From the NCBI RefSeq assembly GCF_907163085.1, contig NZ_CAJQTX010000004.1, positions 328,956-392,955 of the forward strand: DNA of 64,000 bases, given 5' to 3'. Each line of letters begins with the position of its first letter. The stretch's first letter is position 1. This DNA is from Candidatus Accumulibacter sp. ACC003. GTDB lineage: Bacteria > Pseudomonadota > Gammaproteobacteria > Burkholderiales > Rhodocyclaceae. The notes below the pieces were generated by a model. It was not told where the DNA came from. It searched no databases and saw only the letters and a list, made by a program, of their open reading frames with translations. Shown here one piece after another: positions 1 to 64,000 of this stretch. The position numbers and the translations under genes are program-made.

Positions 1-121
1 TGTTGTAACGGGCTAAGAGTTTGTCGTCTTCGCTGTCTTTGTTTTCGTCGTCGCCTTCATCCAGCGCGAAGCGCCACGACAGGCGCGAGCGGGGGGCATC
101 GAGGGCGTAGCGTCCACACAT
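1..121 (-). CDS. SRAP/YedK (HMCES-like) protein, 5' part only, cut by window start
   Basis: Seen: a minus-strand frame opens with ATG at 121 and stays open to base 1, giving 40 residues. It begins MCGRYAL and ends LLARYN, and the next codon begins with A. Known: SRAP (SOS response-associated peptidase) proteins start with an invariant Met-Cys-Gly-Arg, where Cys2 after Met removal crosslinks to abasic sites in single-stranded DNA. A conserved RYN-I-A-P-T-Q block follows 30-40 residues later, and the cut falls exactly where that Ile would start. The linker between the two blocks is very acidic (DEGDDENKDSEDD), which is unusual. No strong ribosome binding site is visible. About 180 further residues should lie outside the window. 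Confidence 0.75.
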   Translation of the reverse strand, partial: MCGRYALDAPRSRLSWRFALDEGDDENKDSEDDKLLARYN

Positions 122-708
122 TCGCGCAGTGTAGCGCCTGGCACGCGGCAGCCGCCTGGAAACTGCTGTCCGGCGTCGGCCGCAGGCAGGTCGGCGGCTC
201 GGAGACTCGCCGCTGCGGCGTTTTCCTGATCGGCAGCAAAGGCTCCGGGGTGCCGCGCTGCGTATAATTTGCGGCCGATGCACACCCCCACGCACACGGG
301 CCAATGAGCCCTCTCGTCGACTGGCTGGCTGACGGCGCCGACCGTCACCCGGCAGCGCTGGCGCTGCTCGAAGTCCGCGTCGATCGCCACGCGCGCGTCG
401 CCGCACACCGCGATTTCTGGCAACGGGTAGCCGGCACGCCCCCACGCCGTCATTGCGAGGAGGCAAAGCCGACGCGGCAATCCAGCGCCATCCTCTGACT
501 TCTTCACCGCCGCCGCATCGCCGACGCCAGGAGCAAGATCCCTGGGTTGCCACGTCGGCTGCGCCGCCTGGCGAGGAAAGTGCTCGTGCTCCACAGCCTC
601 GTATTTCCCATACCGCGTGCAACACGATACTAGCGGTGCGCCGGTTCTTTCAGCGGCGGCCCGCAGGGCCGCCGCTGGCTGGGCGCCAGGGACCGCGTCG
701 GCGGGCTC
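122..708. other. 587-bp stretch without a recognised gene
   Basis: This lies between the divergent SRAP start and the end of pyruvate kinase. A plus-strand frame at 304-498 is preceded by a TATAAT-like hexamer near 264-269, but its C-terminus is made of the interspersed repeat at 448-484. I recognise no family in it. The long minus frame covering 13-594 runs through the same repeat and is probably not a gene. Confidence 0.5.
448..484. repeat. interspersed 'GTCATTGCGAG...GCAATCCA' repeat, copy 1
   Basis: An imperfect dyad: CGTCATTGCGAGGAGGC at one end and GCGGCAATCCA at the other. A second diverged copy lies at 49215-49243. Repeats of this type are common between genes in many proteobacterial genomes and often give rise to spurious short ORFs. 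Function unknown. Confidence 0.65.
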
Positions 709-2121
709 TCAGGCGCGGACGATACGCACGCAGTCGGTGCTGCCGGTACGCGGCCCGGCGGCGCCGAAAACGACCGCTACCAGATCGCCGTCGTGGACGA
801 TACCGGCTTTGCGCGCGACGGCGAGTGCCAGTCGCAGCGGTTCTTCTTCGCGGTTCTCGGGGACCAGCAGCGGCTGCACGCCCCACACCAGCGCCAGGCT
901 GCCAAGGACCTGCGGTGACGTCGAGATACCGGCGATCGGTACCTTCGGCCGGAAGGCGGCGACGCGGTGTGCGGTCTTGCCGCTGCGCGTCGGGCAAAGG
1001 ATCGCCGCGACGCCGAGGTCCTCGGCCGCTTGCACCGCCGCGTGCGCCACCGCCCACGCCACGCGGTCGGCATCAGCGCCGGCAATGGCGGCCGGACGGA
1101 CGCGCTCCTGCGGCCAGCCCTCGGCCGCTTCGGCGACTTCGCTCATCATGCGGACGGTTTCGCTGGCGAACAATCCAACGGCGGTCTCTTCCGAGAGCAT
1201 CAGCGCGTCGGTGCCGTCGAGGACGGCGTTGGCGACGTCGTTGACCTCGGCGCGCGTCGGTAAGGGCGAGCGCGTCATCGACTCGAGCATCTGCGTCGCG
1301 GTGATCACCGGGATGCCGGCCAGGTTGCACGCGCGGATGATTTCCTTCTGCAGCAAGGGCACGCGCCGCGCCGGCATCTGGATGCCGAGGTCGCCGCGAG
1401 CAACCATGATCGCGTCGGCGGCGGCAATAATGCCGGCCAGGTTGTCGACCGCGGCGGCGGTTTCGATCTTGGGCACCAGCGCTGGTCGCATGCCGCGCTT
1501 GGGAAGCAGCGCGCGCACGCGTTCGACGTCTTCGGCTCGGCGCACGAACGACAGCCCAAGGAAGTCGGCCTTGATGGCGATGGCCATTTCCAGCGCCAGC
1601 GCGTCGCGCGCCGTGAACGGCTCGACGTGCGCTTCGGCACGCGGCACGTGCATGCCCTTGCGCGAGCGCAGCGTGCCGCCGCGCACGACTTCGGTGCGCA
1701 CGTCCTGGCCAATGGCTTCGAGGACGCGCAGGACGATCGCGCCGTCGGCCAGGTAGACCTCGTCGCCGCGGCGCGCCCACTGCGCCAGGTCGGGCAAGGT
1801 CGTGGCGACGTGCTGGGAATCGCCGACGCCGTCTTCGTTGCCGCTCAGGACAAACTCCTGGCCGCTCTCGAGTTCGACCTCGTCACCGGCGACGACGCCG
1901 CTACGGATCTTCGGGCCGGGCATGTCGACCAGCACGCCGACGTTGCGACCGAGGTCGCTGGCCACCTCGCGTACCAGACGCGCGTTGTTGGCGTGCGTCG
2001 CCATGTCCGAGTGTGCGGCGTTGAGTCGGACGACGTCGACGCCGGCCGCCAGAAGCTGCCGCAGGCTGCTCGAGGTGGCGGTGGCGGGGCCGATAGTGGC
2101 CACGATTCTGGTTCGGCGCAT
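709..2121 (-). CDS. pyk: pyruvate kinase
   Basis: Converts phosphoenolpyruvate and ADP to pyruvate and ATP in the last step of glycolysis (cytoplasm). The start at 2121 (MRRTRIVATIGPA) is chosen because GAGGAG sits 6-7 bases upstream; the longer frame to 2214 lacks such a site. The product is 470 aa, the usual length. Visible motifs: VDMPGPKIRSG in the B-domain entry, the signature around LVPKIETAA with the catalytic Lys and metal-binding Glu, MVARGDLGI, IPVITATQMLESM, and DGTDALMLSEETA. The C-terminal regulatory domain is present (PTRSGKTAHRVAAFRP). It stands alone on the minus strand with no evident operon partner. I see no truncation. Confidence 0.96.
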   Translation of the reverse strand: MRRTRIVATIGPATATSSSLRQLLAAGVDVVRLNAAHSDMATHANNARLVREVASDLGRNVGVLVDMPGPKIRSGVVAGDEVELESGQEFVLSGNEDGVGDSQHVATTLPDLAQWARRGDEVYLADGAIVLRVLEAIGQDVRTEVVRGGTLRSRKGMHVPRAEAHVEPFTARDALALEMAIAIKADFLGLSFVRRAEDVERVRALLPKRGMRPALVPKIETAAAVDNLAGIIAAADAIMVARGDLGIQMPARRVPLLQKEIIRACNLAGIPVITATQMLESMTRSPLPTRAEVNDVANAVLDGTDALMLSEETAVGLFASETVRMMSEVAEAAEGWPQERVRPAAIAGADADRVAWAVAHAAVQAAEDLGVAAILCPTRSGKTAHRVAAFRPKVPIAGISTSPQVLGSLALVWGVQPLLVPENREEEPLRLALAVARKAGIVHDGDLVAVVFGAAGPRTGSTDCVRIVRA

Positions 2122-2362
2122 CAGGTACTCCTCAATTGCTGCAAGGCCCGGGGAGGGTGCCCGGACCGGGTCGCAGCGCGCGTAACTGCTGGCGCGCCGC
2201 ACGAAATTCGCCAAATCGGCCGGCAGTATAGGGAGCGCCTGCAGCCGCCGTCAATCACCGCGCTGGCGCACGCCGGCCGAGGCCGCAGCGACAGCACCGG
2301 CGAGCGGCACGCGCCGCCAGCGGCAAGGCCCTCGGTGTCGGGGTCAAGCGGCTATCAGGCGA

Positions 2363-2590
2363 TCAGGGTTTGCCGCCGGCGTCGTCGGTGGTCGGCGCGG
2401 CATCGGCACCAGCCGCTTCGGCAGCCGGTGCGAGCACCGTCGGCAGCGTCGCCGGCGCAGCGGCGGCCGGCGCTTCGAGCTGGCGCGGCGCGGCTGGCGG
2501 CGGTGGCGTCCTGGCCAGCAGACTCTGAAGGTGGTCGGCCACTCCCCAGGCCAGGGCCAGCATCAACAGCAGGAAGAAAAACAGGAGCAT
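2363..2590 (-). CDS. small membrane-anchored Ala/Pro-rich protein
   Basis: A 75-aa protein with an N-terminal hydrophobic helix (MLLFFFLLLMLALAWGVADH) followed by a low-complexity tail rich in Ala, Pro and Thr, ending DDAGGKP. An AGGGAA-like ribosome binding site precedes the ATG. It lies 87 bp downstream of the TerB-like gene on the same strand and may share its transcript. I do not recognise a family. The single transmembrane segment and disordered tail suggest a small inner-membrane protein with a periplasmic or cytoplasmic tail. Because low-complexity GC-rich frames arise by chance, it could be spurious, but the clean hydrophobic start argues for a gene. Confidence 0.5.
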   Translation of the reverse strand: MLLFFFLLLMLALAWGVADHLQSLLARTPPPPAAPRQLEAPAAAAPATLPTVLAPAAEAAGADAAPTTDDAGGKP

Positions 2591-2677
2591 GATAGTTCCC
2601 TGGCCTGACGGGTAGTCGCCACCTGCGCCGCGGGCCCCGCTGGCTGGCCTGGCGGTCTTGCCTGGTCGCCGCAGCGA

Positions 2678-3154
2678 CTACATGACTGGCGGGACGCCCG
2701 TGGCAGCGCGTGCGCGCTGTTTGGCAGCGATGTAGTCGGCATGGCCGATATACAGCAGGTTGGCGATCTTGCGCAGCAGGTGCGACTCGTGGACGTCGAG
2801 GTGGCCGTCGGCGAGCGCGACCTGCCACAGATTTTCGATGATGACGATCTTCTGCGCCCGGTCGCAAGTCTGGTTGATCAGCGAGGTGAACTGGTAGTAG
2901 CCGCTGGCCTGGCGTGCTTCCTGCTCGGCCAGGGCGATCAAGGTCTCGAGCTGGCCGGTGTCCAGGCCGAACTGCTGGCGCAGAGCGGTGGCGACGGCGG
3001 CGCGTTCTTCATCGACGATGCGGTTGTCCATGCGCACCATTTCCAGCAACAGCGCCGCCGTCGCGACGCGCAGGGCTTGTTCGCTACCGGCATCGCTTGG
3101 CCGCGTACCGGGCTCGATGAACTGCTCGAAGAATTCCTTGATGGTGGCGATCAT
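2678..3154 (-). CDS. TerB-like tellurite-resistance family protein
   Basis: A 158-aa soluble, helical protein. The TerB fold is suggested by two related acidic helix segments, MDNRIVDEERAAV (about residues 41-53) and LADGHLDVHESHLL (about residues 115-128). This arrangement of paired acidic, possibly metal-binding repeats is typical of TerB/DjlA-type domains. The first 20 residues (MIATIKEFFEQFIEP) form a helix seen in many stand-alone TerB-like proteins. These proteins are widely distributed and few have a known function; tellurite resistance should not be assumed, since no other ter gene is present. The neighbours are a small membrane protein downstream and a transglutaminase upstream. Confidence 0.8.
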   Translation of the reverse strand: MIATIKEFFEQFIEPGTRPSDAGSEQALRVATAALLLEMVRMDNRIVDEERAAVATALRQQFGLDTGQLETLIALAEQEARQASGYYQFTSLINQTCDRAQKIVIIENLWQVALADGHLDVHESHLLRKIANLLYIGHADYIAAKQRARAATGVPPVM

Positions 3155-3200
3155 GGCTCTCTGTCCTACCGTGAAAGTCGCGTCAGCGACTCAAGAATCT

Positions 3201-3294
3201 CCCTTCTCCCGCAGGGCGAGAAGGGTAGTGGCGACGGGCAATTCAGGGCGCATGCTCCCTGCCCGCCGAACGATTCCGGCGGGCAAGCCGGAAT
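3201..3294. repeat. two hairpins between TerB-like and transglutaminase genes
   Basis: Two inverted repeats: CCCTTCTC...GAGAAGGG (3201-3225, 8-bp arms) and ATTCCGGC-GGGCAA-GCCGGAAT (3273-3294, 8-bp perfect arms). They fall in the 246-bp gap 3155-3400 and resemble REP-type intergenic hairpins. The second could end the transglutaminase transcript but lacks a U-run. Confidence 0.55.
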
Positions 3295-3400
3295 GCGCAC
3301 TGCAAATCGAGCGAAGCAGTGATGACTTTGCTGATTCGGGCTGCCTCGGCAAGTCATGAGCGTTGGCCGGGCGAGCGGCGATTCTGGCAGCGGTAGTGCC

Positions 3401-4321
3401 TCAGGCGCCAGGCCGCACGCGCCGCACCTGCACGGTGGCGGTCATTCCCAGGTAGGCGTTGGCCGGGCCGAACCAGTTACCCGAGAGCGGCGACGCCTGG
3501 CTGGGGTCGCGGGCAACGCCGACGCGGATCAGCTGATCGCCGCCGCCGAGCAGGTTGTTGGTCGGGTCGAAGGTCACCCAGCCGGCACCCGGCAAGTAGG
3601 CTTGTAGCCAGGCGTGCGTCGTGCCGGCGCCGACGGTAGCGTTGTCCTGGTCGCTATTCGTGTCGCTATCGTTGCCGGTATCCAGCGCCTGGTCGTACAG
3701 GTAGCCGGAAACGAAGCGAGCGGCGATGCCCAGGCGGCGTATCGCCTCCATCATCAGCAGCGCGAAGTCGCGGCAACTGCCGGTGCCCAGGTTCAGCGTC
3801 TGCAGTGGCGTTTGCGTGCCTTCCTGTTCGCGCTCGGCGTAGCCAAAACGGTCGCGAATGAACTGGTTCATGTTCAACAACAGGGTGCGCGTGCCGGTCG
3901 GCCCGTCGGTGCGCATGAACTGGCGAGCCCAGTGCGTCAGCACGCCTTCCGGGTCGTCGTGGTGCGGGCGCATGTAGTGCTCGAGGTCAAAGCGCTCTTC
4001 GACGGAATAAGCGAAGGGAAAGATCAAGGCGCTCGGCGAAAGCTGCAACTCCGGGTAGGCGCTGCGCGCCTGTTCGATGGTGAATGAGCAGACGATCTTC
4101 AGTTCCTTTGCTGCGCCGAGCGGCGTCACCAGCGCGACCGAGTTGGAGTGCGGGTCCTGGATCATGCGTACCACGGCTTCAGGGCTGACCTGCAGGTCGG
4201 TCGCCAGGACGCGCTGGTCGTGGCTGTCGCGTGGACGAAACATGACCCGGTGCTCGCCAAAAGTCACCGGCGAGCTGTAGCGGTAGCAGGTGGTGTGGGT
4301 GATGTCGTAGTGAACGTTCAT
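3401..4321 (-). CDS. transglutaminase-like cysteine protease family protein
   Basis: A 306-aa protein with an N-terminal beta-rich 'bacterial transglutaminase-like' domain (residues 1-about 90) and a transglutaminase core. The catalytic triad is visible: Cys183 in GTGSCRDFALL, His236 in THAWLQAYLP and Asp252 in TFDPTNN. No signal peptide is seen, so it is probably cytoplasmic. Most bacterial members act as proteases or amidases rather than protein cross-linkers, and the substrate cannot be told from sequence. An Asp/Asn/Thr-rich insert (about residues 215-230) sits between the Cys and His blocks. It lies between prpE and the TerB-like gene on the same strand; the strong terminator at 4401-4434 separates it from prpE. 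Confidence 0.88.
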   Translation of the reverse strand: MNVHYDITHTTCYRYSSPVTFGEHRVMFRPRDSHDQRVLATDLQVSPEAVVRMIQDPHSNSVALVTPLGAAKELKIVCSFTIEQARSAYPELQLSPSALIFPFAYSVEERFDLEHYMRPHHDDPEGVLTHWARQFMRTDGPTGTRTLLLNMNQFIRDRFGYAEREQEGTQTPLQTLNLGTGSCRDFALLMMEAIRRLGIAARFVSGYLYDQALDTGNDSDTNSDQDNATVGAGTTHAWLQAYLPGAGWVTFDPTNNLLGGGDQLIRVGVARDPSQASPLSGNWFGPANAYLGMTATVQVRRVRPGA

Positions 4322-4400
4322 GGCTTTCGGTGGCGCTCAAGAAGTGGCGGACGTTTGCCTGTGGTCGGACGATGGTAGCAAAACGTTCAGGCTTTGGCGC

Positions 4401-4434
4401 AAAAAAAAGCCTGCCGCCGATACCGGCGGCAGGC
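4401..4434 (-). terminator. rho-independent terminator of prpE
   Basis: On the minus strand a perfect 10-bp stem (GCCTGCCGCC / GGCGGCAGGC) with a 6-base loop is followed by eight T residues (4408-4401). It begins 18 bp past the prpE stop codon. Confidence 0.93.
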
Positions 4435-4452
4435 AAGCGACAACGTCCTGGC

Positions 4453-6351
4453 TTACGCCTGGCCGCTAAGGGCTTTCTGCAACTGCTCGAGCGCCTTGGG
4501 ATCTTCGATGGTCGTCAGGTCGCCCGGATCGCGACCTTCGGCGAGCGCCTGAATCGTCCGCCGCAGCAGCTTGCCCGAACGCGTTTTCGGCAAGACGCTG
4601 AGGAAGTGCACGCGGCTTGGGCGAGCGATCGCGCCGAGGCTGGCGTCGACTTGCTTCATCACCGCCTTCTCGAGCGCTGCGACGAGTTCCGGCGTGGCGA
4701 TGCTGTCGGCGCTCTTGACCACCGCAAAAGCCATCGGCATCTGACCCTTGAGTTTGTCGGCGACGCCGACAACGGCGACTTCGGCGATTGCTGGGTGGCC
4801 CTGGATCGCCTCTTCGATCTCGCGCGTGCCGAGACGGTGACCGGCAACGTTGATCACGTCGTCGGTGCGGCCGAGGATGTAGTGATAGCCTTCCTTGTCG
4901 GCGATGCCCCAGTCGAACGACGAGTACACCTGCGGTTCGCGGAAAAGCGAGAAGTAGGTCGACACAAAGCGGTCGTCGTCGCCCCAGACCGTCGACAGGC
5001 AGCCTGGCGGCAGCGGCGGCAGGATGCCGACGATGCCTTTTTCATCGGGATCGCAGATCGTGCCGTCTTCGCGGAAGATCTTGAGGTTGTAGCCATAGAC
5101 CGGGAAGCTCGGCGTACCGAAGCGGATTTCGGTCTTCTCGACACCGGGCATCGCCGACAGCATCGGCCAGCCGCTTTCGGTCTGCCAGTAGTTGTCGATC
5201 ACCGGCAGGCCGAGTTCGCCCATCAGCCATTCGTGCGTCGGCTGGTCGAGCGGCTCGCCGGCCAGGAACAGGTGCTTGAGGCTGGACAGGTCGTACTTGT
5301 GCATGTACTCGGTGTCGTGCTTCTTGAGCACGCGCGCCGCGGTCGGTGCCGAGAACATGACGCTGACCTTGTACTTCTCGACGATCTGCCACCAGATGCC
5401 GGGATCGGGGCGAAGCGGCGTGCCTTCGTACATGATCGTCGCCATGCCGGCGAGCAGCGGCCCGTAGACAATGTAGGAGTGGCCGACGACCCAGCCGATG
5501 TCGGAAGTAGCAAAGAAGGTCTCGCCGGCCTCGCCGCAGAAGATGTTCTTGATCGACGCGGCGAGTGCGACGGCGTAGCCGCCGGTGTCGCGCTGCACGC
5601 CCTTCGGCTTGCCGGTGGTGCCGGAGGTGTACAGGATGTAGGACGGCTCGGACGATTCCAGCCAGACCACCGGCACGTCAACGTCCATGACCTTGGCGCG
5701 TTCGCTCGCGTAATCAACGTCACGGCCATCGACCTTGTTGAAGCCCTTGTCGATGCCGCGATCGACCATCAGGACTTTCGCCGGCTTGTGCTGCGCCAGA
5801 GAAATTGCTTCGTCGAGCAGATCCTTGTAGGGGACTGCCTTGCCACCGCGCATGCCGGCATCGGACGAGACGATCAGGTTCGGCGTCGCGTCGTCGATGC
5901 GGGTGGCCAGCGATCCGGAGGCGAAGCCACCGAAGACCACCGAGTGGATGGCGCCGATGCGCGCGCAGGCGAGCATCGCGAAAGCGGCTTCGGCAACCAT
6001 CGGCATGTACAGCAGGACGCGGTCGCCCTTGCTGACGCCGAGGTTTTGCATGACCGCTGCCATGCGCACCACTTCCGTCTTCAGTTCGGCGAAGGTGTAG
6101 ACGACTTCCTGGTCGGTCTCGGTCGAGATGAAGACCAGTGCGCGGTCATTCGGGCGCTTGGCGGCGTGCCGGTCGACAGCGTTGTAGCAAAGGTTGGTTT
6201 CGCCGCCAACAAACCATTTGGCGAACGGCGGGCGTGAAAAATCGAGGGTCTGGGTGAACGGCTTGTGCCAGTCGATGACTTTGGCCTCTTCACTCCAGAA
6301 GGCGTCTGGATTGTCGATTGATTGCTTGTGAAACTCTTTGATTGTCGTCAT
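4453..6351 (-). CDS. prpE: propionyl-CoA synthetase PrpE
   Basis: Activates propionate with ATP and CoA to propionyl-CoA (cytoplasmic, ANL adenylate-forming superfamily). The start at 6351 (MTTIKEFHKQS) follows a GAGGGAG site; the product is 632 aa, normal for PrpE. Visible features: the P-loop-like YTSGTTGKPKGVQRD, the FATSDIGWVVGHSY and NYWQTESGWPM blocks, the hinge and core motif GRTDDVINVAGHRLGTREIE, and the C-terminal Lys in TRSGKLLRRT that is the adenylation and acetylation site in this family. It lies 69 bp after a degenerate GGDEF gene and acuI, all on the same strand. This suggests a shared role in propionyl-CoA supply. Acetyl-CoA synthetase is less likely given the PrpE-type N-terminus. 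Confidence 0.95.
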   Translation of the reverse strand: MTTIKEFHKQSIDNPDAFWSEEAKVIDWHKPFTQTLDFSRPPFAKWFVGGETNLCYNAVDRHAAKRPNDRALVFISTETDQEVVYTFAELKTEVVRMAAVMQNLGVSKGDRVLLYMPMVAEAAFAMLACARIGAIHSVVFGGFASGSLATRIDDATPNLIVSSDAGMRGGKAVPYKDLLDEAISLAQHKPAKVLMVDRGIDKGFNKVDGRDVDYASERAKVMDVDVPVVWLESSEPSYILYTSGTTGKPKGVQRDTGGYAVALAASIKNIFCGEAGETFFATSDIGWVVGHSYIVYGPLLAGMATIMYEGTPLRPDPGIWWQIVEKYKVSVMFSAPTAARVLKKHDTEYMHKYDLSSLKHLFLAGEPLDQPTHEWLMGELGLPVIDNYWQTESGWPMLSAMPGVEKTEIRFGTPSFPVYGYNLKIFREDGTICDPDEKGIVGILPPLPPGCLSTVWGDDDRFVSTYFSLFREPQVYSSFDWGIADKEGYHYILGRTDDVINVAGHRLGTREIEEAIQGHPAIAEVAVVGVADKLKGQMPMAFAVVKSADSIATPELVAALEKAVMKQVDASLGAIARPSRVHFLSVLPKTRSGKLLRRTIQALAEGRDPGDLTTIEDPKALEQLQKALSGQA

Positions 6352-6420
6352 GAAACTCCCTCTTCCAAAATATAAGCCTGGCTGTACCAGTGGAAACAAC
6401 GCCTGCCGAGTGTCTTGGTT

Positions 6421-7554
6421 CTAGTGCTCCCGGTCAAGCGTCCTTTTTCGGATTTCTGCCAAAGGCAGACCCAACTTCAACTCCCTTTCCAGCAACTCGA
6501 GAAAGGGCAGTATTTCCTTGCCGAGCTTGCCGAGGTGCGGGATAACCGCGCTCTCGTGTCCGGCCTTGATCAGGTCGATGGCGTGGCTGAGCCGCGGCGT
6601 CGGCACTTCCTTCGCCGGTTTGGCGCCACAGGCCACGACGCGGTTGCCGCCAGCGCGCTGCGCGGCCATCAGACGTTCCGCGGCGAGTCCGAGCAGGGAC
6701 GCTGCGGAGCTTAACTGATCTACCGGCGTGTTTGCTACCCCGACGCTGACCGAGAGATTCAGGCGTTGCCCGCGTACGGCGATATTGGCGACGGCGAAAG
6801 CCTCGCGCAGGCGGTTGGCGAAGGACTCGCAAGCCGGGTAGGGCGTTCCCGGCGAGACCACCGCCAGATCGTTGCCGGAATAATGACAGAGGCTGTCTTC
6901 CTGGCGCACCTTGTTGCCGAGCATGGTCGCAAAGCGCTGGTGCAATTGTTTCGCCAGATCGTCGCCGTGTTCCTCGCGCAGTGCGTCGAAGCGGTCGAAG
7001 CCCATCACCAGGATGCTCACCGGAGCGTCGTGCCGTAGCGCATACGAGATCGCCTGCGCCGCCTGCACTTCGAGGCGCTGGCGCGTCGGCAGGCCGGTGT
7101 CGGGGTGCAGGGAGTCACGCTCCGGGTTGTCGCGCAGCTCGTTCTGCGCCTTCGCCAGTTGCAGCAGCGAATCGATGCGCGTCAGGAGTTCGCTGGCCGC
7201 AATGCCGCTGCCGATGAAGTCGCTGGCGCCAAGCACCCGGGCGCGTTCCCTGGCTGGCTGGCTATCCTTGTCGTCGTCGGCGATCATCAGCACCGGCATC
7301 TGCCGCAGGCGCGCCAGCCGCGACGAGCGCACCCGCGGCAGCAGGGCGTCACTGTCGAGCAGCGGCATCGACATCGACAAGGGACAGATCAGCAGCTGGA
7401 TCGAATGGTCGATGACCAGCGCCTGCCAGGCGCCTTCGGCATTGACTTCTTCACGAAAATCGTAGTTTTCGCGAATGCGCTCGATGATCGCCGCGCGCGT
7501 GCTTCGCGATTCATCGGCAATCAGGATGCGAGGCCGCTGCGGCGCGTCGTCCAT
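6421..7554 (-). CDS. receiver-GGDEF protein with degenerate active sites
   Basis: A 377-aa cytoplasmic protein. Residues about 8-130 have the receiver fold (ILIADESRSTR at strand 1, PVLMIADDDKD at strand 4), but the phospho-acceptor position reads LLICPLSM with no Asp. The conserved Lys is also absent (GASDFIGSG). Residues about 150-310 form a GGDEF domain (TGLPTRQRLE, VSILVMGFDRFDALRE, LSVSVGVA), but the signature GG[DE]EF is SGNDL. It is therefore probably not an active diguanylate cyclase; it may bind c-di-GMP or GTP, or act as a scaffold. A C-terminal helical extension (about residues 310-377) is unassigned. It sits between acuI (34-bp gap) and prpE (69-bp gap), suggesting co-transcription. 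Confidence 0.85.
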   Translation of the reverse strand: MDDAPQRPRILIADESRSTRAAIIERIRENYDFREEVNAEGAWQALVIDHSIQLLICPLSMSMPLLDSDALLPRVRSSRLARLRQMPVLMIADDDKDSQPARERARVLGASDFIGSGIAASELLTRIDSLLQLAKAQNELRDNPERDSLHPDTGLPTRQRLEVQAAQAISYALRHDAPVSILVMGFDRFDALREEHGDDLAKQLHQRFATMLGNKVRQEDSLCHYSGNDLAVVSPGTPYPACESFANRLREAFAVANIAVRGQRLNLSVSVGVANTPVDQLSSAASLLGLAAERLMAAQRAGGNRVVACGAKPAKEVPTPRLSHAIDLIKAGHESAVIPHLGKLGKEILPFLELLERELKLGLPLAEIRKRTLDREH

Positions 7555-7588
7555 CGAGTCTCGCCGTCCCGGTCAGCCGCGAGCTGAC

Positions 7589-8584
7589 TCAGGCCGCGGC
7601 AATGGCGACCACCACCCGGCCGTGCGCTCTACCCTGGAGATAGTCGTCAAAGACTCCCGGCAAGTCGTCGAAGGCGATGCAGCGGGTCATCGTCTGCAGA
7701 TGTTGCGGACGCAGGTCGCTCGCCAGCCGTTGCCAGATGCCGCTGCGGTAGGGTTCGCCAATGTAGCCTGAATCGATGCCGAGCAGGCAGGCGCCGCGCA
7801 GGATGAAGGGCATTACCGTGGTGTTGAGCGAGGCGCTGGCCGCCAGGCCGATGCTGGCGATCGTTCCACCCTGCTTCATGGTGCTGGCGATCCACGCCAG
7901 CACGTCCCCGCCAAGGTTGTCGACGGCGCCGGCCCAGAGCGTCTTGTCGAGCGGCCGGATGCGCGACAGATCGAGCGACGACCGCAAGAGCACCTGCGCT
8001 GCACCGAGTCCCAGCAGGTAATCGGTTTCGCTTTCCTTGCCGGTCAGCGCGCTGACCTGATAGCCACGTCTGGCCAGCATATCGATCGCCAGACTGCCGA
8101 CGCCACCGCTGGCACCGGTGACGATCAGCGGACCTTTGCTCGGCTCGAGACCGTTCTCCTCCATCCGGACGACGGCCAGCGCGGCGGTAAAACCCGCCGT
8201 GCCGATGGCCATCGCTTCGTACAGCGACAGGCCGGCGGGCAGGGGGATGACCCATTCGGCCGGTATCCTGGCGTATTCGGCGTAGCCACCGTGGTGCGCG
8301 ACGCCGATGTCGAAGCTGGTGGCGATCACCGCGTCACCCGCCTGGAAGCGGGGGTCGCTGCTGGCTGCGACGGTTCCCGACAGATCGACACCTCCGACAC
8401 ATGGGAAACGACGGATGATGCGGCCCGCGCCGCTGGCCGCCAGGGCATCCTTGAAGTTGACGCTGGAGTAAGCGACCTTGATCGTCAGCTCGCCGGTGTC
8501 GAGTTGCGACGGGTCCATGCTGACGAAGTCAGCGCGCGTCTGGCCTTCGTCTTGATCAATCAGATACGCCTTGAACGGACCCAT
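7589..8584 (-). CDS. acuI: acryloyl-CoA reductase / YhdH-family MDR oxidoreductase
   Basis: A 331-aa zinc-free medium-chain dehydrogenase/reductase of the AcuI/YhdH type, which reduces acryloyl-CoA to propionyl-CoA with NADPH. Features: N-terminal catalytic domain with SSVNFKDALAASG and GGVDLSGTV, a nucleotide-binding Rossmann domain with VTGASGGVGSLA (about residues 150-161), and the family stretch GRVVVAI near the end. Zinc-ligand cysteines of alcohol dehydrogenases are absent. The ATG is preceded by AAAGGAG 6 bases upstream. Its neighbour prpE also yields propionyl-CoA, which supports the AcuI role over a general quinone reductase, though the family annotation is often loose. Confidence 0.88.
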   Translation of the reverse strand: MGPFKAYLIDQDEGQTRADFVSMDPSQLDTGELTIKVAYSSVNFKDALAASGAGRIIRRFPCVGGVDLSGTVAASSDPRFQAGDAVIATSFDIGVAHHGGYAEYARIPAEWVIPLPAGLSLYEAMAIGTAGFTAALAVVRMEENGLEPSKGPLIVTGASGGVGSLAIDMLARRGYQVSALTGKESETDYLLGLGAAQVLLRSSLDLSRIRPLDKTLWAGAVDNLGGDVLAWIASTMKQGGTIASIGLAASASLNTTVMPFILRGACLLGIDSGYIGEPYRSGIWQRLASDLRPQHLQTMTRCIAFDDLPGVFDDYLQGRAHGRVVVAIAAA

Positions 8585-8943
8585 GCATGCTCCTTTTGCG
8601 ATGACGATGGCAGCGTCGGCAGCAGGAGACGCTGCGGTGCCATGAACAGCCGAAGATTATAAACACAAAGCCGGTGGGTCCCGGCTGCAAAAAAAGTTGT
8701 GAGCGGCGCTAATTGTTGGCGTTCGGGATCACGATTTTTGATGCCCGGAGGCGCAGGACAGCAAATATACCGCGTTTGTTCCTGTCATTGCAGCGGCCCT
8801 ACAGCCCTGGCGCGAAGCCGCTTTTACGTCGGGTACCGCCGTTAATTTAGGGGCTTGCGGTCTTGTCTTGAGACCGTTTCTTGAACACCGTTAGGCGCCT
8901 TCGGGGTTTACAGTGTGACATTTTTCACATAAATTCCGTCTCC
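8585..8943. other. 359-bp divergent intergenic region
   Basis: Upstream region of both acuI (minus) and the NlpC/P60 gene (plus). It holds a GGTCT-N7-AGACC dyad at 8859-8875 and the CRP-type palindrome at 8914-8929. An AT-richer segment around 8650-8770 probably contains the acuI promoter, but I cannot assign hexamers with confidence. Confidence 0.5.
8914..8929. promoter_or_regulatory. CRP/FNR-type operator-like palindrome
   Basis: TGTGA-CATTTT-TCACA, exactly the TGTGA-N6-TCACA layout of cAMP receptor protein sites. It ends 14 bp before the NlpC/P60 start codon, so it would lie at or downstream of the transcription start. That position fits repression better than activation. Confidence 0.5.
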
Positions 8944-9453
8944 ATGTCTAGAAAACACTCCCTCGTATCACTTCTCGCGGCTGCCCTGATTGCGCTCTCA
9001 GGTGTTGGTCTGGCCCACGCCGATGAGCAGGAAGGGCCGATCGACAGCCCTTCGCTCTTCGCACGTTATAGCAACAACGCGCAGGATCTGATCCTCAAGG
9101 GCCTCGAACTGATCGGTATCAACTATCGCCGCGGCGGTACCGATCCGGATTCCGGCCTCGACTGCAGTGGTTTTGTGCAGCTGGTATTCAAGGATGCGAT
9201 CGGCGTGTTGCTGCCGCGCACAGCCAGGGAGCAGAGCGAGGTCGGTGCGGTCGTCGCCGTCAACGAACTGAAGGCCGGTGACCTCGTTTTCTTCAACACC
9301 ATGCGCCGAACTTTTTCGCATGTCGGGATCTATCTGGGCGACAACCGCTTCATGCACGCGCCGCGCACCGGCGCCGAAGTTCGTATCGACGATATGCGGC
9401 AGAGTTACTGGATCAGTCGCTACAACGGCGCCCGCCGCTTGCTGGCGCGCTGA
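8944..9453 (+). CDS. secreted NlpC/P60 family peptidoglycan endopeptidase
   Basis: A 169-aa protein that probably cleaves peptide stems of peptidoglycan in the periplasm. The start at 8944 (MSRKHSLVSLLAAALIALSG) gives a signal peptide with a likely cleavage after AHA at residue 26; the longer frame from 8881 would bury it. The NlpC/P60 domain fills the rest: catalytic Cys74 in LDCSGFVQLVF, His126 in FSHVGIYLGD and the third polar residue His138 in MHAPRTG. It is followed by a strong terminator, so it is probably monocistronic. A CRP-like palindrome lies just before the start. No SH3 or LysM targeting domain is present. Confidence 0.93.
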   Translation: MSRKHSLVSLLAAALIALSGVGLAHADEQEGPIDSPSLFARYSNNAQDLILKGLELIGINYRRGGTDPDSGLDCSGFVQLVFKDAIGVLLPRTAREQSEVGAVVAVNELKAGDLVFFNTMRRTFSHVGIYLGDNRFMHAPRTGAEVRIDDMRQSYWISRYNGARRLLAR

Positions 9454-9486
9454 GCACAGCGCCGAAATAGCTCCCGGCAGTATCTG

Positions 9487-9514
9487 AAAACGACGCGGCG
9501 CGTCGTTTTTTTTT
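9487..9514 (+). terminator. rho-independent terminator after NlpC/P60 gene
   Basis: AAAACGACGC-GGC-GCGTCGTTTT followed by further T residues (nine T in a row in total), 33 bp after the stop codon. Confidence 0.92.
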
Positions 9515-9557
9515 GCCTCTCGTCAAGAACGATTCGCATTTACATGGGTATGAGCGC

Positions 9558-9597
9558 TTGCTATGATTTGTCCTTAACGATAGTTATTCTCATTTGA
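9558..9597 (+). promoter_or_regulatory. fbpA promoter with Fur-box-like sequence
   Basis: TTGCTA (9558-9563), a 17-bp spacer and TAGTTA (9581-9586) form a plausible promoter. It is overlapped by GATAGTTATTCTCATTTG (9579-9596), whose complement shares AAATGAGAAT with the site at 12311-12329. Both resemble the Fur consensus. Iron repression of the importer is inferred. Confidence 0.6.
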
Positions 9598-9615
9598 CAA
9601 ACCGGAGGCATGACC

Positions 9616-10650
9616 ATGAAGGCGCTCTTTTCACGCTCCTTATTGACCCTCGCGATGCTCGCTCTCGGGGCTGTTTCAGTGACCAATCTACAGGCCGAGG
9701 AGCAGGTCCTGAATCTCTATTCGGCTCGCCACTACCAGACCGACGAAGCGCTCTACGAAGGCTTCACGAAGCACACCGGCATCAAGATCAAGCGCATCGA
9801 GGGCAAGGAAGACGAGCTGCTCGAGCGGATCCGGAACGAGGGCGCGTACAGCCCGGCCGATGTCCTGCTGACCGTCGACGCCGCGCGCCTGTCGGCGGCG
9901 CACGAGCTGGGGCTTTTTGCCCCGGTCACTTCGGCGCTTCTCGAAAAGCGCATTCCGGCGAACTTGCGAACCAGCGACTGGTTCTCTTTCTCGACGCGCG
10001 CGCGCGTCATCATTTACGCGAAGGGTGTCGTCAAGGCCGACGACGTGCAGACCTACGACGATCTGGCCAATCCGCGACTGCAAGGGAAGATCTGCTCGCG
10101 CTCGGGCTCGCATCCCTACAACCTGTCGCTGATGGCTTCAATCATCGCTCACCAGGGCGAGGCCAGGGCCGAGCAATGGGCGAAGGGCGTCGTGGCCAAC
10201 TTTGCGCGCACGCCAAAGGGCGGCGACACCGATCAGATTCGCGCCGTTGCCGCCGGTGAATGTGCGGTTGCGGTGGCCAATACCTACTATCTGGCGCGCC
10301 TGATGCGTTCGGACAAGCCCGAAGACCGCCAGGCGATCGACAAGATCGGCATCGTCTGGCCCGATCAGCAAAGTTACGGCGCCCACATCAACGTCTCGGG
10401 TGGCGGCGTTCTCAAGCACGCGCCGCACAAGGACGCGGCGCTCAAGTTCCTCGAGTATCTGGCCAGCGACCAGGCGCAGCGCTATTTTGCCGACGGCAAC
10501 AACGAGTGGCCGGTGGTCGCCGGGATCAAGATCGACAATCCGGCGCTGACGGCGCTCGGCAAGTTCAAGGCCGACCAGCTGCCGGTGGCTTCACTGGCGA
10601 TGTATCGCGCCAAGGCGCAGATCATTTTCGACCAGGTCGGCTACCGCTGA
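9616..10650 (+). CDS. fbpA: Fe(3+) ABC transporter periplasmic binding protein (FbpA type)
   Basis: Binds ferric iron in the periplasm for uptake. The start at 9616 (MKALFSRSLLTL) is preferred over ATG 9610 because GGAGG lies 7 bases upstream of it. It gives 344 aa with a signal peptide ending near LQAEEQ. The mature protein starts VLNLYSARHYQTDEALYEGF, the classic FbpA/FutA beginning with a Tyr-containing motif. The iron-ligand tyrosine pair is in VANTYYLARLM. Its gene is convergent with the permease fbpB (14-bp gap), and the ATPase fbpC lies beyond, so the importer is encoded by three separately transcribed genes. A Fur-like site overlaps its promoter. Confidence 0.93.
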   Translation: MKALFSRSLLTLAMLALGAVSVTNLQAEEQVLNLYSARHYQTDEALYEGFTKHTGIKIKRIEGKEDELLERIRNEGAYSPADVLLTVDAARLSAAHELGLFAPVTSALLEKRIPANLRTSDWFSFSTRARVIIYAKGVVKADDVQTYDDLANPRLQGKICSRSGSHPYNLSLMASIIAHQGEARAEQWAKGVVANFARTPKGGDTDQIRAVAAGECAVAVANTYYLARLMRSDKPEDRQAIDKIGIVWPDQQSYGAHINVSGGGVLKHAPHKDAALKFLEYLASDQAQRYFADGNNEWPVVAGIKIDNPALTALGKFKADQLPVASLAMYRAKAQIIFDQVGYR

Positions 10651-10664
10651 TCAGCGCGCCGTCG

Positions 10665-12299
10665 TCAGCGGCGCCGCCGCGAAATCTGCTGCGACAAGGC
10701 GATCAGCGGCAGCAGTCCGACGACGACGATGGCCAGCGACGCGCTGGCCGCTTCGCCTAGCCGTTCGTCCGAAGCAAGCGTATAGGCCTGCGTCGCCAGC
10801 GTGTCGAAGTCGAAAGGGCGCATCACCAGCGTCGCCGGTAATTCCTTCATCACGTCCACGAAAACCAGCAGGCCGGCGGTAAACAAGCTGCTGCGAACGA
10901 TCGGCAGGTGCACCCGGCGTAGCGTCGCGGCTTGCCCGAGGCCCAGGCTACGCGCCGCATCGTCCATGTTTGGCGTGACCTTGGCCAGGCTGGTGCTCAC
11001 CGCCTGCAAGGCGACGGCCAGGAAGCGTACCAGATAGGCATAGACCAGCGCGGCGATGCCGCCGGTGATCAGCAGGCCCGGGTTGACACCAAAGAACGCC
11101 TGCCATTGATCGGCCAGCCAGATATCGAGGCGGCTGACCGGAATCAGGACGCCAACGGCGATCACCGAACCGGGGACCGCGTAACCGAGACCGACCAGGC
11201 GGTTCAGCGCTCGCGCCGGTAGCCCTTTCGACAAGCGCGCGCCATAGGCGAGCAGGACCGCCAGGGCGACGGCAATGGTCGCCGTCAGGCCGGCCAGCAG
11301 GAAGCTGTTGCGGACCATCTGGAAGAAATGCTCGCCAAAGCGCGCCTGCCCGTCGGCCAGTGCCAGCCGCAGCAAGAGGTAGGCCGGCAGCACGAAACCA
11401 ATGCTCAGCGGCAGCGCACAGAGCGCGCTCGCCAGCCAGCCACGCCAGCCCGGCAAGAGCTGGCCAGTGCGCTGGCGGTGGCGGCCGGTGGTGTCATGAA
11501 AACGCGACCGCTTGCGTGAGCTGCGCTCGATCAACAGCAGGAGCATCACGAAGAGCAGCAGCGCCGCGGCCAGCTGGGCGGCGGCGATGCGATCACCAAG
11601 CGAGAACCAGGCGCGGTAGATGCCGGTGGTGAAGGTCTGTACGGCGAAGTACGAAACCGTCCCGTAATCGGCGAGTGTCTCCATCAGCGCCAGCGCGGTA
11701 CCGGCCGCGACGGCTGGCCGGGCCAGCGGCAGCGAGACGCGGAAGAAGCTGCGCCAGGGTCCGAGACCGAGCGTTCGCGACGCTTCCAGCATGCCGCTGG
11801 CACGCTCCAGGAAAGCCGTGCGGGTCAGTAGGTAAACGTACGGATAGAGGACGAAGATGAACATGCTCACCGCACCGCCGAGGCTGCGCACTTCCGGAAA
11901 CCAGTAGTCGCCCTTGCTCCAGCCAAAGGACTCGCGCAGCAAGCTCTGCAGCGGGCCGACGAACTGCAGAAAGTCGGTGTAGACATAGGCCAGGACGTAA
12001 GCCGGCATCGCCAGTGGCAAGACCAGCGCCCACTCGAAGAAGCGTCGTCCGGGAAAATCGTGCATGCTCGTCAGCCACGCCGTGGCGACGCCGACGACGA
12101 TCACTCCGAGACCGACGCTCAGGCACAGTACCAGAGTATTGGCGACGTATTCCGGCAGGACCGTCGCCGCCAGATGCGACCAGGTCGCGCCGGTACCGCC
12201 GCTGAAGATGTTCGCCAGAACACTGACGACCGGCAGGCTGACCAGCGCGGCGACGGCGGCGGCAACCAGGAGCAGGGGATTGAGGTGCGAGCGGGTCAT
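10665..12299 (-). CDS. fbpB: Fe(3+) ABC transporter permease (FbpB type, duplicated domain)
   Basis: A 544-aa inner-membrane protein with two fused permease halves (about 12 hydrophobic segments), as in FbpB/SfuB. Each half has a recognisable EAA-type loop: EASRTLGLGPWRSFFRVSLP in the first and DDAARSLGLGQAATLRRVHL in the second, the surfaces that contact the ATPase. N-terminal hydrophobic helix LLLVAAAVAALVSLPVVSVL. It is transcribed divergently from fbpC with a shared Fur-like site between them, and convergently with fbpA. No good ribosome binding site is seen before ATG 12299. Alternative family: other ferric or thiamine permeases, but the FbpA and FbpC neighbours support iron. Confidence 0.92.
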   Translation of the reverse strand: MTRSHLNPLLLVAAAVAALVSLPVVSVLANIFSGGTGATWSHLAATVLPEYVANTLVLCLSVGLGVIVVGVATAWLTSMHDFPGRRFFEWALVLPLAMPAYVLAYVYTDFLQFVGPLQSLLRESFGWSKGDYWFPEVRSLGGAVSMFIFVLYPYVYLLTRTAFLERASGMLEASRTLGLGPWRSFFRVSLPLARPAVAAGTALALMETLADYGTVSYFAVQTFTTGIYRAWFSLGDRIAAAQLAAALLLFVMLLLLIERSSRKRSRFHDTTGRHRQRTGQLLPGWRGWLASALCALPLSIGFVLPAYLLLRLALADGQARFGEHFFQMVRNSFLLAGLTATIAVALAVLLAYGARLSKGLPARALNRLVGLGYAVPGSVIAVGVLIPVSRLDIWLADQWQAFFGVNPGLLITGGIAALVYAYLVRFLAVALQAVSTSLAKVTPNMDDAARSLGLGQAATLRRVHLPIVRSSLFTAGLLVFVDVMKELPATLVMRPFDFDTLATQAYTLASDERLGEAASASLAIVVVGLLPLIALSQQISRRRR

Positions 12300-12310
12300 G
12301 GTTCAATCGG

Positions 12311-12329
12311 CTAAATGAGAATTATAATT
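12311..12329. promoter_or_regulatory. Fur-box-like site between fbpB and fbpC
   Basis: CTAAATGAGAATTATAATT in the 105-bp divergent gap. It shares AAATGAGAAT with the complement of the fbpA promoter site. It is AT-rich in a GC-rich region and suited to control both divergent genes. Confidence 0.6.
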
Positions 12330-12404
12330 GACAAGCACCCTTGTTCGATCTTCCCGGCTTGACGGCGTGCGCGCCGCCGCGGCAGGCGCCAGCCGATCTC
12401 TTCA

Positions 12405-13541
12405 ATGGCAGCACCCGACGACCAGGCATTGATGGCCCACCTCGAACTCGCAGGAATCGTTCAGCGTTACGGATCGCACACCGTCGTCGATGGCGTCGAC
12501 TTTCGCGTCGCAACGGGCAGCATCGCTTGCCTGCTTGGGCCATCCGGCTGTGGCAAGACGACGCTGCTGCGCTGCATTGCCGGTTTCGAGGAGATTGCCG
12601 CCGGTGAGATTCGCGTCGGCGGCCGGAGCGTCAGTCGCGCCGGTTGGCGCGTGCCGCCGGAAAAGAGACAGATTGGCATGGTTTTTCAGGACTATGCCCT
12701 GTTTCCGCACCTCAGCGTCGCCGCCAACGTCGGTTTTGGTCTGGCGGCGCTCGCCGCCGGCGAACGGCGCCAACGCGTCGCCGACTTGCTGAGCACCGTT
12801 GGTCTCGCTGGTCAGGGCGGCAAATATCCGCACGAACTGTCGGGCGGCCAGCAACAACGCGTCGCGTTGGCGCGCGCTCTGGCGCCGCAGCCGCAGCTGC
12901 TGCTGCTCGACGAACCCTTCTCCAACCTCGACGTCGGTCTGCGCGAACGCCTGTCGCTGGAAGTGCGCGAGATCCTGAAGAGTCAGAACATCACCGCCGT
13001 GCTGGTCACCCACGATCAGAACGAAGCCTTTGCCATGGCCGACGAAGTCGGTGTCATGGCCGCCGGAGTCATCCAGCAATGGGATAGCCCGTACCGCTTG
13101 TACCATCAGCCGGCGAACCGTTTTGTCGCCGATTTCGTCGGCCAGGGTGTTTTCGTCGCCGGCATGGTGATTGACGACAGCCGCGTCGAGGTCGAACTGG
13201 GCGTCCTCGAGTCGCGTTTGCCGCTCGAATGCAGCCTGGGTTGCGATGATTGCGGACGCGGTTGTGGCGTCGAAGTGCTGCTGCGCCCCGACGATATCAT
13301 CCACGACGATGCCAGCGAGCTGTTGGCCGAGGTCCGGCACAAGGCCTTTCGCGGTGCCGAGATCCTCTATACGCTGCGCCTCGAGAGCGGTGTCGAAGTC
13401 CTGTCGCTGGTCCCCTCGCATCACAATCACGCGCTTGGCGAGAAAATCGGTATCCGGCTCGACGTCGACCATGTCGTCGCCTTCAAGACGCCGACCCGCG
13501 CTTTTCCGGCGAACGGCCAGGCCATCCAGTTCCAGCGATGA
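12405..13541 (+). CDS. fbpC: Fe(3+) ABC transporter ATP-binding protein (FbpC type)
   Basis: A 378-aa ATPase energising iron import. Walker [10 protein letters not shown] (residues 45-53), Q-loop [10 protein letters not shown], signature [15 protein letters not shown] (146-160), Walker [13 protein letters not shown] (165-176), H-loop VTHDQ. The C-terminal regulatory domain (TOBE-like) carries an unusual cysteine cluster: Cys276, 280, 283 and 287 in [14 protein letters not shown], spacing C-X3-C-X2-C-X3-C. A later Met (12432, [11 protein letters not shown]) could be the true start, since neither has a clear ribosome binding site. Its stop overlaps the aat start (ATGA), so the two are translationally coupled. 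Confidence 0.93.
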
Positions 13542-14245
13542 TTCCCTGGCTCGAAGGCAAGGAACGCTTCCCGGCGCTCGATAGCGCGCTGCTCGAGCCG
13601 AATGGCCTGCTCTGTGCGGGCGGCGACTTGTCGCCGCAACGGCTGCTCGATGCCTACCAGCACGGCATTTTCCCCTGGTATTCGGACGGCGAGCCAATCC
13701 TCTGGTGGAGTCCGGACCCGCGCATGGTCCTCGATCCAGCCGAATTCCGCATCTCGCGCTCCTTGCGCCGCTGCTTGCGCGCCGGCCGCTGGCAGGTGAC
13801 GCTGGACCGTGATTTCCCGGCGGTTGTCCGGGCCTGCGCCGAAGTGCCACGCGCCGGCCAGGACGGCACCTGGATCGTCGGCGACATCCAGCGTGCCTAC
13901 TGGCAGCTGGCGCAGCTGGGATTCGCCCACTCGGTGGAGACCTGGCTTGATGGCCGGCTGGTCGGTGGTCTCTACGGCCTGGCCATCGGCCGCATGTTCT
14001 ACGGCGAATCGATGTTCTCGCGGGTCAGCGACGCCTCCAAGGTCGCCGCGGCGCATCTCGCACGCTTCCTTGAAGGCGAGGGCTACGGCATGATAGATTG
14101 CCAGATGAGTACGCCGCACCTGGCGTCTCTGGGAGCGCGAGAGATTCCTCGCGCTGTTTTCATCGACCGCCTGCATGTCCTGGTCGCGGTCGCCTGGCAG
14201 CCTGGCCGCTGGCCCATCGACGGCGCCAGCCAACCCTGGACCTAG
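13538..14245 (+). CDS. aat: leucyl/phenylalanyl-tRNA--protein transferase
   Basis: Transfers Leu or Phe from aminoacyl-tRNA to N-terminal Lys or Arg of proteins, creating N-degrons for ClpS/ClpAP. 235 aa, usual length. The start overlaps the fbpC stop as ATGA. Family motifs: [59 protein letters not shown] and the late [19 protein letters not shown]. It is followed after 3 bp by bpt, the second N-degron transferase, so the two form a functional pair. Cytoplasmic. Confidence 0.97.
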
Positions 14246-14248
14246 CCA

Positions 14249-15013
14249 ATGGCGCGACTCAACGACTCCGAGCTGCCCTTCTCGCTGCTGCAGTTCTACG
14301 CCACGGCGCCCTACGCCTGCAGCTACCTGGCCGGCGAGCGTGCGCGTTCGCAGGTCGCCGCACCAAGCCACCTGATTGGCACCGAGGTCTACGGCGAACT
14401 CGTTCGCAGCGGCTTCCGACGCAGTGGCCTGTTTACCTACCGTCCGAAGTGCGACGACTGCCAGGCCTGCGTGCCGGTGCGGATCCCGGTCAAGGCTTTT
14501 GCGCCCAACCGCAGCCAGCGCCGTAGCGTCGGCATGCACGCCGCGCTGCAAGCGCGCGAAATGCCGCTGCGCTTCAGCGACGAGCACTATCAGCTCTACC
14601 TGCGCTACCAGTCGGCCCGCCATGCTGGCGGCGGCATGGATCAGGACAGCCACGACCAGTACGCGAATTTCCTGTTGCAGAGTCGCGTGGACACCCGCCT
14701 GGTCGAATTCACCGAGGACGGCGTGCTGCGCATGGTGAGTATCCTGGACGTGCTCAACGACGGCCTGTCTTCGGTCTACACCTTCTACGATCCCGAACTG
14801 CAGTCGGCCAGCTTCGGGACCTACAACATCATCTGGCAGATCGCTCAGTGCGCGGCCAACGGCCTGCCTTATCTGTATCTGGGCTACTGGATCGGCGCCA
14901 GCCGGAAAATGGCTTACAAGGCCAACTTCAAGGCCATCGAGGGGCTGATCGACGGACAGTGGAGCGATCTGCGAGAGCATCTCGCGGCACAGTCCGGCGC
15001 GTTTTCCCGATAG
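14249..15013 (+). CDS. bpt: aspartate/glutamate leucyltransferase (bacterial Ate1-like, Bpt)
   Basis: Adds Leu from Leu-tRNA to N-terminal Asp or Glu, making them ClpS-recognised degrons. 254 aa. The N-terminal Ate domain has the cysteine motif [14 protein letters not shown] (about residues 67-80), and the C-terminal GNAT-like domain has [11 protein letters not shown] and [16 protein letters not shown]. Often annotated arginyl-tRNA--protein transferase; bacterial members of this family are leucyltransferases. Directly downstream of aat (3 bp) and 33 bp upstream of the Hsp70 operon. Proximity links N-degron tagging and a dedicated chaperone set, though co-function is only inferred. Confidence 0.95.
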
Positions 15014-15046
15014 AATGTCTGCTTTGCTCCACACCGACCTGCGTAC

Positions 15047-17551
15047 ATGTCCAGCAAGAAAAGAACGACCGCTACGCGCTCGGCGCCTGGCGCTGCCCCG
15101 CTTTCCCCCGAGGTGCGCGCCAGACAGGCGCTTGACGCGGCTCACTATCGCGAGGCGATAGAACTCCACAAAGCCCTGCTCAAGCAGGAGCGCCGCGGCG
15201 AGTGGCTCGATGGCCTGGCCGACAGCTATGCGGGTCGCGCCGCAGAGCTGGCCGCCAAGGGGATGTTTCCCGAGGCGCTGGTGGTCTGGCGCAATCGCGC
15301 CACGCTGTGCGCTCGGCCGCTCCTCGAAGGGCCCTACCTCGACTGGCTTCTGCGCGCCGGCGAACACGCCGCCGCGCTGCGCTTGCTGAGCACCACTGAT
15401 GGACTATCGGCGACCGCGGCGGCCGAGCTGGAAACGGCTTTGGCGGCGGTGGTGTTGACGTCGCCCGACAGTGACTTGGCGCTGCTCACTGCCAACAGTC
15501 CCTTGTTGCGCCATCGGGCGAACGCCCTGGCGGCCATCGCCGCTTGCTGCCGGGGTGATCACGCCGAACTCGACGAGCATTTGCGCGCGATACCTTTCCG
15601 TTCGCCGTATCGCGACCTTCGTTTCCTCCTGAAGTCGCTGGCGCTGCTCGGCAGTGACCCGGCGCAGGCTGCCGAGCTGATCGCCCGGGTGGTCGTTGGC
15701 GGTCCTTTTGAAGCGCTCGCCAAAGTCGTTCGCGCCGCCATCGTTCCCGATGGTCGTTGGCTCGCCGCCCTGCACACGCTCGACGAAGACGGGCGGCAAT
15801 TGCTGCTCGATCTCAAGGGCTGCCCGGAAGATGGTCGTTCGCTGCTCTTCGACCTGGCCAGGCTCGGTAGCTTGCCGGCGCCGGCCAAGGTCGTCGAACT
15901 GCTGCTGCGGCGCAAGGGCGGCTTGTCGGCGCCGGCGGCGACTCTTTGCCTACGGCTGTTGCCGTACGCCGACGCACGCATCGCCGCATACCATGGCGCT
16001 TTTGCGGCGCTGGACGAGGGCGCGCGCGTGTGCAGCGCGGCGCTGGCCGCCGAACTTCACAACGATCTGCGACGTGCCGAGGCGCAGTGGCTGCGTGCCG
16101 CCGATTTACTGCCGCCGCTGCCGGCGGCGCTGGTCCTGCGTCATCTGTTTGAACTGATCGTCGGCGACGGCGACCTTGCCAGTGGCGACGAAGAGTGCGT
16201 TTCCTGGCTTTATCGCAGTCTGGCGCTCGACCCCGACGACGTGGCGACCTACCTGAAGCTGAGCAGGATTTACCGCCAGACGCGCGAGCTCAAGGCGGCA
16301 AGGGCAATTGTCGAGCGCGCGCTGGAACGTTTTGCCAACGATGCGGCGGTTCTTCTCGAGGCCGTCGAGGTCGCGCTGGCCGGCAATGCCTTCAAGAAAG
16401 CGGTGGGCCTGGCCAAGCGCGTGCTCGAACTCGACCCGATCAATTCGCGGGTGCGCGCGCTGATCGGGCAGGCGCATCTTTCACACGCGCGCAAACAGAT
16501 CCGCGCGCGCCGACGCGATGCCGCCGCCAAGGAACTCGATCTCGCCGCGCAGTGGCTCACTTCCGCGAGCGAGCGCAGCGTCGTCAAGCTGTTGCGCGGC
16601 CTGAGTGCCGACGATCAGCCGGCGACGGCGCTGCTCTGCGACGCCGCCGGCGAACTCGCTGAGCTCGGCGGCAATCTGCTGGCCGCTTTTCACGTCTTGC
16701 TGGAGTGCGTCCGCGTCGATAGCCCGGCGCCGGCGAGCTTGCGTCGTGCCGGCATCGATCTGTCGGGCAAACCGACGACGCGTGAAGTCGTCGCCGTGGC
16801 GCACGCACTGAACGCGCTCGACGAAGACGGCGCGCGGCTGCTGCCGCGGGTGCTCGACTCGCTGCGCGCGCCGCTACGCCGCGCGGCGGCCAATGACTTC
16901 AGCGAAGCCGAAGCGATTGCCATCTGCGAAGCGCTGCTGCGCCGCGACGAGCGCTCCCTGCTGCAGGCGTTTGCCGACGTCGGCTTGAAGCGCTGGCCGG
17001 CGCGGCCGATCTTCGTCTATTTCACGACCTTCGCCAGGCATGGTTCGCGGGCGTGTTTCGTCATCTCCGATCGTGAAGGAAGGGCTCTCGAGCGCGCCCA
17101 CGACGAGGCACTCGACGCGGGTGATCAACGGACCGCGCTGCGCATCCACGAGCTACTGAGCCCGCCGGCGACCTTCGACGGCGGTGCGCCTGACGACTTT
17201 GGTGGTTTTGGCGGCCTCGAGGACATCTTTACCGACTCTGGCGAGGCGCTGCGCAATCCGCGCACGGCGCTGGAAATGATGCTTCAGGTCGGCGGCGAAG
17301 AGGAAGTGATCCGCACGCTTCGCGAGGGCTTCTCCGACGGCGAGTTCCGGCAATTTGCGCGCGCCGCTGGCGGTAACCGCAAGAGACTGGCGCGCTTGTT
17401 GATCGACGCCGTCGTCGAGAGTATGGAGCAGTCGCTCGGCGCGGCTCCGCTGGACGCCTTGCCGCCACCGGCGCCGCGTCCTCGCCAGCCGCCAAAACCG
17501 CCCGTGCCGCCGGTCCACGACGACCGGCAGAAAGATCTGTTCGATGATTGA
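15047..17551 (+). CDS. large helical/TPR protein of Hsp70 operon
   Basis: An 834-aa protein without signal peptide or membrane segment. Residues about 25-110 hold TPR-like helices (ALDAAHYREAIELHKALLKQ, GMFPEALVVWRNRATLC). A second clear TPR run follows at about residues 390-480 (YRSLALDPDDVATYLKLSRI, AVGLAKRVLELDPINSRVR). The C-terminus has a Gly/Asp-rich block (DDFGGFGGLEDIF), then a conserved-looking helix set, a Pro-rich linker and the tail DDRQKDLFDD. It overlaps the J-like gene by 8 bp and is the first gene of a five-gene operon with GrpE and Hsp70. A role as substrate adaptor or co-chaperone is inferred from context; I do not recognise a named family. Confidence 0.82.
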   Translation: MSSKKRTTATRSAPGAAPLSPEVRARQALDAAHYREAIELHKALLKQERRGEWLDGLADSYAGRAAELAAKGMFPEALVVWRNRATLCARPLLEGPYLDWLLRAGEHAAALRLLSTTDGLSATAAAELETALAAVVLTSPDSDLALLTANSPLLRHRANALAAIAACCRGDHAELDEHLRAIPFRSPYRDLRFLLKSLALLGSDPAQAAELIARVVVGGPFEALAKVVRAAIVPDGRWLAALHTLDEDGRQLLLDLKGCPEDGRSLLFDLARLGSLPAPAKVVELLLRRKGGLSAPAATLCLRLLPYADARIAAYHGAFAALDEGARVCSAALAAELHNDLRRAEAQWLRAADLLPPLPAALVLRHLFELIVGDGDLASGDEECVSWLYRSLALDPDDVATYLKLSRIYRQTRELKAARAIVERALERFANDAAVLLEAVEVALAGNAFKKAVGLAKRVLELDPINSRVRALIGQAHLSHARKQIRARRRDAAAKELDLAAQWLTSASERSVVKLLRGLSADDQPATALLCDAAGELAELGGNLLAAFHVLLECVRVDSPAPASLRRAGIDLSGKPTTREVVAVAHALNALDEDGARLLPRVLDSLRAPLRRAAANDFSEAEAIAICEALLRRDERSLLQAFADVGLKRWPARPIFVYFTTFARHGSRACFVISDREGRALERAHDEALDAGDQRTALRIHELLSPPATFDGGAPDDFGGFGGLEDIFTDSGEALRNPRTALEMMLQVGGEEEVIRTLREGFSDGEFRQFARAAGGNRKRLARLLIDAVVESMEQSLGAAPLDALPPPAPRPRQPPKPPVPPVHDDRQKDLFDD

Positions 17552-17834
17552 CCCCTACCGCGTCCTTGGCGTCGAAGTCGGTGCCAGCGATGAGACGATT
17601 CGCAGCGCTTATCTGACGGCGGTCCGCGAATCGCCGCCCGAACGCGACCGCGCGCGTTTCGAAAGCGTTCGTGCGGCCTACGAAGCGATTTCGGATCAGC
17701 GCCGACGCCTCGCGCACCAGCTCTTCGACTGTTCGCCGCCGACTGTCGATGACGTGCTGAGCGTCATCAGCAGTGATTTCGTTCCGCAGCTGCCCAGCGA
17801 GCGGCGTTTGCTGCGCGTTCTGGGGGCGAAATGA
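17544..17834 (+). CDS. J-domain-like protein lacking HPD
   Basis: A 96-aa protein. Residues 4-60 follow the J-domain pattern: DPYRVLGVEVGASDETIRSA matches helices I-II, and FESVRAAYEAISDQRRRLAH matches helices III-IV. The loop that should carry the invariant His-Pro-Asp reads VRESPPERD, so His is replaced (S-P-P at residues 30-32). HPD is needed in ordinary J proteins to stimulate Hsp70 ATPase. The protein may bind the Hsp70 of this operon without normal stimulation, or use a variant mechanism. It overlaps both neighbours (8 bp upstream, 4 bp with grpE), indicating tight coupling. Confidence 0.85.
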   Translation: MIDPYRVLGVEVGASDETIRSAYLTAVRESPPERDRARFESVRAAYEAISDQRRRLAHQLFDCSPPTVDDVLSVISSDFVPQLPSERRLLRVLGAK

Positions 17835-18565
17835 CGCCAATGATGGCACCGTCGCCAGTCCCGAACGCGTTTTCTGCCGACGATAAAGAGCGTCTGGTCG
17901 ACGAGTTCCGCGCGTGTCTCGACCAGCTCGCACGGCTGGCTGCTGCAGATGACGTGTCGGCCGATGAAGCAGGCGGCGAAACGTTCGACGGCGACCGGCC
18001 GGCGGTCGACCTGGCGACGCTGCTCGGCGAGATGGCGGTGCTCAAGAACGAGCTGCGTCTGCAATCGCGGCAGTTCAAGAATACGCTCGACGAGTTGCGA
18101 TGCTTTGGCGGCGACCTGCGCGCGCACAGCGAGCGGCTGCAACACGAGCTCGAGCGCGCCCGCGAGCAAGCGGCGGCAGCGCAGCGCCAGACCGAACGAC
18201 AGTTTCTGCTGGCGCTGCTCGACCTGCGCGACCGCCTGCAAAGTGGCGTCGACGCCGCGCAGCGGCCGCCACCGTCGCTGCTGGCGCGCGTCTTTCCTGG
18301 CCCGACGCGTCTTGCCGCGAGCCTGGCCGAGGGACAACGGCTCACGCTGCAACGCCTCGACGAGTTGCTCGCCGGCCATCGCGTCCGACCGATGCGGGTG
18401 GTCGGCGAAGCCATCGATCCCGAGCGCATGCGGGTGCTCGGTGTCGAAGCCGCGGCGGCAGCCGACGGCACCGTTCTGCGCGAGGTCCAGCGCGGATTTT
18501 TCCAAGACGGCGAGCTGTTGCGTATCGCCGAAGTCATAGTCAGCAAGAAAGCGAACAGAACATGA
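17831..18565 (+). CDS. GrpE-family nucleotide exchange factor, operon-specific paralogue
   Basis: A 244-aa GrpE-type protein. A long helical, coiled-coil segment (about residues 65-115; LGEMAVLKNELRLQSRQFKN, QHELERAREQAAAAQRQTER) precedes the C-terminal beta domain. That domain shows MRVVGEAIDPERMRVLGVE and VLREVQRGFFQDGELLRIAE, the region that opens the Hsp70 nucleotide cleft. The first 60 residues are acidic and disordered. It overlaps the J-like gene and the Hsp70 gene, each by 4 bp (ATGA). The Ala-rich insert and divergent sequence suggest it is not the housekeeping GrpE, which would normally sit with dnaK/dnaJ. Confidence 0.88.
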   Translation: MTPMMAPSPVPNAFSADDKERLVDEFRACLDQLARLAAADDVSADEAGGETFDGDRPAVDLATLLGEMAVLKNELRLQSRQFKNTLDELRCFGGDLRAHSERLQHELERAREQAAAAQRQTERQFLLALLDLRDRLQSGVDAAQRPPPSLLARVFPGPTRLAASLAEGQRLTLQRLDELLAGHRVRPMRVVGEAIDPERMRVLGVEAAAAADGTVLREVQRGFFQDGELLRIAEVIVSKKANRT

Positions 18566-20331
18566 TAGAAACGATCATCGGCATCGATCTCGGGACCACC
18601 AACTCCGAGGTGGCAATCGTCCGTGACGGGCGCGTCGAGGTCATCGAGGTGGCGCCTGGTATCCGTATTCTCCCTTCGGTCGTCGGCGTCGCCGACGACG
18701 GCAGCCTGCTGATCGGCGAAGCGGCGCGTAACCAGTACGTTCTGCATCCCGAGCGCAGTGTGCGCTCGATCAAGCGCCGGATGGGCGAGTTCACGGCGGT
18801 GCACATGGCCGGCAAGGACTACAGCCCGCAGGAGATTTCGGCGATGATCCTGCGCCGGCTGCGCGAGATTGCCGAGGCGCATATCGGCGCGACGGTGAGC
18901 AAAGCGGTGATTACCGTGCCGGCGTATTTCTCCGACGCGCAGCGGCAGGCGACGCGCGAGGCCGGCGAGATTGCCGGCCTCGAGGTGATGCGGATCATCA
19001 ACGAACCGACCGCTGCCGCGCTGGCTTACGAAAGCTGCCACCACGGCGCGCACAAGGCGCTGGTCTATGACCTTGGCGGTGGCACTTTCGACGTCTCGGT
19101 GGTCAATCTGGAAAGCGCCGTCGTCGAGGTGCTCGCCAGTCACGGCAACAATCACCTGGGCGGCGACGATTTCGACCTGCAACTCGTCGCCTTTGCCGTG
19201 GCGCACCTGCAAACCAAGCACGACATCGATGTCCGCGACAACGCGGTGGCCATGGCTCGCCTGCAGCGCGCCGCTGAAGCGGCCAAGATCACGCTGTCGG
19301 ACCAGCCCTACGCGACCTTGTCCGAGGAGTTTCTGGCCGAAAAGGACGGTGTGCCGGTGCACCTCTCGCTTGAGATCGCGCGCGATGAATACGAGGAGAT
19401 GATCGAACCATTTGTTGCCGAAACGATAGAGGCGGTGCACGTGGCGTTGAGTGGCGCCGGTCTGACGGTCAGCGCGATCAACGAAATCCTGCTCGTCGGC
19501 GGCGCGACGCGAACGCCGCTGGTGCAGCGGCGACTAGAGCAGGAGCTCGGGCTGCAGCCGCGTGCGGACGTCGATCCCGACCTTTGCGTGGCCATGGGCG
19601 CGGCCATCCAGGCAGCGGTAATCGCCGGCGGGCAGGCGCCGACGGTGCTCGTCGACGTCACGCCCTATACCTTCGGGACCAGCGCCATGGGTTCGTTCAA
19701 CGGTGACATCTATCCGTATTGCTTTGTGCCGCTGATCCGCAAGAACACGCCGATTCCCGTTTCCCGTAGCGAAGCTTTCTGTACCGTTTACGACGGCCAG
19801 TCCAGGGTAGATGTCAATGTCTATCAGGGGGAAGACCCGGACGCGCTGAACAACATCGAGATCGGGCGCTTCACCATCGCCGGATTACGCGATGCCCCCG
19901 CAGGCAACCCGCTGATCACCACCTTTTCGCTCGACGTGAACGGCATTCTGCAGGTGACTTCGCGCGAGAAGGAAAGCGGTCTGGTGCACTCGATCACCAT
20001 CGACAACGCCATCGGCCGTTTTGCCGGCGACAAGTTGCTCGCTGCCCGCGAGCGCATCGACGAACTGTTTGACGATCAGGACGCGGGGCCAGAGCGCGCC
20101 GGCGCAGAAGGCGGTGGGTCTGGCGATGGCGTCGACGGCCGGCGCCTGCGCATCGAGGCGAGTGCGCTGATCGAGAAAGCCGAACGCCTGTTGGCCAGCG
20201 CGGGTGCCGAAGACGCGGAAGATTTGGTGAATGGCATCGAGGCCGTCAAGGATCTCCTGGCCGGCAGCGAAGGCGAACTCAAGTCGGCGATGGACGCGCT
20301 TGCCGATCTGCTCTACTACCTCGATGCCTGA
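18562..20331 (+). CDS. Hsp70-family chaperone (DnaK paralogue)
   Basis: A 589-aa Hsp70, about 50 residues shorter than typical DnaK. The start at 18562 overlaps the grpE stop. Nucleotide-binding domain: phosphate 1 IGIDLGTTNSEVAI (residues 6-19), phosphate 2 VYDLGGGTFDVSVV (about 168-181), adenosine motif ILLVGGATRTPLVQ (about 310-323). Substrate-binding domain: QGEDPDALNNIEIG and FSLDVNGILQVTSREKESG (about 420-475). The lid is short and ends LADLLYYLDA, with no EEVD-like tail. A Gly/Asp-rich linker (about residues 510-530) precedes it. It works with the GrpE, J-like and helical proteins of the same operon. General DnaK function is possible, but the partners suggest a specialised system. Confidence 0.95.
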   Translation: MIETIIGIDLGTTNSEVAIVRDGRVEVIEVAPGIRILPSVVGVADDGSLLIGEAARNQYVLHPERSVRSIKRRMGEFTAVHMAGKDYSPQEISAMILRRLREIAEAHIGATVSKAVITVPAYFSDAQRQATREAGEIAGLEVMRIINEPTAAALAYESCHHGAHKALVYDLGGGTFDVSVVNLESAVVEVLASHGNNHLGGDDFDLQLVAFAVAHLQTKHDIDVRDNAVAMARLQRAAEAAKITLSDQPYATLSEEFLAEKDGVPVHLSLEIARDEYEEMIEPFVAETIEAVHVALSGAGLTVSAINEILLVGGATRTPLVQRRLEQELGLQPRADVDPDLCVAMGAAIQAAVIAGGQAPTVLVDVTPYTFGTSAMGSFNGDIYPYCFVPLIRKNTPIPVSRSEAFCTVYDGQSRVDVNVYQGEDPDALNNIEIGRFTIAGLRDAPAGNPLITTFSLDVNGILQVTSREKESGLVHSITIDNAIGRFAGDKLLAARERIDELFDDQDAGPERAGAEGGGSGDGVDGRRLRIEASALIEKAERLLASAGAEDAEDLVNGIEAVKDLLAGSEGELKSAMDALADLLYYLDA

Positions 20332-20707
20332 AGTTCTCGACCGCTGTCAGGCTTGTCGCGCGCGCCTGGCCGAGAATGCCGTCTGTCCGCGTTGTGGCTG
20401 TGATTTCTCGCTGGCGCGGCAGGCGCTGGTGCAGGGCCGCTGCCGCCTCGAGCAAGCGCTGCGTTCGCTGGCAAGCGGCGACCGGGCGGCGGCCCGGGCG
20501 CACGTCGATGCTTCGCTGGCGCTGAACAGACTGCGGATGGCCGACGCGCTCAAGAGCTTCCTGGCCGATGAGCGGCAGTCGACCAGAACCGCGCCCGCGG
20601 AGGACTCTCGGGTGTCAGTTGTGCCACCGCGCGGTGGCGTAACCGAGCCAGCCCGCCACCGGCATAGTGAATTGCTGGAACTGGATTGCTCGGGGCTTCA
20701 GGAATAA
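20324..20707 (+). CDS. zinc-ribbon protein of Hsp70 operon
   Basis: A 127-aa protein starting at ATG 20324, overlapping the Hsp70 stop by 8 bp. Two CxxC knuckles, Cys8/Cys11 and Cys21/Cys24 (RCQACRARL, VCPRCGCDF), form a zinc ribbon. A helical pair follows (LEQALRSLASGDRAAARAHV, LNRLRMADALKSFLADE) resembling one TPR-like repeat, then a disordered tail. Zinc ribbons also occur in DnaJ, where they help substrate binding. The J-like protein here has none, so this protein may supply that function; this is inference. It is the last gene of the operon. No named family recognised. Confidence 0.82.
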   Translation: MPEVLDRCQACRARLAENAVCPRCGCDFSLARQALVQGRCRLEQALRSLASGDRAAARAHVDASLALNRLRMADALKSFLADERQSTRTAPAEDSRVSVVPPRGGVTEPARHRHSELLELDCSGLQE

Positions 20708-20755
20708 TCAGCGCCGACGCCTGCGGGCCATCCCTTGTGGTCGATGTGGTGAACA

Positions 20756-22474
20756 TCAGCCGCTTGTCGCTACCAGCGTAGCACCGGCAGGTGGTGCGCT
20801 TTCATTGGCCGGTGCTTCTTCCCTGGTCAGCACGTCGAGCAGCGTGGCGATTCCCTCGGCTGCATGTTCGAGCGCTTTCAGATCTTCGGCGGTGACGCTG
20901 CCGGACGCCGACTGCAGTCGCTGCGAGACCTCGAGTACGCGTTCGCCATGGCGCAGCAGGCGGCCACGAATGGCGTTGAGTTGCTGCAGCTTGGCAATTG
21001 TCGCCCGGCGCAGATCCTGCAACGCCTCGTCTTTCTCTTCGTTGCTGCTGGCGCGCAGCAGCTCGCGGCGGGCGCTTAGCTCGTCCATCGATTCCTTCCA
21101 CCAGAGCAGGAAGGTCGTTCGGTGATCGACCAGTGCGTTCAGCGATTCGCCCATCGAGTTGATTTCATCACGGCCACCGCGGTACGTCGGGACACGGCTG
21201 CTCGGCCTGCCGTAGGCCAGGCTGTCGAGCAGGCCGGCCATTTGCCGGACCGGGCGGACGATGCGCGCGGTGATCGCCAGCGCCAAGACGATCGCCAGCG
21301 CGATGGCGCCGCCCATGACGATCAGGCTCCAGTGGGCGCTCTCCTGCGAGGAGGCGTTTATTTCAGCGACCCGGCTGGCCATCATCTGGTTGGCCTGATC
21401 GACGTTCTGCTTGACCAGCGGCGCGACGCGATCAGCGGCTGCGTTCATCTCGCGGGTCAGCCTCGTGATGCTTGAACTCTGTGCCACCAGCGCCAGGAAG
21501 TCTCGCTCGTACGCTTGCAGCAGGTCGATCAGCAGCGCCTTGTCGGCCGCGGCGATCGCCGAGGCGGCGATCTGCGAGCGAATCTTCTCGGCGATGTCGA
21601 CGACCATCGGCGGGTAGGATTCGTCGCCGCGCAGCAGGAAGTCCTTTTCGCGCCGCCGCAGTTGCAGCACGCTGGCCTCCAGGTTGGCGACGCGATAAGC
21701 GTTGAGCGTGGCCTCGATGTGGTGCGCCGCATCACGGAATGGCCCTTTGCCGCCATCGATATTGCCGGACTTGAGCGCACGCTCGGCGTAGGGCTCGAAG
21801 GTCCTGGCATAGGTTGTCAGATCGACCAGCAACTGTTGCTTGACGGTACTCTGCAGTTCCGAAGTCTCGACCAGTTGACGCAACTCGGCGAGCAGCTGGC
21901 GAACGCGTTCGCCGTACGCGGGATCCTGTCGCAAGGCCAGGTCTTTCTCGCTGCGGCGGATCTGCAAGAGCAGCGTGTACAGGCGGTCGACGTTGTAGCC
22001 CGCCGAAAGCGCCTGCAGCCGATGGACCTTGTCGCGGAAAGCGCCCTGCAGCCCGGAGTCCTCGTTCAGACCCATCACCCGCCAGGCCTTGGCGACCGCT
22101 GCGAAGTTCGTCTGGTAGGAACTCACCAGCCCCTGCAGGGCGTCTGCCGTTTGCTGCGAGTCGTGATCGACGGCAGCCAGCGCTGACACCTTGCCGAGCA
22201 GCGTTTGCAGACGCTGCTCGGTCGCCTCGGCATCTTCCTGCCGGTGCTCGATCAGAAAGCGTTTTTCGGCATCGCGAACGGCAGCGAGCTCGATCTCGAT
22301 TTCGAGTGCCAGCGACTTCCGCAGTTCGAAGCTCTGCAACTGCTGGTAGTCGCCGAGCACCGACTGCAGCGTCTGGTGGTACTGCCAGACGACGCCGACG
22401 AACAGCAGGCCGACGACGGCGAAGCCGATGCCAATCTTCTCGCCGATGCGTAGTTTGCTGAAAAACTTGTCCAC
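20756..22474 (-). CDS. HBM-type sensory membrane protein without recognisable output domain
   Basis: A 572-aa protein with GTG start (AGGAGG 5-6 bases upstream). A transmembrane helix (IGIGFAVVGLLFVGVVWQYH) precedes a large periplasmic all-helical region (about residues 35-375) of helical bimodular type, with paired KRFLIEHRQED and KDFLLRGDESYPPMV blocks. A second transmembrane helix (LIVMGGAIALAIVLALAITA) and a HAMP domain (RIVRPVRQMAGLLDSLAYGR) follow. The cytoplasmic part (about 120 residues) is helical but lacks the methyl-accepting hairpin tip, histidine kinase and GGDEF domains. It probably relays a ligand signal to a partner. HBM receptors often bind organic acids such as malate or succinate, but the ligand here is unknown. 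Confidence 0.82.
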   Translation of the reverse strand: MDKFFSKLRIGEKIGIGFAVVGLLFVGVVWQYHQTLQSVLGDYQQLQSFELRKSLALEIEIELAAVRDAEKRFLIEHRQEDAEATEQRLQTLLGKVSALAAVDHDSQQTADALQGLVSSYQTNFAAVAKAWRVMGLNEDSGLQGAFRDKVHRLQALSAGYNVDRLYTLLLQIRRSEKDLALRQDPAYGERVRQLLAELRQLVETSELQSTVKQQLLVDLTTYARTFEPYAERALKSGNIDGGKGPFRDAAHHIEATLNAYRVANLEASVLQLRRREKDFLLRGDESYPPMVVDIAEKIRSQIAASAIAAADKALLIDLLQAYERDFLALVAQSSSITRLTREMNAAADRVAPLVKQNVDQANQMMASRVAEINASSQESAHWSLIVMGGAIALAIVLALAITARIVRPVRQMAGLLDSLAYGRPSSRVPTYRGGRDEINSMGESLNALVDHRTTFLLWWKESMDELSARRELLRASSNEEKDEALQDLRRATIAKLQQLNAIRGRLLRHGERVLEVSQRLQSASGSVTAEDLKALEHAAEGIATLLDVLTREEAPANESAPPAGATLVATSG

Positions 22475-22879
22475 CTGTGCCTCCTGGCCGTGAAAGTCGG
22501 CGCCCGCGTTCGCGCGCAGACGTCCTCGACGAGCCTAGCGGTCGCTTGTGTCGAAGGCATGACGGCCAGCGCTGTGGCGCACGCGGTCGGTCGCCTCGCC
22601 GCGCTGGGGGCGGCGGTCGACTACTTCACTAGCGCGAACTGGTGTTGGTTTTTTGCGGCTGGGGGCGACAGGACTTGCCGCCCGCGGCAGTCGATGCTGG
22701 CGCGATCGAGGTCAGCAGTGGCGAGCGTGTCGAGCGTCGGCGCGGCGTCGAACGCGCCGAGTGAAGGTGATTCGGGATCGCTGTCGGGGCGGCGGAAGGA
22801 AAAGTGTGCGCTGCACGCTCGCACCTTCCGCCGCCCCGACATCACATCGCCAGACTAGCCGCGATGACCCTGCAGCTTC
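22475..22879. other. 405-bp intergenic region with 18-bp perfect inverted repeat
   Basis: Between two minus-strand genes. It contains the hairpin arms at 22782-22799 and 22824-22841. The overlapping frames on both strands mirror that hairpin and have no recognisable product. The promoter of the HBM sensor gene is expected near 22480-22600 but is not identifiable. Confidence 0.55.
22782..22841. repeat. 18-bp perfect inverted repeat
   Basis: TGTCGGGGCGGCGGAAGG (22782-22799) and its exact complement CCTTCCGCCGCCCCGACA (22824-22841), separated by 24 bases that hold a smaller GTGC/GCAC dyad. It begins 39 bp past the stop of the small gene at 22880. It may act as a transcript-end hairpin, although no T-run follows. 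Confidence 0.85.
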
Positions 22880-23071
22880 TTAGTAACGTCGCGCGGTGCG
22901 CCGGGCGACGCCGGCGTAGCTCACCGGCGTGAGAGGCCGGCCGACGATCGCTTCGGCGCTCGGGACGAGGCCGTGAATTCCTGGAAGCGCGAGTTGCTCG
23001 CCGACTTCAGATCCGAGAACGATGATCGCCGTGGCCATCACGAAAATTGCAACTGGTTTCAGCTTGCTCAT
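22880..23071 (-). CDS. small exported protein next to DUF2092 gene
   Basis: A 63-aa protein with an N-terminal hydrophobic signal or anchor (KLKPVAIFVMATAIIVLGSE) and a basic tail, VSYAGVARRTARRY. Its start overlaps the stop of the upstream DUF2092 gene by 4 bp (ATGA), so it is translationally coupled and probably a partner in the envelope. I have the impression of similar short proteins ending in SYAGVARR motifs beside DUF2092 genes in other proteobacteria. The function is unknown. Confidence 0.75.
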   Translation of the reverse strand: MSKLKPVAIFVMATAIIVLGSEVGEQLALPGIHGLVPSAEAIVGRPLTPVSYAGVARRTARRY

Positions 23072-23877
23072 TTGCTTGCTCCTTTGGTGAAGTGTTCGGG
23101 CAAGTCACCCGTACCCTTGAGATCTTCAAGCTTGACCATGGTCGCCTTGCTTGTATTCTTGAACGCAAAACCATCTGCCTTGACGGCTTTCCCGGTCTTC
23201 CAGTCGCTGAACTGGATGGCGTAACTCGGGCCATTCGGCACGCGCTTGGAGGTGATCACATAACGGCAGGGATAAGGCTTGTCGCCATGCGCGATCCAGA
23301 TCTGCCAATCGACGTCCTTGCTGCGAAAAGCCAGCGAATCACATTCCACACCACCGATCACGCCGCTGCCCAGATCCTTGATGTCTTCGACACCCTCCAT
23401 CAGCATATCGTAGGAATTGGTCAGCAGCAGGTCTGCGGCGGGCAGGGGGCGGTCGTACTTGTCGCGCATCACGTCAACCAGATGATCGATCGAGCCGGGT
23501 ATCTCGACCTGCGTATAGGCATTCAGGTTCTTGCCCAGGATGGTCAGCGTTTTTCCGTCGAAGGACATGGCCACATCGGCGAAGCCGCCGGCGCGCGTTG
23601 CGCGAATCTTGTCGGGCCGATTGACGACGACCTTGCCCGAACTCGCCAGCCCGAGAATCTGGTCTTCAGGCGTGACTACTTCGAGTGTGGCGTCGTAGCT
23701 GAACGACAGCGCCTGTTGCGCGGCCAGGTAATCCGACATGCCCTTGAGCAATCGTTTGGCATCGGCCTCGTCGGCGTTCGCACGGGTCGATATTCCCAGG
23801 GCAAGGGCTACGGAAAGCGCTAGTACGGGAAGGCTGCGTTTTGAGAAATTGACTGGTTTTCGTACGTCTGGATTCAT
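23068..23877 (-). CDS. DUF2092 family periplasmic protein
   Basis: A 269-aa protein with a signal peptide (SLPVLALSVALALGIS, cleavage near RANA). The mature part is a DUF2092 domain with a LolA-like half-barrel pattern: FSYDATLEVVTPEDQ, KVVVNRPDKIRATRAGGFAD, TLTILGKNLNAYTQVEIPGS, and the late DVDWQIWIAHGDKPYPCRYV. The family is widespread and uncharacterised; the fold suggests binding of a lipid or other hydrophobic ligand in the periplasm. It is translationally coupled to the small exported protein downstream. An AraC regulator gene follows upstream on the same strand (53-bp gap). Confidence 0.85.
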   Translation of the reverse strand: MNPDVRKPVNFSKRSLPVLALSVALALGISTRANADEADAKRLLKGMSDYLAAQQALSFSYDATLEVVTPEDQILGLASSGKVVVNRPDKIRATRAGGFADVAMSFDGKTLTILGKNLNAYTQVEIPGSIDHLVDVMRDKYDRPLPAADLLLTNSYDMLMEGVEDIKDLGSGVIGGVECDSLAFRSKDVDWQIWIAHGDKPYPCRYVITSKRVPNGPSYAIQFSDWKTGKAVKADGFAFKNTSKATMVKLEDLKGTGDLPEHFTKGASK

Positions 23878-23930
23878 TGAGGGCTACCTTTCCTGAGTGG
23901 AGATCCCGCGGGCGTGACGGGGAGCCTAGT

Positions 23931-25019
23931 CTAGCGTGAATCGAGCCGGCGTGCAGCGCTGGCGGCCGCGCGGCGATGCGTTTGACGCCACTGCAGCGGC
24001 GACACTTCCTGCCAGGGCTTGAAGGCATGCGTGAACGCGCTGGCACTGGAATAGTCGAGCACCACGGCGATTTGCCCCAGCGACAGGTCGGTATTGCCGA
24101 TCAGTCGCAGCGCCAGACCGCAACGCGTTTCGTCGAGTAATTGCCGGTAGCTGCTTCCCTGGCGCTCGAGCAGGCGGTTCAACCGGCGCGGGTTCATCGA
24201 CAGCTCCGCGGCGACGCTGGCGAGCGAGCAGCGCTGCAGGACGACCAGCGCCTGCAGCACGCGGCGAGTCTGCGCGAGCGGGTCAAGGTCGTGACGACCA
24301 CGGATGCTTTCCAGTTCCTCCTGCAACAGCTTGCAGCGACCGGCGTCGGCGCCGGCGATCGGCAGGCTCAGATCGCTGGCGGGAAAGACCAGCAAGGAAC
24401 TCGCGGCGTCAAACTCGACCGGGCACTGAAAGAACTGTCGATACGGTCGCACGTTCTCCGGACGGCGTCGCGAGAGCAGCAGCGCGCGTGCTTTCCAGTT
24501 CGGACCGCACAACCGGCGCATGATGTTCTGCGCGATGACCAGCGTGCCGTCGTAGATCTGGTCGACGCCGGCGAGCGGACCGGCGAACAAGGTGTAGCCG
24601 AGCGTAGCGGTGTGGTCTTCGATCGTGCGCGTTGCCATCCCGGCGCGATCGTGCAGATGCAAGTAATTCTGCAGGTGCGCCAGTGCCGTGCCGACGTCGG
24701 CACAGTGCGGCAGCAGTTCGCCGACCATGCCGAGCGAAGACGCGCTTTGATTCTGCGCGAGAAGCAACGCGAAGTGCGGGCAGCCAGTGAGCGCCGCGCA
24801 GCGTTCAAGCAGTTCGCCACAGGTCTGTGGCGAGATCAGATTGTCGGGGTCGGTGAACAGTTCGCCAGAGACTCCGACGCTGGCGAAAAGCGCTTGCGCG
24901 TCTACGTCGAAGCGCTCGATTGCCTGCGCGATGTTGGTCAGCGGGCCAACGCGGGAAAAGCCCTCCGGAACTTCGCCGTAGGCTTTCTTCAGAGGCAACA
25001 TGACTTGGCTATTCCCCAT
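23931..25019 (-). CDS. AraC-family transcriptional regulator with Arabinose_bd-type N-domain
   Basis: A 362-aa regulator. Residues about 40-220 match the N-terminal domain shared with OruR/ArgR-like and virulence AraC regulators (CGELLERCAALTGCPHFALL). The C-terminal 100 residues contain two helix-turn-helix motifs, SLASVAAELSMNPRRLNRLL and LSLGQIAVVLDYSSASAFTH, then PWQEVSPLQWR. It lies between the DUF2092 gene (same strand) and the divergent DUF1579 gene, both plausible targets. The divergent gap 25020-25287 would hold its operator; no clear repeat is visible. Effector unknown. Confidence 0.9.
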   Translation of the reverse strand: MGNSQVMLPLKKAYGEVPEGFSRVGPLTNIAQAIERFDVDAQALFASVGVSGELFTDPDNLISPQTCGELLERCAALTGCPHFALLLAQNQSASSLGMVGELLPHCADVGTALAHLQNYLHLHDRAGMATRTIEDHTATLGYTLFAGPLAGVDQIYDGTLVIAQNIMRRLCGPNWKARALLLSRRRPENVRPYRQFFQCPVEFDAASSLLVFPASDLSLPIAGADAGRCKLLQEELESIRGRHDLDPLAQTRRVLQALVVLQRCSLASVAAELSMNPRRLNRLLERQGSSYRQLLDETRCGLALRLIGNTDLSLGQIAVVLDYSSASAFTHAFKPWQEVSPLQWRQTHRRAAASAARRLDSR

Positions 25020-25287
25020 GGCGAGTGTTCACGGTCAGCCCGTGACGGTGTCGCAAATTATCAAGCAATCCGGTACGGAAGCGTCGACAATCCTGCCATT
25101 GCCGGGCCAGGGTTGGCACGTGCTGCAGGCGATGCTGCAGCCCGGCGCTGCCGGGAATCGCGGACCGCTTCGCGGCCGCTATTGATCGGCCAGGGCGCTG
25201 TCCGCAGGTGGCGCGAAGAGGTCGGCGAGTAACATGCACCTGGGGTTTTCCGGGCGCAGATTCTTGATTGAAAAAGGAGGCTTGAAA

Positions 25288-25902
25288 ATGAAAATGTCTT
25301 ATTGCGGGGCAGGACTGCTGGCCGCCTTCGTCGGTTTGGCGAACCCGGTCTATGCGAGCGACGCCAGCAAGGCGGCCGTCAGCGTTCCGGCGAAGGAATC
25401 GGCCGAGGCCAAAGCGCTTGAAAAGGCGATGACCCCGGGTGCGGGCCAGAAGCGGCTGCAGGCGATGATCGGCACTTTCGACGTCGCCATCCGCACCTGG
25501 GTCGATCCGGCGAAGCCGCCGATCGAATCGTCGGCGACCAGCGTCAGCGCCTGGGTGCTCGGCGACCGCTACGTCCAGATGATGCTCGCCGGCGATGTGC
25601 AGGGGCAGCCCTTCAGTGGCATTGGCTACATTGCTTTCGACAACGTCAGCAAGCTGTATCAGGCGACCTGGATGGACAACGGCAGTACCGGCATGATCTG
25701 GTACCAGGGCGGTTTTGACGCCTCCGGCAAGTCGGCGACGATGCAGGGCTCGGTTCCCGACCCGCTGACCGGCAAGCCTTCGCCGGTCGAGATGCGCATG
25801 CACGTTGCCGACGACGGCGGCCACGTCACCGAGCTGTGGGGCAAGGGCCTGGGCAGCAAGATGTTCAAGATGATGGAACTGCGTTACACGCGCAGCAAGT
25901 AG
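25288..25902 (+). CDS. DUF1579 family exported protein
   Basis: A 204-aa protein; start at 25288 with GGAGG 7-8 bases upstream. Signal peptide (MKMSYCGAGLLAAFVGLANP, cleavage near YAS). The mature part starts with helix AEAKALEKAMTPGAGQKRL and continues as a beta-barrel-like domain typical of DUF1579: GTFDVAIRTWVDP, GDRYVQMMLAGDVQGQPFSG, GYIAFDNVSKLYQATWMDNG. The family's function is unknown; the fold suggests lipocalin-like ligand binding. First of a plus-strand run with the SHOCT protein (28-bp gap) and possibly the FadL porin. Divergent from the AraC gene. Confidence 0.87.
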   Translation: MKMSYCGAGLLAAFVGLANPVYASDASKAAVSVPAKESAEAKALEKAMTPGAGQKRLQAMIGTFDVAIRTWVDPAKPPIESSATSVSAWVLGDRYVQMMLAGDVQGQPFSGIGYIAFDNVSKLYQATWMDNGSTGMIWYQGGFDASGKSATMQGSVPDPLTGKPSPVEMRMHVADDGGHVTELWGKGLGSKMFKMMELRYTRSK

Positions 25903-25930
25903 TCGAGCTGACTGGACAAGGAGACGGAAG

Positions 25931-26326
25931 ATGAAGCAAAACGAAACGGGCAGGATGTCTTCACGACGGAAGCTGCTGGGTGGGTTGGCTCTGCTGGCGT
26001 GCACGCAGCCCGCCTGGGCGATCTTCGGCGTCTGGCGTCGCGCAGCACGGCGGACGGTGATCGTTGCCGGCGCGGCGACCACAGCTGCGGTGGTCAGCGA
26101 CAACGCTGCCGCCTCGCAGGAGGCCGCCGCGGCGTCGGCGCAGGCGGCAGCGGCAGCCGCCCAGCAGGCCGCTGCCGCTGCCGATCAGGCCGCGGCGCGC
26201 GCCAGTCAGAGCAAGACGCCGCAGCAGAAACTCAAGGAGCTGCAGTCGCTCTATGAGCAGGGCTTGATCAGCGCCAGTGATTACGAGTCGGCGAAGGCCA
26301 AAGTTGTCAATCAGATCGCGCAGTAA
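25931..26326 (+). CDS. exported SHOCT-domain protein
   Basis: A 131-aa protein with a signal or anchor sequence (KLLGGLALLACTQPAWAIFG) preceded by RRK, an Ala-rich helical stretch (about residues 58-93, repeating AAAAAAQQAAAAADQAAA), and a C-terminal SHOCT domain (QQKLKELQSLYEQGLISASD). SHOCT is a short helical C-terminal oligomerisation module found in many unrelated proteins. GGAGACGGAAG before the ATG serves as ribosome binding site. The frame continues without a break past the TAA stop into the next entry, so a stop-codon mutation or readthrough is possible. Confidence 0.85.
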   Translation: MKQNETGRMSSRRKLLGGLALLACTQPAWAIFGVWRRAARRTVIVAGAATTAAVVSDNAAASQEAAAASAQAAAAAAQQAAAAADQAAARASQSKTPQQKLKELQSLYEQGLISASDYESAKAKVVNQIAQ

Positions 26327-26542
26327 GTGGGGCGGGTCACGCTGGTCGACACCTGCGCACCGTGCCGTCCGATCGAGAACGGCGAGCCGGTCGTCGACGG
26401 CCAGGACCTGGTGTACAGTTACGAGCTGAGCGAAGGCAAGATGCCGAAGGCCGGCGGAGCAAGCGCCCTGTTCATCGACTGGATTGCTCCCGGTGGTGAA
26501 GTGGAGGTCGGATTCCTCGGTGTCGGGATCGGCTGGCGGTAA
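26327..26542 (+). CDS. short frame continuing directly after SHOCT gene
   Basis: A 71-aa frame in exactly the same phase as the SHOCT gene and separated from it only by its TAA. Codons keep strong G/C third positions across the whole length, as in real genes. The sequence includes VDTCAPCRPIENGEPVVDGQ and ends GFLGVGIGWR. It could be translated from GTG 26327, be a readthrough extension, or be the remnant of a C-terminal domain cut off by a nonsense change. No family recognised. Confidence 0.4.
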   Translation: MGRVTLVDTCAPCRPIENGEPVVDGQDLVYSYELSEGKMPKAGGASALFIDWIAPGGEVEVGFLGVGIGWR

Positions 26543-26617
26543 GGGCGATTGGCGGAGGCAAAGAGGGCGTCGGGATTGCTCACGATCAATGGTAGGGCGG
26601 CCACGGCGGCTTTCCCA

Positions 26618-26651
26618 CCGGACTGACGGCAATTCCGGACTGACGGCAATT
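26618..26651. repeat. 17-bp perfect tandem duplication
   Basis: CCGGACTGACGGCAATT occurs twice in direct succession (26618-26634 and 26635-26651), just upstream of the FadL-type gene. It may affect the spacing of that gene's leader. Confidence 0.9.
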
Positions 26652-26668
26652 CAACCAGGGTGGGCGAA

Positions 26669-27997
26669 ATGATCAAGTTACGAGTATCGATGAGCGACGG
26701 GCGCCGCATGGCGGCAACGGTCGCGTGCTGTGCCGGCGTACTGGCTGCGGGGCAGGCGGCAGCGGGTGGCCTGATTCTTTATGAGGTTGGCACGGCCGAC
26801 GTCGGCCTGGCTTCCGCGGGCTACGGGGCGCGCGCGCAGGACGCGTCGACCGTGCTCAGCAACCCGGCCGGGATGACTCGCCTGGAGGGCACCCAATTCC
26901 TGGCTGCGGGGCAGGCGCTGTGGAGCAACACGCGCTTTTCGTCGGCAACGGGAACGTTGCCGAGGCTGGGTGGCGACGATGGTGGGCACGTGCTCGGGTC
27001 GGACGGCTGGTTCGTCGGCGGTGGTGGCTTCCTGAGCTACAGCGTGTCGCCCGATCTCAAGCTTGGCTTCGCGCTGACCGGCAACTTTGGCATGCCCTTG
27101 AACTACGACAACGACTGGGTCGGGCGTTATTACGTTCAGAACACCACCCTGCTTGGAGTCTCTTTCCTGCCGTCGATTGCCTACAAGGTGGACGACAAAC
27201 TGTCGTTGGGCGCGAGCGTGAACGCCATGTACGGCAAGTACACCAACCAGGTGGCGATCAACAACGTTGCGCCGGGCTTCGGCGACGGGCGGCTCAAGCT
27301 CGAGGATAATACCTGGGGTTGGGGTCTCAACCTCGGCATGCTCTACGAAATCGATCCGGGTACTCGGCTGGGGCTGACCTGGAATTCGCAGATCGATCTC
27401 GATTTCAAGGCGTCGGCGAAGTTCTCGGGTCTCGCCCCCGGGCTGGCGACGGTCCTCGGCAATCGTGGCGCGCTGAATTCGGATATCAAGGTCGGTATCA
27501 AGGTGCCGCAGCAGGTCATGGGCAGTGTTTTCACGCAGGTGAACGATCGTTGGGCGGTACTGGGCAGCGTCGGTTGGCAGCAGTGGTCGAAGTTCGGCCA
27601 GGTCCAGCTGGGGATCAATAACGCGTCGACCGACACCAGCCTGAGCACCGACCTTGATTTCAAGGATACCTGGCACGTCGCTGCCGGCGCGCAGTACCGG
27701 ATCAGCGAACCCTGGCTAGTCAATTTCGGCCTTGCCTACGACTCGAGCATGCAGTCTGGCAATGTCTCGCCGCTGCTGCCGGTCGGTTCGGCGTGGCGCT
27801 TCGGCGTTGGTGGCGAGCAGACCTTGAGCAAGAGCGCCTCCTGGGGCGTTGCCGCGGAGTACCTCTACGGTGGAACGCTCGACACCGATTTGCGGAGCAC
27901 GCTGCCGGTGGTGGCAGGCGGGCGCGGTGACCTCGTTGGCTCGTACAAGAATATCGGGACGATCTTCGTTGCCGCCTACTACAACTGGAAGTTCTAG
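26669..27997 (+). CDS. OmpP1/FadL family outer-membrane transporter
   Basis: A 442-aa outer-membrane beta-barrel for hydrophobic solutes such as long-chain fatty acids or aromatics. Signal peptide MAATVACCAGVLAAGQAAA; the mature N-terminus GGLILYEVGTADVGLASAGY, followed by DASTVLSNPAGMTRL, is the typical FadL hatch with its conserved NPA. The rest alternates beta strands and ends in KNIGTIFVAAYYNWKF with terminal Phe. ATG 26669 is chosen over GTG 26660; later ATGs at 26690 and 26708 are also possible. The pqiA pair begins 52 bp downstream, so envelope lipid handling may be a common theme. Confidence 0.92.
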   Translation: MIKLRVSMSDGRRMAATVACCAGVLAAGQAAAGGLILYEVGTADVGLASAGYGARAQDASTVLSNPAGMTRLEGTQFLAAGQALWSNTRFSSATGTLPRLGGDDGGHVLGSDGWFVGGGGFLSYSVSPDLKLGFALTGNFGMPLNYDNDWVGRYYVQNTTLLGVSFLPSIAYKVDDKLSLGASVNAMYGKYTNQVAINNVAPGFGDGRLKLEDNTWGWGLNLGMLYEIDPGTRLGLTWNSQIDLDFKASAKFSGLAPGLATVLGNRGALNSDIKVGIKVPQQVMGSVFTQVNDRWAVLGSVGWQQWSKFGQVQLGINNASTDTSLSTDLDFKDTWHVAAGAQYRISEPWLVNFGLAYDSSMQSGNVSPLLPVGSAWRFGVGGEQTLSKSASWGVAAEYLYGGTLDTDLRSTLPVVAGGRGDLVGSYKNIGTIFVAAYYNWKF

Positions 27998-28049
27998 GGT
28001 GCGCTGTGCCAGCGGCGAACCGACCGTCGGATGAGCGCGGTGCCGGTGG

Positions 28050-28739
28050 ATGGGGCTGATGAGTGAAGCGCCCACCGCCCTGCAGCCGCTGATTGCCTGC
28101 CAGGAGTGCGATCTGCTGCAGCGCATCCCGCCGCTGCCCGTGGGCGGCCGGGCGCGCTGCGCGCGCTGCGGCTTCGCGCTGGCGGCACGTCCGACCGATC
28201 CGCTCGAGCTGCCGCTGGTGCTCACGCTGACGGCGCTGATCGTCTTCGTCGTTGCCAACGTCATGCCTCTGATGGATCTGTCGGCGGTCGGGCGCTACGC
28301 CAGCACGACGATTCTCGGCGGCGCTCGCCAGATGTGGCTGGACGATGAACGGATCACGGCGATGATCGTCACTTTCTGCGCGGTGATCGCGCCCGCGCTC
28401 TACCTGCTTCTGATGCTGACCGTGCTGCTCGCTGCGAGACGGCCACCACTGCCGCACTGGGGCGGCGAGTTGTTGCGCTGGAGCTTGCACATGCAACCGT
28501 GGGCGATGTACGACGTGATGTTGCTGGGCATTCTCGTGGCACTGATCAAGATCGCCGAGCTGGCGACCGTGGATCCCGGCGTCGGGATGTACGCGATGGG
28601 TCTGCTGGCTGTTCTGCTGCCGGCGATTTCGGTTAGTTTCGACGCTCGCGAAGTCTGGAAGCTGGTCGAGTGGAAGCATGGCGACGATTGCGCTGCAGCG
28701 GCTTTCGGCGAAGAGAATTACGCGGAGCGCGGCCAATGA
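28050..28739 (+). CDS. pqiA: paraquat-inducible protein A, first copy
   Basis: A 229-aa inner-membrane protein. Zinc-ribbon-like CxxC pairs at the N-terminus (ACQECDLLQ, CARCGFALA) precede four hydrophobic segments (e.g. LVLTLTALIVFVVANVMPLM, YLLLMLTVLLAA, MLLGILVALIKIAEL). In E. coli PqiA is a single protein with two such halves; here the halves are two genes. ATG 28059 (MSEAP) is an alternative start. It overlaps the second pqiA by 4 bp. PqiA works with the MCE protein PqiB and lipoprotein PqiC in moving lipids between the membranes. Confidence 0.92.
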   Translation: MGLMSEAPTALQPLIACQECDLLQRIPPLPVGGRARCARCGFALAARPTDPLELPLVLTLTALIVFVVANVMPLMDLSAVGRYASTTILGGARQMWLDDERITAMIVTFCAVIAPALYLLLMLTVLLAARRPPLPHWGGELLRWSLHMQPWAMYDVMLLGILVALIKIAELATVDPGVGMYAMGLLAVLLPAISVSFDAREVWKLVEWKHGDDCAAAAFGEENYAERGQ

Positions 28740-29386
28740 GCCGCACCGCCCTTACCGGTGCGCAGGCCGGACTGGTCTCCTGCGAAACCTGCAAGTTGCT
28801 GACGCGGCCGCTGCACGCCGAGCATGTCGGCCACTGTCCGCGCTGCGGCGCGACACTCGAAGTGCGCCGCGTGCAGTCCTTGCAGCGTACTTGGGCGTTG
28901 ATCATCGCCGCGGCAATCTGCTACATTCCGGCCAACCTGTTGCCGGTGATGGTCAGCAATACCTTTGCCACGTCTGACGCCGAAACGATCATGGGCGGCG
29001 TCGTCTTTCTGTATAGCTCGGGATCGTGGCCGCTGGCGCTGATCGTGCTTGTCGCGAGCGTCATGGTGCCGCTTGGCAAGCTGCTGGCGCTCGCTTACCT
29101 TCTGGTCAGCGTTCAACGCGGCATGGCAGTGCGGCATCGTGAGCGCGCGCGCCTGTTCAGGATCGTCGTCTTCATTGGTCGCTGGTCGATGCTCGACGTT
29201 TTCGTCGCCACCTTCACCGTCGCGTTGGTGCAATTGCAGCCGCTGATGTCGGTGCTGCCGGGGGCTGGCGTGCTGTTCTTCGCAGCGGTGGTGGTGCTGA
29301 CCATGCTGGCGGCCGAGAGCTTCGATCCCCGCCTGATCTGGGATGTGGCCAACACGGCAAATAATATGGAGAAGCACGATGGCTGA
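28736..29386 (+). CDS. pqiA: paraquat-inducible protein A, second copy
   Basis: A 216-aa inner-membrane protein, the second PqiA half. CxxC pairs SCETCKLLT and HCPRCGATL, then four transmembrane segments (ALIIAAAICYIPANLLPVMV, LALIVLVASVMVPLGKLLAL, FAAVVVLTMLAAESFDPRLI). The PqiA-type YSSGSWPLAL block is present. Its start overlaps the first pqiA stop (ATGA) and its 3' end overlaps the pqiB start by 8 bp, so the three are translationally coupled. Likely forms a heterodimer equivalent to E. coli PqiA. Confidence 0.93.
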   Translation: MSRTALTGAQAGLVSCETCKLLTRPLHAEHVGHCPRCGATLEVRRVQSLQRTWALIIAAAICYIPANLLPVMVSNTFATSDAETIMGGVVFLYSSGSWPLALIVLVASVMVPLGKLLALAYLLVSVQRGMAVRHRERARLFRIVVFIGRWSMLDVFVATFTVALVQLQPLMSVLPGAGVLFFAAVVVLTMLAAESFDPRLIWDVANTANNMEKHDG

Positions 29387-31040
29387 CGGTGGCGAACGCG
29401 ACGACCTCCCGCAGGCGACGGTCGTGGCAAAGAAGCGGACGCGGGTGTCGACGGTTTGGGTGATTCCGATCCTTGCCGCGGTCGTCGCCGTCGGCATCGC
29501 GGTGCAACGCGTTCTCAGCGAAGGCCCGAGCGTCACGATCGTTTTCAAGAATGCGCAGGGCATTGAGGCTGGCAAGACGGTCGTCAAATACAAGGACGTC
29601 AACATCGGTCAGGTGGCCGCCGTGCAGCTTTCCGACGATTACAGCAGCGTCAAGGTGACCGCCAAGATTGCCAAGAGTGCCGCCGGCCTGATGGTCGAGG
29701 ACGCCAAGTTCTGGGTCGTCGAGCCACGCATCACGCTGAGCGGCGTATCGGGTCTCGGCACGCTGCTCTCGGGCAACTATATCGGTTTCGAGGCCGGCAG
29801 GTCGGACAGCAGCGAGCGCAGCTTCAACGGCCTCGAAGTGCCGCCGATCATCACCGGCGATCAGCCCGGGCGGCAGTTCCTGCTCAAGGCCGACGACCTG
29901 GGCTCACTGGGAATTGGCTCGCCGGTCTACTACCGACGCCTGCAGGCCGGCCAGGTCGTCGCTTTCGAACTGGCCAAGGACGGCAAGTCGGTCGAGGTCA
30001 AGGTCTTCGTGCACGCGCCATACGACCAGTTCGTCAACCCGGGAACTCGTTTCTGGAACGCCAGCGGCGTCGACGTCTCGCTCGGAGCCAGCGGTCTGGA
30101 CGTGCGCACACAGTCGATGGTCGCGCTGGTCGCCGGCGGCCTGGCATTCGAGACGCCGCCGTTTTCGCCGCCAGCGAAACCTGCGGCTGCCGATACCGAA
30201 TTCACGCTGCATGGCGATCAGACGACAGCGATGAAGCAGCCCGAACCGATGGCCAGACGCTACGTTCTTTATTTCAACGAATCACTGCGCGGCTTGTCGG
30301 TCGGCGCGCCGGTGACGCTGCTCGGCTTGCCGGGCGGCGAAGTGACCAGTATCGGGCTCGATGTTGACCCGGTGAGCCAGCGTCTCCGCGGCCGCGTCGA
30401 GTTCGTCGTCTTTCCCGAAAGGCTGATGGCGCAAATGTACGACGCCAAGCGTGTCCGCGGCGAGATGCTGGCGCGCGTCAGCCCCCGGCGCGAGGCGTTC
30501 TTCGAACGTATGGTCGAGGATTTTGGCCTGCGCGCGCAGATTCAGAGCGGCAACCTGCTGACCGGCCAGCGTTACGTGTCCTTCGATTTTCACCCAGATG
30601 CGCCGAAGGCAAAGGTCGACTGGAGCCAGGAAAAATCGGTGGTGCCGACGATCCCGAGCACTCTCCCGAACTTCGAAGCGAAGATCGGGAGCATTCTCGC
30701 CAAGCTCGACAAACTGCCGTACGAGGCGCTCGGCGCCGACACCAGGAAAATGCTGGTGACGCTCAACCAGACGCTGAAGGACACCGACAAGGCCGTCAAG
30801 CGCTTTGACACGGACGTGACGCCCGACTTCAAGAAGACGCTTGACGAGATCCGCCGCGCCACCGCGTCGGCCGACTTGATGATCAAGAATACCGACAAGT
30901 CGCTGCTGGCACCCGACTCACCGGGGCAACAGGATTTGCGCGAAGCGATGCGCGAGGTCGCCCGCGCGGCGCGTTCACTGCGCGGGCTGACCGACTATCT
31001 CGAGCGCCACCCCGAGGCGCTGCTTCGCGGCAAGGACTGA
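29379..31040 (+). CDS. pqiB: PqiB, membrane-anchored MCE-domain protein
   Basis: A 553-aa protein with one N-terminal transmembrane helix (STVWVIPILAAVVAVGIAVQ) and three MCE domains: GPSVTIVFKNAQGIEAGKTV (about residues 48-67), a middle one starting near DDLGSLGIGSPVYYRRLQAG, and a third near ESLRGLSVGAPVTLLGLPGG. The C-terminal 120 residues are helical and form a needle-like coiled coil in E. coli PqiB, spanning the periplasm as a lipid conduit. The start at 29379 follows GGAGA. Upstream genes encode PqiA halves, and 18 bp downstream lies pqiC. Confidence 0.95.
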   Translation: MADGGERDDLPQATVVAKKRTRVSTVWVIPILAAVVAVGIAVQRVLSEGPSVTIVFKNAQGIEAGKTVVKYKDVNIGQVAAVQLSDDYSSVKVTAKIAKSAAGLMVEDAKFWVVEPRITLSGVSGLGTLLSGNYIGFEAGRSDSSERSFNGLEVPPIITGDQPGRQFLLKADDLGSLGIGSPVYYRRLQAGQVVAFELAKDGKSVEVKVFVHAPYDQFVNPGTRFWNASGVDVSLGASGLDVRTQSMVALVAGGLAFETPPFSPPAKPAAADTEFTLHGDQTTAMKQPEPMARRYVLYFNESLRGLSVGAPVTLLGLPGGEVTSIGLDVDPVSQRLRGRVEFVVFPERLMAQMYDAKRVRGEMLARVSPRREAFFERMVEDFGLRAQIQSGNLLTGQRYVSFDFHPDAPKAKVDWSQEKSVVPTIPSTLPNFEAKIGSILAKLDKLPYEALGADTRKMLVTLNQTLKDTDKAVKRFDTDVTPDFKKTLDEIRRATASADLMIKNTDKSLLAPDSPGQQDLREAMREVARAARSLRGLTDYLERHPEALLRGKD

Positions 31041-31058
31041 GACCAAGGAGAAACCCTC

Positions 31059-31631
31059 ATGCGTCACCTGACTGTCATCGCCTGTCTGCTGCTGGCCATC
31101 GTCAGCGCTTGCGCTTCGCCGCCGTCGCGCTTTTACACCTTGAGTGCGGCGACAGCTGGCGCCGGCAGCGGCAGCGCGGCCACGCTGTCGGTCGCCGTCG
31201 GCCCGGTGTCGCTGCCGGCCGTGGTCGATCGACCGCAGATCGTCGTGAATAGCGGCGCCAACGAGGTGCGGCTGGACGAGTTCAACCGCTGGGCGGGGCC
31301 GCTGCAGGACAACATCGCGCGCGTGCTGGCCGGCAATCTGGCGCAGGAACTCGGTACGGCCCGCGTCTGGCCCTATGGGCAGACGGCGCAGTCGAGCGCC
31401 GATTACCAGGTACTGATCGACGTCCAGCGCTTTGACTCGACGCTCGGCGATGCGGTGCTGATCGAAGCGCTGTGGACGGTCCGCCCGGCGGCTGGCGGCG
31501 CGTCGAAGAGCGGCCGCTCGCAAGTTCGCGAGACGATCGCCGGTAGTGGCTTCGAGCCGCTGGTAGCGGCGCACAGCCGCGCCCTGGCGCGCGTCAGCAG
31601 CGATATCGCGGCAGCGATCCGGGCGCCGTGA
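31059..31631 (+). CDS. pqiC: PqiC-like outer-membrane lipoprotein (ABC-type transport auxiliary)
   Basis: A 190-aa lipoprotein: signal peptide with lipobox LAIVSAC (Cys18), then ASPPSRFYTLS, the typical beginning of the PqiC/YmbA (DUF330, ABC-type transport auxiliary) family. Conserved core: VAVGPVSLPAVVDRPQIVV and LDEFNRWAGPLQDNIARVLA. It probably docks the PqiB needle at the outer membrane. GGAGAAA precedes the ATG. The last 4 bp overlap the start of the large mechanosensitive channel gene. Confidence 0.92.
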   Translation: MRHLTVIACLLLAIVSACASPPSRFYTLSAATAGAGSGSAATLSVAVGPVSLPAVVDRPQIVVNSGANEVRLDEFNRWAGPLQDNIARVLAGNLAQELGTARVWPYGQTAQSSADYQVLIDVQRFDSTLGDAVLIEALWTVRPAAGGASKSGRSQVRETIAGSGFEPLVAAHSRALARVSSDIAAAIRAP

Positions 31632-34363
31632 AGCGGATGTCGTCAGCGCTGGACAGTGAAGCCGTGTGCACAAGGCTCAGCCACCGGCTAGTCGCCGCGC
31701 TGGTCGGAATCCTCGTGCTCCTGCTGGCGCTGCCGCTGCGCGCGGAAGACGCGCCACCGGCTGACCTGGCGCACGGCATCGCCATCGAGAACGCCCGCCT
31801 GGCGAGCCAGATTACGGCCACGAAGACGGCGCTCGAACAGGCGCGCAGTGACCTGCTGCTGCTGCGCAAGAGTCGGCACGAACTCGATCAGCGCCTGCAG
31901 CGAATCGAGCAGCACGCACGCGCGCATGCTCTCGGCCAGGTATTTGCGCAGACGGTGATCGAGCAATTGAGCGCGCTGCCCGGCGCCGAGAGTTTTGACG
32001 CCGAGCGTCGCCAGCGCGCGGCCCAGCTGGAAGCGGCGAGCGACGCCAGCCTGCGCGCCGAAAGCGCGCTGCAGGAACTTGCCGACATGGGCGTCGAGAC
32101 AGCGATCGTGCTGCGCTTCGCGGCGCTGAAGCCACCGCTGCCTGATGCCTGGTGGCCGCAGTTCGACGCCGCGGCGCGACCGCGACTCGCTGAGCAGAGC
32201 AACTTGCTGCTTCGTCTCGACGAACTGCAGGAGCAACTGCTTGCAGCGCTGCAGGCGAATGACGCCGCCACGCTCGAACTGGCGAAGCGAACGCAGGCGG
32301 CGCGCGCGGAACTGACGCGTCTGCTGTTCTGGGTGCCCGCGCGACCAAGCCTGCAGACGATCAGCGAGTTGGCGCCGTCGTGGGCGTGGCTGAGTTCGGC
32401 CGCCAACTGGCGTGCCGCCGCGACCGCCCTGCTCCAGGAACTGGCCTGGCAGCCGTTCTGGCCGGCACTGACGGTGCTGCTGGCGGTCGGACTGTACCTC
32501 GGCCGCCGACGCTTGCAAGCCCGGTTGGTCGCGCTGGCACCGGCGAAGGCGAATTCCGAGCGCTACTGGATCGGCTATACCGTGACCGCATTGGCGATCA
32601 CTTTCGCGCTGGCGCTGCCCGGTCCGCTGCTGATGCAGACGGCGGCCAAAGCGCTCGCCGCTGCCCTCGAGGCACAGTCGTTCGCGCTGGCGCTTGGAGC
32701 TGCCCTGGAGAAGACCAGCCAGCTGCTGCTGGCACTGTCGGCCTTTGCCTGGATGCTCGACCGGCGCGGCGTCGCCGGCGGCCATTTTGGCTGGGATGAA
32801 TCCTTGCTGACCTTCACGGGACAGGCGCTACGCCGCTTTTCCCTGCTCTTCGTGCCGTTGATGTTCGTCGTGACGCTGAACGGACTCGACCACGCGCCCT
32901 ACGCCAACCGCGAGAGCATCGGGCGGATGGCCTTCAGCGCGACAATGCTCGCCTTCGCCGCTTTCCTGGTTTACCTCCTCCGGCGCCAGAGTCCTCTGGT
33001 GCAGCGTTTGTGCGCGCGGGCGCCGCGCAGTTGGGCGGTGCGGCTGTATCCGCTGTGGTTTGGCGCCGCGCTGGCCGTGCCGCTGGGCATCGCGGCGCTC
33101 GCCGCCGCCGGTTACTTCGTCGCCGCCGGCTACTTCTTCGGCCATACGCTGAAGTCGCTGTTTCTGTCTCTTGGCGCGGTCGCGCTCTACGGTCTGATCG
33201 CCCTGTGGGTCCAGGTCGAACGCCGCCGCCTGAGCCGTCGGCAGGCTCTGGAGGCCTTGCAACAGGCCCGGGACGATGCGCAGGACGAGGGCGAGGCGGG
33301 CGGTGAAGCGGCGGATCTGCCGCCGCCAAGGCTGGACATCGCGGCGATCAGCGAGCAGACGCGATCGCTGCTCGACCTGTTCATCACGCTGCTCCTGCTC
33401 GGCGGCCTGTGGTGGGTGTGGAAAGGCGGCGTGCCGGTACTGTCGGTGATCAGCGACTACACGCTGTGGACCTACCATGCGACGGTCGATGGCCAGAGCA
33501 CGACGCTGCCGCTGACCGTTGGCAACCTCTTTCTGGCGCTGCTCGTCGTCGTCGTCACCGCGGTCGCCGTGCGCAACGTCGGCGCGCTGCTCGACATCGT
33601 GCTGCTGCAGCGCTTCGAGATCCAGGCCGACGCCACCTACGCCATCAAGGTCATCACCCGCTACGCGCTTGCCGCCGTCGGCATCGTCAGCGCTTTCAGC
33701 ATTCTCGGCGTCGGCTGGGGCGATGTGCACTGGCTGATCGCCGCCATGGGCGTCGGCCTCGGCTTCGGTCTGCAGGAGATCGTTGCCAATTTCGTATCCG
33801 GGCTGATCGTTCTCGCCGAGCGGCCGATCCGCATCGGCGACGTCGTCACCGTCGGCAGTGTGACCGGCACCGTCGCCCGCATCCGCGCGCGCGCCACCGC
33901 GGTTGTCGATTTCGACGGCAAGGAGGTGATCATTCCGAACAAGGCGTTCATCACCGACACGGTCGTCAACTGGACGCTCTCCAACCAGACCACTCGCCTC
34001 CTGATCAAGATCGGCGTTGCCTACGGCAGCGACCTCGCGCTCGTGCAACGCGCGCTGCTGGCGGCCGTGCAGGGCAACGGCGGCGTGCTCTCCGACCCGG
34101 CGCCGTCGGTGTACTGTGTCGACTTCGGCGACAGCTCGATCGACTTCGAGATTCGTGCCTTTGTCGATTCCTTCGACAAGCGCCTGCGCGTGCAGCACGA
34201 GATCAACCTCGCAGTCGAGCAGGCGTTGCGCGCGCAGGGCATCGAGATCCCGTTCCCGCAACGCGACCTGCACGTCCGTTCGGCAGCCGGCCTGGTCGGT
34301 ATAATGCACGGCCGCCAAGATCAGGACGATGGCTCGCCAACCCGTCTGGCGCCATCGGCATAA
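31628..34363 (+). CDS. large MscS-family mechanosensitive channel (MscK-like)
   Basis: A 911-aa protein. GTG 31628 overlaps pqiC; ATG 31637 is an alternative. A hydrophobic signal (LVAALVGILVLLLALPLRAE) precedes a periplasmic coiled-coil region (about residues 50-230), then about eight to eleven transmembrane segments. The MscS core is at the C-terminus: pore helix and loop AMGVGLGFGLQEIVANFVSG (about residues 705-724) and RPIRIGDVVTVGSVTGTVAR, then the cytoplasmic cage (GKEVIIPNKAFITDTVVNW). Function: release of solutes on hypoosmotic stress. Its coupling to pqiABC links membrane lipid transport and membrane tension, an association worth noting. Confidence 0.92.
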   Translation: MKRMSSALDSEAVCTRLSHRLVAALVGILVLLLALPLRAEDAPPADLAHGIAIENARLASQITATKTALEQARSDLLLLRKSRHELDQRLQRIEQHARAHALGQVFAQTVIEQLSALPGAESFDAERRQRAAQLEAASDASLRAESALQELADMGVETAIVLRFAALKPPLPDAWWPQFDAAARPRLAEQSNLLLRLDELQEQLLAALQANDAATLELAKRTQAARAELTRLLFWVPARPSLQTISELAPSWAWLSSAANWRAAATALLQELAWQPFWPALTVLLAVGLYLGRRRLQARLVALAPAKANSERYWIGYTVTALAITFALALPGPLLMQTAAKALAAALEAQSFALALGAALEKTSQLLLALSAFAWMLDRRGVAGGHFGWDESLLTFTGQALRRFSLLFVPLMFVVTLNGLDHAPYANRESIGRMAFSATMLAFAAFLVYLLRRQSPLVQRLCARAPRSWAVRLYPLWFGAALAVPLGIAALAAAGYFVAAGYFFGHTLKSLFLSLGAVALYGLIALWVQVERRRLSRRQALEALQQARDDAQDEGEAGGEAADLPPPRLDIAAISEQTRSLLDLFITLLLLGGLWWVWKGGVPVLSVISDYTLWTYHATVDGQSTTLPLTVGNLFLALLVVVVTAVAVRNVGALLDIVLLQRFEIQADATYAIKVITRYALAAVGIVSAFSILGVGWGDVHWLIAAMGVGLGFGLQEIVANFVSGLIVLAERPIRIGDVVTVGSVTGTVARIRARATAVVDFDGKEVIIPNKAFITDTVVNWTLSNQTTRLLIKIGVAYGSDLALVQRALLAAVQGNGGVLSDPAPSVYCVDFGDSSIDFEIRAFVDSFDKRLRVQHEINLAVEQALRAQGIEIPFPQRDLHVRSAAGLVGIMHGRQDQDDGSPTRLAPSA

Positions 34364-34505
34364 GCGATGTCGCGGCCGCGACGCCTGTCGCGCAAGGCCG
34401 GGATCGCGCATCAGCGGCGGTCGGTCGCGGACGATTTTTCCAACAGCGGCTCGAGCCGTCCCGTGGCGGCCGGCTGCCGCTACAAATTGCTAGAAGGAGT
34501 TCAAG

Positions 34506-35054
34506 ATGCGTAATGGGATAGTGATCGCAGCACTCGCTGGAGCGGCCTTGACGGTCGGTTGCGTTTCCGAGCAGACGTACAAGGCCGAGGTCCAGAAGAG
34601 CGCCTTGTACCAGCAGTTGGACGCCAAGCTGCAGACCGAGTTGAACGCCGACCAGGCGCAGATTCAGCAACTGCAGAACGAGGTGAAGCTGACACTGGTC
34701 GACGAGCTTCTCTTCGCCGAGGGTGGCTGGCAGATTCACCGCAAGGGAGAGGAGACGCTCGCCAAGATTGCGCCGACGCTGAGCACGCTGACAGCCAAGC
34801 GCATCGTTGTCGAGGGCTTCACCGACAACGTGCCGATCGGGCCAGAGCTCAAGAAGCGTTTCCCGTCGAACTGGGAGTTGTCCAGCGCCCGTGCTACGGA
34901 TGTCGTGAGATACCTGGCGGCCAAGGGCGTGCCACAGAACCTTCTTGCCGCAGAAGGCTTTGGCGACACGCGCCCAGTGGCGTCGAACGATACGCCGCAG
35001 GGGCGCGCCAAGAACCGTCGGGTAGAAATCGTCATCAGCGGCGTGGACCAGTAA
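34506..35054 (+). CDS. OmpA-family peptidoglycan-binding lipoprotein
   Basis: A 182-aa lipoprotein: lipobox LTVGC (Cys19), a short coiled coil (LQTELNADQAQIQQLQNEV), and an OmpA C-terminal domain (LVDELLFAEGGWQIHRKGEE, RIVVEGFTDNVPIGPEL, NWELSSARATDVVRYLAAKG, AKNRRVEIVI). The Asp and Arg positions that bind diaminopimelate in OmpA/Pal domains are present in the FTDN and NRRVE blocks. Anchors an outer or inner membrane leaflet to peptidoglycan. AGAAGGAG lies 7-8 bases before the ATG. A terminator-like hairpin follows. Confidence 0.93.
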   Translation: MRNGIVIAALAGAALTVGCVSEQTYKAEVQKSALYQQLDAKLQTELNADQAQIQQLQNEVKLTLVDELLFAEGGWQIHRKGEETLAKIAPTLSTLTAKRIVVEGFTDNVPIGPELKKRFPSNWELSSARATDVVRYLAAKGVPQNLLAAEGFGDTRPVASNDTPQGRAKNRRVEIVISGVDQ

Positions 35055-35484
35055 GTCCCCGGCGCACCGCCTGACAGCGCGTCGATCGCGTTGTCAGGCG
35101 GCTCACTCCCGCTTACCAAATGGGGCCGCAGCGTCGGCTCGGCACGATGTCGCTTGCCAGTCGATGGTCGCCGCCGTAGCGCTCTACAGTCGGCTAGCCT
35201 ACCGTTTCATCGCGGAGCCGATCCTGCGCGTTTCGCACGGCCTGCGGCAGCGCTGGTTCGACGCATCGCGCCGAGCATTCTTGCCTTAGCACGCGTTTTC
35301 CGTGTTGCGACAACGGTTATATGGTTCGACGGTGGGTCTCGTGTCGTGCCTGGCAGACGGGCGAAGATGCGGCGTAATCTGGTACATTCTTTTCCGGCAA
35401 TCGCCTTGGGTGTCTTTTTAACGGGCCAGCAAGAATTGGCCCAAGCTCGAACCTTTGCTGCTCCTCGTCATTATGGTCTCACTG
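35055..35484. other. 430-bp region with terminator-like hairpin, otherwise no gene
   Basis: It holds a 10-bp perfect hairpin (CCGCCTGACA / TGTCAGGCGG, 35067-35101) just past the OmpA gene, without a T-run. A plus-strand frame covers 35091-35579 but shows no family and overlaps the ABC gene in another phase. The ABC operon promoter should lie around 35300-35450. Confidence 0.55.
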
Positions 35485-36407
<923 letters not shown>

Positions 36408-36411
<4 letters not shown>

Positions 36412-37169
36412 ACTGGCACGCGATGCACGCGATTTACTTCTTCGAGATGGCGCGGACGCGTCGCACGCTGCTGCAGAGCGTCATTTCGCCGGTCATTTCG
36501 ACCTCACTGTATTTCGTCGTTTTCGGCGCAGCGATCGGTTCGCGTATCGACGAAATCGAAGGCATCAGCTACGGCGCCTTCATCGTTCCCGGGCTGATCA
36601 TGTTGTCGCTGCTGACGCAGAGCGTTGCCAACGCCTCTTTCGGCATCTACTTCCCGAAGTTCACCGGCACCATCTACGAGCTGTTGTCGGCGCCGGTCTC
36701 GTACCTCGAGGTCGCGGCCGCCTACGTCGGCGCCGCGGCGAGTAAGTCGATCATCCTCGGGCTGATCATCCTCGCCACCGCCGGCCTGTTCGTGCCGTTG
36801 CACGTCGCGCATCCGTTCTGGATGCTGCTCTTTCTGGTGCTGACGGCGGTGACCTTCAGTCTGTTCGGTTTCATCATCGGCATCTGGGCCGACAATTTCG
36901 AGAAGCTGCAACTCGTGCCGCTGCTGATCATCACGCCGCTGACATTTCTTGGCGGCAGCTTCTACTCGATCAACATGCTGCCGCCGGTGTGGCAGACGAT
37001 CACCCTGTTCAACCCCGTGGTTTACCTGGTCAGCGGCTTCCGCTGGAGCTTCTACGACGTCGCCGACGTCAGCGTCGGCATCAGCCTGTTCATGACCTTG
37101 TCGTTCCTGGGGGTGTTCCTGGTGATCGTCGCGTGGATCTTCAAGACGGGCTATCGGCTGAAGACCTAG
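36408..37169 (+). CDS. ABC-2 type exporter permease
   Basis: A 253-aa membrane protein with six transmembrane segments (e.g. [80 protein letters not shown]). The ABC-2 signature region [20 protein letters not shown] is present. It is translationally coupled to the ATPase. Related to NodJ/YadH-type permeases. It is the last gene of the plus-strand run and converges on zwf 43 bp away. Confidence 0.92.
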
Positions 37170-37212
37170 CGCGGCGGCGGCCGCGTCGGCCAGCGGCTGT
37201 CGGAGACACGCC

Positions 37213-38613
37213 TCAACAAGCGTCTTCCGGATTCCGCCAGCCGCCGTCAGCGGCGATCAGCGCATCGCCCTCCGCTGGTCCCCAACTACCGGGCTGATAT
37301 GGTCGCACCGGATGATGGCTGTCGAGCACCGGCTGGACGACCGCCCAGGCGGCTTCGATCGCGTCTTCGTGGGCGAAGAGTGCGCCGGCGCCGGACATGG
37401 CGTCGGTGAGCAGGCGCTGGTACGGCGTATCTTCGCCGTCTTCTTCCTCGATCAGCAGCAGTTCGCGCTGTTCGCCGGTGAATTCCTTGCCGGCGCGCTT
37501 GACGCGTGCGGCGAGGGCGATCGACGAACACGGCGAGAGATGAAAGCGCAGGTGGTTGGCGTGACCACCGGCCGGCGCCGAATCGGCAAACAGCCGCTGC
37601 GGCGGTGGCTTGAGCTGCACCAGGACTTCGCTGACCGTTTGCGGCAGCAGCTTGCCCGAGCGCAGGTACCACGGCACGCCGGCCCAGCGCCACGAGTCGA
37701 TGTGCAGGCGCAGCGCGCAATACGTTTCGACGTCCGAGTCGCTGGCCACCTGCGCTTCGTCGCGATAGCCGACGTACTGGCCGCGCACCAGGTCGTCCGG
37801 GTGCAGCTCGCGCATGGCGCCGAAGACATTGGCTTTTTCGCGGTGCACGGCGTCGAAGCCGCGGTACGCCGGCGGCTCCATGGCCAGCAGCGCGACGATC
37901 TGGAAGAGGTGGTTCTGGACGACGTCGCGCAGGCAGCCGGCGCTCTCGTAGAAGGCGCCGCGGCCCTGCACGCCGAACTGCTCGGCGAGCGTGATCTGGA
38001 CGCTGGCGACGTAGTTGCGGTTCCAGATCGGTTCGAGGAAGGAGTTGGCGAAGCGGAAGTAGAGGATGTTCATGATCGCTTCCTTGCCGAGGAAGTGATC
38101 GATGCGGAAGATCGAGTCTTCGCGGAAAACATCGAGCGCGACGCGGTTGAGCGCGCGCGCCGAAGCCAGGTCGCGGCCGAATGGCTTCTCGACGATCACC
38201 CGCGCCTGCGCCGCCAGACCGGCCGCGCCGAGTCCCTTGATGACCGTTGGAAACAGCGTCGGCGGTATCGCCAGATAATGCGCCGGGCGCTGCGCGTCGC
38301 CCAGCGCCTGCTTGATCGCCGCGAAGGTGCCGGCGTCGTTGTAGTCGCCGCTGACGTAGCGCAACAGCGGCAGCAGCCGTTCGAGTACGTGCGCGTCGGC
38401 GGCGCCGTCGCGTTCGATGCTCTCGCTGACGCGCGCGCGTAGCTGCTCGACGGTCCACGGCGACGAGGCGACGCCGATCACCGGCACACTCAGCTCGCCG
38501 TCCCGGCACATCGCGTAGAGCGCCGGGAAGATTTTCTTGTAGGCGAGGTCGCCGGTGACGCCGAAGACGACCAGCGCGTCCGAAGCTTCGCTGACCGGGG
38601 CTGTCTGCTTCAT
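37213..38613 (-). CDS. zwf: glucose-6-phosphate 1-dehydrogenase
   Basis: Oxidises glucose-6-phosphate to 6-phosphogluconolactone with NADP or NAD. 466 aa from ATG 38613, which follows CCGGAGGATTGAC. Motifs: [19 protein letters not shown] (nucleotide binding), [12 protein letters not shown], and the active-site [14 protein letters not shown] with substrate-binding His and Lys, [16 protein letters not shown]. The first step of the oxidative pentose phosphate pathway; its gene directly follows gnd (1-bp gap) and pgl is divergent, so all three oxidative steps are together. No edd/eda is nearby. Confidence 0.97.
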
Positions 38614-38614
38614 G

Positions 38615-39634
38615 TCAATCCTCCGCCGGTTTTTCGACGTGGCCGCCGAATTGATGACGCATCGCCGACAGCACACGGTTGGCGAAGTCGGCTTCGCCGC
38701 GCGAGCTGAAGCGGGCGTGCAGCGCGGCGCTGAGCACCGGCGTTGGCACCGCCTCGTCGATCGCTGCCTGCATCGTCCATCGTCCCTCGCCGGAATCGGA
38801 GACACGGCCCTGCAGGCCGGCGAGCGTCGGGTCGGCGGCCAGCGCGGCGGCGGTCAGGTCGAGCAGCCACGAACCGACGACGCTGCCACGCCGCCAGACC
38901 TCGGCAATCTCGGGCAGATCCATGTCGTACTGATAGAACTCGGGGTGGCGCAAGGGTGTCGTCTCGGCGTCGACGCTGCTGGTACGCTTGCCGATGTTGG
39001 CGTTGCGTAGAACGTTCAGCCCCTCGGCGTAGGCGGCCATGATTCCGTACTCGATGCCGTTGTGCACCATCTTGACGAAGTGGCCGGCGCCGTGCGGCCC
39101 GCAATGCAGATAGCCCTGATCGGCGCTACTGCCCGGGCGCTTGCGGCCGGGGGTCGGCGGCGCGCTGTCGGCGCCGGGCGCCAGCGTCGCGAACAGCGGC
39201 TGCAGGTGTTGCACGATCGCCGCCTCGCCGCCAATCATCAGGCAGTAACCCCGTTCGAGTCCGGCGACGCCACCGCTGGTGCCGACGTCGACGTAGTGGA
39301 TGCCGGCCTGGCGCAAGCGTGCGGCGCGCTGCAGGTCGTCGTGGTAGTGCGAATTGCCGCCGTCGATGACGATGTCGCCCTGGTCAAGCAGCGGCGTCAA
39401 GCTGGCCAGTACCTCGTCGACGATGGCCGCCGGCACCATCAGCCAGATCGCGCGTGGTGGCGCCAACGCGGCGACCAGTTGCGGCAGGGTTTCGGCGCCG
39501 CTGGCGCCCTGCGCGGCCAGCCGTTTGACGGCGCTCTGGTCGTGGTCATGGACGGCGCAGTCGTGGCCGCCGTGCAGCAGCCGTTGCGTCATGAAAGAGC
39601 CCATGCGGCCCAGTCCGATCATACCGATCTGCAT
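38615..39634 (-). CDS. gnd: 6-phosphogluconate dehydrogenase, decarboxylating (short GndA-like type)
   Basis: Converts 6-phosphogluconate to ribulose-5-phosphate and CO2. 339 aa from ATG 39634 (site GGAGG), much shorter than the 470-aa classical enzyme and typical of the NAD-preferring short class. Motifs: [11 protein letters not shown] (dinucleotide fold), [12 protein letters not shown], the catalytic-region [16 protein letters not shown] and [15 protein letters not shown] with catalytic Lys. An unusual Pro/Arg/Ser insert ([15 protein letters not shown]) precedes [11 protein letters not shown]. Operon with zwf. Confidence 0.95.
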
Positions 39635-39815
39635 CGTGATCCTCCAGTCTTGGGATGGCAACGGTCGCGGCCGCGCTCGAACTTCGTCAAACAGCTCCGC
39701 CTGGTGGTCGCGCCGCCTGGCCATCGTCATGAGAAATTGCGGCTTGGCAGCCACTATACTCGTCGACTCGCGCGGCTGTCTCGTGATGCGGCGGCGTGGC
39801 ATTGAAGGAGAGCGC

Positions 39816-40550
39816 ATGTCCCGGCAAGACCAGACGATCAATCGGGCAGTGTTGCAATCGTGCCGCTGGCACGCGGTCGCCGACGAGCGGGCGCTGCAGG
39901 AGGCCGCCGTCGCGGCGATTCTGGCGAGCGCGACGCAGGCGATCGAGCAACGTGGCCAGTTCCACATCGTCCTCGCCGGTGGCGGCACGCCGCGCGCGAT
40001 CTATCAGCGCTTGCCGGCGGCGGCGACCGACTGGTCGGCGTGGCACGTCTATTTTGGCGACGAGCGCTGCTTGCCAGCCAACGATTCAGGACGCAATTCG
40101 CGCATGGCCGCCGAAGCCTGGCTCGACCGGGTAGCGCTGCCAGCGCTGCAGGTGCACCCGATAGCCGGCGAGTTGGGTGCCTTGGCGGCCGCGCGCGCTT
40201 ATGCCGAAGCACTGCAGGGCGTCGGCGATTTCGATCTGGTGCTGCTTGGACTCGGCGACGACGGCCACACCGCCAGCCTCTTTCCCGATCATCCGTGGGC
40301 GGCTGCGCCGGCGTCGCCCGACACGCTGGCGGTCTTCGACGCGCCCAAGCCGCCGCCGCAACGCGTGTCGCTGAGCGCGGCGCGGCTGAGTCGGGCGCGG
40401 CGGGTATTATTTCTCGTCAGCGGCGAAGCCAAACACCGCGCTGTCGCCGCGTGGCGCGCTGGTGAGGAGATTCCGGCGCGGGCGATCACGCCGGCGACGG
40501 CTGTCGAGGTTCTCGTCGAGTCGGCTTTGCTGTCGCCCTGGCCTGGCTGA
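39816..40550 (+). CDS. pgl: 6-phosphogluconolactonase
   Basis: Hydrolyses 6-phosphogluconolactone to 6-phosphogluconate. 244 aa, usual length; start at 39816 after GAAGGAGAGCGC. Motifs: IVLAGGGTPRAIYQRL (phosphate binding), WHVYFGDERCLPANDSGRNS, LLGLGDDGHTASLFPDHP (catalytic His) and LVSGEAKHRAVAAWR. Divergent from gnd-zwf across a 181-bp gap that presumably holds both promoters. A hairpin at 40599-40629 follows the stop. Confidence 0.96.
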   Translation: MSRQDQTINRAVLQSCRWHAVADERALQEAAVAAILASATQAIEQRGQFHIVLAGGGTPRAIYQRLPAAATDWSAWHVYFGDERCLPANDSGRNSRMAAEAWLDRVALPALQVHPIAGELGALAAARAYAEALQGVGDFDLVLLGLGDDGHTASLFPDHPWAAAPASPDTLAVFDAPKPPPQRVSLSAARLSRARRVLFLVSGEAKHRAVAAWRAGEEIPARAITPATAVEVLVESALLSPWPG

Positions 40551-40598
40551 GCGCGGCTGGCGGCACCGAACGGCGTCAGTGCCACGGCGGTGCGCGCT

Positions 40599-40629
40599 GC
40601 CTGATTTGTGCGGGCGTGTAAAATCAGGC
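40599..40629 (+). terminator. possible terminator after pgl
   Basis: GCCTGATTT (40599-40607) and AAATCAGGC (40621-40629) form a 9-bp perfect stem with a 13-base loop; only a short CTTT follows, so it is a weak intrinsic terminator. Confidence 0.55.
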
Positions 40630-40722
40630 CTTTACAACGGACTGCTGCATCGACGGCGCCGTGATGCCACGGCCGCCGCCGCCCTGCGGACTTGCAGCAG
40701 ACAGCGATAAGGAGAGGATTTG

Positions 40723-41565
40723 ATGAATGATTTGTCGCGTGCGCTGATTGCCGGCGCCGTCGTTCTGGTTGTCGGTGGCAGCGCTTACGTATGGTGGCAG
40801 GAACGGCAAGCCGTCGCCTTGCCGCCGCTGGCGGCGGCGACGCCAGCACCCGCCACGCACGAAGCCGCGGCGTCGGCCGCGGTGCCGCCGCACTACGGCG
40901 TCGAAGCGATCACGCCGCCACTTGCGGCGGCGCCGCTGCCGCCCCTGACCGACTCCGGCAGCGACCTGCGCGCGGCGCTGGTCGACGTGCTGGGCCGTCA
41001 GCAGGTGTTGTCTTTTCTTGACGTCAGCGACTTCCCGCGGCGCCTGGCGGCGACCGTCGACAACTTCGCACGCGCACACGCGGCGTCGCGGCTGTGGCCG
41101 GTGCTGCCGGCGCCAGGGCGCTTCTCGGTGAGCGAGCGCGGCGGCGTGACTTACATGGCCGACGCCAACGCCGACCGCTACAAGCCCTTTGTGCGCTTCG
41201 TGTCGGCGATCGATACCGACGCAGCGGTCGCTCTGTATGTCCGCATGTACCCGTTGCTGCAACAGGCTTACGTCTCGCTCGGCTACCCGGAGCAGTATTT
41301 CAACAACCGCGTCGTCGAAGTCATCGATGTCTTGCTGGCAACTCCCGAGCTGCATGGGCCGCTGCCGGTGACGCTGATCGACGTGAAAGGCCCACACGAG
41401 ATGCAGCGGCCGTGGGTGCGCTACGAATACGTCGACGCGACGCTCGAAGCGCGTCCGGCTGGCCAGAAGATGCTGCTGCGCATGGGGCCCGAGAACGCCC
41501 GCCAGTTGAAGGCCAAATTGCGCGACTTCCGCCAGCGCGTCGCTGGCGGCGAAGTCGGGCGCTGA
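40723..41565 (+). CDS. DUF3014 family membrane-anchored protein
   Basis: A 280-aa protein; ATG 40723 follows AAGGAGAGGATTTG. One N-terminal transmembrane helix (ALIAGAVVLVVGGSAYVWWQ), an Ala/Pro-rich linker (residues about 32-75), then a globular periplasmic domain with the DUF3014 pattern: LVDVLGRQQVLSFLDVSDFP, RFVSAIDTDAAVALYVRMYP, LGYPEQYFNNRVVEVIDVLL and WVRYEYVDATLEARPAGQKM. The family is found in proteobacteria and has no known function. Probably monocistronic; short GTAGAAG repeats follow. Confidence 0.88.
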   Translation: MNDLSRALIAGAVVLVVGGSAYVWWQERQAVALPPLAAATPAPATHEAAASAAVPPHYGVEAITPPLAAAPLPPLTDSGSDLRAALVDVLGRQQVLSFLDVSDFPRRLAATVDNFARAHAASRLWPVLPAPGRFSVSERGGVTYMADANADRYKPFVRFVSAIDTDAAVALYVRMYPLLQQAYVSLGYPEQYFNNRVVEVIDVLLATPELHGPLPVTLIDVKGPHEMQRPWVRYEYVDATLEARPAGQKMLLRMGPENARQLKAKLRDFRQRVAGGEVGR

Positions 41566-41570
41566 AGGCG

Positions 41571-41619
41571 CGCGTAGAAGCAATGCGGAGAAGCGGCACG
41601 TAGAAGCCGCACGTAGAAG
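41571..41619. repeat. short GCACGTAGAAG direct repeats
   Basis: CGCGTAGAAG (41571-41580), then GCACGTAGAAG twice at 13-bp spacing (41596-41606 and 41609-41619), in the 74-bp convergent gap after the DUF3014 gene. Function unknown. Confidence 0.75.
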
Positions 41620-41639
41620 TTTTGACTGCCGCTGGCCGT

Positions 41640-42776
41640 TCAGGTGCCGATCAGCTTCAGATCGAAAGCGCGCTCGAGCAGCCAGATCGTCGCCATTGCC
41701 AGCGTCGCCAGCGAGCCGCCGACGAAAACGCCGCGGCGGTAGAAAGCGGTGTTGCGTAGTCGGTACGCGAGCGGCAGGAAGACCGCGACGATCGCCAGCT
41801 GGCCAATCTCGACACCGACGTTGAAGCCGAGCAGCGACAGCACCAGCGCCTGCCGCGGCAGACCGAGTTCGGCGAGCACGCTGGCGAAGCCGAAGCCGTG
41901 GATCAGGCCGAAGGCGAAGGCGACCAGCCAGCGCCGGCCTTCGACGACGGGTTTAAGGTTGTTGGCGGCGGCCAGCACGACCGACGCGGCGATCGCCGAT
42001 TCGACCAGCCGCGAGGGCAGTTGCACCAGCCCGAGAGCGGCCAGCGAGAGGGTGATCGAATGCGCCACGGTAAATGCCGTGACAACCCACAAGACCTCGC
42101 GCAGCGCGTCGCGGAATCGTCTGACGCCGCGCCAGTTTCCGTGCTCGTGCACCAGCACCGCCGGCAGCAGCAGCGCCAGCAGAAACAGAATGTGGTCGAA
42201 GCCGATCCAGATATGCCAGATGCCCTCGACCAGATACTGGCCGAACTGCGCCAGCCGCGAAGACTGACCGGCGACAAAGCGCTGCTCGGCACGATCGGGG
42301 GCAAAAACCGCCGCATGCGCTGTGCCGTCGAAGCGCAGGCGCAGCAAGCCGCGGTGCAGGGCGTCGAGTTCGAACAGCAGTCGGTAGTCCAGCCGCAGCT
42401 CACCGTCGGCGCGCGGGCACTCGCCGGCCAGTCGCAGCACCGCGTAGGCGCCGTCGCTGTGGGTGTCGACCAGATGGTCGGCGACGCGTAACTGGCAGGC
42501 GCCGCCACGCCGCACGCTGAGGCGAGCGAGCGCCCAGTCGGCGATGTCGGCGTGGCGCGCGCGCAGCTCGCCCCAGGTGATCTCGCCGTTGCCGTCGGCG
42601 TCGAGTCCGAGCGCAAAGTCGATGTCGCGTAGCGCGATGTCCCATTGGCCTTTGACTTCGCTGCCGCTGACCTCGAGAACCAGGTAGCTGTCACTGGCCT
42701 TGTGCGCCAGAACCGGCAGTGCGTGGCAGCACAGCAGGAAGTGCAGGGTACGCAGCAAATGGCGGCGGTAGTTCAT
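41640..42776 (-). CDS. HupE/UreJ-like membrane protein with EF-hand-like loop
   Basis: A 378-aa protein from ATG 42776. Signal peptide (FLLCCHALPVLA, then HKASDSYLVLEV). The periplasmic N-domain (about residues 25-190) contains a loop LDADGNGEITWGEL (about 60-73) with Asp-x-Asp-x-Asn spacing and Glu at position 12, as in calcium-binding EF-hands. The C-terminal half has six transmembrane segments of HupE/UreJ-2 type with GIWHIWIGFDHILFLLALLL, AFTVAHSITLSLAALGLV and AFGLIHGFGFASVLAELGLP; their His/Asp residues suggest metal transport. No hydrogenase or urease is nearby. It is coupled (ATGA) to the upstream TPR gene. Confidence 0.87.
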   Translation of the reverse strand: MNYRRHLLRTLHFLLCCHALPVLAHKASDSYLVLEVSGSEVKGQWDIALRDIDFALGLDADGNGEITWGELRARHADIADWALARLSVRRGGACQLRVADHLVDTHSDGAYAVLRLAGECPRADGELRLDYRLLFELDALHRGLLRLRFDGTAHAAVFAPDRAEQRFVAGQSSRLAQFGQYLVEGIWHIWIGFDHILFLLALLLPAVLVHEHGNWRGVRRFRDALREVLWVVTAFTVAHSITLSLAALGLVQLPSRLVESAIAASVVLAAANNLKPVVEGRRWLVAFAFGLIHGFGFASVLAELGLPRQALVLSLLGFNVGVEIGQLAIVAVFLPLAYRLRNTAFYRRGVFVGGSLATLAMATIWLLERAFDLKLIGT

Positions 42777-44005
42777 CGCGGCGCCGCGCTGGCGGCCTGG
42801 CGAGCGACCGCGGCCAGCGCCGACTGCCGGCCGAGTTCGCGCAGCTGCTGATCCTCGAAGCCGCTGGCGTGCAACCAGTCGCGCGCCGCCTGCGCAGCGG
42901 CCGGGTCGCCGGCGGCAATCGCCGCTTCGAGGAGGATGCGCGCGTCGCGCGGTTCGCGCTGGACGGCGTAGTTTTCCGCCGCCAGGCGTAAAGCCTCTTG
43001 CGGATCCTTGCGCAGATGCAGGGCGTAGCGCGCTTCCTCGGCGCGATGCGTCGTGTCGCCGCGCTGCCGGGCGGCGGCAAAACGATCGGCCAGCGTCTGC
43101 GCCAGTCGCGTCGCGTCGGGCGATTGCAGCAAGGCCGACGCTTCGGCCAGGCGTAGCAGCAGCGTATCGGACGATTCCCAGTCGGCCAGCTGGCCGACGA
43201 CCTCGGCCGGGCGACCGTTGTCGAGCAGGAAATCGCTCCACGCGGCGAGCAGATAGCCATCGTCGCGGCCGCTGCTCAAGGCTTCGCGATAGTGGCGCTC
43301 AGCCAGCGCCGCCTGGCCGCGCCAGGCCGCCAGCTCGCCCAGCCGGGTCAGCAGCCAGAGGCGATTGTCGGCGTTTAGGCTACTTGCCAGCGCTTTCTGC
43401 AGTGACCGGTAGCCGGCTTCGAGGCGACCGGTGTAGGCCTGCGCGAGGCCCTTGCAGCTGCCGTAGAGGATGTCTTTGTGCAGCGCCTGCAGCGCCGCGC
43501 ATTCGCGCTGCGCCGCCGGGTAATCGGCCTGCACGAGAAATATCGCGGCGCGCCAGGCGTGCGCCTCGGCGAGCCGCGGTTCGAGCGTCAGCGCCGCGGC
43601 AAAGTCGTCCAGCGCCTCGATGAAGTCATGCCGATACTGCCGCAGCATCCCCCGAATCGACAGCAGCCCGGCCGGTAGCGGCTCGGGAAAGCGCGCAATC
43701 ACCGCTTCGGCATAGCCGACGTAGCGCGGGTCGCCGCGTGCCATCGCCAGGTCGAAATAGCGCTGCGCCAGACGTTCGGCCGGCGCCGGATCCTTGGCCG
43801 CGGCAGTCATCGCAGCGCGCAAGGCGACCAGTTCGCGGGCGCTGGCATCGCCGGCACGCGTCGGCAAGCGTTCGAGCACTTCGGCATCGTCGCTCGGCCG
43901 GCGAGGGGCGGCGTCTACGGGAGGTGCCAGCGGCATTGCCGCAATCGACAGCAGCACGGCAAGAAGGCGACGTCTCGCGCAGCAGGTCAACGAGTGGAAA
44001 GGCAT
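42773..44005 (-). CDS. exported TPR-repeat protein
   Basis: A 410-aa protein from ATG 44005 (MPFHSLTCCARRRLLAVLLS) with signal peptide ending near VDAAPRR; a longer start at 44056 would displace the signal. Several TPR-like helical pairs follow: YVGYAEAVIARFPEPLPAGL, FIEALDDFAAALTLEPRLAE, AWRAAIFLVQADYPAAQREC, LEAGYRSLQKALASSLNADN, AALAERHYREALSSGRDDGY. It is translationally coupled to the HupE-like gene, so the two probably act together in the periplasm and membrane. I have the impression that such pairs occur in other proteobacteria, but the role is unknown. Confidence 0.85.
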   Translation of the reverse strand: MPFHSLTCCARRRLLAVLLSIAAMPLAPPVDAAPRRPSDDAEVLERLPTRAGDASARELVALRAAMTAAAKDPAPAERLAQRYFDLAMARGDPRYVGYAEAVIARFPEPLPAGLLSIRGMLRQYRHDFIEALDDFAAALTLEPRLAEAHAWRAAIFLVQADYPAAQRECAALQALHKDILYGSCKGLAQAYTGRLEAGYRSLQKALASSLNADNRLWLLTRLGELAAWRGQAALAERHYREALSSGRDDGYLLAAWSDFLLDNGRPAEVVGQLADWESSDTLLLRLAEASALLQSPDATRLAQTLADRFAAARQRGDTTHRAEEARYALHLRKDPQEALRLAAENYAVQREPRDARILLEAAIAAGDPAAAQAARDWLHASGFEDQQLRELGRQSALAAVARQAASAAPR

Positions 44006-44073
44006 TTGCGTTATGCTCTTCGTGCGTGCCGGATCGGCCGCCACATTGTCCACCAAAACCCGAGGAGTTTCCT

Positions 44074-44304
44074 ATGAGCAAACTACTGTCCCTTTTGATT
44101 GCGGCGACTTTTGCGACCGTTTCGGCTGGCGCTTTGGCCATGTCGCATGGCGGTGCCCCCAAGGACGAGAAGAAAGCCGACAGCACGGAAATGAAGGAAG
44201 AGGCCAAGGCCGACAGCAAGGAAATGAAGGAGACGCCGGCAATGAAGGGCGAAAAGAAAGCCGACAAGAAGAAAATGAAGGACGAAAAGAAAGCCGCCTA
44301 CTAG
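44074..44304 (+). CDS. small exported Lys/Glu-rich protein
   Basis: A 76-aa protein; start at 44074 after CGAGGAG. Signal peptide KLLSLLIAATFATVSAGALA with cleavage before MSHGG. The mature 53 residues are almost only Lys, Glu, Asp, Ala and Met with repeats of (K/E)MKE and EKKAD, and carry no hydrophobic core, so they are disordered and highly charged. Similar short 'KKEEMKK' periplasmic proteins are found in many betaproteobacteria without known function; metal or polyphosphate binding is possible but unproven. It has its own strong terminator. Confidence 0.8.
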   Translation: MSKLLSLLIAATFATVSAGALAMSHGGAPKDEKKADSTEMKEEAKADSKEMKETPAMKGEKKADKKKMKDEKKAAY

Positions 44305-44324
44305 GGTTTCCTGGCGGCAAGACA

Positions 44325-44346
44325 AGCGGGCTACGGCCCGCTTTTT
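44325..44346 (+). terminator. rho-independent terminator
   Basis: AGCGGGC-TACG-GCCCGCT followed by TTTT, 20 bp past the stop of the small charged protein. Confidence 0.93.
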
Positions 44347-44536
44347 CGTTGCTGGACCGGCCAGAGATGCCGTCCGAGCTGGCAGAGGGCACCGGGCTGT
44401 CGTAAGCCCGATCAGCGCGGGAAAAAACGGCTCCGATGGCTTCCGCCGGGTCGACATCTTCAGCTGCGCAAGGCCTTGCGATGCAATCGTTGAAAACTCT
44501 ACGGATGAAATATTTTCAGGCGTCGGATGAGATTTA

Positions 44537-44546
44537 TCCATTTGCC
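44537..44546. repeat. 10-bp target duplication, left copy
   Basis: TCCATTTGCC immediately outside the left end of the ISAs1-family element; identical to 48836-48845. ISAs1-family elements make 8-10 bp duplications. Confidence 0.85.
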
Positions 44547-44573
44547 CACGGTAAATTTGTTCTCGTGCCGGGA

Positions 44574-45284
44574 TCAAGGTGATACGTGGCCTGTAGAATT
44601 TTTGGTCATGCGCAGGTAGTCGAAGACCAATCGGATGTTGCGGTTGAGGTGGCGCATTTTTTCGGAAATGCTGGTTTTGCCGTCGGAGAAGTGGTGCAGG
44701 ATTCCGACGGCAAAGCGGCGCAGGCGTGACATGTTCTCGGGTCCGTAACCAGTCCGAATACGGCTACGGTCCTCGTCGTAGTTCCAGTCGATGACGTAGT
44801 GACAGCGGTTCTCTATCGACCAATGGCCGCGATTGATGGCGAGGATTTGCTGTGGGCTGGCCTGTTCTGGAGGGCGACTGGTGATCCCGAGAGCGATTTC
44901 GTGCGTCCGCTTGCCGCTCTTCTTGTGCAGCACTTCGCGCTCGATCAAGAACACCTGGCCGACATACGGGAAGTCGAGATAGGCGTTGAGGGCATTGCTG
45001 CACCAAATACGCCGAGTCTCGATCCGACCATGGTCAGGTGGCGAAACCGCCACGAAGTCTGCCCCCTTCCGATCCTGGAAGAGGAGCGCGATATCGGCTT
45101 GCAGTGTTGGCTGATTGCCTTTGACCGTGAAGTGATAGTGCGCCTTGCGCTCCACCAGGTAGGTCGCCAGCTTGCGCTGTGTCAGTAGCGCGTCGGCGGT
45201 GATGTCCTTGCCCTGAATATCGATCGCATCGAGCAGGGGTATGAACATCCCGATTTCATTGGTCTGCTTGAGCTCGTCCCCGCC
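44574..45284 (-). pseudogene. ISAs1 transposase, C-terminal half (separated by insertion)
   Basis: 237 codons ending in TGA at 44574-44576. The frame starts at the insertion junction and reads GGDELKQTNEIGMFIPLLDA. It carries the second catalytic Asp (DITADALLTQRK) and the catalytic Glu (NRGHWSIENRCHY) of the DDE triad, and the conserved DPxGRxETRR-like stretch PDHGRIETRRIWCS. An internal ATG at 45248 could start a 224-aa fragment, but without the first catalytic Asp it cannot be an active transposase. Confidence 0.92.
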
Positions 45285-45288
45285 ATTT
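45284..45288. repeat. 5-bp target duplication of inner element, left copy
   Basis: CATTT (AAATG on the coding strand of the ISAs1 transposase), identical to 47665-47669. Removing one copy with the inner element restores the transposase codons exactly. Confidence 0.85.
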
Positions 45289-47664
45289 CAGATTTCCTGA
45301 TCTCGGAGGAAACCGGGTTGGCACTTCAGACAAGAGTGAAGGTCATTCTTGCCCCGGTTTCCGGATGCGGAAAATCTTGCAGGGTGAGTTCCTCGAGGAG
45401 CGCGGCGATAGCGCGATCATGAGCTGGGCTGGCCATCCGGTGAATTTTGATGGTCAGGGTGTTGGCTAGCGCGTTCGGTTCGATGTCAGCGGAAGAAACG
45501 AACAATTCGCGAATGAGCGCACGTGCGTCGTCCTCCTTCTTCAAGTGGCGGCGCAATAGCGCCACCATGGCGGTCTCGGCCCGGTAGGCGACCATTTTCA
45601 CGGTATCGCAGAGCATCTTGTTCAGCGGCGGCAGTTGGGTCGGTCGCTCGGCCTCGGGCAGACTGTCGATCGTCACCTTTCGGGGGCTTGCCTTGCGCGC
45701 CGCGCAAAGTCGCTTGAGCTCCTCCTGAACGGCCTGCAGTGCTTCGACAGACTCGGCGTTTTTCTGGATTTCGCCGCCGTCGTTCAAGGCCGTCCTGGCG
45801 ATTGCGGCCTGCAGTTTTCTTTCGCTCTGGCGGGTTTGCCTGACGGCCTTGTCGAGTTCCCGCCAGCGGGGGTTAACGACCTGGTGAGTGCCGGGAAGAG
45901 ATTCGTCTCCGTACTCGATAAGCCCATCAATATCATAATGTTCCATCATGTACGCGAAGTAGTTTTCCTGGCACCAACGGGCGAACATCCGCCCAGCGAT
46001 GGTGGTGTTTCCGAGTTGCCGGGCGGTCGTGATCACGGCTGTTTGATGTCCCGTCTGGGTCAGCCGACGAACTTCGCTCACGGCCAGGCTGCCATCGCCT
46101 GTGCCGAGTCGGGTTTCGCGCATGGCGAGTTTCATCCCGGTGCTGCCGCCTGCCGGCAGATGGACTTCCTGTTCCTGAAACACCTCTTCGGACCAGAGGT
46201 CCTTGACGTTCTTGCGGTAGGTCAGTGCGCCGATGCGCTGTTTCCAGAGTCTGCCGAGGAGACTCTGGGTGGCCCCTTCCCGATCGAAGACCATGACAAA
46301 CCGGTGCAGGGTCGGGTCGGCGTCCAGTTCGGCCGGCGTCGGCTGTCCCGGGACAATCTCCAGCAGTTGGGGGACGATGTCCTTGAGCAGGGTCTCGGCG
46401 AGTCCGTCATTGAGCGGCTGCGAAACCACAAAGAACGGGCGACCCAGGGCATCGTTAACCCAGTAGTCGGTGGTGCCCCGCAGGCACAGGCGTTCGCGCG
46501 AGACGTAGCGCTTCGACAGCCTGGCCTGCTCGCCGTGATACACCCGAACATGACCATCGACATACAGGTAACCCGCTTCTTCTGGCTCGCTTTCCATCCA
46601 GAGCTTCGCGAGATCCCGCATCCAGGCTGCCGGGTCACCCGTCTTGGCCAGCAGATGGACCTTTTCCCGCAGGGTGCGGACTTCCGGTACCCGGTCCAGG
46701 CCGATGACTTTGCCGAGTTCTCCGGGCGAGGTTTGTCGCAGATGTTCCGGCCGCTTGATTCGCCCCAGGGCCATGAAGCCGAGGACGAGAAGGATGTGCA
46801 AGGCGCTGTAGAATCCCCGGGGCAGCTTGAGATGGCGATCCAGGCCGGTCAGTAGCCCGTTCGCGCACAAGGCCGGCAAGCCGGCCAACAGCCCCCCCAT
46901 CGCCACATCGTGGCTCGCTTCGAAGCGCGTCGTCGCACCGGTCGCCAATCCCAGCGCCGTTTGGATCCGCTCGTCGGCGCGCGTGCAGGCGGTGCCCATC
47001 CCCGCGGCGGCTTCCGCATCCGCCCGGCTGCGCTCACTCTTGGTGCTCGCCGCTTCCAACTCCCCTGCCTCTTGCGGCAAGGCGGCCAACTGCGGCACGC
47101 CCTGGCGCCGGATCGCCTTGCGCAGCGTCGACTCCTGGACGCCCACCTGCCGTGCCACTTCGGCAGGACGCTTTCCCTCGCTCAACAGCCGCGCGCATTC
47201 GGCACTCTTGTCCGGCGTCATGATCCGCGGCCGGCTCGCCGCCGCCGGTCGAAAGAAAGACGATGGCCCGGCTTTGCGGCTTTGTCCCACCCAGTTCATC
47301 AGCGTGCGGTGCGGGATGCACAGCGGTGGCCTTTCCAGTTCGACCGCCTTGACGTGCCCGTTCTCCATCAGGCTGGTCAGAGCGAACCTGCGGCCAGCGT
47401 CGTCTCCTACGGGGTGCGAGAAGTAATTGTCTCCCCCAACAAAGTAGATCGCTTGGCCATCCTTCTCCAGAATCGCCAACCCTTCTCCCACTTTCTGCGC
47501 ACCATCCGGAAACCCTGGAAGCCACGATTGCCTCAACGTCTGCTCCTCCTTGCACTCCTAGCGAAGCTTGGTTTATGCCATAAGAAAATCATGGCCGTCA
47601 AAATAAAGTGCCACGTGCAATTCCGGAATTCTACCTACATTCCCGGCCGGGATCAGGAAATCTG
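45289..47664 (-). mobile_element. 2376-bp insertion sequence nested in the ISAs1 element
   Basis: Ends CAGATTTCCTGATC (45289-45302) and its exact complement GATCAGGAAATCTG (47651-47664); homology extends to 17 of 18 bp. It is flanked by CATTT duplications. It contains one long minus-strand gene for a 736-aa transposase. The inverted repeats, duplication and intact ORF indicate a complete and probably recent element. I do not recognise which IS family it belongs to. Confidence 0.9.
45326..47536 (-). CDS. large putative transposase of the inner element
   Basis: A 736-aa protein with TTG start at 47536, supported by AAGGAGGAG 6 bases upstream. Residues about 125-150 hold a helix-turn-helix (AEVARQVGVQESTLRKAIRR). 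The central part contains candidate catalytic acids in AGYLYVDGHVRVYHG and FVMVFDREGATQSLLG, and a basic block FVVSQPLNDG...; the C-terminal third is helical (Arg/Lys-rich coiled segment around RQTRQSERKLQAAIARTALN). The length and layout match a group of poorly classified large transposases often annotated only 'putative transposase'. It appears intact. Confidence 0.8.
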   Translation of the reverse strand: MRQSWLPGFPDGAQKVGEGLAILEKDGQAIYFVGGDNYFSHPVGDDAGRRFALTSLMENGHVKAVELERPPLCIPHRTLMNWVGQSRKAGPSSFFRPAAASRPRIMTPDKSAECARLLSEGKRPAEVARQVGVQESTLRKAIRRQGVPQLAALPQEAGELEAASTKSERSRADAEAAAGMGTACTRADERIQTALGLATGATTRFEASHDVAMGGLLAGLPALCANGLLTGLDRHLKLPRGFYSALHILLVLGFMALGRIKRPEHLRQTSPGELGKVIGLDRVPEVRTLREKVHLLAKTGDPAAWMRDLAKLWMESEPEEAGYLYVDGHVRVYHGEQARLSKRYVSRERLCLRGTTDYWVNDALGRPFFVVSQPLNDGLAETLLKDIVPQLLEIVPGQPTPAELDADPTLHRFVMVFDREGATQSLLGRLWKQRIGALTYRKNVKDLWSEEVFQEQEVHLPAGGSTGMKLAMRETRLGTGDGSLAVSEVRRLTQTGHQTAVITTARQLGNTTIAGRMFARWCQENYFAYMMEHYDIDGLIEYGDESLPGTHQVVNPRWRELDKAVRQTRQSERKLQAAIARTALNDGGEIQKNAESVEALQAVQEELKRLCAARKASPRKVTIDSLPEAERPTQLPPLNKMLCDTVKMVAYRAETAMVALLRRHLKKEDDARALIRELFVSSADIEPNALANTLTIKIHRMASPAHDRAIAALLEELTLQDFPHPETGARMTFTLV

Positions 47665-47669
47665 CATTT
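47665..47669. repeat. 5-bp target duplication of inner element, right copy
   Basis: CATTT directly outside the right inverted repeat; matches 45284-45288. Confidence 0.85.
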
Positions 47670-48741
47670 ACGGGCAAGGTGCCGACTTTTTTTGGGTGTG
47701 ACACACGCCGGTCTGATGCCCGACCACGCTCATGATGTGTGCTTGCTGACCGTGCTCGTCATGGGCATTGCGCATGGTCTTGCCGTCGACCGCCAGACTG
47801 GGGTCGTCTTGAGCATAGGCCTTGTTCCACTGCTGACACGCTTGATCGAGCGCCATGGGATCGACACGGATCAGGACGTCACGAATGATGAACTCGCTGG
47901 GTACGCGGTAAACGCCCTTCTCGCGACGACAGCGGAAACGCTCGCGTGCTTTCGGTGTGAGGTCTTTGGCCCACCCGGCGATGGCTTTGTAGCCCCGCAT
48001 TCCGCACAAGACCGCCGCCGTGGCGATGGCCAGAACGGCAGGAAGGGGGTGACGCCTTCCTTGCGCGCGCCGCGGGTCGGCGATGCCGGCAAAGAAATCG
48101 GGAAGCGTGCGCATCTGTTCGGCGGTGAGCATCATCCTGGGCGCTCCTGTGCGATAGCGGGGGTTGAGTATCGAGCGGGAAAGTTGGCCGCGAGCGTCCG
48201 CCTGCAAGGGGCGAACAAAGACAACTTTGGGCGACGTCGGGTGGGCGCTGTAGCCTTCTCGGGTGCGGCGAAAGCCTTGCGTCAGCCCCAGAGGCGTCCA
48301 GTTCGCGGCGCGATAGACGGTCCCCTGGAAGCGCGAGGGGTCCACAAAGGTCTCCAGCAGTAACAGCGGCTTCCCGAAATGCGCCTGCCAATCCTCGGCG
48401 ACCCGTCGCTCGCACAGCGAGAGCACCTTGGAGCCGAGATTGGGGTAATGCCAATCGGGAAGGATCAGAAAGCGACTGTTGTTGGCGACCAGGCCCAAGC
48501 GATCGTACTGATGCCGATAGTCCCAGCCGATCCAGCGGTCACGAACGCCGCATTTCCAGGCCGCCGCAGAGAAACTCAGCAGGGCCGTCCACTTTTCGCC
48601 GTAGGTGGCCACGTACCAAAGCGTGTGCCCGATCTTCGCCAGGTCGCCCAGGTAGTGATGCTCTGCCATCAACTCCCGATAGCGAGCCTCTTCGCTCTTG
48701 CCCACCAAGCGAACACGCAATGCACCAAGAACGCTTTCCAT
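47668..48741 (-). pseudogene. DUF4338(DruA-like)-ISAs1 transposase, N-terminal half
   Basis: 357 aa from ATG 48741. Residues about 1-200 are a DUF4338 domain (YRELMAEHHYLGDLAKIGHT, DRLGLVANNSRFLILPDWHY, DWQAHFGKPLLLLETFVDPS), the domain of DruA in Druantia anti-phage systems. Residues about 205-357 are the ISAs1 N-terminus (PDFFAGIADPRRAQGRRHPL) with the first catalytic Asp in SLAVDGKTMRNA. The frame stops shortly after HTQKK; shifting -1 at A AAA AAG (47692-47686) gives VGTLPVN, which joins the C-terminal half. The gene is split by the inner element, so no full transposase can be made. Confidence 0.9.
47686..47692 (-). other. possible -1 ribosomal frameshift heptamer
   Basis: On the minus strand the sequence A AAA AAG, in zero-frame phase AAA AAG, is the classic bacterial -1 slippery site. 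A -1 slip continues into the frame of the C-terminal transposase half. An alternative is a one-base expansion in a run of seven A. Confidence 0.55.
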
Positions 48742-48835
48742 GCGCCATTTATACGGACTTCCGGCGCAGATGTCCAGGGGGAAGAACTAACTGCTTGATT
48801 GCCCGTGCGTTGCCTGAGAGGACAAATCCACCCTG

Positions 48836-48845
48836 TCCATTTGCC
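48836..48845. repeat. 10-bp target duplication, right copy
   Basis: TCCATTTGCC immediately outside the right end of the ISAs1-family element; matches 44537-44546. Confidence 0.85.
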
Positions 48846-48979
48846 GGCAGAATATTGACGGAATAGAGTCAGCTTGAAGCTACCCGATATCAGTGGTCGC
48901 GTATCAGTAACAGCTGTCTGTAACTACCGGGTTGGCTGAGCGCAGATGTTTGACTTTCAAGATTCGAAGGAGAAGGAAA

Positions 48980-49132
48980 GTGGAAGCGGGAATCTCGGTT
49001 TTGGGCGCGGCTTCAGCCATCGTTTTTATGCTTGCCTGCTTGGCTTCGCCAGGCGTAGGTTTGCTGGTTGATTGGATTGCTCGCCATCGGCAAGATGCCG
49101 CAGGCGCTGAATCACGTTCCAGCGTTGCCTGA
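48980..49132 (+). CDS. possible 50-aa single-span membrane protein
   Basis: GTG start at 48980 with GGAGAAGG 5-6 bases upstream. The product has one hydrophobic segment (VLGAASAIVFMLACLASPGV) followed by LLVDWIARHRQDAAG. Codon use is less GC3-rich than its neighbours. No family recognised; it could be chance or foreign DNA. Confidence 0.4.
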   Translation: MEAGISVLGAASAIVFMLACLASPGVGLLVDWIARHRQDAAGAESRSSVA

Positions 49133-49214
49133 TCAGTAAGTGGGCTCTGGACTGCCGCGTCGCTGCGCGCTGGCAGTGACGGTGTCGGGCGGCTAGCGGC
49201 GTCGCCGGCATGGC

Positions 49215-49243
49215 CGTCATTGCGAGCGCGGCGAAGCAATCCA
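49215..49243. repeat. interspersed 'GTCATTGCGAG...GCAATCCA' repeat, copy 2
   Basis: CGTCATTGCGAGCGCGGCG followed by AAGCAATCCA; same ends as copy 1 at 448-484 but 8 bp shorter in the middle. Confidence 0.65.
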
Positions 49244-49594
49244 GTAGGCTGCAGGCTCGCGGGCCAGAGCCAAATCGACTTCGACGCTGCCTGAACGAGC
49301 TGCCCGCAGCATCGTCAATTCCTCCCCAAGCGACCAGGGGAATCTCCCGGTAACAGCCGCTCGAAGCCCAACTCGCCAATCGTCTTTCGTCCGCAGGACG
49401 AGCGCTTGGAAAGCGTGCCGTGGGACGTCGTATGGCACTTCGTTTGGCGCGCCTTGCCGGTGGCCGATATTCGCTGTCACGGCGCAGCAGGCTGACGCCG
49501 ACAGCCCGATCACTGTCGCCTATGGTAACTTCCTCGAGCCGTCCTGAAGCGTGCGACGGTTTGCGGGGAAGCGCCAACAAACACGGAGGGCATC

Positions 49595-50671
49595 ATGACC
49601 ACGCATAAAATCGCCGTCATTGCCGGCGACGGTATCGGCAAGGAAGTAATGCCCGAAGGCTTGCGCGTGCTCGAAGCCGCCGCCGGCAAGTTCGGCTTCG
49701 ATCTGCAGTTCACGACCATGGACTGGGCCAACTGCGACTACTACCTAGAGCACGGCGAGATGATGCCGGCGGACTGGTTCGAGCAGCTCAAGGATTTTGA
49801 CGCCATCTACTTCGGCGCTGCCGGATGGCCCGACAAGGTGCCGGACCATATCTCGCTGTGGGGGTCCTTGCTCAAGTTCAGGCGCCGTTTCGACCAGTAT
49901 GTGAATCTCCGTCCCGTCCGCCTGATGCCCGGCGTTCCCTGTCCTCTGGCCGGCCGCCAGGTCGGCGACATCGACTTCTACGTGGTCCGCGAAAACACCG
50001 AGGGCGAGTACTCGGCGGTCGGCGGGCGGATTTTCGAAGGCACCGAAAGAGAAACCGTGCTACAGGAATCGATCTTTACCCGCAGGGGCGTGGACCGCAT
50101 TCTGAAGTACGCCTTCGAGCTGGCGCAGCGTCGCCCGAAGAAACACCTGACGTCGGCTACCAAGTCGAACGGCATGGCGATCAGCATGCCGTACTGGGAC
50201 GAGCGGGTCGAAGCCATGGCGGCTGCCTATCCGACAGTGCGCTGCGACAAGTACCACATCGACATCCTTTGCGCCCGTTTCGTGCTCAGCCCCGAGCGCT
50301 TCGACGTGGTCGTCGCGTCCAACCTCTTCGGCGACATCCTCTCCGATCTCGGTCCGGCCTGCGCCGGCACCATCGGCATTGCGCCGTCGGCCAACCTCAA
50401 CCCCGAGCGCGACTTTCCGTCGCTGTTCGAACCCGTCCACGGTTCGGCGCCGGACATCTACGGACGCCACATCGCCAACCCGATCGGCATGATCTGGTCT
50501 GGAGCGATAATGCTCGACTTCCTGGGGCAGGGCGATGCTCGCCATGGCGCCGCGCACGACGCCATTCTGCGTGCCATCGAGAGGGTGCTGGTGAACGGCC
50601 CGAGGACAGCCGATATGGGTGGCACCGCCAGCACCAGCGACGTCGGCGGGGCGATCGTCGACGCGCTCTGA
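49595..50671 (+). CDS. tartrate dehydrogenase / D-malate dehydrogenase (decarboxylating)
   Basis: A 358-aa NAD-dependent beta-decarboxylating dehydrogenase of the isopropylmalate/isocitrate family, TtuC/DmlA branch. N-terminal KIAVIAGDGIGKEVMPEGLR; the branch-typical MDWANCDYYLEHGEMMPADW; substrate-binding RRRFDQYVNLRPVRLMPGV; FYVVRENTEGEYSAVGGRIF; and the NAD/metal region VVASNLFGDILSDLGPACAG, GSAPDIYGR. The end GGTASTSDVGGAIVDAL is characteristic of tartrate dehydrogenases. Oxidises tartrate or D-malate to enter central metabolism. CACGGAGGGCATC lies before the ATG. Stands alone. Confidence 0.92.
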   Translation: MTTHKIAVIAGDGIGKEVMPEGLRVLEAAAGKFGFDLQFTTMDWANCDYYLEHGEMMPADWFEQLKDFDAIYFGAAGWPDKVPDHISLWGSLLKFRRRFDQYVNLRPVRLMPGVPCPLAGRQVGDIDFYVVRENTEGEYSAVGGRIFEGTERETVLQESIFTRRGVDRILKYAFELAQRRPKKHLTSATKSNGMAISMPYWDERVEAMAAAYPTVRCDKYHIDILCARFVLSPERFDVVVASNLFGDILSDLGPACAGTIGIAPSANLNPERDFPSLFEPVHGSAPDIYGRHIANPIGMIWSGAIMLDFLGQGDARHGAAHDAILRAIERVLVNGPRTADMGGTASTSDVGGAIVDAL

Positions 50672-50687
50672 TTCGAGAGCGAATCAG
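50668..50687 (+). terminator. hairpin at the end of the tartrate dehydrogenase gene
   Basis: CTGATTCG-AGAG-CGAATCAG, an 8-bp perfect stem that overlaps the stop codon; no T-run follows, so it may be a weak or rho-assisted terminator. Confidence 0.5.
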
Positions 50688-50723
50688 GCAGAGCGCGCTG
50701 CCTCGGGTTTCAGCCCGCGCTGA

Positions 50724-51143
50724 TCAGGGCAGATCTACCTCGAGGGTGTTGCGGTTGACCGCGTTGCGGCGTTGATAGTCAAAGCGATCGACGCCTTGCA
50801 GCGCGAGAAAGACTCCCAGGCCGCCGATCTCGCGATCGGACAGCGGCTTGTCGAGGTCGTCGGCGGTCGGCATGCCTTGCTCGCGGGGGTCATAAGCGAC
50901 GCCCGTATCCTCGAGTATGACGGTCAGGTGGTGGTCGGTGCGCTCGATGGTGATCGCGATGTCTCCCGTCGCGCCGTGTTCCTGGTAGCCGTGGGTGATG
51001 ATGTTGGTGGCAATCTCGTCGACGGCCAGCGTTAGACGATAGCTCGCCGCTTCACTCAGGCCCGCTTCCTGGCAGGCCTGGGTGACCAGCTGGCGGATCG
51101 ACGAGAGCGCCGCCAGGTTGGCTGGAATGCTGTGTCTGGTCAT
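50724..51143 (-). CDS. RsbW-like anti-sigma factor / serine kinase
   Basis: A 139-aa GHKL ATPase of the RsbW/SpoIIAB type (HATPase_c_2). N-box DEIATNIITHGY (about residues 47-58), G1 box LEDTGVAYDP, G2 box GGLGVFLAL. These kinases phosphorylate a conserved Ser in STAS antagonists and hold a sigma factor or other target when unbound. It is the last gene of the minus-strand set AGE-epimerase, STAS, GlgX, STAS, kinase (18-bp gap to the STAS gene). No sigma factor gene is in the window, so the target is unknown. Confidence 0.93.
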   Translation of the reverse strand: MTRHSIPANLAALSSIRQLVTQACQEAGLSEAASYRLTLAVDEIATNIITHGYQEHGATGDIAITIERTDHHLTVILEDTGVAYDPREQGMPTADDLDKPLSDREIGGLGVFLALQGVDRFDYQRRNAVNRNTLEVDLP

Positions 51144-51161
51144 CGGCAGGAACGCGTCAGC

Positions 51162-51479
51162 TTAGGGGTAGCTTTCCTGCAGGTAGACGGACTGGTCGAA
51201 ACCGCTCAGCAACAGCGTGTTGAGAACCGGTCCGCTGGCGCCGACGACGTAGATGCTGACTTCACGCCCCATTTGCTGCTTGGCAAAAACCAGTACGCGC
51301 AGGCCGGCGCTGGCCATGAATTGCAGTTTGCTGGTGAATAGCACGAGTTTCTCGGGTTTTTGCGGGGCGATCTCCTCGATGGCCTGACGGAATTCTCCGG
51401 CCACCGCGGCGTCGAGTTCGCCTTCGAGCGTGATCCATGCCTCGCGGCCCTTCATTTCCACACTTGTGCTGAACGTCAT
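51162..51479 (-). CDS. STAS-domain anti-anti-sigma factor (antagonist 1)
   Basis: A 105-aa single STAS domain. Start at 51479 (MTFSTSVEMKGREAWITLEG) after GGAG; a GTG at 51494 is less likely. Conserved phosphorylatable Ser in FMASAGLRVLVFAKQ (about residue 58). Core pattern GELDAAVAGEFRQAIEEI and YVVGASGPVLNTLLLSGFD match SpoIIAA/RsbV. Paired with the kinase downstream; probably its substrate, dephosphorylated by the SpoIIE phosphatase at 56651-58663. Confidence 0.93.
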   Translation of the reverse strand: MTFSTSVEMKGREAWITLEGELDAAVAGEFRQAIEEIAPQKPEKLVLFTSKLQFMASAGLRVLVFAKQQMGREVSIYVVGASGPVLNTLLLSGFDQSVYLQESYP

Positions 51480-51553
51480 GTTTATTGTCTCCACGGATTG
51501 ATCAAATTGTCAGGTCTACGCTACGAAGTCTACGAGCTTCACCAGGGCCTACA

Positions 51554-53674
51554 TCAAGGCCGCGGGCGTCCGATCAGTATCACCAGCGCGCGTCCGCCCA
51601 CCAGAAAACTCTGCAAGTCCTCTTCGAGCGCGATTTCCTGGCCGGGTTGATGGATGTCATCGGGGGCGGGCAAGCTGGTGTTGGCGAACAGGTGCCAGTG
51701 ATAGCACTTGGGCAGTTCGGGTAGTTCGAAAGACAGGGCATCCCAGAAACTGTTGATCGCCATGTACAGTACCGGCGTCGTATTGCCGTCTTGTCCGGCC
51801 TGCCGCTCGCGGAGCATGCAGGCCAGGGCGCGCGAGGCGTCCGACCAGTCGGCCTTCCACGCGCGCGTGCCGTGCCAGATGATATCGGCCGGCGAGCCGT
51901 TGGTCCCGAAAAACTCGCCGGCGCGCAACAGCGGGTGCGCCTTGCGCAGGGCGATCATCTGGCGCGTGAAGTTGAACAGTTCAACGTTGCGTTCGCGCAG
52001 CGTCCAGTCGACCCAGTTCAGGTCGTTGTCATGACTGTAGGTGTTGTTGTTGCCACGCTGCGTGCGACCCAGTTCATCGCCCATCAGGAGCATCGGTATG
52101 CCGTGGCTCATCAGCAGGATGGCCAGCGCATTCTTGCTCATGCGTTGGCGCAGGGCATTGACTTGCGGATCGTCGGTTTCGCCTTCAACGCCACAGTTCC
52201 AGCTATGGTTGTCGTTGCCACCGTCACGATTCTGTTCGCCGTTGGCGTCGTTGTGCTTGTCGTTGTAGGCGAACAGATCATGAAGCGTGAAGCCGTCGTG
52301 GCAGGTGATGAAATTGATCGACGCCGTCGGACCGCGTTCGTTCCAGCCGTAGAGGTCGGGCGAGCCCTGGATGCGTTCGGCCATCACCGGAACCATCGCG
52401 TCGTCGCCTTTCAGGAAGCGGCGGATGTCATCGCGATACTTGCCGTTCCACTCGGCCCAGCGTCCGTAGGCAGGAAACGATCCGACCTGATACAGGCCGC
52501 CAGCGTCCCAGGCTTCGGCGACCAGCTTGCACTTGGCGAGCACCGGGTCAAAGGCCAGGCTTTCGAGCAGCGGCGGATTGGACAAGGGGGCGCCGCTGGG
52601 CGCGCGTCCGAGGATCGACGCCAGGTCGAAGCGGAAGCCGTCGATATGATATTCGGCCGCCCAGTAGCGCAGGCAGTCGAGAACCATGTTGCGCACTACC
52701 GGGCTGTTGCAGTTGAGCGTGTTGCCGCAGCCACTGAAGTTGTAGTAGTAGCCTTCGGGCGTCAGCATGTAGTAGGTCTGGTTGTCGATGCCCCGGAAAG
52801 ACAGCGTCGGACCTCGCTCATTGCCTTCGGCGGTGTGGTTGAACACCACGTCGAGCATGACTTCGATGCCGTTGCGGTGCAACTCCTTGATCAGATTCTT
52901 GAGCTCGTCTACCTCCATGCCGAAGGGGCCGGTGGCCGCGTAGCCGGCCTTGGGGGCGAAGAAGCCGACGGTGCTGTAGCCCCAGTAGTTGTACATCGTC
53001 TCGCCGGTGACCGGATTGGGACGGCTGTTCTCGAACTCGTCGAATTCGAAGATCGGCATCAATTCGACGCAGTTCACCCCCAGCTCTTTGAAATAGGGGA
53101 TCTTGGCGATGAGGCCTGCGAAGGTGCCGGGGTGCTTGACGCCGGCGGATGGGTGGGCGGTGAAGCTGCGCGTGTGCAGTTCGTAGATCACCAGGTCGGC
53201 GAGTGGTGTTTCCAGTGGGCGATCGTCTTCCCAGTCGAAGTCATCGAAGATCAGTCGGCCGCGGTGCGGGAACTTGTTGTTCCAGTCGGGAGGCTGACCC
53301 CAGACGGTGCGCCCGCCGATCGCCTTGGCGTACGGGTCGAGAAGGATTTTGCTCGCGTCGAAGCGGTGTCCGGCACCGGGATCCCAGGGGCCTTCCATGC
53401 GGTAGCCGTACTCGATGCGCTCGCAGTCGAGATCGAAAACGATCATGCACCAGGCATTGCCGATACGAAAGGACGGCGGGAAAGGGATCTCCACCAGCGG
53501 TTCGGGCGCGTCTTTTTCGAAGAGCACCAGGGTGCACGAGGTGGCGTGGCCCGAGCTGATGGCGAAGTTGACGCCGCCCGGCACCAGCGTCGTTCCGAAG
53601 GGGGAAACGCGTCCCGGACGCAGCCTGTAAGCGCCGTGTTGGTGCGTCGGATAGAAATCGATGCGGCTATCCAT
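51554..53674 (-). CDS. glgX: glycogen debranching enzyme GlgX (isoamylase type)
   Basis: A 706-aa GH13 enzyme that cleaves alpha-1,6 branches of glycogen limit dextrin. Start at 53674 (MDSRIDFYPTHQHG) with GAGGGG upstream; GTG 53680 is possible. N-terminal CBM48 domain (GTTLVPGGVNFAISSGHATS), catalytic domain with VVFNHTAEGNERGP, the nucleophile Asp in DGFRFDLASIL, the acid Glu in LVAEAWDAGG, and FITCHDGFTLHDLFAYNDKH. The C-terminal domain is complete. It lies between two STAS genes (2 bp from one), so glycogen breakdown and partner-switching regulators are co-transcribed. Confidence 0.96.
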   Translation of the reverse strand: MDSRIDFYPTHQHGAYRLRPGRVSPFGTTLVPGGVNFAISSGHATSCTLVLFEKDAPEPLVEIPFPPSFRIGNAWCMIVFDLDCERIEYGYRMEGPWDPGAGHRFDASKILLDPYAKAIGGRTVWGQPPDWNNKFPHRGRLIFDDFDWEDDRPLETPLADLVIYELHTRSFTAHPSAGVKHPGTFAGLIAKIPYFKELGVNCVELMPIFEFDEFENSRPNPVTGETMYNYWGYSTVGFFAPKAGYAATGPFGMEVDELKNLIKELHRNGIEVMLDVVFNHTAEGNERGPTLSFRGIDNQTYYMLTPEGYYYNFSGCGNTLNCNSPVVRNMVLDCLRYWAAEYHIDGFRFDLASILGRAPSGAPLSNPPLLESLAFDPVLAKCKLVAEAWDAGGLYQVGSFPAYGRWAEWNGKYRDDIRRFLKGDDAMVPVMAERIQGSPDLYGWNERGPTASINFITCHDGFTLHDLFAYNDKHNDANGEQNRDGGNDNHSWNCGVEGETDDPQVNALRQRMSKNALAILLMSHGIPMLLMGDELGRTQRGNNNTYSHDNDLNWVDWTLRERNVELFNFTRQMIALRKAHPLLRAGEFFGTNGSPADIIWHGTRAWKADWSDASRALACMLRERQAGQDGNTTPVLYMAINSFWDALSFELPELPKCYHWHLFANTSLPAPDDIHQPGQEIALEEDLQSFLVGGRALVILIGRPRP

Positions 53675-53676
53675 GC

Positions 53677-54021
53677 TCACCCCTCTTTGAGCGTTGCCAG
53701 CGCCTCTTCGACGCTGCTCGCCACGGTGAAGAACTTGAGAAAGCCGGTGATCTCCATGGTGTCCCTGATCGACTCGGCGAGCCCGGCGAGAGCGACGCGG
53801 CCATGGTTTGCGGTCGCCTTTCGGTAGAGCAGGAGCAGCATCCGCAGGCCGGCGCTGGACATGTAGCTGACGCCGGCGAGGTCGAGGACGACGGCGCAGT
53901 CCGCCTGCAGCAGCGGCAGGATCTTGTCGTGTAGACTGGGCGCTGAACTGCCGTCTATCTCGCCGGCGACGGCGACGACGGTCGTCCCGTCGCGCGGGAA
54001 TGCTTCTACCTCGATAGACAT
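53677..54021 (-). CDS. STAS-domain anti-anti-sigma factor (antagonist 2)
   Basis: A 114-aa STAS protein, MSIEVEAFPRDGTTVVAVAG. The phosphorylatable Ser is in SYMSSAGLRMLLLLYRKA (about residue 56). GEIDGSSAPSLHDKILPLL matches the family core. It overlaps nothing but ends 2 bp before glgX and starts 34 bp after the AGE gene. With antagonist 1 and the RsbW-like kinase it suggests two parallel or competing inputs to one kinase. Confidence 0.93.
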   Translation of the reverse strand: MSIEVEAFPRDGTTVVAVAGEIDGSSAPSLHDKILPLLQADCAVVLDLAGVSYMSSAGLRMLLLLYRKATANHGRVALAGLAESIRDTMEITGFLKFFTVASSVEEALATLKEG

Positions 54022-54055
54022 GGGCTTGAATCCTTTTGCTGGAATTGACGGGCAG

Positions 54056-55885
54056 CTATTTGACGGGTGTCAGGGTCACCTTGACCCGCACATCCTGGCG
54101 CGAATCGGGCAACTGCACCGACAGATTGTCGGCGTCGAAGGCCGTGTAGGGCCTGCCGTCGATTTCCACGGCGGTCAGGCGGACACTGCCTTTGGGCAGG
54201 ATGTCCGGGGCAACGCGCAGGATTCGGTCGGGGAAACCGTCCGGCCGCGGCTTGAAGTACAGGCACATCGTTTCTTTTTTGATCAGCAGGTTGATATAGG
54301 TCGCCGAGAGGTAGCACAGTTCGGTCGAGTGATAGGCGCTCATTGAGTGGCTGCCCTTGAGGCGCTCGTTGCCGAGCAGGTAGGGCAGGCCGTTGGCAAG
54401 GACGTTGAAATAGACCGCGCCGTCGTCGTGGTCGAGGAAGAAGGCGTTGTAGAAGGCGGCCGCTTCGCGACCGTGCTTCTGGTAGTCCTCCTTGCCAAGG
54501 CAGCCCTCGAGAATCAGGTAGGCGAGGATCGCCTGCTCCTGCTGCCACCACGCCTTGCGGTCGTGCCAGACGAAGCGGTGCTCCTCCTCGCCGGCGGCCA
54601 GGGTGCGCTCGACGACATCGTACCAGCCGCCACGAAGCTGATCGGAGCCGACGTCGGGCATCAGCTGGGCGATTTTCTCGGCAAGTACAACGTAATCGTC
54701 GTTGGGGCGGATGCTGTGGATACGCATCAGGTTCCAGGCGATCTTCAGGTTGTGGCCGACCACCGCGCGGTCCTGTTGCCAGTTCCAGGCGCTGTCGTGG
54801 CTCCAGTCTTCGTGAAAGCGCTCCTGGACGAAGGGCGAATGCTCATAGTCGGGAAAGTGCTCGACGATGGTGTCGGCGGTTTCCGCCAGGAAGTCGGCGT
54901 AGCGGTCGTCGCCGGTGGCCAGCCAGAGGTTGATCAGGTACGCCGGAGCGTGGTCGCCGACCGAGTTCCAGTTCTTGCGCGCGCGGTTGTTGCCCTTGTC
55001 GAGCAGCGGCGAGCGGGGATCGAGGCTGATCGGGTCGATATGGGAGAAGTAACCGCCCTGGTCGGGGTCCTTGTAGTACTTGTCGAAGAGTTCGATCGTC
55101 TTCTCGATGTCGTACATGATGCGCGGGTCGCCGGTTATGCGATAGGTCTGCGTCGGGCCGGCGAGCGCGTAGATCTGCTCGTACATCGGTAGTGAATCGA
55201 AGTCGTCGCCGAATTCGGAGGTCAGCAGCTTGTGCTCGCGGTCGCCCGATACCTGGACGCCGTGGTACCAGTAGATCAGGTCCTCGTCGGGATCCATGAA
55301 GCGCATGTGGCCGCGCAGGTACTCGGTGCCTTTTTCGGCGGCTTCGAGGAAGCTCTCTTCGCCGGTCAGCATGTAGGCCGACGCCATGCCGTAGACCATG
55401 CGCGAGATGGTGTCGGTCTCCTGCAGGTAATCGCCCTTCTTGCCGCCGGCCAGGTGCAGGATGGTGCGGTAGTTGCGATAGTCGATCGATTGTGTCGGGT
55501 AGTCGAACTGCCAGCGCAGGTAGCTCTTGGCGATCGAACGGATCTGCTTGACCCACCAGTCGGCTTCCTCGTGGCGATAGACGCCGGCGCCTTCGCCCGG
55601 GAAGACCATCGACTTGACCTCGGCGCGCAGTTCTCCCGCTTGCGGATAGAAGACGCAGTAGGCAAAAACCAGTTGCCCGGGCTGCAGCATTTCGGCCATG
55701 CGCGAAGTGCAGTCCTGGTACGAGTCATCGAGGTTCTCGGCAATCCGTGCGTAGGTGTTCGGCGTCAGATAGACGCGAAACTCTCTGCCGTCACTGGTTT
55801 TTAGATCGAAGCTGCGGGCCGCACGATCCGCGTGCGTGACGTAACCGGCAATGGAGTCTGAATAGGAAGATGCTTGCTTCGTCAT
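54056..55885 (-). CDS. AGE-family (N-acylglucosamine 2-epimerase-like) alpha/alpha-barrel protein
   Basis: A 609-aa protein from ATG 55885 (GAGGAG). Residues 1-about 110 are an extra domain (GREFRVYLTPNTYARIAENL). The remaining 450 are an alpha6/alpha6 barrel of the AGE/thioredoxin-like epimerase superfamily with YWYHGVQVSGDREHKLLTSE, SLPMYEQIYALAGPTQTYRI, HDSAWNWQQDRAVVGHNLKI, HDRKAWWQQEQAILAYLILE. The His, Glu and Trp residues at these positions line the active site in the family. It may epimerise glucose units or act on oligosaccharides; the substrate is not predictable. Head of the operon with STAS2, glgX, STAS1 and the kinase. Confidence 0.83.
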   Translation of the reverse strand: MTKQASSYSDSIAGYVTHADRAARSFDLKTSDGREFRVYLTPNTYARIAENLDDSYQDCTSRMAEMLQPGQLVFAYCVFYPQAGELRAEVKSMVFPGEGAGVYRHEEADWWVKQIRSIAKSYLRWQFDYPTQSIDYRNYRTILHLAGGKKGDYLQETDTISRMVYGMASAYMLTGEESFLEAAEKGTEYLRGHMRFMDPDEDLIYWYHGVQVSGDREHKLLTSEFGDDFDSLPMYEQIYALAGPTQTYRITGDPRIMYDIEKTIELFDKYYKDPDQGGYFSHIDPISLDPRSPLLDKGNNRARKNWNSVGDHAPAYLINLWLATGDDRYADFLAETADTIVEHFPDYEHSPFVQERFHEDWSHDSAWNWQQDRAVVGHNLKIAWNLMRIHSIRPNDDYVVLAEKIAQLMPDVGSDQLRGGWYDVVERTLAAGEEEHRFVWHDRKAWWQQEQAILAYLILEGCLGKEDYQKHGREAAAFYNAFFLDHDDGAVYFNVLANGLPYLLGNERLKGSHSMSAYHSTELCYLSATYINLLIKKETMCLYFKPRPDGFPDRILRVAPDILPKGSVRLTAVEIDGRPYTAFDADNLSVQLPDSRQDVRVKVTLTPVK

Positions 55886-56088
55886 GACTGCTCCTCGAGA
55901 TAGTGGGAAAGTGCCGTTCAGACTAAAGGGGTGCCCCCACCTTAGCCGTGACTCTGACGGGCGGTCAACTGCTATTTGCCGGTGCGCCGCGGCGCTTGCT
56001 TTCATTCATAAATCATGATTCTGTACAATCGGCAGCCTGCCAGCCGGATGCCGGCGGGTAGACGCCTGGTGCTTGCTTAGGAATGACC

Positions 56089-56601
56089 ATGCCGACCAAT
56101 GATTGCCAGCAGCTGATGACGATGCTTGATGACTTGAACATCGCGACGACGACCGTCGAGCATCCGCCGCTGCGGACGATAGACGACAGCAAGCGCCTGC
56201 GCGGCGATCTGCCGGGCGGACACGCCAAGAGTCTGTTTCTGAAGGACAAAAAGGGCGGCTATTGGCTGTTGGTGGCACTCGAGCAGACCCGGGTCGACCT
56301 GCGGGCCGTGGCCAGCCTCTTGCAGGCGCCACGCTTTTCGTTCGCCAGCGAGGCTGATCTGGCGCGGCTCCTGGGAATCATTCCCGGCGCCGTATCGCCC
56401 TTTGCGGTGCTCAACGACGTCGACGGCGAGGTCTGCGTGGTCCTCGATACGTGCCTGCTGAACAGCGCGATCCTCAACTGCCACCCGCTCCGCAATGACC
56501 GCACGACGGCGATCGCGACGGGCGACCTGTTGACGTTTCTCGAACACGTTCGCCACCCGCCGCGCATCATCGATCTTGCCGAGCCGACTGCCGGCCTGTA
56601 G
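56089..56601 (+). CDS. YbaK/ProX-type prolyl-tRNA editing deacylase
   Basis: A 170-aa free-standing editing enzyme that hydrolyses mischarged tRNA (usually Ala-tRNA-Pro). ATG 56089 preferred over 56083 because AGGA lies about 6 bases upstream. The ProXp/PrdX pattern is visible: VEHPPLRTIDDSKRLRGDLP, GGHAKSLFLKDKKGGYWLLV, TRVDLRAVASLLQAPRFSFA, GIIPGAVSPFAVLND and the late ILNCHPLRNDRTTAIATGDL. The Lys in LFLKDKK is the family's catalytic or substrate-contacting residue. It stands alone on the plus strand between the two minus-strand operons, convergent with the SpoIIE gene. Confidence 0.9.
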   Translation: MPTNDCQQLMTMLDDLNIATTTVEHPPLRTIDDSKRLRGDLPGGHAKSLFLKDKKGGYWLLVALEQTRVDLRAVASLLQAPRFSFASEADLARLLGIIPGAVSPFAVLNDVDGEVCVVLDTCLLNSAILNCHPLRNDRTTAIATGDLLTFLEHVRHPPRIIDLAEPTAGL

Positions 56602-56650
56602 AGCGGCGGGCGCCGCCGCCGGCGTTCCCGGAGGCGCCGCGTGAAACTGC

Positions 56651-58663
56651 TCAGTCGCTGGCACGCGCGGCGTCCTGGTCTATTGCCGGCGGCTCGCTGC
56701 CGGCTGCGCCATGCCAACGCAGCGCCAGCAATGTAATGTCATCGCTTTGCGGATGGCCGCTGACGAAGGCGCTGACGGCGGTCAAGACGTCTTCGATGAT
56801 CGTTCGCGGCGGCGATGCGGGTAAGACCGCGGCCAGGGTGTCGGCCAGGCGGGCTTCCTTGAACAGTTCATGCTCGCCGTTCATCGCTTCGGTGACGCCG
56901 TCGGTGTAGATCACCAGCGCCTCGCCGGGCAGGAGGCGAATGACGTCATCGCGGTACACCGCATCGTCCATGAAGCCCAGTACCAGGCCGCCCTTCTTCT
57001 TCGCGATCATCTCCGTGCGGCCGTCGCGGCGCAAGGCGAAAGGCAGTTCGTGGCCGCCGTCGCTACAGCTGATCTCACCATTGTGGAGGTCGAGAATGCC
57101 GGCGAAGACGGTGACGAACATGCCTTCAGAGTTGTTTTCGCAGAGCGTTTGATTGACCCGTGCCATGATGCCACCGACCGACGTCGAGTCGCGTTTGGCT
57201 TCGACCGTGAACAGCGTCTTGGTTACCGCCATGAACAGCGCGGCCGGCACGCCCTTGTCCGATACGTCGCCGATCAGGAAGAACAGGCGGTGCTCGTCGA
57301 GCAGAAAGAAGTCGAAGAGGTCGCCGCCGACGGCCTTGGCCGGTTCGAGCACCGCATACAGGTCGAAGCGCGCGTCCGGCGGCGAACCGAAGCGGCGTGG
57401 CAACATGCCCATCTGGATATCGCGGGCGGCGGACATCTCGCCCTCGATCCGCTCCTTGGCGGCGGTCGTTGCCTTGAGGTCGGCGATGTAGGCTTTCAGC
57501 GTGGTGACCATCGAATACAGGGCGTTGCCGAGAAAGCCGACCTCGTCCTGGCGGTTCTCGGATATCTTGAGCAGTTGCGCGTGCATCTCCTGATCCGGGT
57601 CGAAGTTGTGCTCTACCAGGCGATGGGTTTGCAGCGTCAGCTGCGACAGCGGTCTGACGATGCGATTGAGAAAAGGCAGTGCCATGGCCATGGCCAGCAA
57701 CAGCATGGCTGCCGTCACACCGCCGCCGACGGTCAGCAAGGCATGCATTTCCGCCTCCATGTTGACCGGCAGACGCATCAGCGCGACGCCGTTCGGCAAA
57801 CCGTCGGCACCGAAAATCGGCGCCGCGACGTAGAGTAGCGCGTGCTGGAAGAGGGCGTTACGGAAGCTGCCCTTTTCCAGGTAAGACGCGGGTGCGCTGG
57901 TGCGGAGCACGGTTTCGACGAAGCTTCGCTCGGCGTCGTTCAGCGTACTGCTGGCGTCGATGTCGGCGACCGAGCTGACCGCCAGAGGCTCGACGTTGTC
58001 GTCGAATATCCAGATGGTGTCGATCAGTGCCGCCGACAGAACCGTGTCGACCATCCGCTTGAGTCCGATGCTGTGGATGATCTTGTTGGCGCGGCTCGGC
58101 AAACGGGCGATCAGCGCCATGCCGCTGCGATCCGGCATCTCTACCGCGCCATAGGACAACTGCTTCTGGTCAAGATGTCGATGCTCAAGATCGGTCGATA
58201 CGCTGAACAGCAGTCCTTCCAGCAGCGGTTTAAAAGCTGGCTGCTGCATCAGCCCGGAGTCGACAGCGATGCTCGAATCGATATGGTCGAGTGACGAGAA
58301 CAGCGGCTTGCCACGGTTGTCGGTGACCCAGATTTCCGGAATCTCATTGCGTGCAGCGATGCTTCGCAGAGCATCGTTGATGTCTTGTGCGGGGGTCCCT
58401 TTCTGGCGAGCCAGTTGCGTCAACTGGGCGACGATATCGGCCTGTGTGCGCACATTTTTGTCGATGATCTTGTCGATGGCCACCGGCACCTGCTGGATGA
58501 AGGTGACCGATTGGGCAAGTGTCTGGGCGATGACGGTTCCGTCGCGCTCTGTCCGTTCGAGAACCGAGTGCCAGGACACATAGGCAAACACCCCGGCGGC
58601 GCTCGGTAGGCCGATGGCGATGATCGCCGTGACCAGCAGGAAGAGTCGGCGGCGCAGAGTCAT
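56651..58663 (-). CDS. membrane SpoIIE-type serine phosphatase with sensor domain
   Basis: A 670-aa protein. Two transmembrane helices (LFLLVTAIIAIGLPSAAGVF; GGGVTAAMLLLAMAMALPFL, about residues 315-334) enclose a periplasmic sensor of about 280 residues with a Cache-like IPEIWVTDNRGKPLFSS. Then HAMP (IVRPLSQLTLQTHRLVEHNF), coiled coil, and the PPM/SpoIIE domain: PAKAVGGDLFDFFLLDE, GDVSDKGVPAALFMAV, CSDGGHELPFALRRDG, VIYTDGVTEAMN, SDDITLLALRW. All metal-binding Asp positions are present. It should dephosphorylate STAS antagonists, presumably the two encoded in the neighbouring operon. It ends the operon headed by the methyltransferase, 10 bp after a binding-protein gene. Confidence 0.94.
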   Translation of the reverse strand: MTLRRRLFLLVTAIIAIGLPSAAGVFAYVSWHSVLERTERDGTVIAQTLAQSVTFIQQVPVAIDKIIDKNVRTQADIVAQLTQLARQKGTPAQDINDALRSIAARNEIPEIWVTDNRGKPLFSSLDHIDSSIAVDSGLMQQPAFKPLLEGLLFSVSTDLEHRHLDQKQLSYGAVEMPDRSGMALIARLPSRANKIIHSIGLKRMVDTVLSAALIDTIWIFDDNVEPLAVSSVADIDASSTLNDAERSFVETVLRTSAPASYLEKGSFRNALFQHALLYVAAPIFGADGLPNGVALMRLPVNMEAEMHALLTVGGGVTAAMLLLAMAMALPFLNRIVRPLSQLTLQTHRLVEHNFDPDQEMHAQLLKISENRQDEVGFLGNALYSMVTTLKAYIADLKATTAAKERIEGEMSAARDIQMGMLPRRFGSPPDARFDLYAVLEPAKAVGGDLFDFFLLDEHRLFFLIGDVSDKGVPAALFMAVTKTLFTVEAKRDSTSVGGIMARVNQTLCENNSEGMFVTVFAGILDLHNGEISCSDGGHELPFALRRDGRTEMIAKKKGGLVLGFMDDAVYRDDVIRLLPGEALVIYTDGVTEAMNGEHELFKEARLADTLAAVLPASPPRTIIEDVLTAVSAFVSGHPQSDDITLLALRWHGAAGSEPPAIDQDAARASD

Positions 58664-58673
58664 GGCGCCGCCC

Positions 58674-59600
58674 CTACTTCAGCCAGATGAGCGACGCGGA
58701 CAGGCTCTGCGCGACGGTATAGTCGAGCGGGAAGTAGATCACGCCGCGTGGTCCGAACCACTTTTCGTAGATGTCGAAATAGCCACCACGATACTGGTCG
58801 ACGCCTTCCAGGAGGTCGGCAAAAACGTGGTTGACGAAGGCGCGCCATTCAGAGTCGTTCTGCGGCAGGCTGCAGGCCATGGCTTCGTACGATAGCACCG
58901 TCGTTCGTGGCAGCAGGACGACCTTGCTTTTGAGCGGGCTGTCCTCGACCATGGCGCGTAGCACGATACCGACGTTGGACAGTCCGTCGAGCTCGCCACG
59001 CGCGAACAGATCGAAACCGGTAGCCATGTCGGGGACCTCGACGATCACCGCCTCCGGCGCATGCTGCCTGAGAATCTGGGCGGTCGTCGTGCCGGCGGCG
59101 ACGCCGATGCGTTTGCCCTTCAGGTCGGCGAAGCCCATTGCTGTCGTGCGTAGCAGCATGATGCGCGTGCCGTTGCCGAAAAAGGGGATCGAAAAATCGA
59201 CCTTTGTTTGGCGTTCCCAAGTGGGCGTGGTGATGCCGCACTCGATGTCTATGGCATGAGTGGCGACCAGCTCTTCGCGATCGCTTGGGGTCGTCACGTG
59301 CAAGCGGGTTTCGATCTCGCGGCCGAACTTTTTCGACAGCCTCTTGCGGATCTCTTCGATCAGGTCGACCGACAAGCCGACCAGTCGCTCCTCGCTTGCT
59401 CCTGCCACCTTGGTCCGGTAGCCGAACGGCACGGCGTCGGCACGCGTTCCGGCGTTGAAGACGCCGGTTTTTCCAATACGCTCGAGAACCGGCTCCGCCG
59501 CTACCGGATTCGCTCCGCCGAGCGCCAGCAGCGCGGCTGCCGCCAGGCTTGGTAGGGTGCGACGAAGAGCTGCGAGCGTTTGATTCAATGTAGTCCCCAT
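58674..59600 (-). CDS. periplasmic amino-acid-type solute-binding protein
   Basis: A 308-aa protein from ATG 59600. Signal peptide (TLPSLAAAALLALGGANPVA). Binding-protein family 3 (SBP_bac_3) pattern: GVFNAGTRADAVPFGYRTKV, LVGLSVDLIEEIRKRLSKKF, IDIECGITTPTWERQTKVDF and the KGKRIGVAAGTTTAQILR second lobe. Related to glutamate/aspartate or glutamine-binding proteins. It lies 14 bp from the permease and 10 bp from the SpoIIE phosphatase on either side. With no ATPase, it may serve sensing rather than transport. Confidence 0.92.
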   Translation of the reverse strand: MGTTLNQTLAALRRTLPSLAAAALLALGGANPVAAEPVLERIGKTGVFNAGTRADAVPFGYRTKVAGASEERLVGLSVDLIEEIRKRLSKKFGREIETRLHVTTPSDREELVATHAIDIECGITTPTWERQTKVDFSIPFFGNGTRIMLLRTTAMGFADLKGKRIGVAAGTTTAQILRQHAPEAVIVEVPDMATGFDLFARGELDGLSNVGIVLRAMVEDSPLKSKVVLLPRTTVLSYEAMACSLPQNDSEWRAFVNHVFADLLEGVDQYRGGYFDIYEKWFGPRGVIYFPLDYTVAQSLSASLIWLK

Positions 59601-59614
59601 GAGTCGCCGCTTGC

Positions 59615-60259
59615 TCACGGGGCGAGCATGCCGATACGCGCCAGCAGGCGCTTCCTGGCGTAGCCCATGGCCCAGTTCAGCGGCAAGCAGAAGGCGAGAA
59701 AGTAGCAGATGGCGTAAGTGTAAACCCAGAGCATCGTTTCGTCGCCGCCCACCGCGGCAATGACCACGTTGCTGCGCGAGACGATTTCGCCGACGCCAAT
59801 CACCGAGGCGGTGCTCGACGCCATAACGATGATTACCAGGTAGGTCGTCCAACTCGGAATGAACAGCAGTGCCGCCACGTGATTGCCGTTTCGCTGGTGT
59901 TGCAGCGCCACCAGCAGGTTGTCGGAGACGAAGCCGCTTACCGCTACCGAAAGTGCCAGCGACGCCTTCAGCCAGGCGGGAAGCGCGTACAGCTGGCCGG
60001 CCACTTCGAATTCGGCCGGAATCAGGAAAGCCAGGTAGAAGAGGAACACAAAGGTCGGGATGTTGCGCGTCAGTTCGGTGATCAGCAGGCTGGCGTGCGC
60101 CAGCGGTTTCTGCCCCGACAGGCGCAGTCGGGCCAGCAGTGCGCCGAAAAGGGTACCAATCGACATCGCCACCAGGGAGATCACGATGTTCCACGCGAAG
60201 CCACCCGCCAGGAATGGCGTCCATGCCCAGAGGATGTCCGAGATCTCAGCGCTGCGCAC
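59615..60259 (-). CDS. amino-acid ABC permease-like protein with shortened EAA loop
   Basis: A 214-aa membrane protein of the HisM/GlnP family. Four to five hydrophobic segments. The conserved ELTRNIPTFVFLFYLAFLIP corresponds to the ELxRGTP motif, and ASSTASVIGVGEIVSRSNVV matches KDTSLxSVIGxxEL. The EAA loop that contacts the ATPase should lie between; here it reads QHQRNGNHVAALLFIPSW and appears about 20 residues shorter than in GlnP, without the EAAxxxG pattern. It overlaps the upstream fusion gene by 14 bp. Probably pairs with the permease half of that fusion. Confidence 0.87.
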   Translation of the reverse strand: MRSAEISDILWAWTPFLAGGFAWNIVISLVAMSIGTLFGALLARLRLSGQKPLAHASLLITELTRNIPTFVFLFYLAFLIPAEFEVAGQLYALPAWLKASLALSVAVSGFVSDNLLVALQHQRNGNHVAALLFIPSWTTYLVIIVMASSTASVIGVGEIVSRSNVVIAAVGGDETMLWVYTYAICYFLAFCLPLNWAMGYARKRLLARIGMLAP

Positions 60260-61853
60260 GCTGCAGAATCTTCCGTTCGAGCAGATTGAAGAACTGGACG
60301 ACGATCAGGACCAGCACGAAATAGGTGACCATCAGTACGTTCATCATCACCGCGGAGTTGCCCTGCTCGGCGATGATCGCGGTGGCCGCCGAAATCAGTT
60401 CCGGCACGGCAATGACGCTGGCCATGCCGGTCGCTTTGACGACGTTGATCAGCGAGGCGACCACCGGCGCATACGCCAGCCGCAGCGCCTGTGCGAGGGT
60501 CCGCCAACGCAGTGAAAAGCCGGGCTGCTGGTCCTTGAGTACGGCGCTTGCATCGAGCAGCGCCGAGACGATGGCGCAGCCAGTATAGGTCGACAGGCAG
60601 GCGACAGCGATCGCCACGCCGTCGAAAGTCCAGCCGAAACGACTGACGATGATGTGGCCGACGCCGAAGAAAATCAGGTAGATCAGCAGCAGTGGCGGCG
60701 TCATTCGGCCGAGGGCGGCGGTCAGCCGCACAAAAGCGTTCAGCAAGGGGAAGCCCGCTTCGGCGGCGAGTGCGCCGAGGCAGCCGACGGCCAGACTACC
60801 GACGATACACGAGGCCATCAGCTGCAAGCTTATCCACAGGCCGTTGAGGAAGAGGCCGCGATCGTAGGCGTCGTGGATGATCGTCACGTCGAGCCCGGCG
60901 TGCTCCTTGAGCAACAGGCCAAAACGCTGCATGCCGTGGACTTCGTCCGAACTCAGGAGCGATTTGTTACGGCATTCGGGCGGCCAGTTGCCGTTGGCCA
61001 GGCGGCCGCAGAGTAGGCTTCCATCGGGCTGCTGGCGGGTCCACAATTCGCCCATGTCGACCAGGAATTGGCTGGGCCTGACTCCCCAGCGCTGCTCGAT
61101 GGCGATCAGCGAACCACGGCGATGCCAGTCGGCAACGGCGTCCGAGACCGCTCGTTCAAGTCGCGATCCGCGCTCGCTGGCGGCCAGCGCGATGGCCCAC
61201 GGCGAAGTCATCATCGACGGCAGAGGCGTCTCGTAGTTTCTCAATTCCGCGTCAGCAAGAATGCCGACGATGCCCGTGTCGTCATAAAGCCAGGCTACGC
61301 AGCGGCCGTCGCGCAGCGCCAGCCGGGTGTCGCGCGTGCCGTTGAAGACCTGCAGGTCGAGCAGGAAGCGTTGCGCCATCGGTCGATTGAAGTAGGCGCC
61401 CTGGGTGGCGCAGACCTTTTTGCCGCGCAGGTCGGCCCAGGACGACAAGTGCTTGTTGGGCGGCGTGACGACGGTCGCGCCGCTGGCGTAGTAGCTGGGT
61501 TCGACCAGGGTGGCAATCTGCCGGCGCTGCGGGGTGTCACCGAGAGTGGCGACGACCACGTCAACGGCGCCGTCCTGGAGTTTTTGCAGCCGGTTCGTGG
61601 AACTCACAGCAAGCAGTTGCAAGCGAACGCCAAGGCGGCGAGCAAGTTCGGCGGCGAGGTCGGGCTCGAAGCCGACCAGGCGGCCGTTGGCGTCGAGCAT
61701 GCCGAACGGAGGGTAGTCGGACTTGACGCCAGCAATCAGGACGCCGCGCTTCTGAATCAGATCGAAGCGATCGGCCAGCGCGTCGCGGCTGCAAAGAATG
61801 GCGGCCAGCGCCAGCAGGCCGCCAACAGCCAGGCGCATACGGTCGCCGATCAT
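60246..61853 (-). CDS. solute-binding protein fused to ABC permease
   Basis: A 535-aa protein. Signal or anchor (GGLLALAAILCSRDALA), a family-3 binding domain (residues about 28-255; GVLIAGVKSDYPPFGMLDAN, GFEPDLAAELARRLGVRLQL, DVVVATLGDTPQRRQIATLV), a linker of about 70 residues, and a permease domain (about 325-535; GLWISLQLMASCIVGSLAVG, PPLLLIYLIFFGVGHIIVSR, MASVIAVPELISAATAI). The EAA region (ASAVLKDQQPGFSLRWRTLA) lacks the EAAxxxG signature. Such fusions occur in the PAAT family, but here no ATPase gene follows. It overlaps the methyltransferase stop (ATGA) and the next permease start. Confidence 0.9.
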   Translation of the reverse strand: MIGDRMRLAVGGLLALAAILCSRDALADRFDLIQKRGVLIAGVKSDYPPFGMLDANGRLVGFEPDLAAELARRLGVRLQLLAVSSTNRLQKLQDGAVDVVVATLGDTPQRRQIATLVEPSYYASGATVVTPPNKHLSSWADLRGKKVCATQGAYFNRPMAQRFLLDLQVFNGTRDTRLALRDGRCVAWLYDDTGIVGILADAELRNYETPLPSMMTSPWAIALAASERGSRLERAVSDAVADWHRRGSLIAIEQRWGVRPSQFLVDMGELWTRQQPDGSLLCGRLANGNWPPECRNKSLLSSDEVHGMQRFGLLLKEHAGLDVTIIHDAYDRGLFLNGLWISLQLMASCIVGSLAVGCLGALAAEAGFPLLNAFVRLTAALGRMTPPLLLIYLIFFGVGHIIVSRFGWTFDGVAIAVACLSTYTGCAIVSALLDASAVLKDQQPGFSLRWRTLAQALRLAYAPVVASLINVVKATGMASVIAVPELISAATAIIAEQGNSAVMMNVLMVTYFVLVLIVVQFFNLLERKILQRAQR

Positions 61854-62704
61854 CCGACCTGTGCCGCTGGCGGTGGTGCGAGGGCGTGCGCCGCGAGCGT
61901 ACTCTGCTCCGAATCACTGGCCACTTCGGCGACGGCGAGAAAGCCGTAGGCGTAGCGCAGTGACAGGGCGGCCGTCAGAATCCGGTCGAGACCTCGTAGC
62001 AAGCTTGACTTGACGACGCCACTTTCCGGCAGAAAGCTCTCGGCAGCGAGCTGGATCAGCTGGAACCCCTGTTGTTCGAGGTCATCAACGAGCTCTTCCA
62101 GGGTGTAAAGGTGGTAATACATCTTCATTACGATCTTGTCGGCTGTCCGCTCGTAAAGAATGTCGCCGGCCTCGAGATGGCCGGCCTGCACCAGGGCCCG
62201 GGCTGCCGCCTGTTGCTTCGCAAAGCGGCGGGCGGCGTTGGGTACGGTCAGCACCAGTCGCCCGCCCGGTCGCAGCAGGTCACGGATGGTGGCCAGAGTC
62301 TCCCGGCGAAGTGCGCGAGAATAGATGTGACCGAGGACACCAAAGAGCATGATCGCCAGGTCGAATTTCTCGCCGTGCTCAATGCTTTTTGCGACCAGGG
62401 AAAGGTCGCCATGGATGGCGCGCAGGCGTCCGCAAGCGATATGCTTGGCGCATCGAGAAGAGATCTCGTCGATCGCTTCCCGGCTGACATCGCAGGCAAC
62501 AATCTTGGCGTTGCTGCGTTCAAGCAGTGATTCGGCATAGCGGCCATTGCCGCAGCCGACGTCGAGAACCCGCTGGCCCTGCGCGTCGATTTCGCCAACA
62601 ACGACAGCGAAGGTCGACGGGTTTGGTCGCGGGTATCGCTGCTCATAGAGCCGGCTGGCAAAATACTGATCGTAGCTCTCGACGAGAGAGATTAGCGGCG
62701 GCAT
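61850..62704 (-). CDS. SAM-dependent class I methyltransferase
   Basis: A 284-aa protein with the Rossmann methyltransferase fold: motif I RVLDVGCGNGRYAESLL (about residues 45-61), motif II IVACDVSREAID, acidic motif RAIHGDLSLV, and motif IV FDLAIMLFGVLGHIYSR; post-I block LLRPGGRLVLTVPN. The C-terminal 80 residues (LYTLEELVDDLEQQGFQLIQ) are of the type seen in small-molecule methyltransferases. Substrate unknown. First gene of the minus-strand operon with the binding-protein, permease and SpoIIE genes, translationally coupled to the fusion gene. Confidence 0.9.
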   Translation of the reverse strand: MPPLISLVESYDQYFASRLYEQRYPRPNPSTFAVVVGEIDAQGQRVLDVGCGNGRYAESLLERSNAKIVACDVSREAIDEISSRCAKHIACGRLRAIHGDLSLVAKSIEHGEKFDLAIMLFGVLGHIYSRALRRETLATIRDLLRPGGRLVLTVPNAARRFAKQQAAARALVQAGHLEAGDILYERTADKIVMKMYYHLYTLEELVDDLEQQGFQLIQLAAESFLPESGVVKSSLLRGLDRILTAALSLRYAYGFLAVAEVASDSEQSTLAAHALAPPPAAQVG

Positions 62705-62744
62705 GGATTACATTCCTGAGGAAAACGACATAAACCCAGGAAGA

Positions 62745-62769
62745 CCAACGCGGCGGAGCGCCGCGTTGG
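62745..62769 (-). terminator. hairpin between DJ-1-like gene and methyltransferase gene
   Basis: CCAACGCGGCG-GAG-CGCCGCGTTGG, an 11-bp perfect stem with a 3-base loop. On the minus strand it is followed by TCTTCCTGGGTTT, so it is a weak intrinsic terminator for the gene at 62830-63474. Confidence 0.65.
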
Positions 62770-62829
62770 CAGAGCCGTTTCGCCAGCCGTCAATGAGACG
62801 GCGCGCGCGCCTGGTCAGCAGATGCCGGG

Positions 62830-63474
62830 TCAAGGTCCTTTCTCGATTTCGCTCAGGAAGGTGGCGATGAACTGCTCGGTTATCCCCGGATGCTTGCCGG
62901 TGATCAGGTCGCCGTCAACGACCAGGTCGACCGTGCCTTCGGGACCATAGATAACCTCGGCGCCGGCGTTTTCGACGTCACAGATGATGTTGTGGGCGCA
63001 AGTGACACGGCGACCTTTCAGCAGCGCGCGGTCGGCGCAGAGCAGCCAGAGGCTATGGCAGATGGTGCCGATTTTCAATTGGCGAGTGGCCATCGCCTGG
63101 CGGATGAAGACCACCGCCGGCGCCTGATTCGCCTCTCCCTTGCGGGGCGTGACCTGGTAGCGCAGGCGGTCGCTGGCGTAGGCGCCGATGATGATGATGC
63201 CCTTGAAATCGGCCGCTTTCACGGCATTGATTTCGGTCTCGACCTGCACGTGTTCTTCGACCCAGCCGTTGTCGGGATTGGAGCCGAAGGTGAGGTTTGC
63301 ATTGCCCCACAGGTGGGAGAGATAGACCACCTGATAACCGTTCTTGGGGAAGGACTCGTTGAAAAGACGATACTCGGTCATGTCGAAGTGTTCTTCGATG
63401 AGAACGCCGATCTTGCCCTTGGTCGGTTCGCCGACGATGCCGCGCAGAGGGGGGGGAGTGGAGGCTTCGGTCAT
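62830..63474 (-). CDS. DJ-1/PfpI family protein
   Basis: A 214-aa glutamine-amidotransferase-like (DJ-1/PfpI) protein. Start at 63474 (MTEASTPPPLRGIVGEP) after AAGGA. Core: KIGVLIEEHFDMTEYRLFNE, GYQVVYLSHLWGN, GIIIIGAYASDRLRY, and the nucleophile elbow IGTICHSLWLLCADRALLKG with Cys139-His140. Glu27, near the start of the fold, is at the position that tunes the Cys in DJ-1. The family includes proteases, glyoxalases and stress chaperones; the longer N-terminal insert (NPDNGWVEEHVQVETEIN) resembles PfpI-like proteins of 200-plus residues. Monocistronic by the hairpin downstream. Confidence 0.9.
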   Translation of the reverse strand: MTEASTPPPLRGIVGEPTKGKIGVLIEEHFDMTEYRLFNESFPKNGYQVVYLSHLWGNANLTFGSNPDNGWVEEHVQVETEINAVKAADFKGIIIIGAYASDRLRYQVTPRKGEANQAPAVVFIRQAMATRQLKIGTICHSLWLLCADRALLKGRRVTCAHNIICDVENAGAEVIYGPEGTVDLVVDGDLITGKHPGITEQFIATFLSEIEKGP

Positions 63475-64000
63475 GGTGCGATTCCTTGAGTGGGGGTATT
63501 CAGTTATCGATGGCAAACGAAGATTCTTGCCGTGAGTGGTCGCCGCGCGGAGCCTCTTGCCGCTAGCCCTGATGGCAGGGACGGCGAGGCAGTTGCTGGT
63601 GACGAAGCGATTCGAAAGCGAGAAACGGCTCGATTCTCACCAGCACAAGCGGCGGCTTGACGTCGCCTGAAAGCTGTGATCGCGTGCCGTGCCTGGCTGG
63701 CCGGTCGCCAGGCCTTGCGTTGGCAAGTACGGCCCGGGATGTCGACGGCGAGCGAATCGGCACGCCGCACGCGGTCTGACGGAAAAGCGCTTTTGATTTC
63801 CGCGAGATCGAGCGGTCGATCGGCAACTCTGCGCTTCAGCTAGCGGGCCCTGACGGCGCAAGTGCCGGCGACCGTCTACACCGGGACGGAGGCTGCCGGT
63901 TGTCGCAGAAAGGACGATGCTCACCATACCGCGCCGGCAACGGTCTCCGCGCCGCGCGCCAGGCCTTTGGCTAGGCCCTGGATTCCATGATGTCATTAAG
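63475..64000. other. 526-bp end region without a recognised gene
   Basis: No family is visible in any frame. On the minus strand the last 30 bases read LNDIMESRA followed by TAG (63971-64000), which could be the C-terminus of a gene lying beyond the window. The promoter of the DJ-1-like gene should lie just above 63474. Confidence 0.5.

Follow-up and report, generated by a model that had tools for sequence, protein, structure and literature searches.

Positions 15047-20707 of the window, the 64,000-nucleotide stretch of Candidatus Accumulibacter DNA that we analyzed, hold a cluster of five genes that encode, in order, a TPR protein, a J-like protein, a GrpE-like protein, an Hsp70, and a zinc-ribbon protein; all five, and every feature placed below, lie on the + strand. 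Each gene is an open frame, and neighbors overlap by 8, 4, 4, and 8 bp in gene order, which confirms the five overlapping genes read by the first-pass annotation of this DNA. The Hsp70 start lies at 18562, the longer listed open reading frame from 18100 being merely an upstream extension of the open frame. The 8-bp overlaps, between the TPR and J genes and between the Hsp70 and zinc-ribbon genes, are present in 10 of 10 Accumulibacter loci. The annotation had taken such overlaps as a sign of a stoichiometric complex, a reading that they do not establish. They are not retained across 12 loci of another class (inferred to be Magnetococcia), where intergenic gaps, measured from starts of our choosing, lie between −104 and +195 bp, many of them only a few bases away from zero. 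Short gene overlaps are usual in operons.

The TPR protein (15047..17551; 834 aa), a putative scaffold, is as large as first described, and its model is all-helical (mean pLDDT of 83.9), with an uninterrupted series of helices over residues 21 to 705; every Pfam match to TPR repeats falls below the cut-off. Behind a low-confidence linker, the model places a C-terminal three-helix part (residues 738-796; 17258..17434), and the sequence ends with the tail DDRQKDLFDD (17519..17548). A related RQLxxDFD-like tail closes 10 of the 12 TPR proteins from the other class, and TPR paralogs at loci without an Hsp70 retain RQLEMDL or RQLELEL. Relatives of the protein occur at nine Accumulibacter loci and in the other class, and its match to the TPR protein of a Nostoc plasmid is weak and limited to the N-terminal part. 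Foldseek matched the model to TPR solenoids of eukaryotic complexes, with TM scores by query length of 0.12-0.24 among the 50 matches listed; these speak to fold class and name no relative.

The J-like protein (17544..17834; 96 aa) scores above the Pfam DnaJ cut-off (5.8e-9; 36.4 bits versus 27.8) and is 67-81% identical across nine other Accumulibacter. The GrpE-like protein (17831..18565; 244 aa), a putative nucleotide exchange factor, likewise exceeds the Pfam GrpE cut-off (1e-17; 64.8 bits versus 25.8), and the same genome has a separate housekeeping GrpE, the ordinary GrpE-DnaK pair lying elsewhere, so the set does possess a GrpE of its own, as had been claimed. (In our alignments, a few residues precede the likely start in the GrpE rows of loci L036 and L038.) Five cysteines of the fifth protein (20324..20707; 127 aa), namely C8, C11, C21, C24, and C26 (20345..20401), are invariant in 10 of 10 Accumulibacter proteins, which bears out a separate zinc-ribbon gene although the Pfam match to a zinc ribbon is below threshold; by eye, a TPR-like stretch follows the ribbon. 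The fifth protein of the Nostoc locus has two CxxC pairs together with Pfam TPR repeats and gives a weak profile match.

The cassette Hsp70 and its docking surface

The Hsp70 (18562..20331; 589 aa) matches Pfam HSP70 above the cut-off (5.5e-147; profile positions 1-501 of 599) and falls under both NCBIfam DnaK cut-offs (TIGR02350, 531.4 of 822.55 bits; PRK00290, 541.4 of 648 bits). That its lid is short and its end free of a disordered EEVD-like tail had been proposed, and both hold, but the C terminus is not merely missing: in the alignment, the protein has its own conserved hydrophobic ending, LADLLYYLDA (20299..20328), where a disordered tail would be, and the model has a helix at residues 570-588 that reaches the penultimate residue.

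The alignment indicates that the DnaK-type ATPase residues, the GrpE loop, and the J-docking site are retained. All 18 cassette Hsp70s compared retain DnaK R167, Q378, L391, D393, and P419; R167, with which the HPD aspartate pairs, is R144 in the window (codon 18991..18993), and R167, Q378, L391, and P419 are given as HPD contacts in PMC8215388. The charged J contacts look weak: by eye, DnaJ K26 corresponds to L, and on the Hsp70, E206 is N or R and D211 is missing. The GrpE loop (290-295) is present, with P293 and H295 in 18 of 18 Hsp70s. Of the two cleft salt bridges of DnaK, R56-E264 is lost, since all 18 Hsp70s have N for R56 and either R or H for E264, and the dependence on GrpE may therefore differ; the other, K55-E267, may remain as an R-E pair, E267 being retained and K55 being R in 14 of 18. 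H544, R467, and D540 of the lid latch (D431-H544 and R467-D540) are not retained in an alignment that is less sure over the lid.

A tree of 20 five-gene Hsp70s and 12 DnaK/HscA rows separates the two sets by a 100/100 branch, and the separate HscA-like gene of the host genome groups with E. coli HscA. This tree omitted E. coli HscC, three diverged Hsp70s, and, of two almost identical Rhodococcus rows, one because an earlier tree had shown long branches; in that earlier tree, HscC sat on a long branch, and the positions of HscC and of Nostoc were not fixed. Both trees hold six of the ten Accumulibacter Hsp70s and 12 of the 15 Hsp70s from the other class.

Distribution of the five-gene unit and comparison with known systems

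The zinc-ribbon, J, GrpE, Hsp70, and TPR families co-occur in Accumulibacter, in the other class, and on one Nostoc plasmid. The full set, in an unchanged gene order, is present at 9 of 9 fetched sister Accumulibacter loci, at 12 of 20 fetched loci of the other class, and on the Nostoc plasmid; our search of genomes for co-occurrence thus found conserved together elsewhere the families that the first-pass annotation had expected to form a set. Among the nine sister loci, the TPR gene of L037 is frameshifted and was left out of the TPR alignments, and that of L038 is truncated by a contig end. Of 48 genomes of the other class, 15 carry the special GrpE (E ≤ 1e-69), each time within this cluster, and a gap sets it off from the best remaining GrpE match (3e-21). 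The TPR protein of complete loci is found in 14 of the 48 genomes, all within those 15; in the fifteenth, the TPR gene is cut off by the contig start.

Ten of the 28 members of the genus Accumulibacter carry the special GrpE. The flanking genes adjoin in 9 of 12 probed Accumulibacter genomes that lack it, bpt being followed directly by the HAMP-type gene, and the unit therefore behaves as a cassette. The sequences show a block that a single site either has or lacks, and the five-gene kit appears to be gained and lost as a whole. The loci are related, so that their counts do not represent independent events. A scan of genome contigs gave 17 loci, seven from Accumulibacter and ten from Pseudobutyrivibrio and two other genera, and no relative turned up in viral contigs searched with the GrpE profile. 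Queried against plasmids, the window TPR protein gave no match, and the Nostoc TPR protein matched itself and three Acaryochloris plasmids; the fifth gene was not found at the Acaryochloris loci L124 and L125. A scan with consensus patterns for heat-shock promoters, run on the DNA ahead of 24 loci (for one locus there was no upstream sequence), gave one match, and it is uninformative because the patterns also matched nothing at the genome's own grpE locus.

The annotation had held that this layout is unlike DnaK-DnaJ-GrpE, HscA, and HscC, and the missed DnaK cut-offs, the GrpE loop, and the altered J motif all agree. The DnaK-DnaJ-GrpE system (PMC8215388) has in common with the cassette an Hsp70 with ATPase residues, a GrpE-like factor, and a DnaJ-domain protein; the cassette differs by its free-standing J domain without HPD, by its TPR scaffold and zinc ribbon as separate genes, and by an Hsp70 that combines sub-cut-off DnaK scores with a short lid and no tail. 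HscC, which works with DjlB/DjlC in E. coli (PMC8215388), is similarly a short Hsp70 in which DnaK residues 76-101 are missing and loop L1,2 carries an insertion, but its GrpE loop is deleted, whereas the cassette Hsp70 keeps the loop and has its own GrpE; the J gene differs as well, E. coli djlB and djlC sitting among Sel1 and DUF1266 genes. HscA-HscB (PMC8215388) also pairs a specialized Hsp70 with its own J protein, yet HscA, too, has a deleted GrpE loop. The sequence features tested exclude the cassette Hsp70 from membership in DnaK, HscA, or HscC.

Several other systems were rejected as the same system. MxDnaK2/SglK (MXAN_6671) and GrpS (MXAN_6672) of Myxococcus xanthus (PMC11019930) are a second Hsp70 and its own GrpE in one operon, but that operon is described as bicistronic and without a neighboring J gene, whereas J, TPR, and zinc-ribbon genes adjoin in the cassette; SglK is set apart here on this description. 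The StkA locus of M. xanthus (PMC4319316) likewise places a specialized Hsp70 in a small gene cluster, but the genes downstream encode SCP2-like and PhaE-like proteins. In DnaK1/DnaJ3/GrpE of Nostoc punctiforme (PMC9239167), a specialized Hsp70 of a cyanobacterium works with a selected J protein, but DnaK1 uses the single GrpE of the genome, and dnaK1 lies between grpE and dnaJ11. An Hsp70 of a Rhodococcus plasmid was rejected on its gene order, dnaK-grpE-dnaJ. Our searches of open-licence papers yielded no description of the five-gene system, and the suggestion that it may be a previously undescribed machine stands within the reach of those searches.

The altered J motif and a proposed dedicated Hsp70 machine

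At residues 31-33 (17634..17642), the J-like protein has PPE where J domains have HPD, in a context, SPPERD, that is identical in 10 of 10 Accumulibacter J proteins; at 15 of 15 loci with an Hsp70 in the other class, the same position holds [PS]P[DE]. The J proteins of complete proteobacterial loci therefore have no motif histidine in any of 25 cases and retain the proline and the acid in all 25. The protein had been called HPD-less, which is correct as to the motif; the dead J domain that this name suggests sits poorly with a proline and an acid kept throughout. The J proteins of Nostoc and Acaryochloris have, by eye, PAH at the motif, and cyanobacterial loci have Q at the position of DnaK R167; this cyanobacterial change is that of one lineage.

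Seven TPR loci lack an Hsp70 gene, two of them in genomes that also hold a complete locus. Three of the seven retain a J gene, with PQE (at L108, where the acid is still present), SKT, or SKA at the motif, and at the other four the J tail alone survives (profile positions 49-52 to 102 of 106). As far as these sequences go, the J motif is linked to the presence of an Hsp70 gene at the locus. Because the proline and acid are kept in 25 J proteins and the receiving surface in 18 Hsp70s, the alignments point to a working but altered contact between the J-like protein and its Hsp70.

We incline, if narrowly, to the view that the five genes encode a dedicated Hsp70 machine, inherited as a cassette, whose J protein is split. 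In this scheme, for which we infer every physical contact, ATPase stimulation, and client binding, the five products would form an Hsp70 machine apart from the housekeeping one. The TPR protein would serve as an extended helical scaffold, holding clients or positioning the machine, and the J-like protein would be the J subunit, attached to the TPR protein by its C-terminal tail, a role that we read from the pattern of gene loss (the tail is kept at Hsp70-less loci) rather than from structural evidence. The J domain, in which [PS]P[DE] takes the place of HPD, would dock on its Hsp70 partner where J domains usually do, and the TPR and J-like proteins would jointly amount to one J protein divided over two genes. 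The GrpE-like protein would reset the Hsp70 via nucleotide exchange, and the zinc-ribbon protein would be an accessory, perhaps acting at the conserved hydrophobic Hsp70 C terminus. More tentatively, and with somewhat less than even confidence, we suggest a mobile, self-contained Hsp70 machine of Accumulibacter, Magnetococcia, and some cyanobacteria, whose split J protein dispenses with the HPD histidine and makes its contact through the proline and the acid-R167 pair.

The J-like protein may instead be a structural adaptor that tethers the Hsp70 to the TPR protein without stimulating it, a housekeeping HPD-bearing J protein driving the ATPase, much as Pam16 of mitochondria is an adaptor without ATPase stimulation. 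We consider this rather unlikely. The absence of the histidine from all 25 proteins speaks for it, that residue being considered essential in PMC8215388, as do the charges of helix II, which appear reduced by eye; a pure anchor, however, need not retain the proline and acid or, on the Hsp70, the receiving residues found in 18 of 18, and within both proteobacterial groups an altered motif occurs solely where the locus has no Hsp70 gene.

As is common for defence genes, the cassette is distributed patchily and comes as a whole or not at all, and it could encode a regulatory or conflict-type complex with the Hsp70 as a switch, which we regard as improbable. It would resemble a theme in GAP1-N2 GTPase neighborhoods (PMC7159879), in which Hsp70 and GrpE are described together with DnaJ- or TPR-bearing proteins, but which comes with GTPases and FNIII proteins and is found mostly in actinobacteria and firmicutes. 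None of the eight window neighbors tested matches a GTPase model or is a GTPase or FNIII protein of that theme, no neighbor family recurs in more than 4 of 24 loci (neighbors at the other loci were compared by clustering), the five proteins match no PADLOC model, and the viral contigs hold no relative of the GrpE. A decaying ordinary duplicate of the dnaK operon would fit a genome with DnaK and GrpE elsewhere and a special GrpE in just 10 of 28 genus members, but it is highly improbable given dN/dS values of 0.15-0.38 for four of the five genes (three close pairs; the zinc-ribbon gene is under looser selection, at 0.27-0.75 in three close pairs), a separate Hsp70 clade found in other lineages too, and TPR and zinc-ribbon genes, which are not known as parts of dnaK operons.

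The dedicated machine, which we favor over these alternatives, would matter in three respects. J proteins are considered to need the histidine of HPD. A conserved lineage that always has proline or serine in its place, yet retains the acid and the residue with which it pairs on the Hsp70, would offer a natural test of the motif's requirements. A split J protein, if true, would show an Hsp70 assigned to one job by the genes that travel with it. Finally, with a TPR scaffold and its own Hsp70, J protein, and GrpE in one cassette, the clients of such a machine would be findable by pull-down.

Distribution of the five-gene unit

The window belongs to contig C4 of a Candidatus Accumulibacter genome. 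The five-gene unit spans window positions 15047 to 20707 on the plus strand, where genes for a tetratricopeptide repeat (TPR) protein, a J-like protein, a GrpE-like protein, an Hsp70, and a zinc-ribbon protein overlap successively by 8, 4, 4, and 8 bp. The middle three exceed Pfam cut-offs (DnaJ, 5.8e-9; GrpE, 1e-17; HSP70, 5.5e-147), and the TPR and zinc-ribbon matches are below cut-off only. The ordinary GrpE-DnaK pair of this genome lies apart from the unit on contig C2, and one HscA-like Hsp70 and three diverged Hsp70s are additionally present. These three Hsp70-like genes, all strongly diverged, are L005, L006, and L007 on contigs C1 and C7; about 1.25 kb separates the matches of two of these.

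Using the GrpE-like protein (special GrpE) as a query against 61 genomes, 28 from the genus and 33 from the same family or order, we found a close copy in 10 of the 28 genus members, our own genome counted, with 68 to 78% identity in the nine others. Matches in the remaining 18 genus members and the 33 family or order genomes were weak (best E of 1e-5) or absent. All nine other Accumulibacter loci have the full set of five genes with the order kept, and the 8-bp overlaps at the TPR/J and Hsp70/zinc-ribbon junctions recur at 10 of 10. In three close pairs, purifying selection is clear for four genes and weaker for the zinc-ribbon gene.

A TPR-protein profile matched 34 of 398 genomes of the phylum, and strong matches beyond our own genome were confined to one other class. 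We infer this class to be the Magnetococcia from the distribution of MamA, which exceeds its cut-off in 37 of 48 genomes of the class versus 0 of 14 control genomes. We fetched 20 loci from it (19 strong TPR matches and a weak one, L116); by our first profiles, 12 were complete and in order, with variable intergenic gaps, three held TPR and J genes only, and five held a TPR gene only. Across all 48 genomes, which are related and thus do not count as independent cases, TPR matches reached E ≤ 1e-10 in 26 and E ≤ 4e-240 in 13, plus G082, in which the gene is split across two contigs. The special GrpE was found at E ≤ 1e-69 in 15 genomes, every further match being 3e-21 or weaker. All 14 strong-TPR genomes fall within these 15, and the contig of the fifteenth begins inside the TPR gene. 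Because J, Hsp70, and zinc-ribbon genes also occur at three additional special-GrpE loci, 15 of 15 special GrpEs in this class are located in a five-gene cluster.

Genomic sites and cyanobacterial plasmids

Upstream of the unit (window 13250 to 15013) lie the N-degron enzyme genes aat (Leu/Phe-tRNA protein transferase) and bpt (Arg-tRNA protein transferase); downstream, on the opposite strand (20756 to 22474), is a gene whose HAMP match falls below threshold. We looked for an empty site in twelve Accumulibacter genomes in which the special GrpE gave no match. All twelve contain bpt, followed directly in nine by the HAMP-type gene with no five-gene remnant between. Two have neither this gene nor a TPR gene start after bpt. 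In G008, a TPR gene start follows bpt at the contig end; this genome, though counted among those lacking the cassette, probably has it, its absence being an assembly gap, and 10 of 28 is thus a lower bound. The aat/bpt pair and the HAMP-type gene mark the empty site in cassette-free relatives. Among nine Accumulibacter loci with upstream sequence (L038 is contig-cut), aat-bpt precedes the unit in four and is absent in five. No neighbour family is common to more than 4 of 24 loci; four are common to an Accumulibacter and another locus, in scattered positions. Given the empty sites and differing flanks, the five genes appear to be gained, lost, and placed at differing sites as one unit.

The window Hsp70, queried against 72,556 plasmid records, matched 295, the top four being one Nostoc and three Acaryochloris plasmids. 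The Nostoc sp. UHCC 0302 plasmid encodes, in order, TPR, DnaJ-domain, GrpE, and Hsp70 proteins and a fifth protein that carries two CxxC pairs as well as TPR repeats. Acaryochloris sp. Moss Beach has the TPR-J-GrpE-Hsp70 unit three times, on three plasmids. These first four genes are present at all three loci (L124, L125, L126), several of them broken, by either decay or sequencing error; a search of L124 and L125 found no fifth gene. The Nostoc fifth protein matches the zinc-ribbon profile weakly (30% identity over 54 columns, probability 39%), and the match between the Nostoc and proteobacterial TPR proteins is limited to 95 N-terminal columns (probability 11%), so the assignment of the cyanobacterial loci to the unit rests on gene order and the Hsp70 tree. 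In that tree, with HscC left out, 20 five-gene Hsp70s share one branch versus 12 DnaK and HscA rows (support, 100/100); with HscC and other long branches included, the Nostoc Hsp70 placement is open.

The Hsp70 and its J motif

We aligned the Hsp70s to Escherichia coli DnaK, HscA, and HscC and compared features described in PMC8215388. Residues were counted in Hsp70s from Accumulibacter (six), the other class (12), and Nostoc (one). Every one of these proteins retains the seven ATPase-site residues that we scored. Like HscC, the five-gene Hsp70 lacks DnaK residues 76 to 101 and has an insertion in loop L1,2; unlike HscA and HscC, it retains the GrpE loop. It differs from DnaK in having lost one cleft salt bridge and in not retaining the lid latch, for which the alignment is less certain; the second cleft salt bridge may remain as R-E, the pair found in 14 of 18 proteins. 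The C terminus is a conserved hydrophobic segment, LADLLYYLDA in the window and LSEILFYLET or similar in the other class. The structural model (mean pLDDT, 84.6) has a helix at 489 to 507, a low-confidence loop, and three helices at 524 to 588.

At the position of HPD, all 10 Accumulibacter J proteins have PPE, and the 15 complete other-class loci have PPE, PPD, SPE, or SPD; at these complete proteobacterial loci the motif never contains histidine and always contains proline and an acid. The HPD contacts given in PMC8215388 are H33-L391, P34-P419, and D35 with R167 and Q378, and all four Hsp70 residues are retained in 18 of 18 proteobacterial five-gene Hsp70s. The Nostoc and Acaryochloris loci carry PAH at the motif and Q in place of the Hsp70 arginine (R167), a matching change, though in a single lineage.

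A proposed split J protein

No Hsp70 gene of the five-gene kind accompanies the TPR gene at seven of the fetched other-class loci. Three of them (L104, L108, L110) pair it with a J protein whose motif is PQE, SKT, or SKA. At the other four (L111, L113, L114, L115), all that remains of J, in a short reading frame following the TPR gene, is its C-terminal half, which matches the 106-position profile from position 49 or later up to 102, at E values between 6e-8 and 1e-4. The genomes of five of the seven have no special GrpE match; those of L108 and L111 also contain a complete locus, so both could still meet an Hsp70. The other class has a second TPR lineage that stands without an Hsp70 gene and whose J domain is being lost. 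By eye, the following frames at L113 and L114 resemble a potassium transporter.

Judged from the genes present at the examined loci, the J tail accompanies the TPR protein and the J motif accompanies the Hsp70. We read this retention as the tail binding the TPR protein, modeled as a single helical solenoid with a small helical C-terminal part and a flexible tail, while the J domain would bind the Hsp70. Among the papers listed in full-text searches of the open-licence PubMed Central literature, we found no description of the unit; the J family may already be contained in classifications of bacterial J proteins. As far as we have seen within that literature, the parts are known, and their combination and the J motif are new.
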